Origin: Crocinitomicaceae bacterium
Lineage (GTDB): Bacteria > Bacteroidota > Bacteroidia > Flavobacteriales_D > Crocinitomicaceae
Direction of reading: 5' to 3'
DNA length: 40,488 nucleotides
Assembly: GCA_023253775.1 (NCBI GenBank)
Contig: JALRFI010000172.1
Coordinates: 1 to 40,488, forward strand
In this document: piece after piece, positions 1 through 40,488 of the stretch
How the letters are laid out: each line of letters starts with the position of its first letter
Numbering within the stretch: the first letter of the stretch is position 1
The notes under the pieces: model-generated
Seen by the model: only the letters and a program-made list of their open reading frames with translations
The model's database searches: none
What the model was told of the DNA's origin: nothing
Translations under genes and position numbers: made by a program

Positions 1-2
1 AT

Positions 3-959
3 CAAAAGTTTCTGATTGATAAAAATTATCTCACACAGTTAGCTCAATATGAGAAAACCGTGAATGCTGGAGGAACAGCTGCAGCTCCGAATCCACCACT
101 TTATCCAACAGCGCCTCAATTTATCCCCGTTCAGGCTCCACAGATGCACACTGAAATAATAGATGATGCTGTATATGGTGCTAATGTGAAACTGGATGGT
201 TTTGAAAAAGGATTGGGTGGATCGATACTTACAATAGATATAATGCCTATTCGTTCGTATAAAATTGTAGAAACCAAGAAAGGAACCGCAGCCTCCACGA
301 AGTATGAGTACTATTGCCAGTATGTCATGCCCTTAGGAGTTAAAATGGAAACTCCAACTCAGGGAGCACTTATGAACAAAACAATTCTTGAAGGTGTAAG
401 AACCTACCAAATGAAATCGTTCTCTAGTAAATATGAATACCAGTTATGGTACATGGAGAATTCAGCTAAGTTCTTCCTGGAACTCGAGGCTGAGGCGAGA
501 AGGTCTGCAATGGCTGAAGTAAACTCGTTGATCAATAACGAATTTGGTTTCACGATGTTGAGTCACACGGCTGAAATGTATGCGATGAATCGCTATAAGG
601 ATTATGATTATTCCGATGTGACAATCGCATATACGTACACAACGCAGGCTTTAATGCTTGTTGAAAGAGAAAGAGACAGATCTTCAGCCCAGGAAAAATT
701 GGATCAGGCAATCAATGCATGGAAAGGAATTTTGACTGAGAGTAATTTATCCGACGATAAGGCAAGAATCAATGATAAAGTGACGGCCATGATCCAGTGT
801 AATTTGGCAGAATTATATAGTTGGAGAGGAGATTATGATCAAGCTGAATTATATAAAAACCTTGCTCTGAACAGTGGGGTTAACAAATTTAGAAACCATG
901 CTGAAAGAGTTCAGGGGTTCTATGCCGATCAAAAAAAGAGATGGGTCGTCCATTATTAA
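3..959 (+). CDS. hypothetical protein with TPR-like C-terminus (5' partial)
   Basis: The ORF track starts this at a GTG at 60, but the same frame is open back to the left edge with ordinary coding content, so the gene almost certainly begins outside the window. I do not recognise the family with certainty. The visible 319 residues hold a Pro/Ala-rich linker (about residues 20-45), a mixed alpha/beta segment, and an alpha-helical C-terminal half. The last 80 residues (AELYSWRGDYDQAELYKN) look like a tetratricopeptide-type helix pair. This layout resembles envelope proteins of the DUF6340 type in Bacteroidota, but that is only a resemblance. No terminator is obvious after the stop. Confidence is high that it is a gene and low on function. 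Confidence 0.8.
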   Translation, partial: QKFLIDKNYLTQLAQYEKTVNAGGTAAAPNPPLYPTAPQFIPVQAPQMHTEIIDDAVYGANVKLDGFEKGLGGSILTIDIMPIRSYKIVETKKGTAASTKYEYYCQYVMPLGVKMETPTQGALMNKTILEGVRTYQMKSFSSKYEYQLWYMENSAKFFLELEAEARRSAMAEVNSLINNEFGFTMLSHTAEMYAMNRYKDYDYSDVTIAYTYTTQALMLVERERDRSSAQEKLDQAINAWKGILTESNLSDDKARINDKVTAMIQCNLAELYSWRGDYDQAELYKNLALNSGVNKFRNHAERVQGFYADQKKRWVVHY

Positions 960-987
960 AATGTTAAAGTTTTTATAATTATGAAGG

Positions 988-1022
988 TTGGGTGATTTTG
1001 TTGCACAACCCTATTATATTTG
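988..1022 (+). promoter_or_regulatory. Bacteroidota-type promoter
   Basis: TATATTTG at 1015-1022 matches the -7 consensus TAnnTTTG exactly. A TTG at 988-990 lies 24 bases upstream, slightly far for the usual -33 element. Transcription would start near 1027-1030, just ahead of the small ORF ending at 1407. Confidence 0.5.
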
Positions 1023-1026
1023 TACT

Positions 1027-1407
1027 GTGCTAAAGGCATTTTGTCAACGGTTGATCTTAATCATTACACCAATTGTAATGTTGACAAATGTTTCTTTGAG
1101 TTTCATCGATTCCATCAATTCTTTTGCTTCGGACGTAAAGTCTGAAACTATTTTTTCGAAATCTTCCTCGTCAACAGTTCTTGATCTTCCAATGGAGGTA
1201 TCTACGCTTGAGTTAGAAGAAGCTGAAGAAAGCTTTGAAGAGTTAAAAGAAACTGACAATGGATTTGACTCCTTCGTTCAAAGCTTCTATAGTGCTTCAG
1301 GAGCGAACATTCACGATAATCTTTCACGATTAAAAGAATGTCAGTGTTCGCTGTCATTCAAATACAATCAACCTGCCTATCTGGTAAACGAAAATTTCAG
1401 ACTATAA
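1027..1407 (+). CDS. small predicted secreted protein of unknown function
   Basis: A short ORF framed by a promoter-like box just upstream and a strong terminator eight bases after its stop, which supports it as a free-standing gene. From GTG 1027 it encodes 126 residues. The N-terminus has basic residues followed by a hydrophobic run (LILIITPIVMLTNVSLSF) like a signal peptide or anchor. The rest is Ser/Glu-rich with an acidic stretch (about residues 60-77) and one pair of close cysteines (CQC) near the C-terminus. The ORF track uses TTG 988, which lies upstream of the promoter box and is unlikely; ATG 1078 is another option but drops most of the hydrophobic segment. No homologue is recognised. 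It precedes the dab genes, but the terminator between them argues for a separate transcript. Confidence 0.5.
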   Translation: MLKAFCQRLILIITPIVMLTNVSLSFIDSINSFASDVKSETIFSKSSSSTVLDLPMEVSTLELEEAEESFEELKETDNGFDSFVQSFYSASGANIHDNLSRLKECQCSLSFKYNQPAYLVNENFRL

Positions 1408-1414
1408 CCAATTG

Positions 1415-1447
1415 CCTTGTAATGAGTTCATTGCAAGGATTTTTTTT
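1415..1447 (+). terminator. rho-independent terminator
   Basis: A 10-bp stem (CCTTGTAATG / CATTGCAAGG, one T-G wobble) with loop AGTT, followed by eight T residues. It closes the small gene ending at 1407 and separates it from dabA. Confidence 0.85.
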
Positions 1448-1471
1448 GGTGTAATTTGAAATGTTATCAAC

Positions 1472-3988
1472 ATGAAAATTTCTGAGTACTCGTATGGCGA
1501 TGAGTACAAAATTATTGAAGAACTAAAACATTTTCTTCCAAGTCAAGCCCCGTTAAAAGACTTTATTCATCACAATACTTTACATGCTTTTCAGCATGAT
1601 GAGTTTGAAAAAGCCTTGTTTAATGCTTCGCAGACCTTTGGGTATCGTGTCTACCTATCACTTGATCAATTCAGGATGAAATTCCGTGAAGGTGAAATTG
1701 AGGAGTCAATTCTCGATGAGGAGATAAGAATTAGAAAGGGCAACGATTCCGAAAGCTGGAAAAGGAAAATGTTAGAAGGTGCCTTCAACGAGGATCTTGA
1801 ACCTGAAATCGGAAGATTAAGGCATCATTGGAAATCAAGGTACAGGATCGACATGGATTCAATGGTTCATCCGTTATTTTTCAGGATCCTGAGCAGTTAT
1901 CTGGATCAAGGGATTGCAATATGGGGATTCCCTGTGTCTGATAAAGGTTTTTTAGTTTCCCTGGCTGATTTGGAAAGGAATTCAAAAACTTCCTTTTTCA
2001 AAACGGATCGAGCAAGAAAATTACTAATCGATGGAAGATCAAATCTTTCTGATCTGCTTAAACTAATTGTTGGGAATAAGGAGTTATATGAAAGATATCT
2101 TTTTGATCAGCAATTTGCTCATCCGGGTTGGTCCGGAATGGTCGCGGTCATTGAAGGGAATATTGAGCATCTCCTTGATAAGAGGAAGATAACGCTTGAG
2201 GAGTTCATCTGTTTTGAGTTACTATTGGAAATTGATGTGCTGGATGATCATTTCGGTTGTGTTTGGTCTCCGATTGGAGTGAACAACCCTGATCATTTTG
2301 AAGATTTGTTTTCGCACAAAAAGGTGAATGAGTACTTTGAAGTACTTCATATTTTTCAAGCATCCTATGAATGGACATATTACCAAAGTGTTCTGAGAGG
2401 AATTGGTCAGTTGAAGAAAGAGCAAAGGGAAGAACTTCAAACCTTCGTTGCTTTGTTCTGTATTGATGATAGGGAATGTTCAATAAGAAGGCATTTAGAA
2501 TCACAGAACCCTGGGATCAAAACTTATGGGACGGCTGGGTTCTTTAATGTGGAGTTCTTTTATCAATCAGGAGAGAGTCAATTTTACACAAAGGTGTGCC
2601 CAGCTCCTTTAACTCCTGCGTATTTGATCAAAGATGAAAGTGCATCCTTTAAAAAGAAAAAGGATTTCCACTTTGGACATCATTCTAATGGCCTTTTCTT
2701 AGGATGGATATTCACTTACACCTTAGGATTTTGGTCTGCTTTGAGACTCTTTTTAACTGTCTTCAAACCTCAGGAGTCAGCCTCAATGGTGACATCTTTT
2801 GGACATATGGATCCTCAGTCAAAACTCACTATTGAAAATAAAAATGGCGAGAAAACCGAGGACGGTTTACAGATTGGATTTACAATTCATGAAATGGCTG
2901 ATCGTCTGGAAGGTTTACTGAGAAGTATAGGATTGATCTCGAATTTTGGTAAAGTGATTTATGCAATTGGTCATGGATCAAGTAGTGTAAATAATACGCA
3001 TTATGCAGGCTACGATTGCGGTGCTTGTTCCGGGAGGCCTGGATCAGTTAATGCAAGAGTAATCGCTCATATTGGAAACCACCAACAAGTTCGATCAATA
3101 CTCAGAGAAAAGGGGATCGATATTCCGGATGAAACAGTCTTTGTGGGGGCATTGCATGACACCTCTAGGGATGAGATTATGTACTATGATCTTGATGTTT
3201 TAAGTCCTGCACAAAGTAAATATCATCAAGCTTTCGCTGATTCAATGAGCAATGCGCTTGATTTTAATGCAAAGGAGCGTTCACGCAGATTTGTTCTTAC
3301 ACCTTCACATGGAGATCCAAAAAAGGTTCATGAAAAGGTAAAGCTGAGAACGATCTCACTTTTTGAACCAAGACCTGAATTGAATCATGCGACGAATACC
3401 TTGTGTATAGTAGGTAGGAGAGAATTGACAAAGAACCTGTTCCTAGATCGAAGAGCATTTTTGAATTCATACGACTATAGTATTGATCCAGAAGGAAAAT
3501 ATCTTACTGGTATTCTGAATGCCGTAGCACCCGTTTGTGGTGGGATTAATCTAGAATATTTCTTCTCTAGAGTCGATAATCAGAAACTAGGAGCCGGAAC
3601 AAAACTACCTCATAATGTGATGGGATTGATCGGTGTGGCCAATGGTATTGATGGAGACTTGCGAACCGGTTTACCGAGTCAAATGATCGAAGTACATGAT
3701 CCGTTAAGGCTATTGGTGATCGTCGAACATGATCCTGAAGTGGTTCTAAATGTGTTGATCAACAATCCAAAAACATACGAATGGTTTCTGAACGGATGGG
3801 TGAATTTGTGTGTGCTGGATCCAATGACATCCATTGTTTACAGGTTCTTGAATGGTGAATTAATTCCTTCGGATCTGAACGAACCACTCAATCAAACAAT
3901 TGCAGATCTGATGAAGACTGTAGAAGTTAATTCTGAAAATCTACCTGTTAGTCATTTAATACCTGAAGAATATGGAACAGCTCGTTAA
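1472..3988 (+). CDS. dabA: inorganic carbon transporter subunit DabA (DUF2309/UPF0753)
   Basis: An 838-residue DUF2309 protein, the soluble peripheral subunit of the DAB inorganic-carbon accumulation complex. DabA has a beta-carbonic-anhydrase-like zinc site thought to hydrate CO2 directionally when coupled to the cation flux of DabB. The zinc site is complete: Cys330 and Asp332 in CIDDRE, His501 in GHGSSS, and Cys516 in DCGACSG. The spacings (2 and 15 residues) equal those of the Halothiobacillus ligands C351/D353/H524/C539. The family's N-terminal motif is at residues 31-40 (FIHHNTLHAF). ATG 1472 has no better alternative downstream. The 3' end overlaps dabB by 17 bases, indicating translational coupling. 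A carboxylase pathway is not visible here, so the likely use is supplying bicarbonate for anaplerotic or biosynthetic carboxylation. Confidence 0.95.
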   Translation: MKISEYSYGDEYKIIEELKHFLPSQAPLKDFIHHNTLHAFQHDEFEKALFNASQTFGYRVYLSLDQFRMKFREGEIEESILDEEIRIRKGNDSESWKRKMLEGAFNEDLEPEIGRLRHHWKSRYRIDMDSMVHPLFFRILSSYLDQGIAIWGFPVSDKGFLVSLADLERNSKTSFFKTDRARKLLIDGRSNLSDLLKLIVGNKELYERYLFDQQFAHPGWSGMVAVIEGNIEHLLDKRKITLEEFICFELLLEIDVLDDHFGCVWSPIGVNNPDHFEDLFSHKKVNEYFEVLHIFQASYEWTYYQSVLRGIGQLKKEQREELQTFVALFCIDDRECSIRRHLESQNPGIKTYGTAGFFNVEFFYQSGESQFYTKVCPAPLTPAYLIKDESASFKKKKDFHFGHHSNGLFLGWIFTYTLGFWSALRLFLTVFKPQESASMVTSFGHMDPQSKLTIENKNGEKTEDGLQIGFTIHEMADRLEGLLRSIGLISNFGKVIYAIGHGSSSVNNTHYAGYDCGACSGRPGSVNARVIAHIGNHQQVRSILREKGIDIPDETVFVGALHDTSRDEIMYYDLDVLSPAQSKYHQAFADSMSNALDFNAKERSRRFVLTPSHGDPKKVHEKVKLRTISLFEPRPELNHATNTLCIVGRRELTKNLFLDRRAFLNSYDYSIDPEGKYLTGILNAVAPVCGGINLEYFFSRVDNQKLGAGTKLPHNVMGLIGVANGIDGDLRTGLPSQMIEVHDPLRLLVIVEHDPEVVLNVLINNPKTYEWFLNGWVNLCVLDPMTSIVYRFLNGELIPSDLNEPLNQTIADLMKTVEVNSENLPVSHLIPEEYGTAR

Positions 3989-5840
3989 TTTATTTGTGCT
4001 GATCCCATTATTCGGTTTTATTATGGGATTAGTTATCCCTTCACAAAAGGAGGGAGCACTTTCGAAGATTACCTATGTAACGATCGGTTTGCAGCTTATA
4101 GTATCTGTGATCTTCATTGGATGGTGGATTTGGAATGAATCGAATGTCATAAATCTGAAGGAATTTTCAATTTTCAAAACAGTTCATTATGACTTTTTCA
4201 TTGACCTGTACTTTGATAAGATCTCAGCGACGTACATTCTTATTGGGGCAGTTCTTACTTTCCTTATAACGGTATATAGCAGATACTATTTGCATCGTGA
4301 GGAAGGGTATAAGAGGTTCTTCAATACAATCATGTTCTTCTATTTGGGTTACTCGATCGTTACCGTCTCCGGAAACCTTGAAACTCTTTTCATAGGGTGG
4401 GAAATTTTAGGGGTGTCATCCTTTTTATTGATCGCTTTTTATCGTGACAGATATTTGCCGGTGAAGAATGCGGTGAAGGTCTTCTCGATCTATCGCATCG
4501 GGGATGTTGGTGTGATCCTGGCAATGTGGCTTAGTCATCACATGTGGAATGAAAACATTTCATTTTATAAGTTGAACAATTATGAACTGGTGCATGATCA
4601 CATAGTTGAACATAGCTTGGTAGGGCTGTTCGTTGCCATCGTAATCTTTATTTCCGCTGCTGCCAAATCAGCTCAGCTTCCATTTTCAAGTTGGTTACCG
4701 AGAGCTATGGAAGGTCCAACTCCGTCGAGTGCAATTTTTTACGGATCGCTAAGCGTTCATATGGGGGCTTTCCTTTTAATGAGGACATATCCATTTTGGG
4801 AACAACAGATCTCATTCAGGATATTCGTCATTTTAATGGGGATTGCGACTAGTGTGATGGCGACATTGACCGCACGGGTTCAATCGTCAATAAAAAGCCA
4901 GATCGCATATTCTTCTGTTGCTCAGATAGGATTGATCTTTGTTGAAATCGCCTTGGGATGGGAAACATTCGCGTTGATCCATGTTGCAGGTAATGCATTC
5001 CTAAGAACATATCAATTGTTGGTTTCTCCGTCGATAGTAAGCTATAAGATCAGAGAGCAGCAATATCATTTCGTGCCGAAACAAAGGACGCTTGAAGACA
5101 GTTGGCCGAAGCGAATTGAATACACACTCTATATGTTGAGTTTGAAAGAATGGAACCTTGATTCTATCATGTATAAATACATGTGGAATCCTTTAAAGAA
5201 AATAGGTTCCAGATGGTCTTTCTTGACGTTTAAAAATGTTTATTTCTTTTTTGCAGGAGCCTTCATTTTGGGGATGGTTCTGTCGTTTAATCAAGACTGG
5301 ATTTCTCCATGGTGGAGATTTTACCTTCCATTGATCTATGCCTTTATTGGATTGTTAATGGTGATCAAAGCGTTCACCGAACGCGCCAGTGTGCGATTAA
5401 GCTGGAGCTTGATCATAACAAATCACTTTGGTATTGCTCTGGCAATTTCATTCAATGAACATTTTGATGCCCTGCATCATGTTTGGTATCTCGGTGGGGT
5501 CGTTGTTTCTGGATTGCTCGGCTATGCATGTATTCAAAGACTAAGATCACTTGAAAGCTGGGTGAGTTTGGATCAATTCTATGGACATGTCTATGAACAT
5601 CCCAAAATTGGATTCATGTTTTTAATTGCTTGTTTGGGTGTTTCAGGATTTCCGATCACTCCCACGTTCGTTGGAGAGGATTTGATCTTTAGCCACATAA
5701 AGGAAGATCAATTGATGTTGGCATTCTTGATTTCAATGAGTTTCATCATCAATGGCCTGGCAGCAATCAGGATCTATGCAAGAATATTTTTAGGACCTCA
5801 TGTTAAAACCTATCACGGATCAGCAAAGAGGTCATCATAA
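3972..5840 (+). CDS. dabB: inorganic carbon transporter membrane subunit DabB (NuoL-like)
   Basis: A 622-residue polytopic inner-membrane protein of the NuoL/MrpA proton-conducting family, partner of DabA. It carries the family signature: WEILGVSSFLLIAFYRDR with the key Glu, and AAAKSAQLPFSSWLPRAM with the key Lys, followed by EGPTPSSA. NuoL's HAATMV segment is replaced by FYGSLSVHMG. No other complex I or Mrp subunits are nearby, and adjacency to dabA makes DabB the best reading. A hydrophilic stretch around residues 355-410 splits two hydrophobic halves. It should supply ion-gradient energy (H+ or Na+) to DabA. It overlaps dabA by 17 bases and is followed 29 bases later by a SulP permease. 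Confidence 0.93.
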   Translation: MEQLVNLFVLIPLFGFIMGLVIPSQKEGALSKITYVTIGLQLIVSVIFIGWWIWNESNVINLKEFSIFKTVHYDFFIDLYFDKISATYILIGAVLTFLITVYSRYYLHREEGYKRFFNTIMFFYLGYSIVTVSGNLETLFIGWEILGVSSFLLIAFYRDRYLPVKNAVKVFSIYRIGDVGVILAMWLSHHMWNENISFYKLNNYELVHDHIVEHSLVGLFVAIVIFISAAAKSAQLPFSSWLPRAMEGPTPSSAIFYGSLSVHMGAFLLMRTYPFWEQQISFRIFVILMGIATSVMATLTARVQSSIKSQIAYSSVAQIGLIFVEIALGWETFALIHVAGNAFLRTYQLLVSPSIVSYKIREQQYHFVPKQRTLEDSWPKRIEYTLYMLSLKEWNLDSIMYKYMWNPLKKIGSRWSFLTFKNVYFFFAGAFILGMVLSFNQDWISPWWRFYLPLIYAFIGLLMVIKAFTERASVRLSWSLIITNHFGIALAISFNEHFDALHHVWYLGGVVVSGLLGYACIQRLRSLESWVSLDQFYGHVYEHPKIGFMFLIACLGVSGFPITPTFVGEDLIFSHIKEDQLMLAFLISMSFIINGLAAIRIYARIFLGPHVKTYHGSAKRSS

Positions 5841-5869
5841 TTGAATTAATAACATTAAATAGAAATAAG

Positions 5870-7459
5870 ATGTTACAAGAAAAAATAAAGGTTCCACAAG
5901 ATGGAATCAAAGGTTTGAAAGAAAATTTTGGAGTAGATTTTCTTTCTGGTTTTATGGTTTTTTTATTGGCATTACCACTCAGTTTAGGTATTGCTAAAGC
6001 CAGTGAGTTTCCTCCGGCAATGGGTGTGCTTACAGCAATGATTGGAGGTCTCTTCGTGTCATTGTTTATGGGTGCAAGAATGACGATAAAAGGTCCTGCT
6101 GCAGGTTTAATTACTGTTTGCGCAGGAGCTGTAATTGAAATGGGAGGAGGTGTCGCAGGTTGGCAAATGACTGTGGCAGCTATTGTAGTGACAGGTGTGA
6201 TCCAGTACATTTTGGGATGGCTCAAAGTAGGAAAATTGAACGATTTTTTCCCTCATTCTGCTGTTCATGGAATGTTGGCTGCGATCGGGATACTCATTTT
6301 TGCTAAGCAATTCCCCATTCTATTAGGAGTGGATCCTGCTTTAACGAAAGGGCTTTCACCAATTGAATTGTATACCCACATTCCACTTTTCATTACAAAA
6401 GCTAACCCGACAATCGCCTTAATAGGAATTATTGGATTAGTGATCCTTTTCGGATTACCTCTCCTTGGGAAATCCTTTAAAAAAGTTCCAGGTCCTTTGG
6501 TTGTTTTATTGATTGCGGTTCCTATTGCAATTGGAATGGATTTCAAAACTTTACAACCAGAATATTCATTAGTGAAAATTGGAGATTTCTGGAGTACAGT
6601 GAAGATCAACGTTGACTTCTCACTTGTCGGAACATTTGTTTTCTGGAAATATGTTTTCATGTTCTTATTCGTAAATAGTTTAGAGTCATTATTGACGGTT
6701 AAAGCGATAGACGGTCAGGATCCGTACAAAAGAAAATCTGATTATGATAAAGATCTTAGGGCTCTTGGAATGGGTAATTCCTTGTCAGGTTTATTAGGTG
6801 GGCTACCAATGATCTCTGAAGTTGCCCGTAGTGCGGCAAACGTCAATTTTGGTGGAAGAACCAGATGGGCTAATTTCTTTCATGGGTTCTTCTTATTGGT
6901 CGCCATGTTGCTTATGATTCCTGTGATCGAACTTATTCCTAATTCTGCATTGGCAGCGATGTTGATCTTTGTAGCCTACCGTTTGGCTTCTCCAAAAGAG
7001 TTCATAGGCGTTTACAAAGTTGGTCCAGAACAATTGGTGATCTTTTGTACTACGATCTTGGTAACTGTATTAGAAGACCTGTTATTGGGAATAGCTGCAG
7101 GTATCCTGGTGAAGTTTATCTTCCACTTAGCGAATGGTGCTAAATTCTCATCATTGTTCAAGGCAAAGTATTCGATCAAAGTTATTGGTGATCAACATTA
7201 CCTGGATCTTGAAGGGTCAGCGGTTTTCTCTAATTTGATTACATTTAAACATATTTTTGAAGAAATCCCCAAAAGAAAACTAATCATCATCGATTTTTCG
7301 AAGGTGAGATTTATTGATCATTCCTTCATGGACTTTTTAGAGCGATTTGAAGAAGATTATCAATATGAGGGTGGCAGAGTCACAATAGTGGGTTTTGAGA
7401 AGTTTAAAAACCTCTCCAAGCATAATTTATGTGCAAGAAAAAGTGTAAGTAATGCGTAG
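5870..7459 (+). CDS. SulP family anion permease with C-terminal STAS domain
   Basis: 529 residues. Positions of about 20-430 form the hydrophobic SulP core, with the early family motif FLLALPLSLGIAKASEFPP and the GPAAGLI segment. Residues of about 440-525 are a STAS domain (LIIIDFSKVRFIDHSFMDFL). SulP proteins exchange or symport sulfate, bicarbonate and related anions; BicA-type members take up bicarbonate with Na+. Location 29 bases after dabB and before a porin-like gene supports a bicarbonate role, by context only. The STAS loop has DHS where anti-anti-sigma proteins have DSS, so canonical Ser phosphorylation at that position is unlikely. The stop overlaps the next ORF's first ATG. Confidence 0.88.
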   Translation: MLQEKIKVPQDGIKGLKENFGVDFLSGFMVFLLALPLSLGIAKASEFPPAMGVLTAMIGGLFVSLFMGARMTIKGPAAGLITVCAGAVIEMGGGVAGWQMTVAAIVVTGVIQYILGWLKVGKLNDFFPHSAVHGMLAAIGILIFAKQFPILLGVDPALTKGLSPIELYTHIPLFITKANPTIALIGIIGLVILFGLPLLGKSFKKVPGPLVVLLIAVPIAIGMDFKTLQPEYSLVKIGDFWSTVKINVDFSLVGTFVFWKYVFMFLFVNSLESLLTVKAIDGQDPYKRKSDYDKDLRALGMGNSLSGLLGGLPMISEVARSAANVNFGGRTRWANFFHGFFLLVAMLLMIPVIELIPNSALAAMLIFVAYRLASPKEFIGVYKVGPEQLVIFCTTILVTVLEDLLLGIAAGILVKFIFHLANGAKFSSLFKAKYSIKVIGDQHYLDLEGSAVFSNLITFKHIFEEIPKRKLIIIDFSKVRFIDHSFMDFLERFEEDYQYEGGRVTIVGFEKFKNLSKHNLCARKSVSNA

Positions 7460-8804
7460 TCTAAGTATGAAGCCTTTTCGTTTATTGTTCTTATGTATTT
7501 TGACGTTATCAAATCAGCTAATGGCCCAGAAGAATGATCTCAAATTTTGGTTTGACGAGGCCAAAGGGACATACTTTCAAGTCACTTTCTTAAATCAGAC
7601 CTGGGTAAGGTTCAATGAAAGTAATTCGGGAACGAAACTGAATGGAGTTGAAGAAACAAGCACATTTGACATTGGATTAAGAAGGACTAGAATACAGATG
7701 TTTGGGCAGATCACCCCAAAAGCATTCATGTATTTTCAATTTGGACAAAACAATTTCAATGCAGTGTACAGCAACAATGGTAATCGCAAGATCGCCCCGT
7801 TTTTTCATGATGCACTTTGTGAATATAAATTGTCAAATGCCAATCAATTAAAATTTGGAGGAGGCTTGACCATAGCGAATGGATTGTCCAGATTCTCGCA
7901 ACCATCGATTGGCACAATAATGACCATGGACGTGCCTGTTTTTGCTCAGGCAACCGTAGAAAAGATCGATCAATTTGCAAGAAAGTTGAGTCTGTATGCA
8001 AGGGGTCAAGTATCAAAGTTGGATTACAGATTTGTCGTTTCAGATCCATTTCCAATCAGCACCCTAGGGGGATCGACTGAACCTATTTCAGACAATTCTT
8101 CTTTTTCAGTCCAAAAGCGAAATAAGCAGTTTCAGACCTATTTAAGTTGGCAGTTTTTGGAAAAAGAGGGGCATACCACTCCATACATGACTGGTACCTA
8201 TTTGGGTAAGAAAAAAGTGTTCAATGTAGCGGCCGGGATGATCTTTCAAAAAGACGCAATGTGGAGGACAGTGAATTCGGCTGATACATTGTTTGAGAAT
8301 CTTAATCTGTTCTGTGTTGAATCCTTTCTTGATCTACCTTTGAACAAAGAGAAAAAGAATGCAATAATGGCATATGCAGGGTATTTTATTACTGATTATG
8401 GAAAAAATTATTTGCGCTATAATGGGTTGATGAATCCGGCTGATGGTTCCAATGCTCAAAACGCAATTACAGAAGCGGGCCCTGTTTACGGTAATTCATA
8501 TCCGATGTTTGGCACAGGAAAAGTTATTTATTCTCAAATCGGTTACTTGTTTCGAAATAATTTGCTGGGAGAAGAGTTAGGCACACTTCAACCGTATGCT
8601 TCTTTTACATTAGGAAAATATGAAAGGCTGCAGGGAAACAATTCTGATGTTTACAATGTTGGTCTGAATTGGTTGTTGAACGGACATAATGCTAAAATTT
8701 CATTCGATTTTCAGTCACGGCCGTCATTCTTTACAGAAAACAATGTTGTAACCAAAGGAGGGAGAAAGAGTTGTTTTATCCTTCAGTTTCAGGCTTCGAT
8801 TTAA
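7452..8804 (+). CDS. outer-membrane porin-like protein
   Basis: 450 residues with an N-terminal signal peptide (KPFRLLFLCILTLS...LMAQ) and alternating hydrophobic/polar beta-strand patterns to the C-terminus, which ends in a barrel-type strand (SCFILQFQASI). The segment IGLRRTRIQMFGQITPKAFM resembles the first strands of phosphate-selective (OprO/OprP-like) porins. The ORF may begin at 7452, overlapping sulP by 8 bases, or at ATG 7467, which gives a tighter signal peptide. Translational linkage with the SulP permease suggests it admits the same anion through the outer membrane, an inference from position. A strong terminator follows 32 bases after the stop. Confidence 0.75.
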   Translation: MRSLSMKPFRLLFLCILTLSNQLMAQKNDLKFWFDEAKGTYFQVTFLNQTWVRFNESNSGTKLNGVEETSTFDIGLRRTRIQMFGQITPKAFMYFQFGQNNFNAVYSNNGNRKIAPFFHDALCEYKLSNANQLKFGGGLTIANGLSRFSQPSIGTIMTMDVPVFAQATVEKIDQFARKLSLYARGQVSKLDYRFVVSDPFPISTLGGSTEPISDNSSFSVQKRNKQFQTYLSWQFLEKEGHTTPYMTGTYLGKKKVFNVAAGMIFQKDAMWRTVNSADTLFENLNLFCVESFLDLPLNKEKKNAIMAYAGYFITDYGKNYLRYNGLMNPADGSNAQNAITEAGPVYGNSYPMFGTGKVIYSQIGYLFRNNLLGEELGTLQPYASFTLGKYERLQGNNSDVYNVGLNWLLNGHNAKISFDFQSRPSFFTENNVVTKGGRKSCFILQFQASI

Positions 8805-8835
8805 GCAATCAGAAATGATGGATGTTAAAGATTTT

Positions 8836-8874
8836 GAGAAGTCGGTCAGCTGAAGATCGACTTCTCTTTTTTTT
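8836..8874 (+). terminator. rho-independent terminator ending the dab operon
   Basis: A perfect 9-bp stem GAGAAGTCG / CGACTTCTC around a 13-base loop, followed by eight T residues. Confidence 0.9.
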
Positions 8875-8901
8875 GGACTACTTTTACCAAAATTTTTTTG
8901 A

Positions 8902-9501
8902 ATGACAGAAGATATTAAAGCATTGAGCTATTGCGTAGGAATGAGTATCGCAGGAAGTTTGATCGATCAGCAATTAGCTGGAATAGATACTGCGACACTT
9001 GCAGAAGCAATTGATGACGCATTTACAGGAAAAGAACCGAAATATTCACCAGATGAAGCGAATGCGATCATACAGCGATTCATGCAACTTCAAATGGAGA
9101 AGCAATTTGAACAAAATAAAATTGAAGGCGAAGAATTTCTAAAGCAAAATGCACTAAATGAATTAGTGTGCATAACAGCTTCAGGACTTCAGTATGAAGT
9201 TTTGGTAGAAGGAAATGGTTCAAAACCAGATGCGAACAGTACAGTCACCGTGCACTACCATGGAACTTTGGTAGATGGAACGGTGTTCGATAGTTCGGTG
9301 ACAAGAAATGAACCAGCTACGTTTGGCGTTCGTCAGGTGATTCCAGGTTGGACTGAAGCATTACAGTTGATGAATCAGGGGGCGAAATACAGATTGTATA
9401 TTCCACAGGAATTGGCCTATGGCGCAAATCCTCATCCCGGTGGGCCGATCAAGCCATACAGTACTTTAATTTTTGATGTTGAACTTTTAGAAATAGCGTA
9501 A
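8902..9501 (+). CDS. FKBP-type peptidyl-prolyl isomerase, FklB-like, cytoplasmic
   Basis: 199 residues without a signal peptide. Residues 1-90 match the helical FKBP_N dimerisation domain (LSYCVGMSIAGSL and a long charged helix). Residues 105-198 form a complete FKBP catalytic domain with the active-site Tyr (VHYHG), FDSS, VIPGW, LAYG and a closing IFDVELLEI strand. This is the plan of E. coli FklB, which isomerises Xaa-Pro bonds. Its stop overlaps the next gene's ATG by one base (TAATG), so the two FKBP genes are co-transcribed. Confidence 0.92.
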   Translation: MTEDIKALSYCVGMSIAGSLIDQQLAGIDTATLAEAIDDAFTGKEPKYSPDEANAIIQRFMQLQMEKQFEQNKIEGEEFLKQNALNELVCITASGLQYEVLVEGNGSKPDANSTVTVHYHGTLVDGTVFDSSVTRNEPATFGVRQVIPGWTEALQLMNQGAKYRLYIPQELAYGANPHPGGPIKPYSTLIFDVELLEIA

Positions 9502-10445
9502 TGAAGAAGTTTTTGTTTTTATTCGTCGCTGCCATTGCGTTATCGGCTTGTGGAGGTGATAAAGAGGAAGTGAAGGAAGAGGTTGTTGAATTGAAAGATT
9601 TTAAAGATCGTCTTTCATATGTTCTCGGTTCTGTAAATGCTAAATCGATTGTTGGTCAGGAGGATCCAAATGTAGCAAGACTGGATATGAATCTTGTTGC
9701 AAAAGGTTTTGAGTCCAATTTGAATGATAATATGCCTGATGGTTGTGAGGAAACGCTGATGAAGTTGTTTGGACCTTATTACCAGGATTTTGATTCTACT
9801 TATGCTGCTGAAGGTGCAGAGTGTTTGGGTAAGTTAACAGCGTATGCCTTTTACCGTGATATGAATAGCCTTGGTGGATTGGAAAAGATCGATCTTAAAA
9901 TGGTCGTGAGTGGATTCAGACATGGATTAATGAAAAAGGACACGTTGATTGCTGATGCTGAAAAGCAAAGCATTCTTCAAAATTTCATCATGGATCTGAA
10001 TGTTACGAATGGAAAGAAGATGATGGCGGAAGCAAAAAAGAAGCCTGGTGTTCAGGTTTTTGAGAACGGTATCATCATGGAAGTGATTCAGGAAGGAAAA
10101 GGTGGAAATCCTGGAGCAACTGACGATGTGAAGGTTGAATATATCCTCACATCAGCAACAGGAGATACGATCCAGAGCTCTTATGATATGAAAAAGACAA
10201 ATGGTTCTGCTGAATCGGTTGCCTTGAAATTGAACGGTGGTGTGATCCCTGGTTGGAGTTATGCCTTACCTAAAATGAAAAAAGGTGGGAAATATAGATT
10301 ATGGGTTCCTTGGGAGCTTGCCTATGGTGAACAAATGGGTAAAGAGTCTCTTTGCTTCTTTATTGAGCTCGTAGATTACGCAAAGGAAGGGTCGTTTGTG
10401 AAACCTGACCCAATGCCTAATCCGGGAGCAGCGGCAGGATTTTAA
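9501..10445 (+). CDS. FKBP-type lipoprotein with duplicated N-terminal domain and degenerate active site
   Basis: 314 residues. The N-terminus (FLFLFVAAIALSACGG) is a lipoprotein signal with lipobox LSAC, so it is membrane-anchored. Two helical FKBP_N-like modules follow: about residues 32-95 (RLSYVLGSVNAKS) and about 110-180 (KLTAYAFYRDMNSL). The FKBP_C domain is at about 205-300 and keeps GVIPGWSYALPKM and WELAYGEQ, but the FDSS active-site stretch reads IQSSYD, so catalysis is doubtful and a chaperone role is plausible. The C-terminal tail is Pro/Gly-rich. It is translationally coupled to the cytoplasmic FKBP and is probably a secreted-protein folding factor. Confidence 0.85.
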   Translation: MKKFLFLFVAAIALSACGGDKEEVKEEVVELKDFKDRLSYVLGSVNAKSIVGQEDPNVARLDMNLVAKGFESNLNDNMPDGCEETLMKLFGPYYQDFDSTYAAEGAECLGKLTAYAFYRDMNSLGGLEKIDLKMVVSGFRHGLMKKDTLIADAEKQSILQNFIMDLNVTNGKKMMAEAKKKPGVQVFENGIIMEVIQEGKGGNPGATDDVKVEYILTSATGDTIQSSYDMKKTNGSAESVALKLNGGVIPGWSYALPKMKKGGKYRLWVPWELAYGEQMGKESLCFFIELVDYAKEGSFVKPDPMPNPGAAAGF

Positions 10446-10446
10446 T

Positions 10447-10476
10447 AAAAAAGGAGGTGAATTCACCTCCTTTTTT
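10447..10476. terminator. bidirectional terminator between convergent genes
   Basis: A perfect palindrome with core GGAGGTGAATTCACCTCC, flanked by six A on the left and six T on the right, between the FKBP lipoprotein and the converging gene at 10487. It should act on both strands. Confidence 0.9.
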
Positions 10477-10486
10477 ATTTTTCGAA

Positions 10487-11107
10487 TTACTCGTCTTCAT
10501 CAGATTCTCGAATTTCTTTCTTTTTATTTCCTAGTGGGAAGAAAAAGCTAATTCGATAAATTACAGGAATTCTTTTTACAATCTGACCAGTTGTAGGATC
10601 CTTTATTGACATTTTATAAGCACTACGAAACGGGCTATTTAAACTATTTACCAAGTCATAATAGAGGCCAGCATTCAATCGAACTATTCCATTAAATTCT
10701 TTTGAAAATCCAGCACAAAGAAATATCGTTGGCACAAACTTTTTAAATATGGCGCTTGTATCGATAAATACATTCTTATTTCTTAACACCTCTGCTTCAA
10801 ATCCCCCGAAAACAACGTTTCTATATCTGCCGTGAAGAAAGAAACCAATTCCTAGATTATTGTAGCTGAATGAGTTTGTTGAATAATAGGGCTGCGACCA
10901 TGCTCGCTGGTATCGGAGAGTTGGCCCCAAAATAATATTTTCATTCATTCTGAATCCAAATTTTGGACCTAGCTCCAAAACACCTCCAATGGAAGAAGCA
11001 TTAAAGGATGCATCAATTCCGATTTCATGTCCTTCCACATTTTTTTGAGCTAGTAATGAATTTTGATAAAAAATGATCAAAACCGAAACAACAAGTATTC
11101 TTTGCAT
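10487..11107 (-). CDS. outer-membrane beta-barrel protein, hypothetical
   Basis: 206 residues with a cleavable signal peptide (MQRILVVSVLIIFYQNSLLAQ). The mature part alternates Gly- and aromatic-rich beta strands (LGPKFGFRMNENIILGPTLR) typical of small 8-strand outer-membrane barrels. The last strand IYRISFFFPLG is followed by a charged tail (KKKEIRESDEDE), unusual for a barrel, which normally ends on an aromatic residue. No specific function is recognised. It is transcribed divergently from folD and ends on the shared terminator. Confidence 0.75.
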   Translation of the reverse strand: MQRILVVSVLIIFYQNSLLAQKNVEGHEIGIDASFNASSIGGVLELGPKFGFRMNENIILGPTLRYQRAWSQPYYSTNSFSYNNLGIGFFLHGRYRNVVFGGFEAEVLRNKNVFIDTSAIFKKFVPTIFLCAGFSKEFNGIVRLNAGLYYDLVNSLNSPFRSAYKMSIKDPTTGQIVKRIPVIYRISFFFPLGNKKKEIRESDEDE

Positions 11108-11197
11108 AGTAATTCCTTTAGAGTAAAATTAACATTTGTTAGCTAAATTATGTGGATGATTAAATTGTTGAAGTTTAGTTAATCCTTTTAGTCATAT

Positions 11198-11205
11198 TAT
11201 CTTTG
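11198..11205 (+). promoter_or_regulatory. folD promoter -7 element
   Basis: TATCTTTG matches TAnnTTTG exactly, with GTTTAG at about 11173-11178 as a near-match -33 element. The implied transcription start is about 14 bases before the folD ATG. Confidence 0.6.
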
Positions 11206-11224
11206 AGGCAAATTATTCAATCAC

Positions 11225-12103
11225 ATGCAGATTCTAGACGGTAGATCCACATCAGAAATGATCCGAAAAGAACTTTCTGAAGCAGTGCAGGAACGAAAAA
11301 AGAATGGGAAGAAGATTCCGCATCTTGCAGCCGTTCTTGTAGGAAATGATGGTGGATCAATGACTTATGTCGGTGCCAAGGTGAAAGCATGTGATCAGAT
11401 CGGATTCGAATCGACTTTGATCCGATATGATGAATCAGTGCCCGAAGAGATTCTTTTGGCAAAGATCCATGCGCTTAATGAAGATAAGAGTATCGACGGA
11501 TTTATTGTGCAGCTGCCATTACCTCAACATATCGATGAAATGAAAATCACCCAGGCAATCGATCCAAAGAAAGACGTCGACGGATTTCATCCGGTGAATT
11601 TGGGGAATATGATCTTGAATTTACCTGGATTTCTTCCTGCAACTCCAGCAGGGATCGTTGAGCTGTTGAAGAGAAATAATATTGAGACGGAAGGAAAGAA
11701 TTGTGTGATCATCGGCAGAAGTAACATCGTTGGAACACCCTTAAGTCTTCTTCTTGCTAGAAATAGCAACCCTGGGAATTGTACTGTGACCTTAGCGCAC
11801 AGCAAGACTAAAAATCTCAAAGAGTTGTGTCTCAGCGCGGATATTCTTGTTGCAGCATTGGGTAAACCAGAATTTGTGACGGCAGAAATGGTTAAGGAAG
11901 GGGCAATAGTTATCGATGTTGGAACTACAAGAGTTGAAGATGCCTCCAGAGCGAGAGGATGGAGATTGAAAGGGGATGTGAAATTCGATGAGGTCGCTGA
12001 AAAATGTTCGTACATTACTCCTGTGCCGGGCGGTGTTGGACCTATGACTATTTCGTCATTGATGATCAATACGTTAAAGGCGATGGAATTAAAAGGTAAA
12101 TAA
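11225..12103 (+). CDS. folD: bifunctional methylene-THF dehydrogenase / methenyl-THF cyclohydrolase
   Basis: 292 residues, normal length for FolD, which interconverts 5,10-methylene-THF and 10-formyl-THF in one-carbon metabolism using NADP+. Visible motifs: Tyr48 and Lys52 of the catalytic YVGAK segment, [11 protein letters not shown], the nucleotide-binding [21 protein letters not shown], and the C-terminal [18 protein letters not shown] 11225 follows a clear promoter by a short leader. A lipoprotein gene begins 22 bases after the stop and probably shares the transcript. Confidence 0.97.
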
Positions 12104-12125
12104 TAAACACTTAATAACAATTGAA

Positions 12126-12761
12126 ATGAGAAAGTTGATGCTCCTTATGGCAGGTTTTGTTGGGATTCTAATCCTTGATTCTTGCTCTTCGTCTAACAAT
12201 GTTGTTGGCGGAGGAATGTTCCAGAAAAGAAAATACACTGGTGGCGTTTATTTGGATAGAGCCGGAAAAGTAAAAAAGAATACGGACATTGAAGAGTATG
12301 ATATCCATAGGCTGGAGGAAGAAAGTCAGAAGAAATATGTTTCTACTACTTCTATTTATGGCGAGAATGAAATGTTCAATGAAGAAGAGGAGACAACTTC
12401 GAGGATTTCTTCATCAGATAACATAGAAGCTATTAATTCGGAAAATGAAACAAATAAGGAACCAGCTTTCAAGATGAATTTGAATTCGAATTTTAAGTCT
12501 GGACAAGTACTTAGTTCAATGAAACAAAACGTTCAAAATTTATCTTCAGAAGCGAAACAAACGATTAGTAAGAAAGTGGTTACGCCAGCAAGTAATGGCA
12601 GTGTAGGAGATTTGGTATTGATAATTTTGTTGGTCATTTTAATTATTATTCTGCTTTCTTTTTTACTAAATCTTTTAAGTCCTCTATTTTCAGGTATTAT
12701 CGGTTTGATTTTAACCGTTTTATTGATCTACTTTATTTTGCGTTATTTTGGTATAATTTAG
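12126..12761 (+). CDS. hypothetical lipoprotein with C-terminal hydrophobic domain
   Basis: 211 residues. A lipoprotein signal (LLMAGFVGILILDSC) is followed by KRKYTGGVYLDRAGKVKK, a basic motif I associate with a Bacteroidota envelope family of unknown function. A low-complexity Ser/Glu/Asn middle follows. The last 50 residues are strongly hydrophobic (about two membrane helices, LVLIILLVILIIILLSFLL and a second ending YFGII). The fold would span the inner membrane at the C-terminus while the N-terminus is lipid-anchored. It is probably co-transcribed with folD, with no evident functional tie. Confidence 0.72.
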   Translation: MRKLMLLMAGFVGILILDSCSSSNNVVGGGMFQKRKYTGGVYLDRAGKVKKNTDIEEYDIHRLEEESQKKYVSTTSIYGENEMFNEEEETTSRISSSDNIEAINSENETNKEPAFKMNLNSNFKSGQVLSSMKQNVQNLSSEAKQTISKKVVTPASNGSVGDLVLIILLVILIIILLSFLLNLLSPLFSGIIGLILTVLLIYFILRYFGII

Positions 12762-12770
12762 GAGAAAGTC

Positions 12771-12812
12771 ATTCATAAAAAAAGGAGACCATGGTCTCCT
12801 TTTTTTATGAAT
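12771..12812. terminator. perfect 42-bp palindrome, bidirectional terminator
   Basis: The 21-base left arm (starting ATTCATAAAAAAAGG) is exactly the reverse complement of the right arm, with core GGAGACCATGGTCTCC and A/T tracts on each side. It lies between the convergent genes ending at 12761 and 12825. Confidence 0.9.
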
Positions 12813-12824
12813 AAATGAAATGGT

Positions 12825-14315
12825 TTAAAGTCTTTCTAATGGTGTTTTAACTCCATCAACTAAGGAGTAACATGCCAGCTTGTCTTTGAATACGGATGAT
12901 TTGAAAACTGATCTGTTTAAAAGCATTCTAACACATTCCTGAATACCTTCCACAATTGATGGGTGAGGATGGATCAATTCCGAAAGTATCTCGATAGGCA
13001 TTTGGAGTTTAACCAATAATCCAACTGCCTGTATTGCAGTAGAAGCATGTTCTCCAACTACCCTCATTCCAAGAATTCTCATCTGTTCGTCATTTGTAAC
13101 AATGATCTTGAAGAAGCCTTGAGTTTTACGCATTGCTATTGCTCGAGTTACTAAAGAATAGTCTAGTTTTACGACCTTAACAGGGATGTTTTGTTGCTCG
13201 CATTGCTGCTCATTAACGCCAACACTCGCCACCTCAGGATTTAGAAACATAATCGTGCAAACATTTTCATAGGAAAGTCTCTCGGGTTTGTTTCCGAAAG
13301 CTTTTTCAACAGCATGTCTTGCTTCAATCTCTCCCATATTTACAAGAGCGATCCTCCCGGAAACGTCTCCGACTGCATAGATATTTGGTACATTCGTCCT
13401 CGTATCATCATCACCGATGTGTATTCCCCTTTTTGACATTTGCACTCCTGCCTCTTCAAGCCCAAGCCCTTCAACATTTGGCGATCTTCCTATCGACAAA
13501 AGAGCTTTTTCAACATTAATGATTTCTTTTCGTCCATCTTCATAAGAAAGCTCATATTCCACCTGTCCATTCACAATTTCCATTCTTTCCAAATTGGCTT
13601 TAGAATGTATTGTTACACCTTTGGACGTGAGATTGGCAGCTATCAATTTCGAGATGTCTTCATCTTCGAAAGGCAAAATTCTCTCCTGACGATCGATGAT
13701 GTATACTTTTGTTTTCCCCAAATTCGAAAAGATAGTGGCGTATTCACAACCTATTACTCCGGCTCCAACGATCACCAGACTTTTTGGGTATTCATCTAGC
13801 TGATCGATCCCATCGCTCGTCATTATTATCTTTTCATCTACTGGGATATTTGAAACCTTTCTTGGGTGACTTCCGGTTGCCAAAATGATGTTGTCGCCCC
13901 AGATCACTTTTTCAGTGCCCTCATGATAGATGGTCACTTCATTAGCGTTGTTCAGAACACCTTTTCCTCTTTCATATGTGAGGAGTTTGTTCATCGTTTC
14001 GGTTTGAAGCAATTTTATATGACATGAATATTGAAATTTTCGCTCAAAAATCGCTTCTGCAAGTGTTCTCTTGATCTCGTTCCAGGAAACTTCATAGGGC
14101 GCCCTTCCTTCAGAAACGATCGTGTCGTTAATGTTTGCAACCTTATTTGAGATTTCCCATAGTGTTTTTGATGAGAGAGCTCCGTTGTACACACCCGCGC
14201 CACCAACTTTATCTTTTTCGATCAGGCAAACCTTTTTTCCAAAGTCAATTCCTCTCATTGCTGCAGCATAACCTGCGGGCCCTCCTCCAATAACAATCAG
14301 ATCAAATTTCTCCAT
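12825..14315 (-). CDS. lipoamide-dehydrogenase-fold flavoprotein lacking redox cysteines
   Basis: 496 residues from ATG at 14315. The track's longer start at 14387 overlaps the divergent gene and adds a non-homologous leader. It is an FAD/NAD(P) enzyme of the class I pyridine nucleotide-disulfide reductase family: FAD motif VIGGGPAGYAAAMRG, NAD motif IVGAGVIGCEYATIF, second FAD motif AVGDVSGRIAL, and a dimerisation domain with HPHPSIVE (His and Glu of the acid-base pair kept). The disulfide segment, normally GGxCLNxGCxPSK, reads GGAGVYNGALSSK, so both cysteines are replaced (Gly41, Ala46). It cannot act as a dithiol lipoamide dehydrogenase; a pyridine nucleotide transhydrogenase-like (SthA-type) or diaphorase role is more plausible. 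No 2-oxoacid dehydrogenase genes are adjacent. Confidence 0.88.
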   Translation of the reverse strand: MEKFDLIVIGGGPAGYAAAMRGIDFGKKVCLIEKDKVGGAGVYNGALSSKTLWEISNKVANINDTIVSEGRAPYEVSWNEIKRTLAEAIFERKFQYSCHIKLLQTETMNKLLTYERGKGVLNNANEVTIYHEGTEKVIWGDNIILATGSHPRKVSNIPVDEKIIMTSDGIDQLDEYPKSLVIVGAGVIGCEYATIFSNLGKTKVYIIDRQERILPFEDEDISKLIAANLTSKGVTIHSKANLERMEIVNGQVEYELSYEDGRKEIINVEKALLSIGRSPNVEGLGLEEAGVQMSKRGIHIGDDDTRTNVPNIYAVGDVSGRIALVNMGEIEARHAVEKAFGNKPERLSYENVCTIMFLNPEVASVGVNEQQCEQQNIPVKVVKLDYSLVTRAIAMRKTQGFFKIIVTNDEQMRILGMRVVGEHASTAIQAVGLLVKLQMPIEILSELIHPHPSIVEGIQECVRMLLNRSVFKSSVFKDKLACYSLVDGVKTPLERL

Positions 14316-14385
14316 GTTTTTTATCTTCGCTGTAAATATATTAAAGCTTGGCAGAGCCTGAACAATTTTCTGAAGAATAAATCGC

Positions 14386-14877
14386 ATGAAGGAAAGTTAC
14401 CGAGAATTATTGGTCACAGACAAAGGGAAAAAAGGAGAGATCAAAAAGCTTTTTAAAAATCTAAAGTCAAAGAAACCGAAAGATCTGGATCAAAAGATCC
14501 ACACTCTGCACAATGATGCATTTAAAAAGATCGATTGTCTGGAATGTGCAAATTGTTGTAAAACGACAAGTCCAATTTTCAGAGACGCCGACATACGCCG
14601 GATTTCAAAACATTTGAAAATAAAAGAGGCAAAGCTCATTAGTGATTACCTGAAAATGGATGAAGAGAATGATTACGTCCTTAAGAGCTCTCCCTGTGTC
14701 TTTTTAGGCGAGGATAATTATTGTTCAATTTATGAAGTAAGACCTCTTGCTTGCAGAGAATATCCGCATACAGACAGAAAAAACATGGTTCAAATTCTAG
14801 ATTTAACATTGAAAAACACGGAGGTGTGTCCTGCAGTGGGACTTATTGTGTCTCAATTCCTTGGTAAAAATTCGTAA
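14386..14877 (+). CDS. YkgJ-family cysteine cluster protein
   Basis: 163 residues. A basic N-terminal helix (KLFKNLKSKKPKD) precedes the cysteine cluster: CLECANCC at about residues 46-53, then PCVFL, CSIY, RPLACREYPH and a final Cys near residue 144. This is the YkgJ / UPF0153 pattern, thought to bind an Fe-S cluster or zinc; the biochemical role is unknown. It diverges from the flavoprotein gene across a gap of 70 bases, so both could share control. The next gene starts 53 bases after the stop. Confidence 0.88.
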   Translation: MKESYRELLVTDKGKKGEIKKLFKNLKSKKPKDLDQKIHTLHNDAFKKIDCLECANCCKTTSPIFRDADIRRISKHLKIKEAKLISDYLKMDEENDYVLKSSPCVFLGEDNYCSIYEVRPLACREYPHTDRKNMVQILDLTLKNTEVCPAVGLIVSQFLGKNS

Positions 14878-14930
14878 GCCAACTATTTTTTAGCTATTTT
14901 CGTCTGGAACTGTGAAACTAATGCTAAACT

Positions 14931-17900
14931 ATGAAATTATTCAGTAAATACATGGCGTTCAGTTATGTGTTTTTTCTATCACTTTTTTCTTATTCACAAC
15001 GAGCAAAAGAAGGGAACTATACAGTAACAGCCTCGAATACTGTAGTCAATACCTATACAACCATGACGGCTAACGCAAGTGCTGGGGCGACATCAATAAG
15101 TGTTACCAGTAATGCAATGTCAGGAGGTGTCTTCAGCGGAAATCTAGCTGCTGGTGATCTCATTATGATTATTCAGATGCAGGGTGCCTCAATAGACGTA
15201 AACACTATACCTACTGCTGTTTGGGGTGGAAATTATACTGTAATGGTTTCAGAGTGGATTGAATGGTGGCTGTATGCAGAGCTATGGGGAACAGTTTTGA
15301 ACTATAACAATTCTGGAAAGTTTGAGCAAGTCGAAGTAAAGAGTGTTTCTGGTTCAAACACCATTAATTTACAATGTGGTCTCCAAAATAATTACACATC
15401 TGCAGGCAAGGTTCAGGTAATTAGAGTCCCGAGATTTGACAACCTTACACTAAACTCAAATACTTCAATTGTTCCTACTTTGTGGAACGCATCTACGGGA
15501 GGTGTTGTTGCGATTGAAGTTAATGGAAATCTAACTTTAAATGCCAATTCGAGAATTTCAGCTTCTGGATATGGATTCAGAGGGGCTGTAGCGAATAATG
15601 TTGGAACCACTCTGAGTGGTGGAGCGACATGTGGATATGGACCTGGGTATGGTTGTACATTTTTAGGTTCTAATGTTTCTTCTAATGGTGGTCGTAAAGG
15701 AGAAGGCATAGCAGGTTATGAAACTGAATATGCAGTATTGTATTCGGAATTTGGCAGAGGGGCTCCTGCGAACGGAGGCGGAGGTGGAGGATACACAAAT
15801 TCGGGAGGAGGTGGAGGTTCCAACATCGGAGTTGGAACTTATACAGGAAAAGGGGTTCCGAATCCAACGTATAATGCTGCATGGAATTTGGAACTTCCTG
15901 GCTTAGGAGGTTCGAGCAGTCCTGGTGGAGGAAGAGGTGGTTATACTGTTAGTTCTTCAGATCAGAATGCTCTCACTCTTGGTCCTAATCAGGCTGCTTG
16001 GAGTGGTGCCGGTCGTCAGATCAATGGTGGTTTAGGTGGTCATTCTCTTACTTATGATGCTACTCGGCTTTTTATGGGCGGCGGAGGTGGTGCTGGTGAT
16101 CAGGATAATGGACAAGGTGGCGGCGGAGGCCGTGGTGGCGGTATTGCACATGTGACGGTCTACGGAAATATTTCAGGTACGGGAATTATTGAGGCCGATG
16201 GTTCAGTTGGTCAGAACTCAAATCCTAATAATCAGGTGCCGGTAATTTCGCCAACCTCTGCTCAGAGAAAGGGTAATGATGGAGCAGGTGGAGGAGGAGC
16301 AGGTGGGGCTGTATATATTAAAAATTCTTCTGTTATTCCTGCAGGAATTCAAGTTTATGCTCGAGGAGGAAACGGAGGGAATCAGGTGTTGAGCTCATAT
16401 TTTTCAGGAACGTCCTTTGAAGCAGGAGGACCTGGAGGTGCTGGTTCAGGTGGACAGATTGCATTCACTAGCGGAACTCCAACGACCTCAGTTGCTGGTG
16501 GAAATTCTGGAACAACGAATTCAGGTCAACTGAATGAATTTCCTCCAAATGGTGCAACGAATGGTGCATCCGGAATTGGGGGGATCGCAACTACGATATT
16601 TAACATGACAGCAAATAATGCAACTGTTTGTGGTAGTGGATCGGCAACATTATCGGTTAATGTTACTGGAATAGCACCCGGAACAATTACATGGTATACG
16701 ACACCTTATGGTAATGTAAGTGTTGGAACGGGAACAAGTTATACTCCAACTCCCACACCAGCGACTACAACAACTTTTTACGTAGGTGTGTGTCCAGGTA
16801 CATTCAGAGTGCCGGTTACGATAACTGTCAATCCAGCGCCTGCTATCAGTGGTACACCAATCTTAACGAATCCAAGTTGCTCAACCCCTGGAAGTATAAC
16901 AGGCTTAACAGCATCTGGTGGCACCGGTGCTTTGACGTATAACTGGAACTCAGTTGTTACAGCTGGACCAAACCTAACAAATGCGTCCGCAGGATCTTAT
17001 ACTTTAATCGTTACAGATGCATTAGGCTGCACAGCCTCCTCAGGACCTCACACCTTAACAGGTATTTCGGGTCCAACAATTGACAATACTGCTGTTGTTG
17101 TATCAAGCGAAATTTGTAACGGCACATTTGGTAGTATTACTGGATTGATCGCGACCGGAAATAGTCTTACTTACGCATGGAATAATGGTGGAGGTTCCTC
17201 TTTGAATGCAACAAATTTATTTTCTGGCACCTACACCTTAACAGTTACCGATAATTTGGGTTGTACCGCTACTTCAGGACCTTACGCAGTCGCTTTTGTG
17301 GCTGGGCCAAGTATCGACGACTCCGGAATTTCCATCATAAATGAAACATGTACTGCTTCGAATGGTTCAATCTCTGGAATCACATCGAGTGGTTCAGGAT
17401 TATCCTATTCATGGTCCAATGGGGGTGGTTCTAGTCTTAATGCATCGAATTTATCCGCAGGAAGTTATTCTTTGACGGTGACTGATGGAAATGGGTGCAC
17501 CGATAACTCTGGGCCATACAGCATTACAGATTCACCTGCTCCAGTGATTGATATCTCATCCATAGTTTTGAATGATGAGAATTGTGGAAATTCCGATGGA
17601 TCCATCGCAGGGATAACAGTAAGTGGTGGATCTCCGGCATACCTAATCTCGTGGACTAATACTTCACAAACAACATTGGATCTTTCTGGATTAAGCTCCG
17701 GATCATACTCTTTAACCGTTAGTGATCAGTTAGGATGTTCGGCCACGGCTGGCCCATTCTCAATTGCTAATCAGACAGGTACTACGATAGATAATTCAAA
17801 TGTCGTAGTTCAGGATGAGATCTGTAATGGCACATTGGGTTCAATTTCCGGATTAGTTGTAAGTGGCGGACAGGTTCCATTAGTTTATGCATGGAATGCT

Positions 17901-20168
17901 GCTCCTTCTGCAGGTCCCGTTCTTTCTGGAGCTTCTGCAGGTTCATATACTTTAAGTGTGATTGATGGAAATGGTTGTTTAGCACAGTCTGGGCCTTATA
18001 CGATCAATTATATTGCTGGACCAACTTTGGACGAATCACTCGCTTCAGTGACAGATGAGTCATGTAATGGTACTTTGGGTTCTATAACAGGATTTTCTGC
18101 TACGGGCACAAGTCTTACCTATACATGGAGTAATGGGGGAGGAAATAACATGGATGCGACCAGTCTGAATGCAGGAAATTATTCTTTGACGGTGACAGAT
18201 ATAAACGGATGCACAGCTTCTTCAGTTGTGTATAATGTTGATTTTATTGTTGGTCCGTCCATTGATAATAGTGGTCTTGTCGTTTCTCCAGAAAACTGTA
18301 ATAATGCCAATGGTGCCATTTCAGGCCTTTCGGCAAGTGGAACTTCACTTTCATATTCATGGAGTAACGGTGGAGGTACTGCAATAGACATAAGTAATGC
18401 TGTAGCGGGATCATACACATTGACAGTAACAGACGTCAATGGTTGTTCTGATACAGAGGGTCCGATCGTGATTTCAAATCAAGGTGGACCGTCAATAGAT
18501 GATTCGGGTATTTCGATCATGGATGAGCATTGTTCTCAAAATGATGGAAGTATATCAGGTATGACAGTGTCAGGAGGTTCTCCGGCCTATACTATCACTT
18601 GGTCAAATTCAACGCAGTCGACGTTGGATCTGACGTCTCTTGCGGCAGGTTCTTATCAGCTAACAGTATCAGATCAGAATGGTTGTTCGATTAGTAGCGG
18701 TCCTTATACGGTTAATGCGGTTGCCGGTCCTTCAATTGACGTTTCATCTGTAGTAGTTCAAGCTGAACTATGTGATGGCACTCAAGGATCCGTTACAGGA
18801 ATTACTGCATCTGGGACAGGCCTAACTTATGCATGGTCGAATGGTGGAGGAACGTCTCTTGATGCAACTGGATTGGTGCCAGGGACTTATGGTCTTACAG
18901 TTACAGATGCATTCGGATGTACGGCTAGCGCTGGCCCATACACTGTTGCTGCTCCAGCTGGGGTGAGTTTGGATCTATCAAATATGATCGTAAATGAAAC
19001 AGCTTGTACTTCTAACACCGGATCAATTTCAGGAATTATTATTGTAGGAGGTAATAATCCTTCTCCATTATGGTCAAACTCAGAAACGACGCTTGACATT
19101 AGCAATTTGGGAGCTGGTAGTTATACTTTAACAGTGACTGATGATGATGGTTGTACAGATCAGACTTCTGTTGATATTACGATGATCAATGCGCCGTCAA
19201 TTACTTCTGCAATACCAACTGATGTAAGTTGTTTTGGTTTATCTGATGGTAGTATTGATGTTACCATAGCCGGAGGAACAACTCCTTACTCGTTCACATG
19301 GACTCCTAATGTTGGATCTACTGAGGATGTTACGGCATTAGCAGCGGGTAATTATACTGTGGTAGTTACAGATGATGTCGGATGTTCGGATTCAGAAACG
19401 ATCACTGTAGCTGAAACTCAAGAGTTGTTGCTTACTTTATCTGTTACGGATATCAATTGTGCAACTGGTGCCTTAGGCGGAATAATCTCAAATGTTACAG
19501 GAGGAGATGGTAATTACACGTATTTGTGGGGTAATGGTGAAACGGCGTCCTCGATTTCAAATCAAAATGCAGGAGAGTATGGTTTAACTGTTACAGATGG
19601 CAATGGATGTAATTCAAATACATCAGGTATTATTGGTACAACTGGTTCAATTCCTGTAAGTGTTGATCCAGCTTATTCAGAAATAGATCTAGGATCTTCT
19701 GTTCAGTTGAATTTAACGGGTACGGGTACTGTAGTATGGACACCAAATACAACATTGGATTGTACAAGTTGTTCAGACCCTGTTGCTACTCCGTCTAATT
19801 CGACGACTTATGTTGCGATTGTGACGGACCCTAATGGTTGTTCTGGATCTGACTCTGCAACAGTGGTTATTAAAATGGTTTGCGGAGAATTGTTTCTGCC
19901 TACGATCTTTTCACCAAATGGAACTGGTCCGGCTGACAATAATGTGTTCAAAGCATTCGGAAACCCGTCCTGTGTAACTGAATTTAAGCTTCAGGTCTTC
20001 AACAGATGGGGTGAAATGGTATTTGACACCGAAACCATTGCGGAAGGCTGGGATGGTCAATATAAATCTCAAGATGCAAATACAGGCATCTACGTTTACC
20101 GTTTGTTTGCTGTTCTTATTGATGGAACAGTTGTAGATACATCGGGTAATTTGACCTTAGTGAGATAG
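14931..20168 (+). CDS. giant type IX-secreted adhesin-like protein with SprB repeats
   Basis: 1745 residues. Residues 1-22 are a signal peptide (YVFFLSLFSYS). About 25-275 is an N-terminal beta-rich domain. About 276-540 is very Gly-rich (GGGGGGYTNSGGGGGSN). About 557-634 is an Ig/PKD-like domain. About 634-1573 holds twelve tandem SprB-like repeats of about 78 residues. About 1576-1650 is another Ig-like domain (TTYVAIVTDPNGCSGSDS). The last 95 residues are the gliding-motility-associated C-terminal domain (LFLPTIFSPNG, FNRWGEMVFD, GWDGQY, GIYVYRLFAV) recognised by the type IX secretion system. It should be exported and attached to, or released from, the cell surface. SprB itself is a mobile gliding adhesin; this protein is much shorter, so adhesion or aggregation is inferred. 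It leads a tight run of genes. Confidence 0.92.
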   Translation: MKLFSKYMAFSYVFFLSLFSYSQRAKEGNYTVTASNTVVNTYTTMTANASAGATSISVTSNAMSGGVFSGNLAAGDLIMIIQMQGASIDVNTIPTAVWGGNYTVMVSEWIEWWLYAELWGTVLNYNNSGKFEQVEVKSVSGSNTINLQCGLQNNYTSAGKVQVIRVPRFDNLTLNSNTSIVPTLWNASTGGVVAIEVNGNLTLNANSRISASGYGFRGAVANNVGTTLSGGATCGYGPGYGCTFLGSNVSSNGGRKGEGIAGYETEYAVLYSEFGRGAPANGGGGGGYTNSGGGGGSNIGVGTYTGKGVPNPTYNAAWNLELPGLGGSSSPGGGRGGYTVSSSDQNALTLGPNQAAWSGAGRQINGGLGGHSLTYDATRLFMGGGGGAGDQDNGQGGGGGRGGGIAHVTVYGNISGTGIIEADGSVGQNSNPNNQVPVISPTSAQRKGNDGAGGGGAGGAVYIKNSSVIPAGIQVYARGGNGGNQVLSSYFSGTSFEAGGPGGAGSGGQIAFTSGTPTTSVAGGNSGTTNSGQLNEFPPNGATNGASGIGGIATTIFNMTANNATVCGSGSATLSVNVTGIAPGTITWYTTPYGNVSVGTGTSYTPTPTPATTTTFYVGVCPGTFRVPVTITVNPAPAISGTPILTNPSCSTPGSITGLTASGGTGALTYNWNSVVTAGPNLTNASAGSYTLIVTDALGCTASSGPHTLTGISGPTIDNTAVVVSSEICNGTFGSITGLIATGNSLTYAWNNGGGSSLNATNLFSGTYTLTVTDNLGCTATSGPYAVAFVAGPSIDDSGISIINETCTASNGSISGITSSGSGLSYSWSNGGGSSLNASNLSAGSYSLTVTDGNGCTDNSGPYSITDSPAPVIDISSIVLNDENCGNSDGSIAGITVSGGSPAYLISWTNTSQTTLDLSGLSSGSYSLTVSDQLGCSATAGPFSIANQTGTTIDNSNVVVQDEICNGTLGSISGLVVSGGQVPLVYAWNAAPSAGPVLSGASAGSYTLSVIDGNGCLAQSGPYTINYIAGPTLDESLASVTDESCNGTLGSITGFSATGTSLTYTWSNGGGNNMDATSLNAGNYSLTVTDINGCTASSVVYNVDFIVGPSIDNSGLVVSPENCNNANGAISGLSASGTSLSYSWSNGGGTAIDISNAVAGSYTLTVTDVNGCSDTEGPIVISNQGGPSIDDSGISIMDEHCSQNDGSISGMTVSGGSPAYTITWSNSTQSTLDLTSLAAGSYQLTVSDQNGCSISSGPYTVNAVAGPSIDVSSVVVQAELCDGTQGSVTGITASGTGLTYAWSNGGGTSLDATGLVPGTYGLTVTDAFGCTASAGPYTVAAPAGVSLDLSNMIVNETACTSNTGSISGIIIVGGNNPSPLWSNSETTLDISNLGAGSYTLTVTDDDGCTDQTSVDITMINAPSITSAIPTDVSCFGLSDGSIDVTIAGGTTPYSFTWTPNVGSTEDVTALAAGNYTVVVTDDVGCSDSETITVAETQELLLTLSVTDINCATGALGGIISNVTGGDGNYTYLWGNGETASSISNQNAGEYGLTVTDGNGCNSNTSGIIGTTGSIPVSVDPAYSEIDLGSSVQLNLTGTGTVVWTPNTTLDCTSCSDPVATPSNSTTYVAIVTDPNGCSGSDSATVVIKMVCGELFLPTIFSPNGTGPADNNVFKAFGNPSCVTEFKLQVFNRWGEMVFDTETIAEGWDGQYKSQDANTGIYVYRLFAVLIDGTVVDTSGNLTLVR
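16832..19650 (+). repeat. twelve tandem SprB-like repeats inside the adhesin gene
   Basis: Each unit is about 235 bases (78 residues) with the pattern GPSIDxS, ExCxGxxGSIxG, YxWSNGGG, LxAGSYTLTVTDxNGC, SGPYxV. The copies have diverged in DNA sequence but keep phase. The last two units (from about 19200) are nearer the general SprB consensus (CFGLSDGSIDVTIAGGTTPY) than the inner ones. Confidence 0.85.
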
Positions 20169-20171
20169 AAA

Positions 20172-20750
20172 ATGATAGAGATCCTTAACGGCACTACCGG
20201 AAATGAATTAAGAGGCGTATATCTTAAAAGCCTTGAAGAGTATAGTTCGATCGAAGGAGGTTCAATCATCGTTCATCATTTTAGTGAATTTACTCAAGAT
20301 TTCATTTCTGGAATTACGGAGACCATTGAAGAAATCCTTATTTCAAATGGTGATGATGAAAAGGTTATTCGAAGAATATATTCCATTCTAGTTGAAGGTT
20401 TACAGAACATTCGATCACATGCTGAAAAGGATGAAGGAGGGTATAAGGCTGCTTTTCTTTTTATGGTGAAGACCAAGGAATCATACATTATCAAGATGGG
20501 AAATCTCATTCAAAAAAATGATGAGGATCTGATTCATGAATACATTGGAGATATCAATATCATGGTCGAGGGTAATCTTCGAAAACTTTATGTTGAGATC
20601 TTAAATAATAGTGTGTTTACTAGAAAAGGTGGTGCAGGTTTAGGTTTCCTCATCATGAGAATGAAAAGTGGTCAGCATTTAAATTACAACATTATTGAGC
20701 TTTCGAACGGACAGAGTTTTTTTACAGTCGAAGTAAGAATAGCCAGATAA
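20172..20750 (+). CDS. SiaB-family (DUF6272) regulatory kinase-like protein
   Basis: 192 residues, starting four bases after the adhesin stop. The sequence fits the SiaB / DUF6272 family, HPK-like proteins related to anti-sigma kinases. The helix YSILVEGLQNIRSHAE carries the N-box Asn, and GGAGLGFLIMRM resembles the Gly-rich ATP lid. In Pseudomonas, SiaB phosphorylates SiaC, which controls the diguanylate cyclase SiaD and cell aggregation. No siaC or siaD homologue is in this window. Tight linkage to a surface adhesin suggests it governs adhesin production or activity; that link is inferred. The protein has no signal peptide and should be cytoplasmic. Confidence 0.8.
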   Translation: MIEILNGTTGNELRGVYLKSLEEYSSIEGGSIIVHHFSEFTQDFISGITETIEEILISNGDDEKVIRRIYSILVEGLQNIRSHAEKDEGGYKAAFLFMVKTKESYIIKMGNLIQKNDEDLIHEYIGDINIMVEGNLRKLYVEILNNSVFTRKGGAGLGFLIMRMKSGQHLNYNIIELSNGQSFFTVEVRIAR

Positions 20751-20754
20751 TATT

Positions 20755-21222
20755 ATGGAAATACGCTTGAGCTATTTTTTTTCGCTTTTTATTAGTTTGA
20801 GTTTTGGACAAACAAAGATCTATAAGGGGAATAGTACTTTTATGTCTGATCAACTTTATGAAATAAATAATTCAAAGATCTACAGAGTTCAGAACCCGGC
20901 AAACAAAATCGATTACTTGTATGTTGACCAGGGAAAGATGTATCTGAAGGAAAAAAAATTCTTTTCAGATGTGCTCTATACATTACAAAATGATAAGATC
21001 TTTAAAGGGAATTCTACATCTGTCTTTGATCTTCTTTATACCATAAAGGACGGCAAGGTATTAATAGGTGATGGAAACATTTCGTCAATTTGTCTGTTTA
21101 CGATTGTTGAAGGTAAAATCTTTAAAGGGGATAGTACCAGTTCGTTTGATATAATCATGAGTTATGAATTAGATGATGATCATTCGATAACGATGATAGC
21201 TGCTTTAATAGTACCCTATTAA
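20755..21222 (+). CDS. secreted protein of about six 20-residue beta repeats
   Basis: 155 residues. A signal peptide-like start (RLSYFFSLFISLSFGQ) is followed by six tandem units of about 20 residues with the consensus KIFKGNSTSxFDLLYTIxDG: KIYKGNSTFMSDQLYEINNS, KIYRVQ..., KMYLKE..., KIFKGNSTSVFDLLYTIKDG, KVLIGDG... and KIFKGDSTSSFDIIMSYE. The pattern predicts a short beta-hairpin solenoid. I do not recognise a function. It starts four bases after the SiaB-like gene and ends seven before the deacetylase-fold gene, so it sits inside the adhesin transcript. Confidence 0.72.
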   Translation: MEIRLSYFFSLFISLSFGQTKIYKGNSTFMSDQLYEINNSKIYRVQNPANKIDYLYVDQGKMYLKEKKFFSDVLYTLQNDKIFKGNSTSVFDLLYTIKDGKVLIGDGNISSICLFTIVEGKIFKGDSTSSFDIIMSYELDDDHSITMIAALIVPY

Positions 21223-21229
21223 TAATTGA

Positions 21230-22129
21230 ATGAAAGTCGCCTTTCACGAAGAGTATGTGCATCCTTTACCGGAAAATCATCGCTTTCCAATGGAGAAATA
21301 TGACCTTCTCCCCAAACAGCTCATTTACGAAGGGACATGTTCGCAAACTGATTTTCTTACTCCTGGTCTGATTGAAAATCGAAATATACTTCCTGTCCAT
21401 TCGGAGGAGTATTTAAAAAACCTTGAAAGTCTGAAAATAGATCCCAGAGCTCAGAGAATATCAGGTTTTGTGCATTCCGACCTTTTGATTAAGCGAGAAA
21501 AGAGAATCATGGAAGGAACTCGTCTTTGTGCAGAATACGCGTTGAACGAAAGAGTAGCATTCAACATAGCTGGAGGCACACATCATGCATATGCAGATAG
21601 AGGAGAAGGGTTTTGCTTGTTAAATGATCAGGCCATCGCTTCAAAATGGCTGATGAATGAAAAAGGGGTAAACAAAATTCTCATAGTTGATCTGGATGTC
21701 CATCAAGGGAATGGCACGGCAAAGATATTTGAGAATGACACGAATGTTTTTACCTTCAGTATGCACGGAAAAAACAATTATCCACTGAAAAAGGAGCTTT
21801 CAGACCTGGATATTGAATTGGAGGATGGTACAGGAGATGGAGACTATTTGTATTTACTAGAAAGTTCGCTTGAGTCTATTTTGAAGAAATTTGAGCCTGA
21901 TTTTGTCTTTTACCAATGTGGCGTCGATATCATTGAAACGGATAAGCTTGGGAAACTCAAGGTCTCAAAAGAAGGGGCTCGAAAACGGGATGTTCTGGTT
22001 TTCGAAGCCGTGAGACAGTTGGATGTTCCGGTCGTTTGTTCAATGGGAGGAGGGTATAGTCCGAAGATTGCCGATATTATTGATGCGCATGCCAATACCT
22101 TCAGGATGGCTCAGACTATTTTGTGTTAA
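21230..22129 (+). CDS. histone deacetylase family hydrolase (AcuC/HdaH-like)
   Basis: 299 residues, the length of single-domain bacterial HDAC-fold amidohydrolases, which remove acyl groups from lysines, polyamines or small amides. The active site is complete: GGTHHA with His118/His119, the FCLLND segment, zinc ligands Asp156 and His158 in DLDVHQGNG, third zinc ligand Asp233 (CGVDIIETD), and MGGGYS near residue 273. The substrate cannot be told from sequence. It belongs to the tight gene run after the adhesin. Confidence 0.93.
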   Translation: MKVAFHEEYVHPLPENHRFPMEKYDLLPKQLIYEGTCSQTDFLTPGLIENRNILPVHSEEYLKNLESLKIDPRAQRISGFVHSDLLIKREKRIMEGTRLCAEYALNERVAFNIAGGTHHAYADRGEGFCLLNDQAIASKWLMNEKGVNKILIVDLDVHQGNGTAKIFENDTNVFTFSMHGKNNYPLKKELSDLDIELEDGTGDGDYLYLLESSLESILKKFEPDFVFYQCGVDIIETDKLGKLKVSKEGARKRDVLVFEAVRQLDVPVVCSMGGGYSPKIADIIDAHANTFRMAQTILC

Positions 22130-22132
22130 TTT

Positions 22133-22330
22133 TTGCACAAATGTCATCTTATTTCGAAGAGGTTTTTATTTTTGTTTGGAATTATTCTAAATAAGGTGAA
22201 GCAACAGTTTCCATTACAAAATTCAACTGCGCCCGAATCGTGTTCGAATTGTGATTGTGGCAAGAAAAAAAGCTGTTGTAAAAAATACAAGAAGAAAGGT
22301 GTGCATTGCAAGAAATGTCCGAAATTGTGA
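22133..22330 (+). CDS. small Cys/Lys-rich protein
   Basis: 65 residues from TTG 22133; a GTG near 22197 would give 44. The N-terminal part has a short hydrophobic stretch (FLFLFGIIL). The C-terminal 30 residues are packed with Cys and Lys (CSNCDCGKKKSCCKKYKKKG, then CKKCP), nine cysteines in all after the first few residues, which suggests metal binding or a disulfide knot. Similar short tails occur in Bacteroidota, but I know no function. It fits exactly between its neighbours (3- and 16-base gaps), which favours a real gene. Confidence 0.55.
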   Translation: MHKCHLISKRFLFLFGIILNKVKQQFPLQNSTAPESCSNCDCGKKKSCCKKYKKKGVHCKKCPKL

Positions 22331-22346
22331 CAAGATTTGAAATGTC

Positions 22347-22853
22347 ATGAAATTCCTTCTTTCATTCTTCTTATTTGTTTCTACTCTCGGTGTCGCACAG
22401 GAAAATGAAATTGGAACATCTGTTTCGGTGAGATCAGGATGGAATCCTTATGATATTTTTATCGGTCTCGAGTACCAAAAGCAGATTCATCAGCATTTAT
22501 TCTTTTCGGCAGTAGAACTAGGCGCAAGAAGGTCATTTTATCAATCTGAGATGTATCCAAGAATCTCATTGGGTTGGAATTATCTTTTATTGAAACGGGA
22601 TATGTTTCAATTGGGACCTGGGATTCAATACATGTACTCGAATCTTAACGTTGGAAGTGAATATGAATCACTTCATCAATGGCACGAGTTTGATCTTAAT
22701 CTTAGGTTTCAGACCAATGGAAGTATCAAATTCTATGTTTTCCCATATGTAGGATGGAGTTCAGAGAACTATCGTGATGCCATTGCGGAGGCAAAGATTA
22801 GTCACGGAACAATCGGTTATGGATGTGTAATGGGAGTTGGGTATGGGTTTTAA
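22347..22853 (+). CDS. outer-membrane beta-barrel protein, hypothetical
   Basis: 168 residues with signal peptide MKFLLSFFLFVSTLGVAQ. The mature part has alternating strands rich in Tyr, Trp and Gly (RISLGWNYLLLKRDMFQLGPG) and ends CVMGVGYGF, a typical outer-membrane insertion signal with terminal Phe. The family is unknown. Its last 11 bases overlap the start of the next gene. Confidence 0.72.
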   Translation: MKFLLSFFLFVSTLGVAQENEIGTSVSVRSGWNPYDIFIGLEYQKQIHQHLFFSAVELGARRSFYQSEMYPRISLGWNYLLLKRDMFQLGPGIQYMYSNLNVGSEYESLHQWHEFDLNLRFQTNGSIKFYVFPYVGWSSENYRDAIAEAKISHGTIGYGCVMGVGYGF

Positions 22854-23637
22854 AAGATATTCGTTTATCGTCCTTTTGATGCTGGTATCCTGTAAGAAAA
22901 AGAGTTACCCGGATGTATCAGTTGTGGGACACGGGTGTATGGGACTGGAAATTCTGAATAGTGTCTATCATGATAATACGAAGGAAGCATTTGATCTCGC
23001 GACCGGGATGGCGGGTGTTGACGGGGTGGAGATTGATGTTCAATTATCTTTAGATGGCAGTATTTGGTTGTTTCATGATGAAGAAATTTCGATAGAAACA
23101 AATGGAAATGGCTGTATTGGGACAAAATATGATCAGGAAATAAAGACGTTAAGCTACAAATCCTTGCACAAGGAGAAACTTGTTAAGTTATCCGAATTGG
23201 ATCTGACCAGACTAAAGGGAAAAAAACTTTTCCTCGACCTACGTCATTACAATAAATGTGAAGGTGCATTTTATGATCCTGTCGAATGGATAGAAGCGAT
23301 CAATTCGATCGAGTTTCCAACCGACATAGAATTATATATTGTTTTATCTATTCCTGAATGGAGTCAGGATTTTATCGATGAGGGTTACAAGGTGCTACTC
23401 TCAGCTTTTGAGGAAGAAGAGTTAAGTGATCTATTGTCTCAAGATTTTGTAACGGATGGATTCATGGTGAAAAATGCCGTAATTAATGAGACTGATGTAC
23501 AGGCAATACGTGCTTTAGGGAAAAAAGTATTTATTTTTGAAATGAGAGCACCGAAATCAATCAGAAAGGCATTGCAAAAAGGATCTGATGGGGTTGTGTC
23601 AGATGATCTCAGGGCTGCATTAATAGAAAGGAACTAA
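22843..23637 (+). CDS. glycerophosphodiester phosphodiesterase-like lipoprotein
   Basis: 264 residues from ATG 22843; the track's TTG at 22837 adds two residues. The N-terminus (FKRYSFIVLLMLVSCKKK) is a lipoprotein signal with lipobox LVSC. The rest follows the GDPD TIM-barrel: GHGCMG (normally HRG), DNTKEAF (normally ENT), then GVEIDVQLSLDG and WLFHDEE with the metal-binding Glu, Asp and His-Asp pair. The Arg of HRG is missing, so the catalytic loop is unusual. Activity on glycerophosphodiesters in the periplasm is possible but not assured. It overlaps both neighbours. Confidence 0.8.
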   Translation: MGFKRYSFIVLLMLVSCKKKSYPDVSVVGHGCMGLEILNSVYHDNTKEAFDLATGMAGVDGVEIDVQLSLDGSIWLFHDEEISIETNGNGCIGTKYDQEIKTLSYKSLHKEKLVKLSELDLTRLKGKKLFLDLRHYNKCEGAFYDPVEWIEAINSIEFPTDIELYIVLSIPEWSQDFIDEGYKVLLSAFEEEELSDLLSQDFVTDGFMVKNAVINETDVQAIRALGKKVFIFEMRAPKSIRKALQKGSDGVVSDDLRAALIERN

Positions 23638-23981
23638 TGGCGAAACAGAAGAAAGAAAAGATCAATATTGTCTATTCGACTAATCCGAATTACAATTACG
23701 AATATGACGAGGAAGAAGAAGTTGAAACGCTGCCTCCCAATCAACAGAAATTATATGTTTCAATCGATAAAAAGCAACGAGCTGGTAAGGAGGTTACACT
23801 GATCGAGGGGTTCGTTGGCGCAGAAGAAGATTTGAAGGAGCTTGGAAAACTCCTCAAAAGTAAATGCGGTGTCGGTGGAACTGTTAAAGATGGAGAGATA
23901 TTGATTCAGGGGAATTTCAGGGACAAGATAATGTTAATCCTGGAGAAAGAAGGTTATCAAGTAAAGAGAAAAGGGGGATAA
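23637..23981 (+). CDS. SUI1/eIF1-like translation factor (YciH family)
   Basis: 114 residues. After an acidic, probably disordered N-terminus (YDEEEEVETLPP), residues of about 45-112 form a SUI1 domain: KEVTLIEGFVGAEEDLKELG, KCGVGGTVKDGEILIQGNFR, ending EKEGYQVKRKGG. Bacterial YciH proteins influence start-codon fidelity at the 30S subunit. Its ATG overlaps the preceding stop (TAATG), and it is the last gene of the run. Confidence 0.9.
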   Translation: MAKQKKEKINIVYSTNPNYNYEYDEEEEVETLPPNQQKLYVSIDKKQRAGKEVTLIEGFVGAEEDLKELGKLLKSKCGVGGTVKDGEILIQGNFRDKIMLILEKEGYQVKRKGG

Positions 23982-23991
23982 AAGAGAACGA

Positions 23992-24025
23992 CCTTGCTGT
24001 ACGCGATCATAAAACTACAGCAAGG
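23992..24025. other. 10-bp inverted repeat after the SUI1 gene
   Basis: CCTTGCTGTA and TACAGCAAGG pair perfectly around a 14-base loop, 10 bases after the SUI1 stop. No T tract follows on the plus strand, so it is not a standard intrinsic terminator; it may stabilise the mRNA 3' end or belong to an unannotated RNA. Confidence 0.6.
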
Positions 24026-24181
24026 CCGAACTAACTAAACCAAAAACAAATAAAAAACGACGATAAACTGTGAGCGCCTGTATTTCTAGTTTTAATTTAC
24101 GCACTTTAACTTTTTCATTTCCTGAAAAGACTTGAACGGATACTTTAATTGATTAAACGGAGTCCTGTCCGACGTGAGTTG

Positions 24182-24211
24182 AAAGTATGTTGAAAAAAGA
24201 TCATACTTTTT
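24182..24211 (+). other. hairpin in the pyrR upstream region
   Basis: AAAGTATG and CATACTTT form an 8-bp stem around a 12-base loop, followed by only a few T. It lies upstream of the predicted pyrR transcription start, so it is more likely the end of an upstream transcript than a pyr attenuator. The rest of 23982-24258 shows no ORF. Confidence 0.4.
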
Positions 24212-24218
24212 AATAAAG

Positions 24219-24253
24219 TTGACATGCGGACCGGGGTTTTCATTATATATTTG
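24219..24253 (+). promoter_or_regulatory. pyrR promoter
   Basis: TATATTTG (24246-24253) is an exact -7 match, with TTG at 24219-24221 in GTTGACAT as the -33 element, 24 bases upstream. The expected start of transcription falls at or a base or two from the pyrR ATG at 24259. Confidence 0.65.
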
Positions 24254-24258
24254 TCTTG

Positions 24259-24807
24259 ATGGAAAAACAAGTCATTCTAAATTCAAGACATTTTGAACTG
24301 ACAATCAAAAGACTTTGCCATCAACTCATTGAATCTCACAACGATTTTTCTGAATCTGTCCTAATTGGCCTTCAGCCAAGAGGTGTTAATGTTGTTTCCA
24401 GATTAAAAAAAGAACTTGAACAGGTTCTTGATCATGATGTGATCTGTGGTAATCTTGACATTACTTTTTATCGTGACGACTTCAGAAGAAGAGAGAAACC
24501 TTTGATCCCCAGTGCAACGAATATTGATTTTGTGATCGAAGGTAAAAAGGTAATCTTGGTTGACGATGTTCTTTATACAGGAAGAACGATTAGGTCAGGT
24601 TTAGATGCTTTGCTTGCTTTCGGACGGCCGCAGAAAGTAGAGTTATTGACGCTAATCGACAGAAGATTCAGGAGAGATCTTCCAATTCAGGCAGATTACG
24701 TCGGAAAGAGTGTTGATACATTGATTTCTGAAAGAGTCCTTGTGGAATGGAAAGAGATCGACGGAGAAGACAAAGTGGTACTTTATACACCTGATACCAA
24801 TGAATAA
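24259..24807 (+). CDS. pyrR: PyrR-type regulator / uracil phosphoribosyltransferase
   Basis: 182 residues from ATG 24259; the track's TTG one codon earlier is less likely. The PRPP-binding loop VILVDDVLYTGRT sits at about residues 98-110, followed by family-specific RSGLDALLAFGRP and LIDRRFRRDLPI. Early SVLIGLQPRGV binds phosphate. PyrR senses UMP/PRPP and in Firmicutes attenuates pyr transcription; it also has UPRT activity. pyrB overlaps its 3' end by eight bases, so the two form an operon. An enzymatic rather than RNA-binding role is possible given the near-leaderless promoter. Confidence 0.94.
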   Translation: MEKQVILNSRHFELTIKRLCHQLIESHNDFSESVLIGLQPRGVNVVSRLKKELEQVLDHDVICGNLDITFYRDDFRRREKPLIPSATNIDFVIEGKKVILVDDVLYTGRTIRSGLDALLAFGRPQKVELLTLIDRRFRRDLPIQADYVGKSVDTLISERVLVEWKEIDGEDKVVLYTPDTNE

Positions 24808-25732
24808 CCTAAGTGTCGAACATCTAACCGGGATCAATGACCTCACTCGTGAGGATATAGAGCTGATCTTCAAAACAGCAGATAGCTTTAAAGAGGTCAT
24901 TAACAGACCAATCAAAAAGGTTCCATCACTCAGGGATATTACAATTGCTAATTTATTTTTCGAGAACTCAACAAGAACCAGACTTTCATTCGAATTGGCA
25001 GAGAAACGACTTTCGGCTGATGTTGTGAACTTCAGTGCCGCAAGTAGTTCGGTGAAAAAGGGGGAAACGCTTATTGATACAGTAAACAATATCTTGTCAA
25101 TGAAAGTGGATATGGTTGTTATGAGACACCCAAACCCTGGAGCTGCAAAGTTTTTATCGGAAAGGATCAACGCTAAGGTGGTGAATGCCGGAGATGGTAC
25201 TCATGAACATCCAACTCAAGCTTTGCTTGATGCATATTCGATCAGAGAACGTCTAGGCTCAGTCGAAGGTAAAAAAGTTGTGATCGTAGGTGACATTCTT
25301 CATTCAAGAGTAGCATTGTCCAACATTTATTGTCTTCAGAAACTGGGAGCCGAAGTGATGGTTTGCGGACCTACAACCTTGATTCCAAAATACATTGAAG
25401 AATTAGGGGTTAAAGTTGAACACAATCTGATCAGAGCACTTGAATGGTGTGATGTGGCAAATATGCTGCGTATCCAGTTGGAGCGTCAAGATATCAAGTA
25501 TTTCCCGTCACTTAGAGAGTATTCCATGCAGTTCGGATTGAACAAAGAAATCCTTGACGCTTTACCGAAGGAAATTATTGTAATGCACCCAGGTCCAATA
25601 AACCGTGGTGTAGAAATCACAAGTGACGTTGCAGACTCTAAACAATCAATCATTCTTCAGCAGGTTGAGAATGGAGTGGCAGTGAGAATGGCTGTAATTT
25701 ATTTACTTGCGGCGAAAATAGAACGTCAATAA
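24800..25732 (+). CDS. pyrB: aspartate carbamoyltransferase catalytic subunit
   Basis: 310 residues from ATG 24800, matching the usual ATCase length; the track's start at 24740 lies deep in pyrR and adds 20 unrelated residues. It catalyses carbamoyl phosphate plus L-aspartate to carbamoyl aspartate, the first committed step of pyrimidine synthesis. Motifs: carbamoyl-phosphate loop FENSTRTRLSF, VVMRHPNPGA, the HEHPTQALLDAY signature and HPGPINRGVEI. No pyrI regulatory subunit follows, consistent with a PyrR-controlled type. Confidence 0.97.
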   Translation: MNNLSVEHLTGINDLTREDIELIFKTADSFKEVINRPIKKVPSLRDITIANLFFENSTRTRLSFELAEKRLSADVVNFSAASSSVKKGETLIDTVNNILSMKVDMVVMRHPNPGAAKFLSERINAKVVNAGDGTHEHPTQALLDAYSIRERLGSVEGKKVVIVGDILHSRVALSNIYCLQKLGAEVMVCGPTTLIPKYIEELGVKVEHNLIRALEWCDVANMLRIQLERQDIKYFPSLREYSMQFGLNKEILDALPKEIIVMHPGPINRGVEITSDVADSKQSIILQQVENGVAVRMAVIYLLAAKIERQ

Positions 25733-25740
25733 AAAATTAT

Positions 25741-25748
25741 TAAATTTG
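25741..25748 (+). promoter_or_regulatory. -7 element before the STAS gene
   Basis: TAAATTTG matches TAnnTTTG and sits 15 bases before ATG 25764, just after the pyrB stop. No -33 TTG is seen at the right distance, so the call rests on one box. Confidence 0.4.
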
Positions 25749-25763
25749 GACAAACACGACACA

Positions 25764-26105
25764 ATGAACTTTGAGACTTCCAAGACACAAAATGAGGCTG
25801 TAGTCAGAACAAATGTTGAAAAGCTTGATGCTTCCAATGCTCCTGAATTAAAAGCTGAATTGGTTCTTTTGAATAAAAGCGGGGTAAACAATATTGTGAT
25901 CGATCTTTCCAAAACGAAGTATTGTGATTCTTCAGGTCTAAGCGCTGTGTTAACTGCAAATAGATTATGTAAGGACACAAGTGGTAACTTCGTGTTGTGT
26001 GGTCTTCAGGAAGGAGTTAAAAAATTGATTGAGATCGCTCAATTGGATAAAGTTTTAGTTATCACCGAAAATGAAGAAGCAGCTCTAAATGAGTTGCATA
26101 AGTGA
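25764..26105 (+). CDS. STAS-domain anti-sigma factor antagonist
   Basis: 113 residues from ATG 25764; the track's TTG 25746 falls inside the -7 box. The single STAS domain carries IVIDLSKTKYCDSSGLSAVL, where Ser57 of DSSGL aligns with the Ser phosphorylated in SpoIIAA. Such proteins bind an anti-sigma or HPK-type kinase in a partner switch. The kinase and phosphatase are not adjacent; the SiaB-like protein at 20172 is a candidate only by presence. Its stop overlaps the GTG of the RNase Z gene by four bases (GTGA), an unusual pairing. Confidence 0.9.
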   Translation: MNFETSKTQNEAVVRTNVEKLDASNAPELKAELVLLNKSGVNNIVIDLSKTKYCDSSGLSAVLTANRLCKDTSGNFVLCGLQEGVKKLIEIAQLDKVLVITENEEAALNELHK

Positions 26106-27013
26106 GTTTTGAGATAATTATCCTGGGCAGCGGTGCTGCAATTCCTACTTCAAGAAGAAATCCTACTTCGCAGTATATCGTTTGTAATGAGCGTCATATT
26201 CTGATCGATTGCGGGGAAGGTACTCAAATGCAGATCCGAAAATATGGAGTGCGTTTCCAGCGAATCAATTATATTTTGATTTCACATCTTCATGGTGATC
26301 ATTTCTTCGGATTAGTTGGATTGATAAGTACAATGCGATTAATGGGAAGAGATAAAAATCTAGTGATATACGGGCCGGTTGGTTTGGAAATGATTATCAG
26401 GACTCAATTGGAAATTGGAGATTCAAAACTTGATTTCGAAATAGATTTTGTAGAACTTGATGGAAAAACTGCTAGAATGATCTATGAAGATAATCTCATC
26501 GAAATTCATACTTTTCCCTTGAAGCATAGAATTCCCACCAACGGATTTTTGATCAAGGAAAAGATCAAGGAGCGTAAGCTGAATAGTTCCAAGATCAAAG
26601 GATCTGGATTGTTATTTGAACATTTTCACCGATTGAAATCAGGAGAGGATATTTTTACTGATGATGGGAAAATGTATAAAAACGAAGATTATACCTTGCC
26701 ACCTAATCCTTCTAAATCATATGCTTTTTGTTCTGATACATCATATTTTGAGGATTTGATACCTCACATTCAAGGAGTGGATCTTTTGTACCACGAGGCT
26801 ACATTTATTGAGAAGGAAAAATCAAGGGCAAAGGCTACCTTTCATTCTACTGCGAAACAGGCAGCAACAATTGCGATAAAATCCGGTGTTAAAAAGCTTT
26901 TGCTTGGTCATATTAGTGCGCGTTACTCAAATGATCTTGATCATCTGAAGGAGGCGGCAGAGATCTTTGAAAATGTTCTGGTAGCCGAAGATGGTTCACA
27001 TCACATTTTGTAA
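26102..27013 (+). CDS. rnz: ribonuclease Z
   Basis: 303 residues starting with GTG, fixed by the family's N-terminus (FEIIILGSGAAIPTSRR). A metallo-beta-lactamase-fold endonuclease that matures tRNA 3' ends. Zinc ligands are His62, His64, Asp66 and His67 in HLHGDHFFG; later AFCSDTSYFE, YHEATF and LLLGHISARY complete the site. An exosite-like hydrophilic insert lies at about residues 140-200. It is translationally coupled to the STAS gene. Confidence 0.96.
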   Translation: MSFEIIILGSGAAIPTSRRNPTSQYIVCNERHILIDCGEGTQMQIRKYGVRFQRINYILISHLHGDHFFGLVGLISTMRLMGRDKNLVIYGPVGLEMIIRTQLEIGDSKLDFEIDFVELDGKTARMIYEDNLIEIHTFPLKHRIPTNGFLIKEKIKERKLNSSKIKGSGLLFEHFHRLKSGEDIFTDDGKMYKNEDYTLPPNPSKSYAFCSDTSYFEDLIPHIQGVDLLYHEATFIEKEKSRAKATFHSTAKQAATIAIKSGVKKLLLGHISARYSNDLDHLKEAAEIFENVLVAEDGSHHIL

Positions 27014-27081
27014 TCGGGTTATCAACGTAATTTCGTTTAAAAGTCCTCGTAAAATCGAGTGAAACAGGGGCCTGCTCTTAT

Positions 27082-27089
27082 TATTTTTG
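27082..27089 (+). promoter_or_regulatory. -7 element before parE
   Basis: TATTTTTG matches TAnnTTTG 26 bases before ATG 27116. No clear -33 element is visible, so this is tentative. Confidence 0.35.
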
Positions 27090-27115
27090 TTAGTTACCCG
27101 AATAAGCAATTCAAA

Positions 27116-28999
27116 ATGGCAGAAAATCAATATACAGAGGAGAATATCAGGTCGCTGGACTGGAAAGAGCACATTCGCCTGAGGCCAGGTATGTACATTG
27201 GTAAACTTGGAGATGGTTCCGCTGCAGATGACGGGATCTATATCCTTGTCAAGGAAGTGGTGGATAATTGCATCGACGAGTTTGTCATGGGCAATGGGAA
27301 AAAGGTGGAGATTATGGTTAAGGAAGGGATGGTTTCTATAAGGGATTATGGTCGCGGCATTCCTTTGGGTAAAGTAATAGATTGTGTTTCTCAAATCAAT
27401 ACTGGCGGCAAATACGATTCTAAGGCGTTTAAAAAATCAGTTGGATTAAATGGTGTTGGTACTAAAGCGGTAAATGCACTTTCTTCTCACTTCATGGTTT
27501 ATTCTGTGAGAGACGGTGAGAAAAAGCAGGCTGAATTTGTAAAAGGTGAGCTTGTAGAGGATCACAAACTTACGAAAACCGATGAGCCAAATGGTACTTA
27601 TGTAGAGTTTACTCCCGATGATACGATCTTCAAGAAGTACGCATTTAAAACTGCTTATCTTGAAAAGATGATCTGGAATTATTGTTATCTCAACAGGGGA
27701 CTATCAATTCATTTCAATGGAGAACGTTTCCAGTCAAAGGATGGTTTAAAGGATCTATTGGAAAATAATATGGATGGGGATCCATTATATCCAATCATCC
27801 ATTTGGAGGGCGAAGATATCGAAGTGGCATTCACGCACGGAAAAACGTATGGTGAAGATTATTATTCTTTTGTCAATGGACAGCATACTACTCAGGGAGG
27901 TACTCATCAAAGTGCATTTAGAGAGTCTGTAGCGAAAGTTATCCGCGATTTTTATAACAAGAACTACGAAGCATCAGATATCCGCCAGTCGATCGTAGCT
28001 GCGATTTCCGTGAAGGTTATAGAGCCTGTTTTTGAATCACAGACTAAAACTAAACTTGGATCTCAGGAAATTGAACCGGGTGGAAAGTCGATCAGAGCAT
28101 TCGTAAATGACTTCCTTAAAGAAAAGTTAGATAATTATCTGCACAGAAATCAAGATGTCGCGGATATCATTGAGCGAAAGATTAAGCAGTCAGAGCGAGA
28201 AAGAAAAGAGTTGTCCGGTATTCGAAAGCTGGCAAGAGAAAGAGCGAAGAAATCAAGTCTACACAATAAGAAGCTTAGAGATTGCAAGGTTCATCTTGTC
28301 GATCTAAAAGATGAACGTAGAGAAAATTCAACGCTTTTCATTACCGAAGGGGACTCTGCGAGTGGGTCGATCACAAAGTCAAGAGATGTTGCAACTCAGG
28401 CGGTGTTCTCCTTGCGTGGAAAGCCTTTAAATTGCTATGGGCTCACAAAGAAAGTAGTGTATGAAAACGAGGAGTTCAATTTGATACAGGCTGCACTCGA
28501 TATCGAGGAGGATATGGATAACCTTCGTTACAACAAAATCGTTATTGCAACTGATGCTGATGTGGATGGAATGCATATCCGAATGTTATTATTAACCTTC
28601 TTTTTACAGTTCTTTCCTGATCTGGTCAAAAGAAATCACGTTTATGTTCTTCAGACCCCGTTGTTTCGGGTTAGAAATAAAAAGAAAACAATCTATTGTT
28701 ATTCTGAGGAAGAGCGAAGATCTGCAATCGAAGAGTTAGGAAAAAATCCTGAGATTACAAGATTCAAGGGGTTAGGTGAGATCTCTCCGGATGAGTTTAA
28801 AAATTTTATTGGAGAAGATATAAGACTTGAACCTGTCGTTTTAACAAAAGACGCTTCTATTGAAACGATCCTTTCCTATTTTATGGGAAAGAATACACAG
28901 GATAGACAAGATTTTATCATTGATAATCTGAGGGTAGAAAAAGATCTGGCAGAAGAACTTGCTACCGAAGGATCAGAAGGATTTGAAATTGCATCATAA
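27116..28999 (+). CDS. parE: DNA topoisomerase IV subunit B (ParE)
   Basis: 627 residues from ATG 27116; the GTG at 27059 in the track precedes the -7 box and adds unrelated residues. The ATPase subunit of the type IIA enzyme that decatenates chromosomes. Order: GHKL ATPase ([11 protein letters not shown] with the catalytic Glu and Asn, [20 protein letters not shown]), transducer, TOPRIM ([23 protein letters not shown]), and a C-terminal tail with RFKGLGEI. It is followed two bases later by parC. Pairing with a ParC-type A subunit, rather than gyrA, supports ParE over GyrB. Confidence 0.94.
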
Positions 29000-29001
29000 T
29001 C

Positions 29002-31704
29002 ATGGCGGAAGAAGAAAACGAAGAACTGGACGGAATCCAGGGTGAACATTCTAAACCTCAGGATACAGCAGGTAGTGATTCGATTATCCCTGTAGGGGGG
29101 TTGTATGAGAACTGGTTCCTGGATTATGCAAGTTATGTGATCCTTGAGAGAGCTGTCCCTTCATTATATGATGGTTTAAAGCCTGTTCAGAGAAGGATCC
29201 TTCATTCCATGAAAGAAATGGAAGATGGTCGTTACAATAAGGTAGCGAATATCATCGGAAATACAATGAAATATCACCCTCATGGTGATGCTTCTATTGG
29301 TGATGCTTTGGTGCAGCTGGGCCAAAAAGATCTTCTAATTGATTGCCAGGGAAACTGGGGAAATACCCTTACAGGTGACGGAGCTGCAGCACCACGTTAC
29401 ATAGAAGCAAGATTATCAAAGTTTGCATTACACGTTGTTTTCAATCCGAAAACGACAGACTGGTTGTCGAGTTATGATGGCCGTAATAAAGAACCGGAAC
29501 AACTGCCGGTGAAATTCCCATTGTTGCTTGCGCAAGGAGCAGAGGGTATTGCTGTCGGAATGGCGTGTAAATTCTTGCCGCATAACTTTATCGAACTTAT
29601 CGATCAATCGATCAACCACCTTAGGGGGAAAAAGGTAGAGATCCTGCCTGATTTTCCGAATGGAGGAATGGCCGACTTCAGTAATTACAACGACGGGTTA
29701 AGAGGTGGTAAGGTAAGAGTTCGGGCCAAGATCAAGAAGTTTGACAACAAAACACTTGTGATTAACGAAGTTCCCTTTGGAACCACGACTGGATCATTGA
29801 TCGATTCAGTGATTAAGGCTAATGACAAGGGAAAGATCAAGATCAAAAAGATCGAAGACAATACAGCATCGGAAGCAGAGATCATCATTCACCTTGCTCC
29901 GGGAGTCTCTCCTGATAAAACAATTGATGCACTCTATGCATTCACGGATTGTGAAGTCTCGATCTCTCCAAACTCTTCAATCATCGATAAAGATCGTCCA
30001 CGTTTCATGGGCGTTAGCGAGATCCTCAAAGTGAATACGGATAATACTGTTCGACTTTTGAAGAAGGAACTTGAGATCCGACTGGACGAACTTGAAAGAC
30101 AATGGCATTTCTCAACTTTGGAGAAGATCTTCATTAATGAGGAGATGTACATAGATTTCAAATTGTACGACAACCGAGAATCATTGTATGAGTACTTGTA
30201 TAAGCAATTTTCCAAGTTCAAGAAACAGTTGATTCGTGAGATTGTGGATGAGGATCTGCAAAAACTTACACAGATCCCAATGATCCGTATTACAAGATTT
30301 GATGCTTCAAAAGCTGATGAGGCTTTGCTTAAAATCGAGGAGGAGATGGTTGTAGTGAAGAATCATCTTGCAAATTTGATCGAATATGCGATCGATTATT
30401 ACAAAGATCTTAAGAAACGCTTTGGTGAAGGACGTGAAAGAAAGACGGAGATAAAAGTCTTTGATAACATTTCTGCGACAAAAGTGATTATTGCGAATCG
30501 AAAGCTATATGTTGATACTGAGGAAGGATTTATTGGGTATGGACTGAAAAAGAATGACCCTGTAAATGACTGTTCAGAAATTGATGATGTGATCATTTTC
30601 TTTAATACGGGGAAAATGATGGTGACGAAGGTGGCAGACAAGAAATTCGTCGGTAAAGGAATTATTCATGCGGATGTCTGGAAGAAAGGAGATAAGAGAA
30701 CGATCTATCATTTGATCTATCAGGATGGTTCTTCCGGAGCTGCCATGATGAAAAGATTCTATGTTAATTCGATTACAAGAGACACTGAATACGATCTTAC
30801 AAGAGGTACCAAAGGCTCTAAAGTATTGTACTTTTCGGTTCATCAAAACGGTGAAAGAGAAGTGGTGAGTGTATTGTTGAGACCGCGTCCACATTTAAAA
30901 CGATTGAGGTTTGATGTAGATATGGGAATTCTTCTTATCAAAGGGCGTCAATCCGCTGGAAATAGAGTTACAAAGGAGATCGTTCAGAAGGTTGTACAGA
31001 AAGAAGTTGGGGGCTCAACACTGGCAGCAAGAAAGATCTGGTTCGATACCGTGGTCGGTCGTTTAAACGATGAGGGACGAGGGAAATTCCTAGGTTCTTT
31101 CAAAGGTGAAGACAAGCTTCTTACATTATATAAAACAGGAGAATATCGACTAAGTAATTTTGATCTTTCCAATCACTTTGATGAAGACATGGTCCACATT
31201 GAAAAGTGGCATCCTGATCGACCTGTTTCTGCAGTATATTACGACCCTGAGAAAGACTTGCACTTTGTGAAGCGATTCCTTTGTGAGGTTACATCAGATA
31301 AAAAAGTAAGCTTCATCAGTGAAGTCGAAGGAGCTCATCTTGATGTAGTGTCAACTGCTTTTCGACCTGTGATAAAGATCGTTTACAACAAGCTTCTCAA
31401 GGAAACTAAGAATCTACCTGATAATGAGATTCAAGTTGCAGATTTTATTGATGTTAAAGGATTGAAGGCTCAAGGAAATCAGTTGACGAAACTGAAAGTG
31501 AAGGAGATCGTTCTTACGCATATTATCGAAGGTGATGAGCCATGGCCAGATGATCAAGTTTCAGAAGATTCGGAAATTGACGAAGTAGAAGAAGGAGATG
31601 TAGATTTAGATTCTGATTCTGAGGGAGAAGCTTCAGAAGGTGAATCAACAATGGAGTGGGACTTTACCAAAAAGGATGAGGACGATCAAATGACGTTGTT
31701 CTAG
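29002..31704 (+). CDS. parC: DNA topoisomerase IV subunit A (ParC)
   Basis: 900 residues. The DNA cleavage/ligation subunit. The catalytic Tyr133 sits in APRYIEARLS, after the winged-helix segment YHPHGDASIGDAL. Coiled-coil and tower regions follow, then a C-terminal DNA-binding beta-propeller (about residues 500-800) and a very acidic tail (SEIDEVEEGDVDLDSDSEGE) ending DQMTLF. The quinolone-contact position equal to E. coli Ser80 is Ala97, and that of Glu84 is Asp101. It is co-transcribed with parE. No convincing terminator is seen after it. Confidence 0.94.
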   Translation: MAEEENEELDGIQGEHSKPQDTAGSDSIIPVGGLYENWFLDYASYVILERAVPSLYDGLKPVQRRILHSMKEMEDGRYNKVANIIGNTMKYHPHGDASIGDALVQLGQKDLLIDCQGNWGNTLTGDGAAAPRYIEARLSKFALHVVFNPKTTDWLSSYDGRNKEPEQLPVKFPLLLAQGAEGIAVGMACKFLPHNFIELIDQSINHLRGKKVEILPDFPNGGMADFSNYNDGLRGGKVRVRAKIKKFDNKTLVINEVPFGTTTGSLIDSVIKANDKGKIKIKKIEDNTASEAEIIIHLAPGVSPDKTIDALYAFTDCEVSISPNSSIIDKDRPRFMGVSEILKVNTDNTVRLLKKELEIRLDELERQWHFSTLEKIFINEEMYIDFKLYDNRESLYEYLYKQFSKFKKQLIREIVDEDLQKLTQIPMIRITRFDASKADEALLKIEEEMVVVKNHLANLIEYAIDYYKDLKKRFGEGRERKTEIKVFDNISATKVIIANRKLYVDTEEGFIGYGLKKNDPVNDCSEIDDVIIFFNTGKMMVTKVADKKFVGKGIIHADVWKKGDKRTIYHLIYQDGSSGAAMMKRFYVNSITRDTEYDLTRGTKGSKVLYFSVHQNGEREVVSVLLRPRPHLKRLRFDVDMGILLIKGRQSAGNRVTKEIVQKVVQKEVGGSTLAARKIWFDTVVGRLNDEGRGKFLGSFKGEDKLLTLYKTGEYRLSNFDLSNHFDEDMVHIEKWHPDRPVSAVYYDPEKDLHFVKRFLCEVTSDKKVSFISEVEGAHLDVVSTAFRPVIKIVYNKLLKETKNLPDNEIQVADFIDVKGLKAQGNQLTKLKVKEIVLTHIIEGDEPWPDDQVSEDSEIDEVEEGDVDLDSDSEGEASEGESTMEWDFTKKDEDDQMTLF

Positions 31705-31793
31705 GAATCATCGTTTTAGCTTTTCATTCTGTCATTTTCACAAATTGAACGTCTTCCATCTGAATGTCGGTTTTTTTTCTGAAGATCATTAAT

Positions 31794-31801
31794 TATCTTT
31801 G
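31794..31801 (+). promoter_or_regulatory. ornithine aminotransferase promoter -7 element
   Basis: TATCTTTG matches TAnnTTTG, with a T-rich run about 20 bases upstream. The predicted leader to ATG 31887 is about 80 bases, longer than for the other promoters in this window. Confidence 0.55.
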
Positions 31802-31886
31802 CCATAGGATGATTTCTCTCCTGGTTCAATGAGGAAAGGATGGTTGCTCTCCGTGACGAGTGACTTTGAATTCAAACGCTATTATA

Positions 31887-33167
31887 ATGCAAGAAACAAT
31901 GGAAAAATCGAAGTCAGCAGAATTGATGCAGATTGAAGACAAGTATGGAGCTCATAATTATCATCCTCTTCCTGTTGTCCTTTCGAAAGGCGATGGTGTT
32001 TATGTGTGGGACGTTGAAGGGAAAAGATATTTCGATTTCCTGTCTGCTTATTCTGCCGTGAACCAAGGACATTGTCATCCAAAGATCATCAAAGCCTTAA
32101 CAGAGCAGGCGAGAAATCTAACACTGACATCCAGGGCATTTTATAATGATTCGCTGGGGGTTTATGAGAAATTCATTACATCCTATTTTGGATTTGATAA
32201 AGTCTTGCCTATGAATACTGGTGCTGAGGCTGTTGAAACAGCCATCAAGCTTTGCAGAAAATGGGCATATGAACAGAAAGGTATTCACGAAAATGATGCA
32301 AAGATCATCGTTTGTGAAGGCAACTTTCATGGAAGAACAACGACTATTATCTCCTTCTCAAATGACCCGGATGCGAACAAAAATTTTGGACCTTATACTC
32401 CGGGTTTTGTGCGCATTCCATACAATGACCTAGCGGCACTTGAGACTGCACTAAAAGAAGATAATATTGCTGGATTCCTGGTTGAACCAATCCAAGGTGA
32501 GGCAGGTGTTTATGTTCCTGATGAGGATTACTTGACTAAAGCACATGCTTTGTGTAAAAAGAATGGAGTTTTATTTATCGCAGACGAAGTGCAAACAGGA
32601 ATTGCTCGCACAGGAAGTATTTTGGCCATGTGCGGAAATTGCAATTGTGAGAATAAATGCGAAAAACAAGAGAGCTACAAACAACCAGATATATTAATTC
32701 TTGGTAAGGCACTTTCTGGAGGTGTTTATCCAGTTTCTGCTGTGCTGGCAAATGATGATGTCATGATGGTAATCAAACCAGGGCAGCACGGTTCAACTTT
32801 TGGAGGAAATCCGCTTGCTTCAAAAGTTGCCATGGCAGCATTGACCGTCGTAGACGATGAAAGACTTATGCAGAATGCTCGAAGGCTGGGTCAAATTTTT
32901 AGAACAGAGATGCAACGAATTATTGACAATTCCGATCTTGTTTTGAAGGTTCGAGGAAAAGGGCTTTTAAATGCGATCATTGTCAATGATACCCCAGATA
33001 GCTCAACAGCGTGGGATCTGTGTATGCAATTAAAAGAAAATGGATTGTTGGCAAAACCAACACATGGTAACATTATTCGCTTTGCTCCACCACTAGTGAT
33101 GAATGAAGAGCAATTGATGGAATGTGTTGCAATTATTGAAAAAACGATCAACTCTTTTGTTAAATAA
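31887..33167 (+). CDS. rocD: ornithine--oxo-acid aminotransferase
   Basis: 426 residues from ATG 31887; the track's GTG 31860 or ATG 31899 are alternatives. A class III PLP aminotransferase converting ornithine and 2-oxoglutarate to glutamate semialdehyde and glutamate. Motifs: [49 protein letters not shown], and [15 protein letters not shown] with PLP Lys274, then [13 protein letters not shown]. Between DEVQTG and the PLP lysine there is a Cys-rich insert, C249-x2-C252-x-C254-x3-C258. Substrate assignment rests on overall likeness to ornithine aminotransferases and could be another omega-amino acid. Confidence 0.9.
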
Positions 33168-33254
33168 GTCGCGGAGGGTTCATAAAGAAAACATCAAATT
33201 ATAATCATCTCTCATTGATTTATTGTCGTTTTACCCAAAAATTGGTTGAATCAG

Positions 33255-33262
33255 TATATTTG
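33255..33262 (+). promoter_or_regulatory. phosphohexomutase promoter -7 element
   Basis: TATATTTG matches TAnnTTTG; the implied transcription start lies about 14 bases before the TTG start codon at 33281. The -33 region (TTTTAC) is weak. Confidence 0.5.
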
Positions 33263-33280
33263 TGACCTAAATAAAATAGT

Positions 33281-34690
33281 TTGGCAACAAAGATCAAATT
33301 TGGAACAGATGGCTGGAGAGCCATTATAGCGGAAGATTTCACAGTGGATAATGTCGCAAGAGTAACTTATGCTACAGCATTATGGTTGAAAAGCAATTAC
33401 GATAAACCAAGTGTGGTTTTGGGTCATGATTGTCGTTTTGCAGGTGAATTATTTATGGAAACAGCAGCCAGAATATTTGTCTCTCAGGGCATTCATGTTC
33501 GTATGTCTCGCGGTTTCGTTTCAACGCCAATGATCTCATTGGCTGCCAATCAATTCAATTGTGAGATTGGAGTGATCCTGACAGCAAGCCATAACCCGCC
33601 GAGCTATAATGGGTTTAAACTAAAAGCTTATTTTGGAGGACCCCTAGCACCTTGGCATGTTCAGGAAGTAGAAGACCTCATTCCGGATAATTGTCCGATC
33701 GATTTTAAAGGGATCGATATTGATGGAGCAATTGCGGCTGGTCAAATTGAAATAGTTGACTTTGAGACAAGATACGTTGATCATGTAAAAGCGAATTTCG
33801 ATATCGAAGCTATTAAAGCTTCAGGTTTGAAATTGACGTATGATGCCATGTATGGAGCTGGACAAAATGTACTGAAAAGAATACTTCCTGAGACTACATT
33901 TTTACATTGTGATTATAATCCATCATTTAATGGTCAGGCACCTGAACCAATTGCTAAAAACTTACAAGAGCTTGAACACTTCCTTAAGCAGAATGGTTCG
34001 ATGGATTGTGCTTTGGCAACAGATGGTGATGCCGACCGTATCGGTTTATACAATGGGAAGGGAGAATTCATTGATTCACATCACATCATTCTTTTACTGA
34101 TCCATTATTTGGTAAAGTATAAAAAGATGACTGGGAAAGTCGTGATTGCATTTTCAGTTACTCCCCGCGTTGAAAAAATGTGTGCGCATTATGGTTTAGA
34201 GATCCAAACCACAAAGATCGGTTTCAAGGAAATCGCTTCCATCATGGTTGAAGATGACGTGCTTCTTGGAGGAGAAGAGTCAGGAGGAATTGCTGTTAAA
34301 GGACACATTCCGGAAAGAGATGGAATTTGGATGGGATTGATCATCTGGGAATTCATGGCAAAGTCTGGAAAGACGCTGGATGAATTGATCGAAGAGGTCT
34401 ATGAGATCGTCGGTGAATTCAAGTTCGAAAGAAATGACCTTCATATTACAGAAGAACTGAAACAGAAGATCATTGCGAATTGTAAAGAAGACAAGTATAA
34501 ATCTTTTGGAGATTACAACGTGAGAGAAGTGAAGACCATTGATGGTTTTAAATACTTTTTCGATGACGAAAGATGGGTTATGATCAGACCTTCCGGAACT
34601 GAACCTGTTTTGAGAACCTACGCTGAAGCACCTACATTGGAAGAGGTTCGAAAAATTCTAAAACAAACAGAATTAACGATTTGTCAATAA
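33281..34690 (+). CDS. phosphoglucomutase/phosphomannomutase family protein
   Basis: 469 residues of the alpha-D-phosphohexomutase superfamily, moving phosphate between C1 and C6 of hexose phosphates via a phosphoserine. Motifs: N-terminal IKFGTDGWRAIIAEDFTV, active-site Ser103 in TASHNPP, metal loop DGDADR (248-253), sugar loop GGEESGG, and phosphate loop RPSGTEPVLRTY. The start codon is TTG: no ATG lies between the promoter and the conserved FGTDGWR motif. The exact sugar (glucose, mannose or glucosamine) is not fixed by these motifs. A terminator follows directly. Confidence 0.92.
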   Translation: MATKIKFGTDGWRAIIAEDFTVDNVARVTYATALWLKSNYDKPSVVLGHDCRFAGELFMETAARIFVSQGIHVRMSRGFVSTPMISLAANQFNCEIGVILTASHNPPSYNGFKLKAYFGGPLAPWHVQEVEDLIPDNCPIDFKGIDIDGAIAAGQIEIVDFETRYVDHVKANFDIEAIKASGLKLTYDAMYGAGQNVLKRILPETTFLHCDYNPSFNGQAPEPIAKNLQELEHFLKQNGSMDCALATDGDADRIGLYNGKGEFIDSHHIILLLIHYLVKYKKMTGKVVIAFSVTPRVEKMCAHYGLEIQTTKIGFKEIASIMVEDDVLLGGEESGGIAVKGHIPERDGIWMGLIIWEFMAKSGKTLDELIEEVYEIVGEFKFERNDLHITEELKQKIIANCKEDKYKSFGDYNVREVKTIDGFKYFFDDERWVMIRPSGTEPVLRTYAEAPTLEEVRKILKQTELTICQ

Positions 34691-34694
34691 TAAG

Positions 34695-34716
34695 TCCCTC
34701 CTCGGAGGGATTTTTT
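34695..34716 (+). terminator. rho-independent terminator
   Basis: A compact stem TCCCTC / GAGGGA with a CTCG loop and six T residues, five bases after the mutase stop. Confidence 0.9.
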
Positions 34717-34737
34717 ATTAAATTTCAAATAAAAACC

Positions 34738-35247
34738 ATGAAAAAGATATTTGTGTATCTCCTTGTTGGAGGATTCAGTTTTTCTATTGCTTCGTGTGGA
34801 GGGAAAGAAGAAAGTGAATTCGAAACAAAAGTAGAGGAATCAGCTGGAGAGGTTGAAGATATGGAAGAGGAAGAAGTAGCTACTATTTTTGGAACGTATG
34901 AAATGACCGATATGGTTCCTGATGCTGGAGACAAGAAATTGACGGCTCAGGATGAGAAATACATCAAGGAATCTAAAGAAAGGACTATTGGGAAAACAAC
35001 TTTGATCCTGAATGAAGACGGGACTTTTTCCAGAGAATTCCCGCATCCGTCAGGAGATGGTAGTATGTCAAAATGGACGGGAACGTTTGAACTTGATGAG
35101 GCTGCCGGTAAGTTGATATTGAATGCTGAAATGAATGGGAAGAATATGCCAATGAATTTTACAATTGAAGAAAATACAAGTGAAAAACTGAGTATGAAGA
35201 CTGATTTTGGTCAGATCTTTATGGTTTATGTGTACACTAAAAAATAA
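34738..35247 (+). CDS. lipoprotein with lipocalin-like domain
   Basis: 169 residues from ATG 34738; the track's earlier start runs through the terminator hairpin. Lipoprotein signal FVYLLVGGFSFSIASCGG (lipobox SIASC), an acidic linker (EEVEDMEEEEV in part), then a beta-rich domain of about 120 residues: FGTYEMTDM, TTLILNEDGTFSRE, WTGTFELDEAAGKLIL, and a final IFMVYVYTKK. This pattern fits the small lipocalin-like domains common in Bacteroidota lipoproteins. The ligand is unknown. It stands alone between two terminators. Confidence 0.75.
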   Translation: MKKIFVYLLVGGFSFSIASCGGKEESEFETKVEESAGEVEDMEEEEVATIFGTYEMTDMVPDAGDKKLTAQDEKYIKESKERTIGKTTLILNEDGTFSREFPHPSGDGSMSKWTGTFELDEAAGKLILNAEMNGKNMPMNFTIEENTSEKLSMKTDFGQIFMVYVYTKK

Positions 35248-35260
35248 TAATTCAATCTGT

Positions 35261-35294
35261 AGGGAAAGGGGAAGAGTGGTCTTTCCCTTTTTTT
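35261..35294 (+). terminator. rho-independent terminator
   Basis: An 8-bp stem AGGGAAAG / CTTTCCCT with a 12-base loop and a run of six further T residues. Confidence 0.85.
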
Positions 35295-35328
35295 ATTTCA
35301 GATCAAAGGCGGGGTAATATTTAGTCAG

Positions 35329-35336
35329 TATCTTTG
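35329..35336 (+). promoter_or_regulatory. aroC promoter -7 element, nearly leaderless
   Basis: TATCTTTG matches TAnnTTTG and ends four bases before the aroC ATG, so transcription should start at or beside the start codon. Confidence 0.6.
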
Positions 35337-35340
35337 TGAT

Positions 35341-36408
35341 ATGGCAGGATCTTCATTTGGTTCAATATTTCGATTGACTTCATTTGGTGAATCTCATGGC
35401 TTTGCCATTGGGGGTGTTGTTGATGGAGTCCCCGCAGGTGTCAGAATTGATCTTGAAAAGATTCAGATCGATCTTGATAAGAGAAAACCGGGACAGTCGA
35501 GACTCGTTACACAGCGAAAAGAATCCGATACGGTTCAACTTTTATCAGGTTTGCTTGATGGAGTTACGACCGGTACACCCATAGGATTTATCATCAAAAA
35601 TGAAGATCAGCATTCATCTGATTATGATCATTTGAAAGATGCCTATAGACCATCCCATGCCGATTATACTTATCAGCAGAAATATGGGATCCGAGATCAT
35701 AGAGGTGGAGGAAGGTCGAGCGCCAGAGAAACAGCATGTAGGGTTGTAGCCGGTTCAATTGCAAAACAGATCCTTGAAAGTTTAGGAATTGAGTTTTCGA
35801 CGTATGTAGATCAGATCGGTTCGGTTAAACTGGAAGACAATTCTTTTTTTCTATCGGATGCGATTGAGACGAATGAAGTTCGCTGCCCGGATAATCGCAT
35901 TGCTGAGAAAATGATCGAGCTTGTTGAGCAAGTTCGGGCTGAAGGAGACACGATTGGTGGATGTGTAAAATGTATGATCGTAAATGTTCCGGTTGGATTA
36001 GGGGAACCTGTTTTTGACAAATTACACGCTGATCTTGGCAAAGCAATGTTTTCGATCAACGCAGTGAAGGGAGTTGAATTTGGAAGTGGATTTTCTTCGG
36101 TATCAAAAAAAGGTTCAGAGAATAATGACCAATTCCTTCCGAATAGAGAAACCTCGACAAACAACAGTGGAGGAATTCAAGGAGGAATCTCAAATGGAAT
36201 GCCTATTGAATTCCGTGTAGCTTTCAAGCCCGTAGCGACCATAATGAAAGACCAAAATTCGATCAATGATCAGGGAGAAGAGATCTTGATCAAAGGAAAA
36301 GGAAGACATGATCCTTGTGTCGTTCCGCGCGCCGTGGCAATTGTTGAAGCAATGGCTGCAATGGTAATTCTCGACCATTATTTAAGAAATAAAGCAACGA
36401 AAATATGA
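35341..36408 (+). CDS. aroC: chorismate synthase
   Basis: 355 residues. Converts 5-enolpyruvylshikimate-3-phosphate to chorismate using reduced FMN, the last shared step of aromatic amino acid synthesis. Motifs: N-terminal [48 protein letters not shown], and C-terminal [18 protein letters not shown]. The C-terminus overlaps the next gene by four bases (ATGA). Confidence 0.98.
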
Positions 36409-36878
36409 TACAAAGAATTCAGACTGTTTATCTTATATTGGCGATGATCTTGTTAGGGGTTGTAAGTTTTGGGATGACCTTCATTTCATTCGTTCAAGAT
36501 GAATTGAGCCATGATCTGACAGCCTTTGGTATTCTTACGCGCGACCAATCAGGAAGCATCGTCGAAAAAGTAGCATATCCTTTTTATATCTCAAGTTTTA
36601 TGCTGATCATTCTATGTTTCGTTGGAATGATGGCATACAAAAACCTGACAAGACAACTCCGCATCGTACGTTTAACGTTTTACATTTATCTTATTTTATT
36701 GATCAGCCTTTTTATCTACTCTGTGATTGGAGATTCTATCCTGGAGTTGAGCTCTTCAAAACGTGAGCTCGGATTCGCTTATTTTCTATTTGTTTGTGGA
36801 TTGCCACTGGTTTTTTTAGCTAATCTGGGAGTTAAAAGAGACAAAAACCTTCTTGATTCACTCAATCGATTAAGATAA
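36405..36878 (+). CDS. DUF4293 family membrane protein
   Basis: 157 residues beginning [13 protein letters not shown], the hallmark start of DUF4293, a Bacteroidota family of unknown function. Four predicted membrane helices lie at about residues 8-30, 64-82, 92-110 and 125-145. It overlaps aroC by four bases and is followed directly by the ABC-F gene. In related genomes this family often lies beside rho or other housekeeping genes, so the neighbours say little about function. Confidence 0.85.
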
Positions 36879-38741
36879 ATGAATTACCTATCTGTTGAAG
36901 GTTTAACCAAAACCTATGGTGAACGCGTTATTTTCAGGGATCTAACTTTTGGTATAGATCAAGGACAAAAAGTAGCGATAGTCGCCAAAAATGGTACAGG
37001 TAAAACAACACTGCTAAAGTGTTTGATGGATCTTGAACCGTATGATGAAGGACGAGTTGTCTATCGAAATGATGTCTCTCTTGCTTTCATGGAACAGACG
37101 GAGAATCTTGATGACAATCACACGATACTTGAAGAAGTGTTCTCACATGATCTACCTGAATTAAAGGTTGTGAAAGCCTATAACCAGGCAATGAAATCTG
37201 GTGATCAACAAAAAGTCGAAGCGATCTTCCAGGAGCTTACAGAGTTAAATGCATGGGATTTTGAAGTGCGGGTCAATCAGATACTTTCGGTGCTTAAGCT
37301 GGATGATAGTGACAAGAAAATAGGTTTACTTTCAGGAGGAGAAAAGAAAAGAGTGGCTCTTGCCAAGGTCCTTGTTTCAAATGCTGATTTTTTAATTCTG
37401 GATGAGCCTACGAATCACCTTGATCTGGATATGATCGAATGGCTGGAAGAATATTTGTCTAAATCCAAATCAACCTTGTTGATGGTAACTCATGACAGGT
37501 ATTTTCTTGAGGTCGTTTGCGATACGATCCTGGAAATGGATGATGAGACGATCTACAAGTACAAAGGGAATTTCTCCTATTATCTGGAGAAGAAAGCTGA
37601 GCGTCAGGATCAACTTCAATCGACAGTTGAAAAAGCAAAAAACCTTTTTAAAAAAGAACTGGATTGGGTGAGAAGACAACCCAAAGCTCGTGGAACAAAA
37701 CAGAAGGCCCGACTAGACTCGTTTCAGGAAATAAAAAAGGTTGCCAGTCAGCGTTTGGATGAAGATGAAATGGAGCTTCCTGTTAAAATGGAACGCTTAG
37801 GGACTAAGATCGTTGAACTCCATCATATTTCAAAAAGCTTTGGAGAAAAGGTCATTCTAAATGATCTGACATACAATTTCCAAAGGAAAGAACGATTGGG
37901 AGTTGTTGGAAATAATGGAACCGGTAAGTCTACGTTTCTGAATATCATTCAAGGTCTCCATCCTGCTGACAAAGGGAAAGTAGTTGTTGGTGATACGGTT
38001 CGGTTTGGTTATTACAATCAGGAGCTGATCAAGATTGATGAAGATAAAAAGGTGATTGATGTAATTCGTGACATTGCCGAATTTATTCCTTTGGAAAAGG
38101 GAAGACAATTGTCTGCCGCACAATTTCTGGAGCGATTTCTTTTTCCGCGCAGTATGCATTATAATTTCGTGCACAAGCTAAGTGGGGGAGAACGACGTCG
38201 ACTGAAGTTGATGACAGTACTGATGTCCAATCCAAATTTCCTGATCCTCGATGAGCCAACGAACGATCTTGATATTTTCGTAATGTCAGTTCTCGAGGAA
38301 TACCTAAGGTCTTTTGAAGGATGTCTGATTGTAGTTTCTCACGACAGATATTTCATGGATAAAATGGTAGATCATCTGTTCGTTTTTGAGGGCCAAGGTA
38401 AGGTCGTTGACATTTTAGGTAACTATACCGAATACAGGAAACTGAAGTCTGAAAAGAAGAAAGAAGCAAAGCCGATTCAAGAAGAAAAACCAGTGGCTGT
38501 AGCTCCAAAGGTTGATAATAAAACCAAAAAGAAGCTAAGTTTTAAAGAACGTTCCGAATTTGACCAGATCGAAAAAGAAATGGAGCAATTGGAAATAGAA
38601 AAAGAAGAACTTACCAATCAATTGTCTGATGGTAGTTTATCAGGAGACGAAATCATGAAGGTAGGTAATCGTCTGGCAGAAGTAGTGTCATTGATCGAGT
38701 CTAAGACTGATCGATGGTTAGAGCTTTCAGAGTATATGTAG
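36879..38741 (+). CDS. ABC-F family ATPase, Uup-like
   Basis: 620 residues with two ATP-binding cassettes and no membrane domain. First: Walker A KNGTGKTTLL, signature LSGGEKKR, Walker B FLILDEPTNHLD. Second: GNNGTGKSTFL, LSGGERRRLK, FLILDEPTNDLD. The inter-domain linker (about residues 240-290) is rich in Lys/Arg (RRQPKARGTKQKARLDS). The C-terminal 80 residues form a coiled coil (FDQIEKEMEQLEIEKEELTN), typical of Uup. ABC-F proteins act on the ribosome; Uup-type members also affect DNA-related processes. It begins right after the DUF4293 stop. Confidence 0.93.
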   Translation: MNYLSVEGLTKTYGERVIFRDLTFGIDQGQKVAIVAKNGTGKTTLLKCLMDLEPYDEGRVVYRNDVSLAFMEQTENLDDNHTILEEVFSHDLPELKVVKAYNQAMKSGDQQKVEAIFQELTELNAWDFEVRVNQILSVLKLDDSDKKIGLLSGGEKKRVALAKVLVSNADFLILDEPTNHLDLDMIEWLEEYLSKSKSTLLMVTHDRYFLEVVCDTILEMDDETIYKYKGNFSYYLEKKAERQDQLQSTVEKAKNLFKKELDWVRRQPKARGTKQKARLDSFQEIKKVASQRLDEDEMELPVKMERLGTKIVELHHISKSFGEKVILNDLTYNFQRKERLGVVGNNGTGKSTFLNIIQGLHPADKGKVVVGDTVRFGYYNQELIKIDEDKKVIDVIRDIAEFIPLEKGRQLSAAQFLERFLFPRSMHYNFVHKLSGGERRRLKLMTVLMSNPNFLILDEPTNDLDIFVMSVLEEYLRSFEGCLIVVSHDRYFMDKMVDHLFVFEGQGKVVDILGNYTEYRKLKSEKKKEAKPIQEEKPVAVAPKVDNKTKKKLSFKERSEFDQIEKEMEQLEIEKEELTNQLSDGSLSGDEIMKVGNRLAEVVSLIESKTDRWLELSEYM

Positions 38742-38764
38742 TGAAGAGCTACAGTTCTTAATAT

Positions 38765-40420
38765 TTACAGCAAATTTCCAATTTTAAGATCTCCATTGAA
38801 AGGGTTGAGTTTCAATGTAAATCTGATTTTTTCAGCATATCTGGAATTGCCGAAAGAATCATTTAATTCTTTACTCATCCAAACCGGCAAATACAATCCA
38901 AATACTTTCCCAAATCGCACGCCGATTCCAGTGTTAACAGCAGAGTTCACACTAACTCCATTGCTGAATACCCCAAGGTCACAAAATGCACCAAATACTC
39001 CAATTTTTGGAATAGGGAGTTGCCAATAAATATTGGATGTTGCCATCCAGTCAGCAGTGCTACCATACCAGGCTGAACTTTTGAATCCGCCCATATTTTC
39101 AGCACGCTGCTGAGACCAAATTCCACTTAATACACCTCTTCCAAAATAATAGTCCTCATAGAAAAGGTCTTGTGCTCCATCGGTACCACTTAATGACATC
39201 GCATAAGGATAAGTTGCCGTTCCTGGTGAAGCAAAAACATCTGAGAAACCAAAGAAACCGCGGATTTCCACCCATCTTTGCATTGAATTTTTCAAGTATC
39301 TGAATTTGTAGGTAGCTTCCGAAGTAAATCGAACCATGTTGGTTGTCGGACCATCGACATAATCCTCTCTTAACTGATAGTTGAATTGATGGTCAGGGAA
39401 ATTCAAATCTCCAGAATATTTAACGAATCCACCGCTGTAGTCCATCTCCATTCCGTTATTCACATTGTATTTTAGTATTCCCTGAACTCTAATGCTATGA
39501 GAGAAAGGACCGGCCTTTTTACGTTGTCCAAGTTTCGCCGTCCAATATGGACTCAATGCTACATATGCACCGTTGAACTTATCTGCGTAGCCATCACTGT
39601 CTTTGAATGACTTTACAGAAAGTCCAAATTGAGACGTTTTGAATGTCGTTTTAGGTAATGAAGTGTAGGACAATTCAGCAATTCCAGAGGCCATGCCTCT
39701 ACCAAACGAATACATTGGCGCTATAAGATACTGGAAGCGGTTAAAAGGAATTCCATTGTTATGGAAAACTGCGCCGATCATGAATTTATCGTAGTAATTC
39801 GCCGCAATGATCGGAGACCAGAACAAATTGGTTTTATCAGGTTCGTTATCGCCGATCAGGAATTCCATTTTGATAGATTCTATCTTTCCGAAAAGGCCTT
39901 TTTTGTGCCACCCGTTGTTATTTCTGTACATTTCCGGGATATCTTTTGAGGCGTCAATTCTGGCTGCATCGGGATCTGAAGTCGAAAATTCAAGTGTTCT
40001 TTTATTTTTCCCTGGTTCAGCCCATTTTGTTTCGACGATTTGATCTCCTTTGTACAAATTCACTTCGATAGGCCCATTCACTTGTCCTTTGTTTCGAACA
40101 GTAACCAAGGTTCCGGTTTTCGACCTTTTTACGGAGGAGATCTTGTAATCAACATGATTGGTTGTCTGAATCAGGTCTTCGAACAGCCAGCTAAGGTCTT
40201 TGCCGGATGTCTTTTCCAATACAGATCTCATATCTTCAGGTTGTGGGTGCTTGAATTTCCATTCCTCAAAATAGGCATGCATACATTGATCAAACAGTTC
40301 TTCACCCAGATAATCCTTCAAGTAATAGAATACCAGTCCCGTTTTCTGATACATGACAATCCCATAATTTGCCGAGCTGAATTCTGCTGAGTGTGTTTCT
40401 ATCGGCTGGTCTTCTCCCAA
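38765..40420 (-). CDS. M1-family peptidase, C-terminal part (5' truncated)
   Basis: 551 residues matching only the C-terminal half of large Bacteroidota M1 (gluzincin) peptidases. The first 85 residues (SSANYGIVMYQKTGLVFYYL, LSWLFEDLIQTTN) are the helical end of the catalytic region, and the rest is a beta-rich, barrel-like domain (WSPIIAANYYDKFMIGAVFH). The zinc motif HExxH and the preceding 400 or so residues are missing. The TTG at 40420 is not a credible start, and an in-frame TAA lies at 40433-40435 on the coding strand. Either the gene is disrupted by an insertion or the sequence at the window edge is misjoined. It converges on the ABC-F gene 23 bases away; no clear terminator lies between. 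Confidence 0.75.
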   Translation of the reverse strand: MGEDQPIETHSAEFSSANYGIVMYQKTGLVFYYLKDYLGEELFDQCMHAYFEEWKFKHPQPEDMRSVLEKTSGKDLSWLFEDLIQTTNHVDYKISSVKRSKTGTLVTVRNKGQVNGPIEVNLYKGDQIVETKWAEPGKNKRTLEFSTSDPDAARIDASKDIPEMYRNNNGWHKKGLFGKIESIKMEFLIGDNEPDKTNLFWSPIIAANYYDKFMIGAVFHNNGIPFNRFQYLIAPMYSFGRGMASGIAELSYTSLPKTTFKTSQFGLSVKSFKDSDGYADKFNGAYVALSPYWTAKLGQRKKAGPFSHSIRVQGILKYNVNNGMEMDYSGGFVKYSGDLNFPDHQFNYQLREDYVDGPTTNMVRFTSEATYKFRYLKNSMQRWVEIRGFFGFSDVFASPGTATYPYAMSLSGTDGAQDLFYEDYYFGRGVLSGIWSQQRAENMGGFKSSAWYGSTADWMATSNIYWQLPIPKIGVFGAFCDLGVFSNGVSVNSAVNTGIGVRFGKVFGLYLPVWMSKELNDSFGNSRYAEKIRFTLKLNPFNGDLKIGNLL

Positions 40421-40435
40421 AAGAATATTACTTTA

Positions 40436-40488
40436 TGCGTTACTACTATAAGCGGACTCCAGCCACGCACAAGACCTATGATCTGCTG
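40436..40488. other. edge segment of unlike composition at the break in the M1 gene
   Basis: These 53 bases are about half G+C, above the surrounding sequence, and do not continue the M1 reading frame. On the plus strand an open frame starts at ATG 40436 and runs to the edge (MRYYYKRTPATHKTYDLL). That is too short to identify. It may be the end of an inserted element or an assembly artefact. Confidence 0.4.

Follow-up and report, generated by a model that had tools for sequence, protein, structure and literature searches.

A dabA-dabB gene cluster of Bacteroidota with a linked, sometimes fused, SulP permease and an outer-membrane barrel

The window analysed here is a stretch of 40,488 nucleotides of DNA from a Crocinitomicaceae bacterium (assembly GCA_023253775.1, contig JALRFI010000172.1), and it carries a DabA-DabB pair together with a SulP permease, a porin-like protein and a small acidic protein. 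The features of the cluster, all of them on the forward (+) strand, are as follows.

988..1407, + strand: gene for a small exported or anchored acidic protein of 139 aa (TTG start; start uncertain) without a Pfam family
1415..1438, + strand: terminator-like hairpin, 10 pairs then T8, in the gap between the small gene and dabA
1472..3988, + strand: dabA, 838 aa, beta-carbonic anhydrase-like cytoplasmic subunit (PF10070, with active-site matches to solved DabA2)
3972..5840, + strand: dabB, 622 aa, antiporter-like membrane subunit (Proton_antipo_M; matches to NuoL and DabB2)
5870..7459, + strand: sulP, 529 aa, of the DAB-dedicated clade I, with E272 in TM8 and E317 and R320 in TM10
6818..6820, + strand: codon for the clade-specific TM10 glutamate E317 of SulP
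7452..8804, + strand: gene for a porin-like outer-membrane beta barrel of 450 aa with a signal peptide, beta-rich and probably of 16 strands
8836..8866, + strand: intrinsic terminator-like hairpin ending the cluster, 12 pairs and eight T

An earlier, sequence-only reading of this DNA had described dabA and dabB as overlapping, sulP as starting 29 bases past dabB, the porin-like gene as overlapping or abutting sulP, and a terminator as closing the set. All of this was borne out, as the ORF coordinates give an overlap of 17 nt between dabA and dabB, a gap of 29 nt before sulP and an overlap of 8 nt between sulP and the porin-like gene, and the set ends in the hairpin at 8836-8866. The total count of terminator-like hairpins in the region did not exceed that in shuffled sequences, and this one was the strongest of them. 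The hairpin at 1415-1438 was considered as a leader attenuator, an idea that we rejected as not general because similar hairpins were present in just 28 of 100 homologous gaps (10 expected). Right after the cluster lie two FKBP-type isomerase genes (8902-10445) that share one base, the ATG of the second being placed at the stop of the first, and a secreted repeat protein of 1745 aa, with a C-terminus judged by eye to be of the gliding type, is encoded at 14931-20168.

In Pfam searches the window DabA matched PF10070 over its full length (E=8e-213, profile positions 1-747 of 747) and DabB matched Proton_antipo_M (E=4e-41); the latter also matched NuoL and DabB2 (9rd0_B, E=8e-28). The cryo-EM structure of Halothiobacillus DabA2 has Cys351, His524, Cys539 and a water as zinc ligands, and Asp353 forms part of an Asp-Arg dyad (PMC13144422). 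By comparison with this solved protein (9rd0), C330, H501 and C516 make up the zinc site of the window DabA and D332 and R334 the dyad, while R334, H562 and D567 are the counterparts of DabA2 R355, H585 and D590; all seven of the active-site residues checked were thus present. The sequence-only reading had counted four zinc ligands in exact family spacing. All four residues are indeed kept, but only three of them are ligands, the fourth being the Asp of the dyad, and the spacing is exact for C-x-D and from His to Cys (15) but not from Cys to His, which are 171 residues apart as against 173 in DabA2.

On the strength of its family and conserved active site, the window DabA-DabB most likely acts as do other DAB complexes (Halothiobacillus DAB2; DAC of Thiomicrospira; PDB 9rd0), with which it shares a PF10070 DabA with matching active-site residues, an antiporter-like DabB and adjoining genes. 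It differs from them in that its DabA is only distantly similar (a phmmer score of 210 bits, covering residues 316-800) and in that the window type has a dedicated SulP, an outer-membrane barrel and a small protein, with SulP-DabA fusions also occurring. The window pair further resembles MpsAB of Staphylococcus, in which DabB/DabA homologues give inorganic carbon to a heterotroph. To our knowledge, MpsAB has no SulP or outer-membrane partner, unlike the window cluster.

To place the cluster among its relatives, PF10070 was used to search two samples, one of 299 genomes from the order (80 positive) and one of 297 from the phylum (20 positive), and gene families in the regions around the matches were assigned by profile HMMs built for this analysis. 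Two DAB types could be seen in these regions, one with dabB followed by dabA and the other, to which the window belongs, with the reverse order. A co-directional sulP was present in the cluster in 56 of the 60 dabA-dabB loci that had at least 1.5 kb of sequence remaining beyond dabB, and in 0/21 dabB-dabA loci (order and phylum samples); the counts are strong but do not translate into a probability, as related genomes are not independent. A further locus sample, gathered with the fusion described below as query and so biased to the SulP-DabA order, was left out of these linkage counts. We conclude that the difference between the two types rules out chance linkage of sulP to dab. Where sulP comes after dabB the median gap is 25 nt, and among the four exceptions lacking a co-directional sulP two (L120 and L121) have a divergent sulP of clade I adjoining. 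The phylum members with the dabA-dabB-sulP partnership come from several families and several classes.

The linkage on which the sequence-only reading had staked its proposal was therefore kept in relatives, for sulP and also for an outer-membrane barrel (42/52, see below). Its fixed unit dabA-dabB-sulP-porin was not, since sulP may stand ahead of dabA and the barrel or carbonic anhydrase (CA) gene may occupy several slots. The parts of the cluster are known and the arrangement is new; we found neither linkage nor fusion of SulP and DabA described in the literature searched, the coverage of which was incomplete and does not establish absence. In one locus (L107) a second dabA without a dabB of its own lies directly upstream of a small gene-dabA-dabB-sulP-porin set. 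Window-type dabA-dabB without sulP was also seen in L170 (CP025011.1), L193 and L175, records titled Saccharibacteria and Kaiserbacteria, one of which is a complete chromosome, and lateral transfer is a possible explanation for their presence there.

The small gene at 988-1407, which was absent from the sequence-only reading, heads the cluster. An ORF of 112-164 aa with a hydrophobic N-terminus, an acidic middle and usually a short conserved C-terminal motif lies directly upstream of 59 of 66 dabA-dabB clusters, and any small ORF was found at that place in only 4/21 loci of the dabB-dabA type, three of these lacking a hydrophobic segment. The dN/dS ratio of 0.23-0.28 in close pairs indicates that this is a real gene; its product had no match in Pfam. 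Separate copies of it stand ahead of separate sulP or CA-sulP units in L177, L074 and L077. As a guess, the small protein might be an accessory subunit or a regulator of the transporters.

SulP and DabA were found in one frame in seven ORFs of 1383-1423 aa from six genomes (loci L076, which is on the same contig as and identical with L140, L128, L129, L130, L132 and L145), and the L145 fusion is that of an isolate, Neolewinella lacunae KCTC 42187. These fusions take the partnership further than the sequence-only reading had suggested. The Sulfate_transp and DabA domains recognised by Pfam are both full-length in the L145 and L130 proteins. The fusions are 62-81% mutually identical and retain both the STAS end of SulP and the N-terminus of DabA, joined by a short and variable linker; in L148, a near relative of the fusion loci, sulP and dabA are separate and overlap by 4 nt. 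On the DabA tree the fusion needs two changes, and a single origin could still be accommodated. Gene fusion is commonly taken as a sign of functional or physical partnership. Since the SulP-DabA partnership recurs across the phylum and is fused in some relatives, we conclude that permease and pump very probably act as one machine. The natural fusions imply that SulP would dock on DabA by its cytoplasmic STAS end, and a complex of this kind may be expected to form in the unfused window version as well. The position of the junction fits the topology, as the STAS domain of SulP and DabA are both cytoplasmic (PMC13144422, PMC8298490).

An explanation for these fusions that would not need to invoke joint action is that they merely secure co-expression, with DabA-DabB being an Na+/HCO3- symporter of the MpsAB type and SulP a second, independent bicarbonate transporter of different affinity. 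Staphylococcus MpsAB has been proposed as a sodium-bicarbonate symporter (summarised in PMC13144422), but the window DabA retains every catalytic residue for CO2 hydration, and protein fusion is hardly needed to co-express genes that lie 0-30 nt apart. We consider this explanation improbable.

The window SulP matched Sulfate_transp in Pfam (E=3e-57), with a weak match to STAS. The SulP tree places the DAB-linked SulPs, that of the window among them, in clade I (86 rows) and the CA-linked SulPs in clade II (45 rows), which includes a second SulP of the window's own genome that adjoins a beta-CA (L126). Support separating the two clades is 97-99%, the window SulP does not group with the CA-linked proteins, and both clades are far from BicA, DauA, SULTR4;1 and SLC26Dg. 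A grouping with sulfate transporters, which the sequence-only reading had named as evidence against itself, was thus not seen, the window SulP belonging instead to a DAB-associated clade of its own, apart from these references. The group nearest to clade I is a third one, consisting of SulPs of about 745 aa that have no dab genes beside them, and support for separating clade I is here just 58. Clade-I SulP and window-type DabA occur together in 59 of the 299 order genomes, SulP alone in 4, DabA alone in 7, at least some of which owe to a match cut at a contig end, and neither in 229; clade-I SulP is therefore accompanied by DAB in 59/63 genomes. SulPs of 710-760 aa (L063, L070, L121 and L214-L216), both DAB-linked and unlinked, share a C-terminal extension of ~200 aa without a Pfam family.

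Alignment of these proteins identified a clade-I TM10 motif, GGLPMISE-x-x-RS, the glutamate of which (E317 in the window) is present in 86/86 sequences, as against valine in 45/45 of clade II. At this position BicA and DauA have Ala, SLC26Dg Met, SULTR4;1 Ser and the third SulP group Val or Ala. The TM8 glutamate, E272 in the window, is conserved in 131/131 clade-I and clade-II relatives and is the counterpart of SULTR4;1 Glu347 and of an aspartate in BicA, both of which matter for ion coupling (PMC8298490). The window SulP shares with BicA, a cyanobacterial Na+/HCO3- SulP (6ki1), the SulP fold, the STAS domain and an acidic TM8 residue, but this is Glu, the BicA aspartate being absent, and TM10 has Arg and Glu where BicA has Gly and Ala; the NCBIfam BicA model scored it at 101.8 bits, far short of the cut-off, which is 880.

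It could be argued from the Pfam name, Sulfate permease, and from the TM10 Arg shared with SULTR4;1 that SulP is an ordinary permease for sulfate or another anion that hitch-hikes in the operon. However, R320, the counterpart of Arg393, is the only plant-type sulfate transporter residue found in the window SulP: the sulfate-binding Gln112 and Tyr116 of SULTR4;1 TM1 align with L37 and I41, and Ser392 of TM10 with A319. Taken with the 56/60 linkage, the dedicated clade and the fusion, this leaves the hitch-hiker explanation nearly refuted. SulP-carbonic anhydrase pairs and fusions were reportedly described by Felce and Saier in 2004. Such pairs (for example can-sulP of Acidithiobacillus, PMC6458275) resemble the window cluster in that a SulP is linked at the gene level, or fused, to an enzyme interconverting CO2 and bicarbonate; the window SulP differs in belonging to another clade and in having the energy-coupled DabA, and no free beta-CA, as its partner.

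An outer-membrane barrel is encoded in at least 42 of 52 complete dabA-dabB clusters, a DUF2490 protein in 33 and a window-type porin in 9, and the other 10 have no recognised barrel nearby. The dedicated porin proposed in the sequence-only reading therefore stands as a barrel, but DUF2490 rather than a porin is the commoner form. The window porin gave a borderline 19.4 bits with Porin_O_P (PF07396; cut-off 20.9), and its ExtI match was also below the cut-off. In a fold search against the PDB its AF2 model, which is of low confidence (pLDDT 61), came closest to the phosphate-selective porins OprP and OprO, a likeness to be set against the sub-threshold Pfam score. DUF2490 was modelled as a barrel of ~12 strands (pLDDT 90.5), with the NanC porin as nearest fold (E about 1e-3). 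In two genomes (L220 and L209) small gene-sulP-porin was found on a contig without adjoining dabAB, which suggests that the porin accompanies sulP. In the window cluster this porin would be the route for inorganic carbon.

We also examined carbon use in the host. The window's own genome encodes a beta-CA, as do most dab+ genomes, although several lack it; there is thus no mutual exclusion, and DAB as a CA replacement was rejected. It follows that DAB is not the only bicarbonate route of this host. Searches of the genome, a MAG that is 86% complete, turned up no Rubisco and no PEP carboxylase. Given the beta-CA and these two results, the cluster probably serves bicarbonate supply to a heterotroph and not a carboxysome-type concentrating mechanism.

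The reading that we favour as probable is that of a DabA-DabB bicarbonate pump with a dedicated bicarbonate-moving SulP in the same complex and an outer-membrane barrel, forming the inorganic-carbon supply set of a heterotrophic, uncultured Bacteroidota bacterium. Proton flow through DabB, powered by the proton-motive force, would drive one-way hydration of CO2 by the cytoplasmic, zinc-bearing DabA. Clade-I SulP would move bicarbonate over the inner membrane, most likely inward and ion-coupled via E272 and the clade-specific E317, so that DabA-DabB and SulP would jointly use CO2 and bicarbonate. The barrel would admit bicarbonate through the outer membrane, and the likely use would be to feed carboxylases, not Rubisco CO2 fixation. 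Besides the active site, the linkage, the co-occurrence, the fusions and the barrels, two features of relatives count in favour of this reading: 23 loci of the wider set carry a complete beta-CA of cytosolic type (CxDSR; no signal peptide by eye) between sulP and dabA, and fusions of SulP with CA are found next to the cluster. The distance of clade I from BicA and its lack of the BicA aspartate, the clusters without a recognised barrel, the failure to find PEP carboxylase in the 86% complete genome, the beta-CA of that genome, and the expectation that an energised pool of bicarbonate would be run down by a cytosolic CA all count against it.

A more specific version, which we put forward tentatively and regard as possible but doubtful, is that clade-I SulP is bound to DabA-DabB in a single physical assembly, which in some species includes SulP and DabA as one polypeptide. 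Within it the permease, which carries the unique TM10 glutamate, would exchange bicarbonate or a proton directly with the site at which energy-coupled hydration of CO2 takes place. The whole would be a composite pump for CO2 and bicarbonate, served by a pore in the outer membrane and a small exported accessory protein of its own. What DAB complexes do in heterotrophs and how energy is coupled to CO2 hydration are questions on which the fusion and the phylum-wide dedicated SulP offer a direct handle: they indicate a transporter partner of DAB, provide a single-polypeptide structure target in the cultured Neolewinella lacunae, and single out the TM10 Glu as one named residue for mutation. Paired uptake of CO2 and bicarbonate across both membranes would also be of interest for carbon-supply engineering.

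Transport in the opposite direction was weighed as well. DAB might make internal bicarbonate that SulP releases while taking up another anion (chloride, sulfate or organic), the cluster then serving pH control or anion uptake with DAB as its power source. The cytosolic-type beta-CA inside the cluster in 23 loci would suit such an exchange, anion exchange is common among SLC26/SulP proteins, a role in pH regulation, besides one in uptake, has been proposed for SulP-CA pairs (PMC6458275), and the invariant TM10 Arg resembles that of the sulfate transporter SULTR4;1. However, the acidic TM8 residue E272 is invariant and has been linked, in SULTR4;1 and BicA, to import coupled to cations (PMC8298490), and an outer-membrane pore in the cluster suits uptake better than export. 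We therefore consider export or exchange unlikely.

The window's genome also contains a second inorganic-carbon locus (L126:7077-9621), which consists of a small acidic ORF, the clade-II SulP and the beta-CA, with a gamma-CA-like hexapeptide protein encoded nearby (L126 10343-10858). CA-like proteins of ~170-180 aa occur in DAB loci of both types (L106:5148-5654, L036:9385-9930 and L040:9367-9876); they have CNDC or CPDC instead of CxDSR, and those of L106 and L040 scored above the Pro_CA cut-off.

Follow-up and report, generated by a model that had tools for sequence, protein, structure and literature searches.

The window examined here, a stretch of 40,488 nucleotides from a Crocinitomicaceae bacterium, encodes a flavoprotein resembling lipoamide dehydrogenase (Lpd) that has lost both cysteines of the redox-active CxxxxC loop and has kept the C-terminal His-Glu dyad. 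From comparison of sequences, the protein (hereafter the target) belongs to a phylum-wide clade of Bacteroidota defined by this same combination of lost cysteines and retained dyad. Such a clade appears to be new here: none was reported in the papers that we searched, and our literature searches found no description of the bacterial family. We give roughly even odds, a probability of about 50%, that the target is an NADH-dependent flavin reductase whose acceptor is something other than a disulfide.

The target gene lies on the minus strand in one open frame, and the plus-strand translation of the same interval is full of stops. An earlier sequence-only reading of this DNA had placed the gene at positions 12825-14315, which is correct, but had left the strand unstated. 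The start codon is the ATG at 14315, shared with homologues that begin MEK[FY]DL..., and the stop codon occupies 12825-12827. The features to which we refer below are these:

12825-14315, minus strand: coding sequence of the target, a cysteine-free Lpd-like flavoprotein; 496 amino acids and stop, an open frame with a start conserved in homologues.
14268-14288, minus strand: FAD-binding GGGPAGY, residues 10-16, which aligns with the Lpd motif GxGPxGY.
14166-14204, minus strand: GGAGVYNGALSSK, residues 38-50, in place of GGxCLNxGCxPSK; the first Cys is replaced by G41 and the second by A46.
14154-14159, minus strand: W53-E54 on the active-site helix, family-specific, in 69/69 members; Lpd has L53 and mostly K54.
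13692-13766, minus strand: NAD-binding GAGVIGCE through D208 at the end of the second strand (GAGVIGCE...IID), NADH-type; GxGxxG in 69/69 at the tested glycines.
12948-12971, minus strand: HPHPSIVE, residues 449-456, with the His451-Glu456 dyad; H451 and E456 in 69/69.
12933-12935, minus strand: C461 on the helix after the dyad, family-specific, in 66/69; Ala in nearly all Lpds, and Cys kept in the divergent f55 subgroup.
12828-12917, minus strand: C-terminal extension missing from Lpds, spanning residues 467-496 and folded as a beta hairpin in the model; C482 lies at 12870-12872.
14386-14877, plus strand: PF03692 CxxCxxCC protein (YkgJ-like, putative metal-chelating), divergent from the target; Pfam 3.2e-15.

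The sequence-only reading had claimed that the loop replaces GGxCLNxGCxPSK without either cysteine and that the FAD and NAD motifs remain intact together with HPHPSIVE, and all of these elements are found in the target as described. Among the 69 aligned family members, position 41 is Gly in 62 and Ala in 7, position 46 is Ala in 60 and Val in 9, and K50 is constant (69/69). G10, G12, P13, G15 and Y16 are invariant in the target family and in Lpd within one alignment. E191 is likewise invariant (69/69), and D208 is present in 67 of the 69, with Asn in the remaining two. The further claim that the protein has no cysteine holds for the loop pair but not for the protein overall, which has 7 cysteines outside the loop; two of these, C461 and C482, are characteristic of the family. 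C482 occurs in 66/69 members, and the remaining three carry a Cys within three residues of that position.

Both domains expected of the pyridine nucleotide-disulfide reductase superfamily were recovered by Pfam (Pyr_redox_2, 1.8e-55; Pyr_redox_dim, 3.9e-26), and an AlphaFold2 model with a pLDDT of 92.4, which supersedes an earlier, weak model from a shallow alignment (pLDDT 74.9), has a predicted Lpd fold with a hairpin at 480-492 in the C-terminal extension. Among solved structures, Lpds come closest to the model, with 6uzi at the head (TM 0.94 by target length, rmsd 1.9). With the domains and the predicted fold taken together, the target belongs to that superfamily at the level of fold. It resembles Lpd (E3, EC 1.8.1.4) not only in fold but also in domain order, in K50 and E191, and in the His-Glu dyad; it differs in the absence of CxxxxC (G/A and A/V at the two positions, 69/69), in an identity of only about 27-34%, in the extra C-terminal tail, and in its position in a separate clade.

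That position was obtained from two maximum-likelihood trees, which covered the target family together with Lpd, SthA, actinobacterial LpdA, mercuric reductase (MerA) and glutathione reductase. The sequence-only reading had called for a phylogeny against Lpd, SthA, MerA and their relatives; in both trees all members of the target family, including f55, fall in one clade with 100/100 support, distinct from each of the other groups. Lpd itself forms a separate clade in both (96/88 and 98/95). The trees leave the branching order among the target clade, Lpd, SthA, LpdA, MerA and glutathione reductase open, with SthA and glutathione reductase on long branches. Curated models agree in excluding the target: it scores 373.3 bits against NCBIfam TIGR01350 (Lpd; cut-off 408.8), 292 against the SthA model (cut-off 465), 279 against the MerA model (cut-off 454) and 272.6 against the LpdA model NF005883 (cut-off 479), and it also falls under the glutathione reductase cut-off. 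Six further members are under all of these cut-offs as well, with 350-373 bits against TIGR01350. The suggestion that this is a distinct subgroup is thus supported by the clade, by the sub-cut-off scores and by the family's own fixed residues. Two placements that we considered can be set aside, namely a recent degenerate Lpd paralogue, which is ruled out by the separate clade with its long stem, and membership in SthA or LpdA, which is ruled out by the defining motifs and the tree.

We examined the distribution of the family by several approaches. Scanning the genome collection yielded 80 loci with 59-97% identity, every one with a cysteine-free loop. More than 100 relatives, drawn from many independent assemblies, share the cysteine-free motif, and both cysteines are missing in every inspected relative, under more than 20 Bacteroidota family labels. 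A degenerate DNA pattern of the loop motif had matches in 37 of 295 genomes of the class, compared with 0/295 for the reversed-pattern control, and a family profile identified the family in 79/295 (458-972 bits), comprising 70 genomes with close members (626-972 bits) and nine with the divergent f55 type (458-481 bits). The five f55 proteins that were read out (L305-L309) show 39-41% identity, with the loop GGAALFNGALSSK and with QPHPALTEG; all five are cysteine-free in the loop and have no C-terminal tail. The family extends beyond the class within the phylum, to families f104 and f119, and in a phylum-wide sample its members score 649-972 bits, the next proteins being CxxxxC Lpds at no more than 308 bits. 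In a search of plasmids, the best matches to the target were MerA proteins at 33% identity.

Among 60 relatives, most hold an orthologue of the target at 61-97% identity beside ordinary Lpds at about 30%. The target's own genome (2.5 Mb, 86% complete) encodes two further superfamily proteins, both with normal CxxxxC loops, and because these two are ordinary Lpds the target is not needed as an E3 subunit. Comparison with a 96.5% identical relative gave an omega of 0.027, with synonymous change far above replacement, from which we conclude that the protein is maintained. It is dispensable, since several near-complete genomes of the same genus (G006, G016 and G025) are without it.

The target family is not alone in having lost both cysteines: the same is seen in yeast Irc15p, which was already known, and in an Arthrobacter protein that we encountered here. 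The latter is an LpdA-type protein in the frame over position 2001 of a plasmid locus of Arthrobacter sp. StoSoilB13 (L204), with the loop GGSAVLTDVVPSK; on its sequence it appears to be a separate cysteine-free lineage in the Actinomycetota. Irc15p, a paralogue of Lpd1p in Saccharomyces cerevisiae, is the nearest described parallel, in the sense of a likeness of described features and not of descent. It is Lpd-related and carries FAD, and a published comparison found it to have no cysteine pair and to have the His-Glu dyad; its origin is said to follow the yeast genome duplication (PMC6296175). It is rapidly reduced by NADH and has NADH diaphorase and quinone reductase activity, with ferricyanide, DCPIP, MTT and menadione as acceptors; it is inactive with lipoate, cystine and glutathione (PMC6296175). 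NADH has thus been shown as the donor for Irc15p and is predicted for the target; Irc15p differs in being eukaryotic and microtubule-associated, and there is no report of a similar bacterial family spanning a phylum or of a Cys-bearing C-terminal tail. Actinobacterial LpdA, an NAD(P)H-quinone dehydrogenase (M. tuberculosis Rv3303c, PDB 1xdi), is similar in having a GGAAVLDDCVPSK-like loop without a disulfide, and the Irc15p report describes LpdA as a quinone reductase, citing earlier work (PMC6296175). In LpdA, however, the dyad is replaced by Y/G, the D208 column holds Ser, and the target family, which keeps the pair, forms its separate 100/100 clade. The loss of the disulfide, together with these published relatives that have none, supports by analogy the proposal of the sequence-only reading that the target may use another electron acceptor.

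As an NADH-dependent flavin reductase, the target would be an FAD enzyme with the Lpd fold that has abandoned dithiol chemistry, presumably as a dimer by analogy with its relatives. NADH bound to the Rossmann domain would pass a hydride to FAD with the aid of the invariant Lys50-Glu191 pair; a Lys-Glu pair supports the hydride step in Lpd. In place of CxxxxC chemistry, FADH2 would reduce the second substrate directly, on the former disulfide side, while His451-Glu456 of the other subunit would give or take a proton. The second substrate would most likely be a small redox compound, quinone-like or otherwise, or else a redox protein of small size, and not a disulfide. The choice of donor is predicted from D208, an acidic residue at this column being typical of NADH-preferring Lpds, whereas we infer the direct transfer from FADH2 and, from the biochemistry of Irc15p and LpdA, the class of acceptor. 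Reduction of menadione and of dyes is a generic side activity of the fold and need not be physiological.

The invariance of K50, E191, H451 and E456 across the phylum-wide family (69/69) supports this explanation. Several considerations, besides the generic nature of menadione and dye reduction, count against it. Strict retention of the dyad is odd for a simple quinone reductase, given that LpdA, a quinone reductase, lost it, and that the usual partner of a His-Glu dyad is a thiol; and the predicted NADH specificity hangs on one residue. Genome context also points to no acceptor, as the neighbors of the target differ between families. Nor did co-occurrence single out a partner: 31 of 40 genomes with the target carry the CxxCxxCC gene, as do 25 of 40 without the target, and COX1 occurs in 68/68 with and 65/68 without.

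We also considered that the target might be a soluble transhydrogenase of the SthA type (EC 1.6.1.1), in which FAD relays electrons between nucleotides and so balances NADH and NADPH without the proton gradient, and we regard this as unlikely. The precedent is real: SthA has the Lpd-type fold with FAD and NAD domains and no working disulfide, and it reduces the other nicotinamide nucleotide from FAD (PMC9460512). The definition of this group, however, is the pair of motifs CxxxxT and YxxxxE (PMC9460512), and the target has GxxxxA and HxxxxE, so that both are missing. SthA has Asn at the nucleotide-specificity position, where D208 of the target argues against binding of NADPH, and the two proteins are separate in the tree; glutathione reductase has Val in this column. 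In SthA itself, moreover, the C45A change reduces activity about tenfold (PMC9460512). The sequence-only reading had noted that SthA-type enzymes keep one cysteine, which is correct as far as it goes, but it had missed the sharper contrast between the dyad kept here and its loss in SthA and LpdA, as well as the parallel with Irc15p.

The genomic neighborhood bears on the same question. In f36 and f18 the target gene lies immediately upstream of pntAA-pntAB-pntB in the same orientation; in two f49 genomes it is separated from the pnt genes by a single gene, and in f43 it is convergent with pntB (PntB was identified by a family model, and PntAA and PntAB were named from sequence and gene order). 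Proximity to pnt in these four families is the other point in favor of a transhydrogenase and, as gene order, is at most suggestive of a role in NAD(P)H balance. There is no preferential co-occurrence of the two: of 70 genomes with the target, 36 have PntB, compared with 190 of the full 295; the trend is weakly negative (Fisher p ~0.02, with relatedness ignored), and the target's own incomplete assembly gave no PntB match. The CxxCxxCC gene, whose start codon is separated from that of the target by 70 bases, adjoins the target in most Crocinitomicaceae loci and is nearby in f18, f39, f42 and f49; we take it from gene order to be a syntenic neighbor, with no partnership implied. G096 (contig C179) and G079 (contig C48) are without the target, yet keep the CxxCxxCC gene within a few kb of pntB. 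This arrangement suggests that the target gene was gained or lost inside an older syntenic block, and the pnt linkage may therefore be old synteny. Because D208 favors NADH and the motifs that define transhydrogenases are absent, we prefer a diaphorase, quinone-type or small-redox-partner reductase over a transhydrogenase.

Somewhat harder to sustain is the idea that the thiols were relocated, such that C482, with or without C461, forms a new thiol centre at a composite active site and is served by the dyad, much as cysteines near the C-terminus are employed in MerA and in high-molecular-weight thioredoxin reductase. This idea would account for retention of the dyad, and it draws on the conservation of C461 and C482 (66/69 each), on their absence from Lpds, and on the nearby Cys in those members where C482 is missing. 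Like MerA, the target has a C-terminal cysteine beyond the dimerisation domain, and C482 shares an alignment column with the C-terminal MerA Cys, although the match falls in a poorly constrained region. MerA differs in keeping CxxxxC, in having Tyr at the dyad His (Y/E in the dyad columns, as in SthA) and in having a vicinal CC, whereas the target has a single tail Cys in that column. Further points against the idea are that three tail-bearing members are without C461, that C461 is retained in the sister group f55, where the tail is missing, and that the model shows the tail as a packed hairpin and not as a flexible arm. A stronger form of the idea, in which the family would be an ancient type of flavoprotein reductase with a new thiol architecture, the redox thiol having migrated from CxxxxC to the C-terminal domain (C482, helped by C461 and His451-Glu456), strikes us as more doubtful still.

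We view with the same degree of doubt a former Lpd that has been kept for structure or regulation, for instance as an inactive partner subunit or an NADH sensor, with its flavin chemistry incidental. Irc15p has been proposed to act through an NADH/H2O2-dependent change of shape (PMC6296175), and the dispensability of the target noted above would suit such a role. The nicotinamide-binding, hydride-transfer and dyad residues are invariant over deep divergence, however, which is unexpected for a non-catalytic protein, and no E1 or E2 dehydrogenase genes were recognised among its neighbors. An ordinary Lpd altered by a sequencing error or by a single lineage-specific cysteine mutation can be dismissed as extremely improbable, for although the best NCBIfam and structure matches are Lpd-type, the same loop is found in all inspected relatives from independent assemblies, which refutes the sequencing error that the sequence-only reading had allowed for, and the separate clade, the 373 bits against a cut-off of 408.8 and the two true Lpds in the genome argue against the remainder.

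The target family fits no curated model for Lpd, transhydrogenase, quinone dehydrogenase or mercuric reductase, and in metabolic reconstructions the target could be misread as a third lipoamide dehydrogenase. The combination of lost cysteines and a fixed dyad provides a natural experiment on the role of the His-Glu pair without a disulfide. If the acceptor is found, the family would represent an added redox route for a phylum that is abundant in freshwater and marine systems.

Several other genes came to our attention during this work. At six loci (L185, L186, L189, L268, L270 and L289, from f45, f21 and f17) a di-haem cytochrome c peroxidase-like (MauG-like) gene, named by the appearance of its sequence, is convergent with the target gene. 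Elsewhere in the window, positions 14931-20168 encode a 1745-residue repetitive adhesin-like protein with a C-terminus that resembles type IX secretion sorting or gliding domains, as judged by sequence. We also wish to note a tandem of genes at 1472-8804 encoding DabA (PF10070, 709 bits), a DabB-like proton-antiporter/NDH-5 subunit, a SulP family transporter and a porin-like protein, which together make up a putative inorganic-carbon (DAB-type) uptake cluster.
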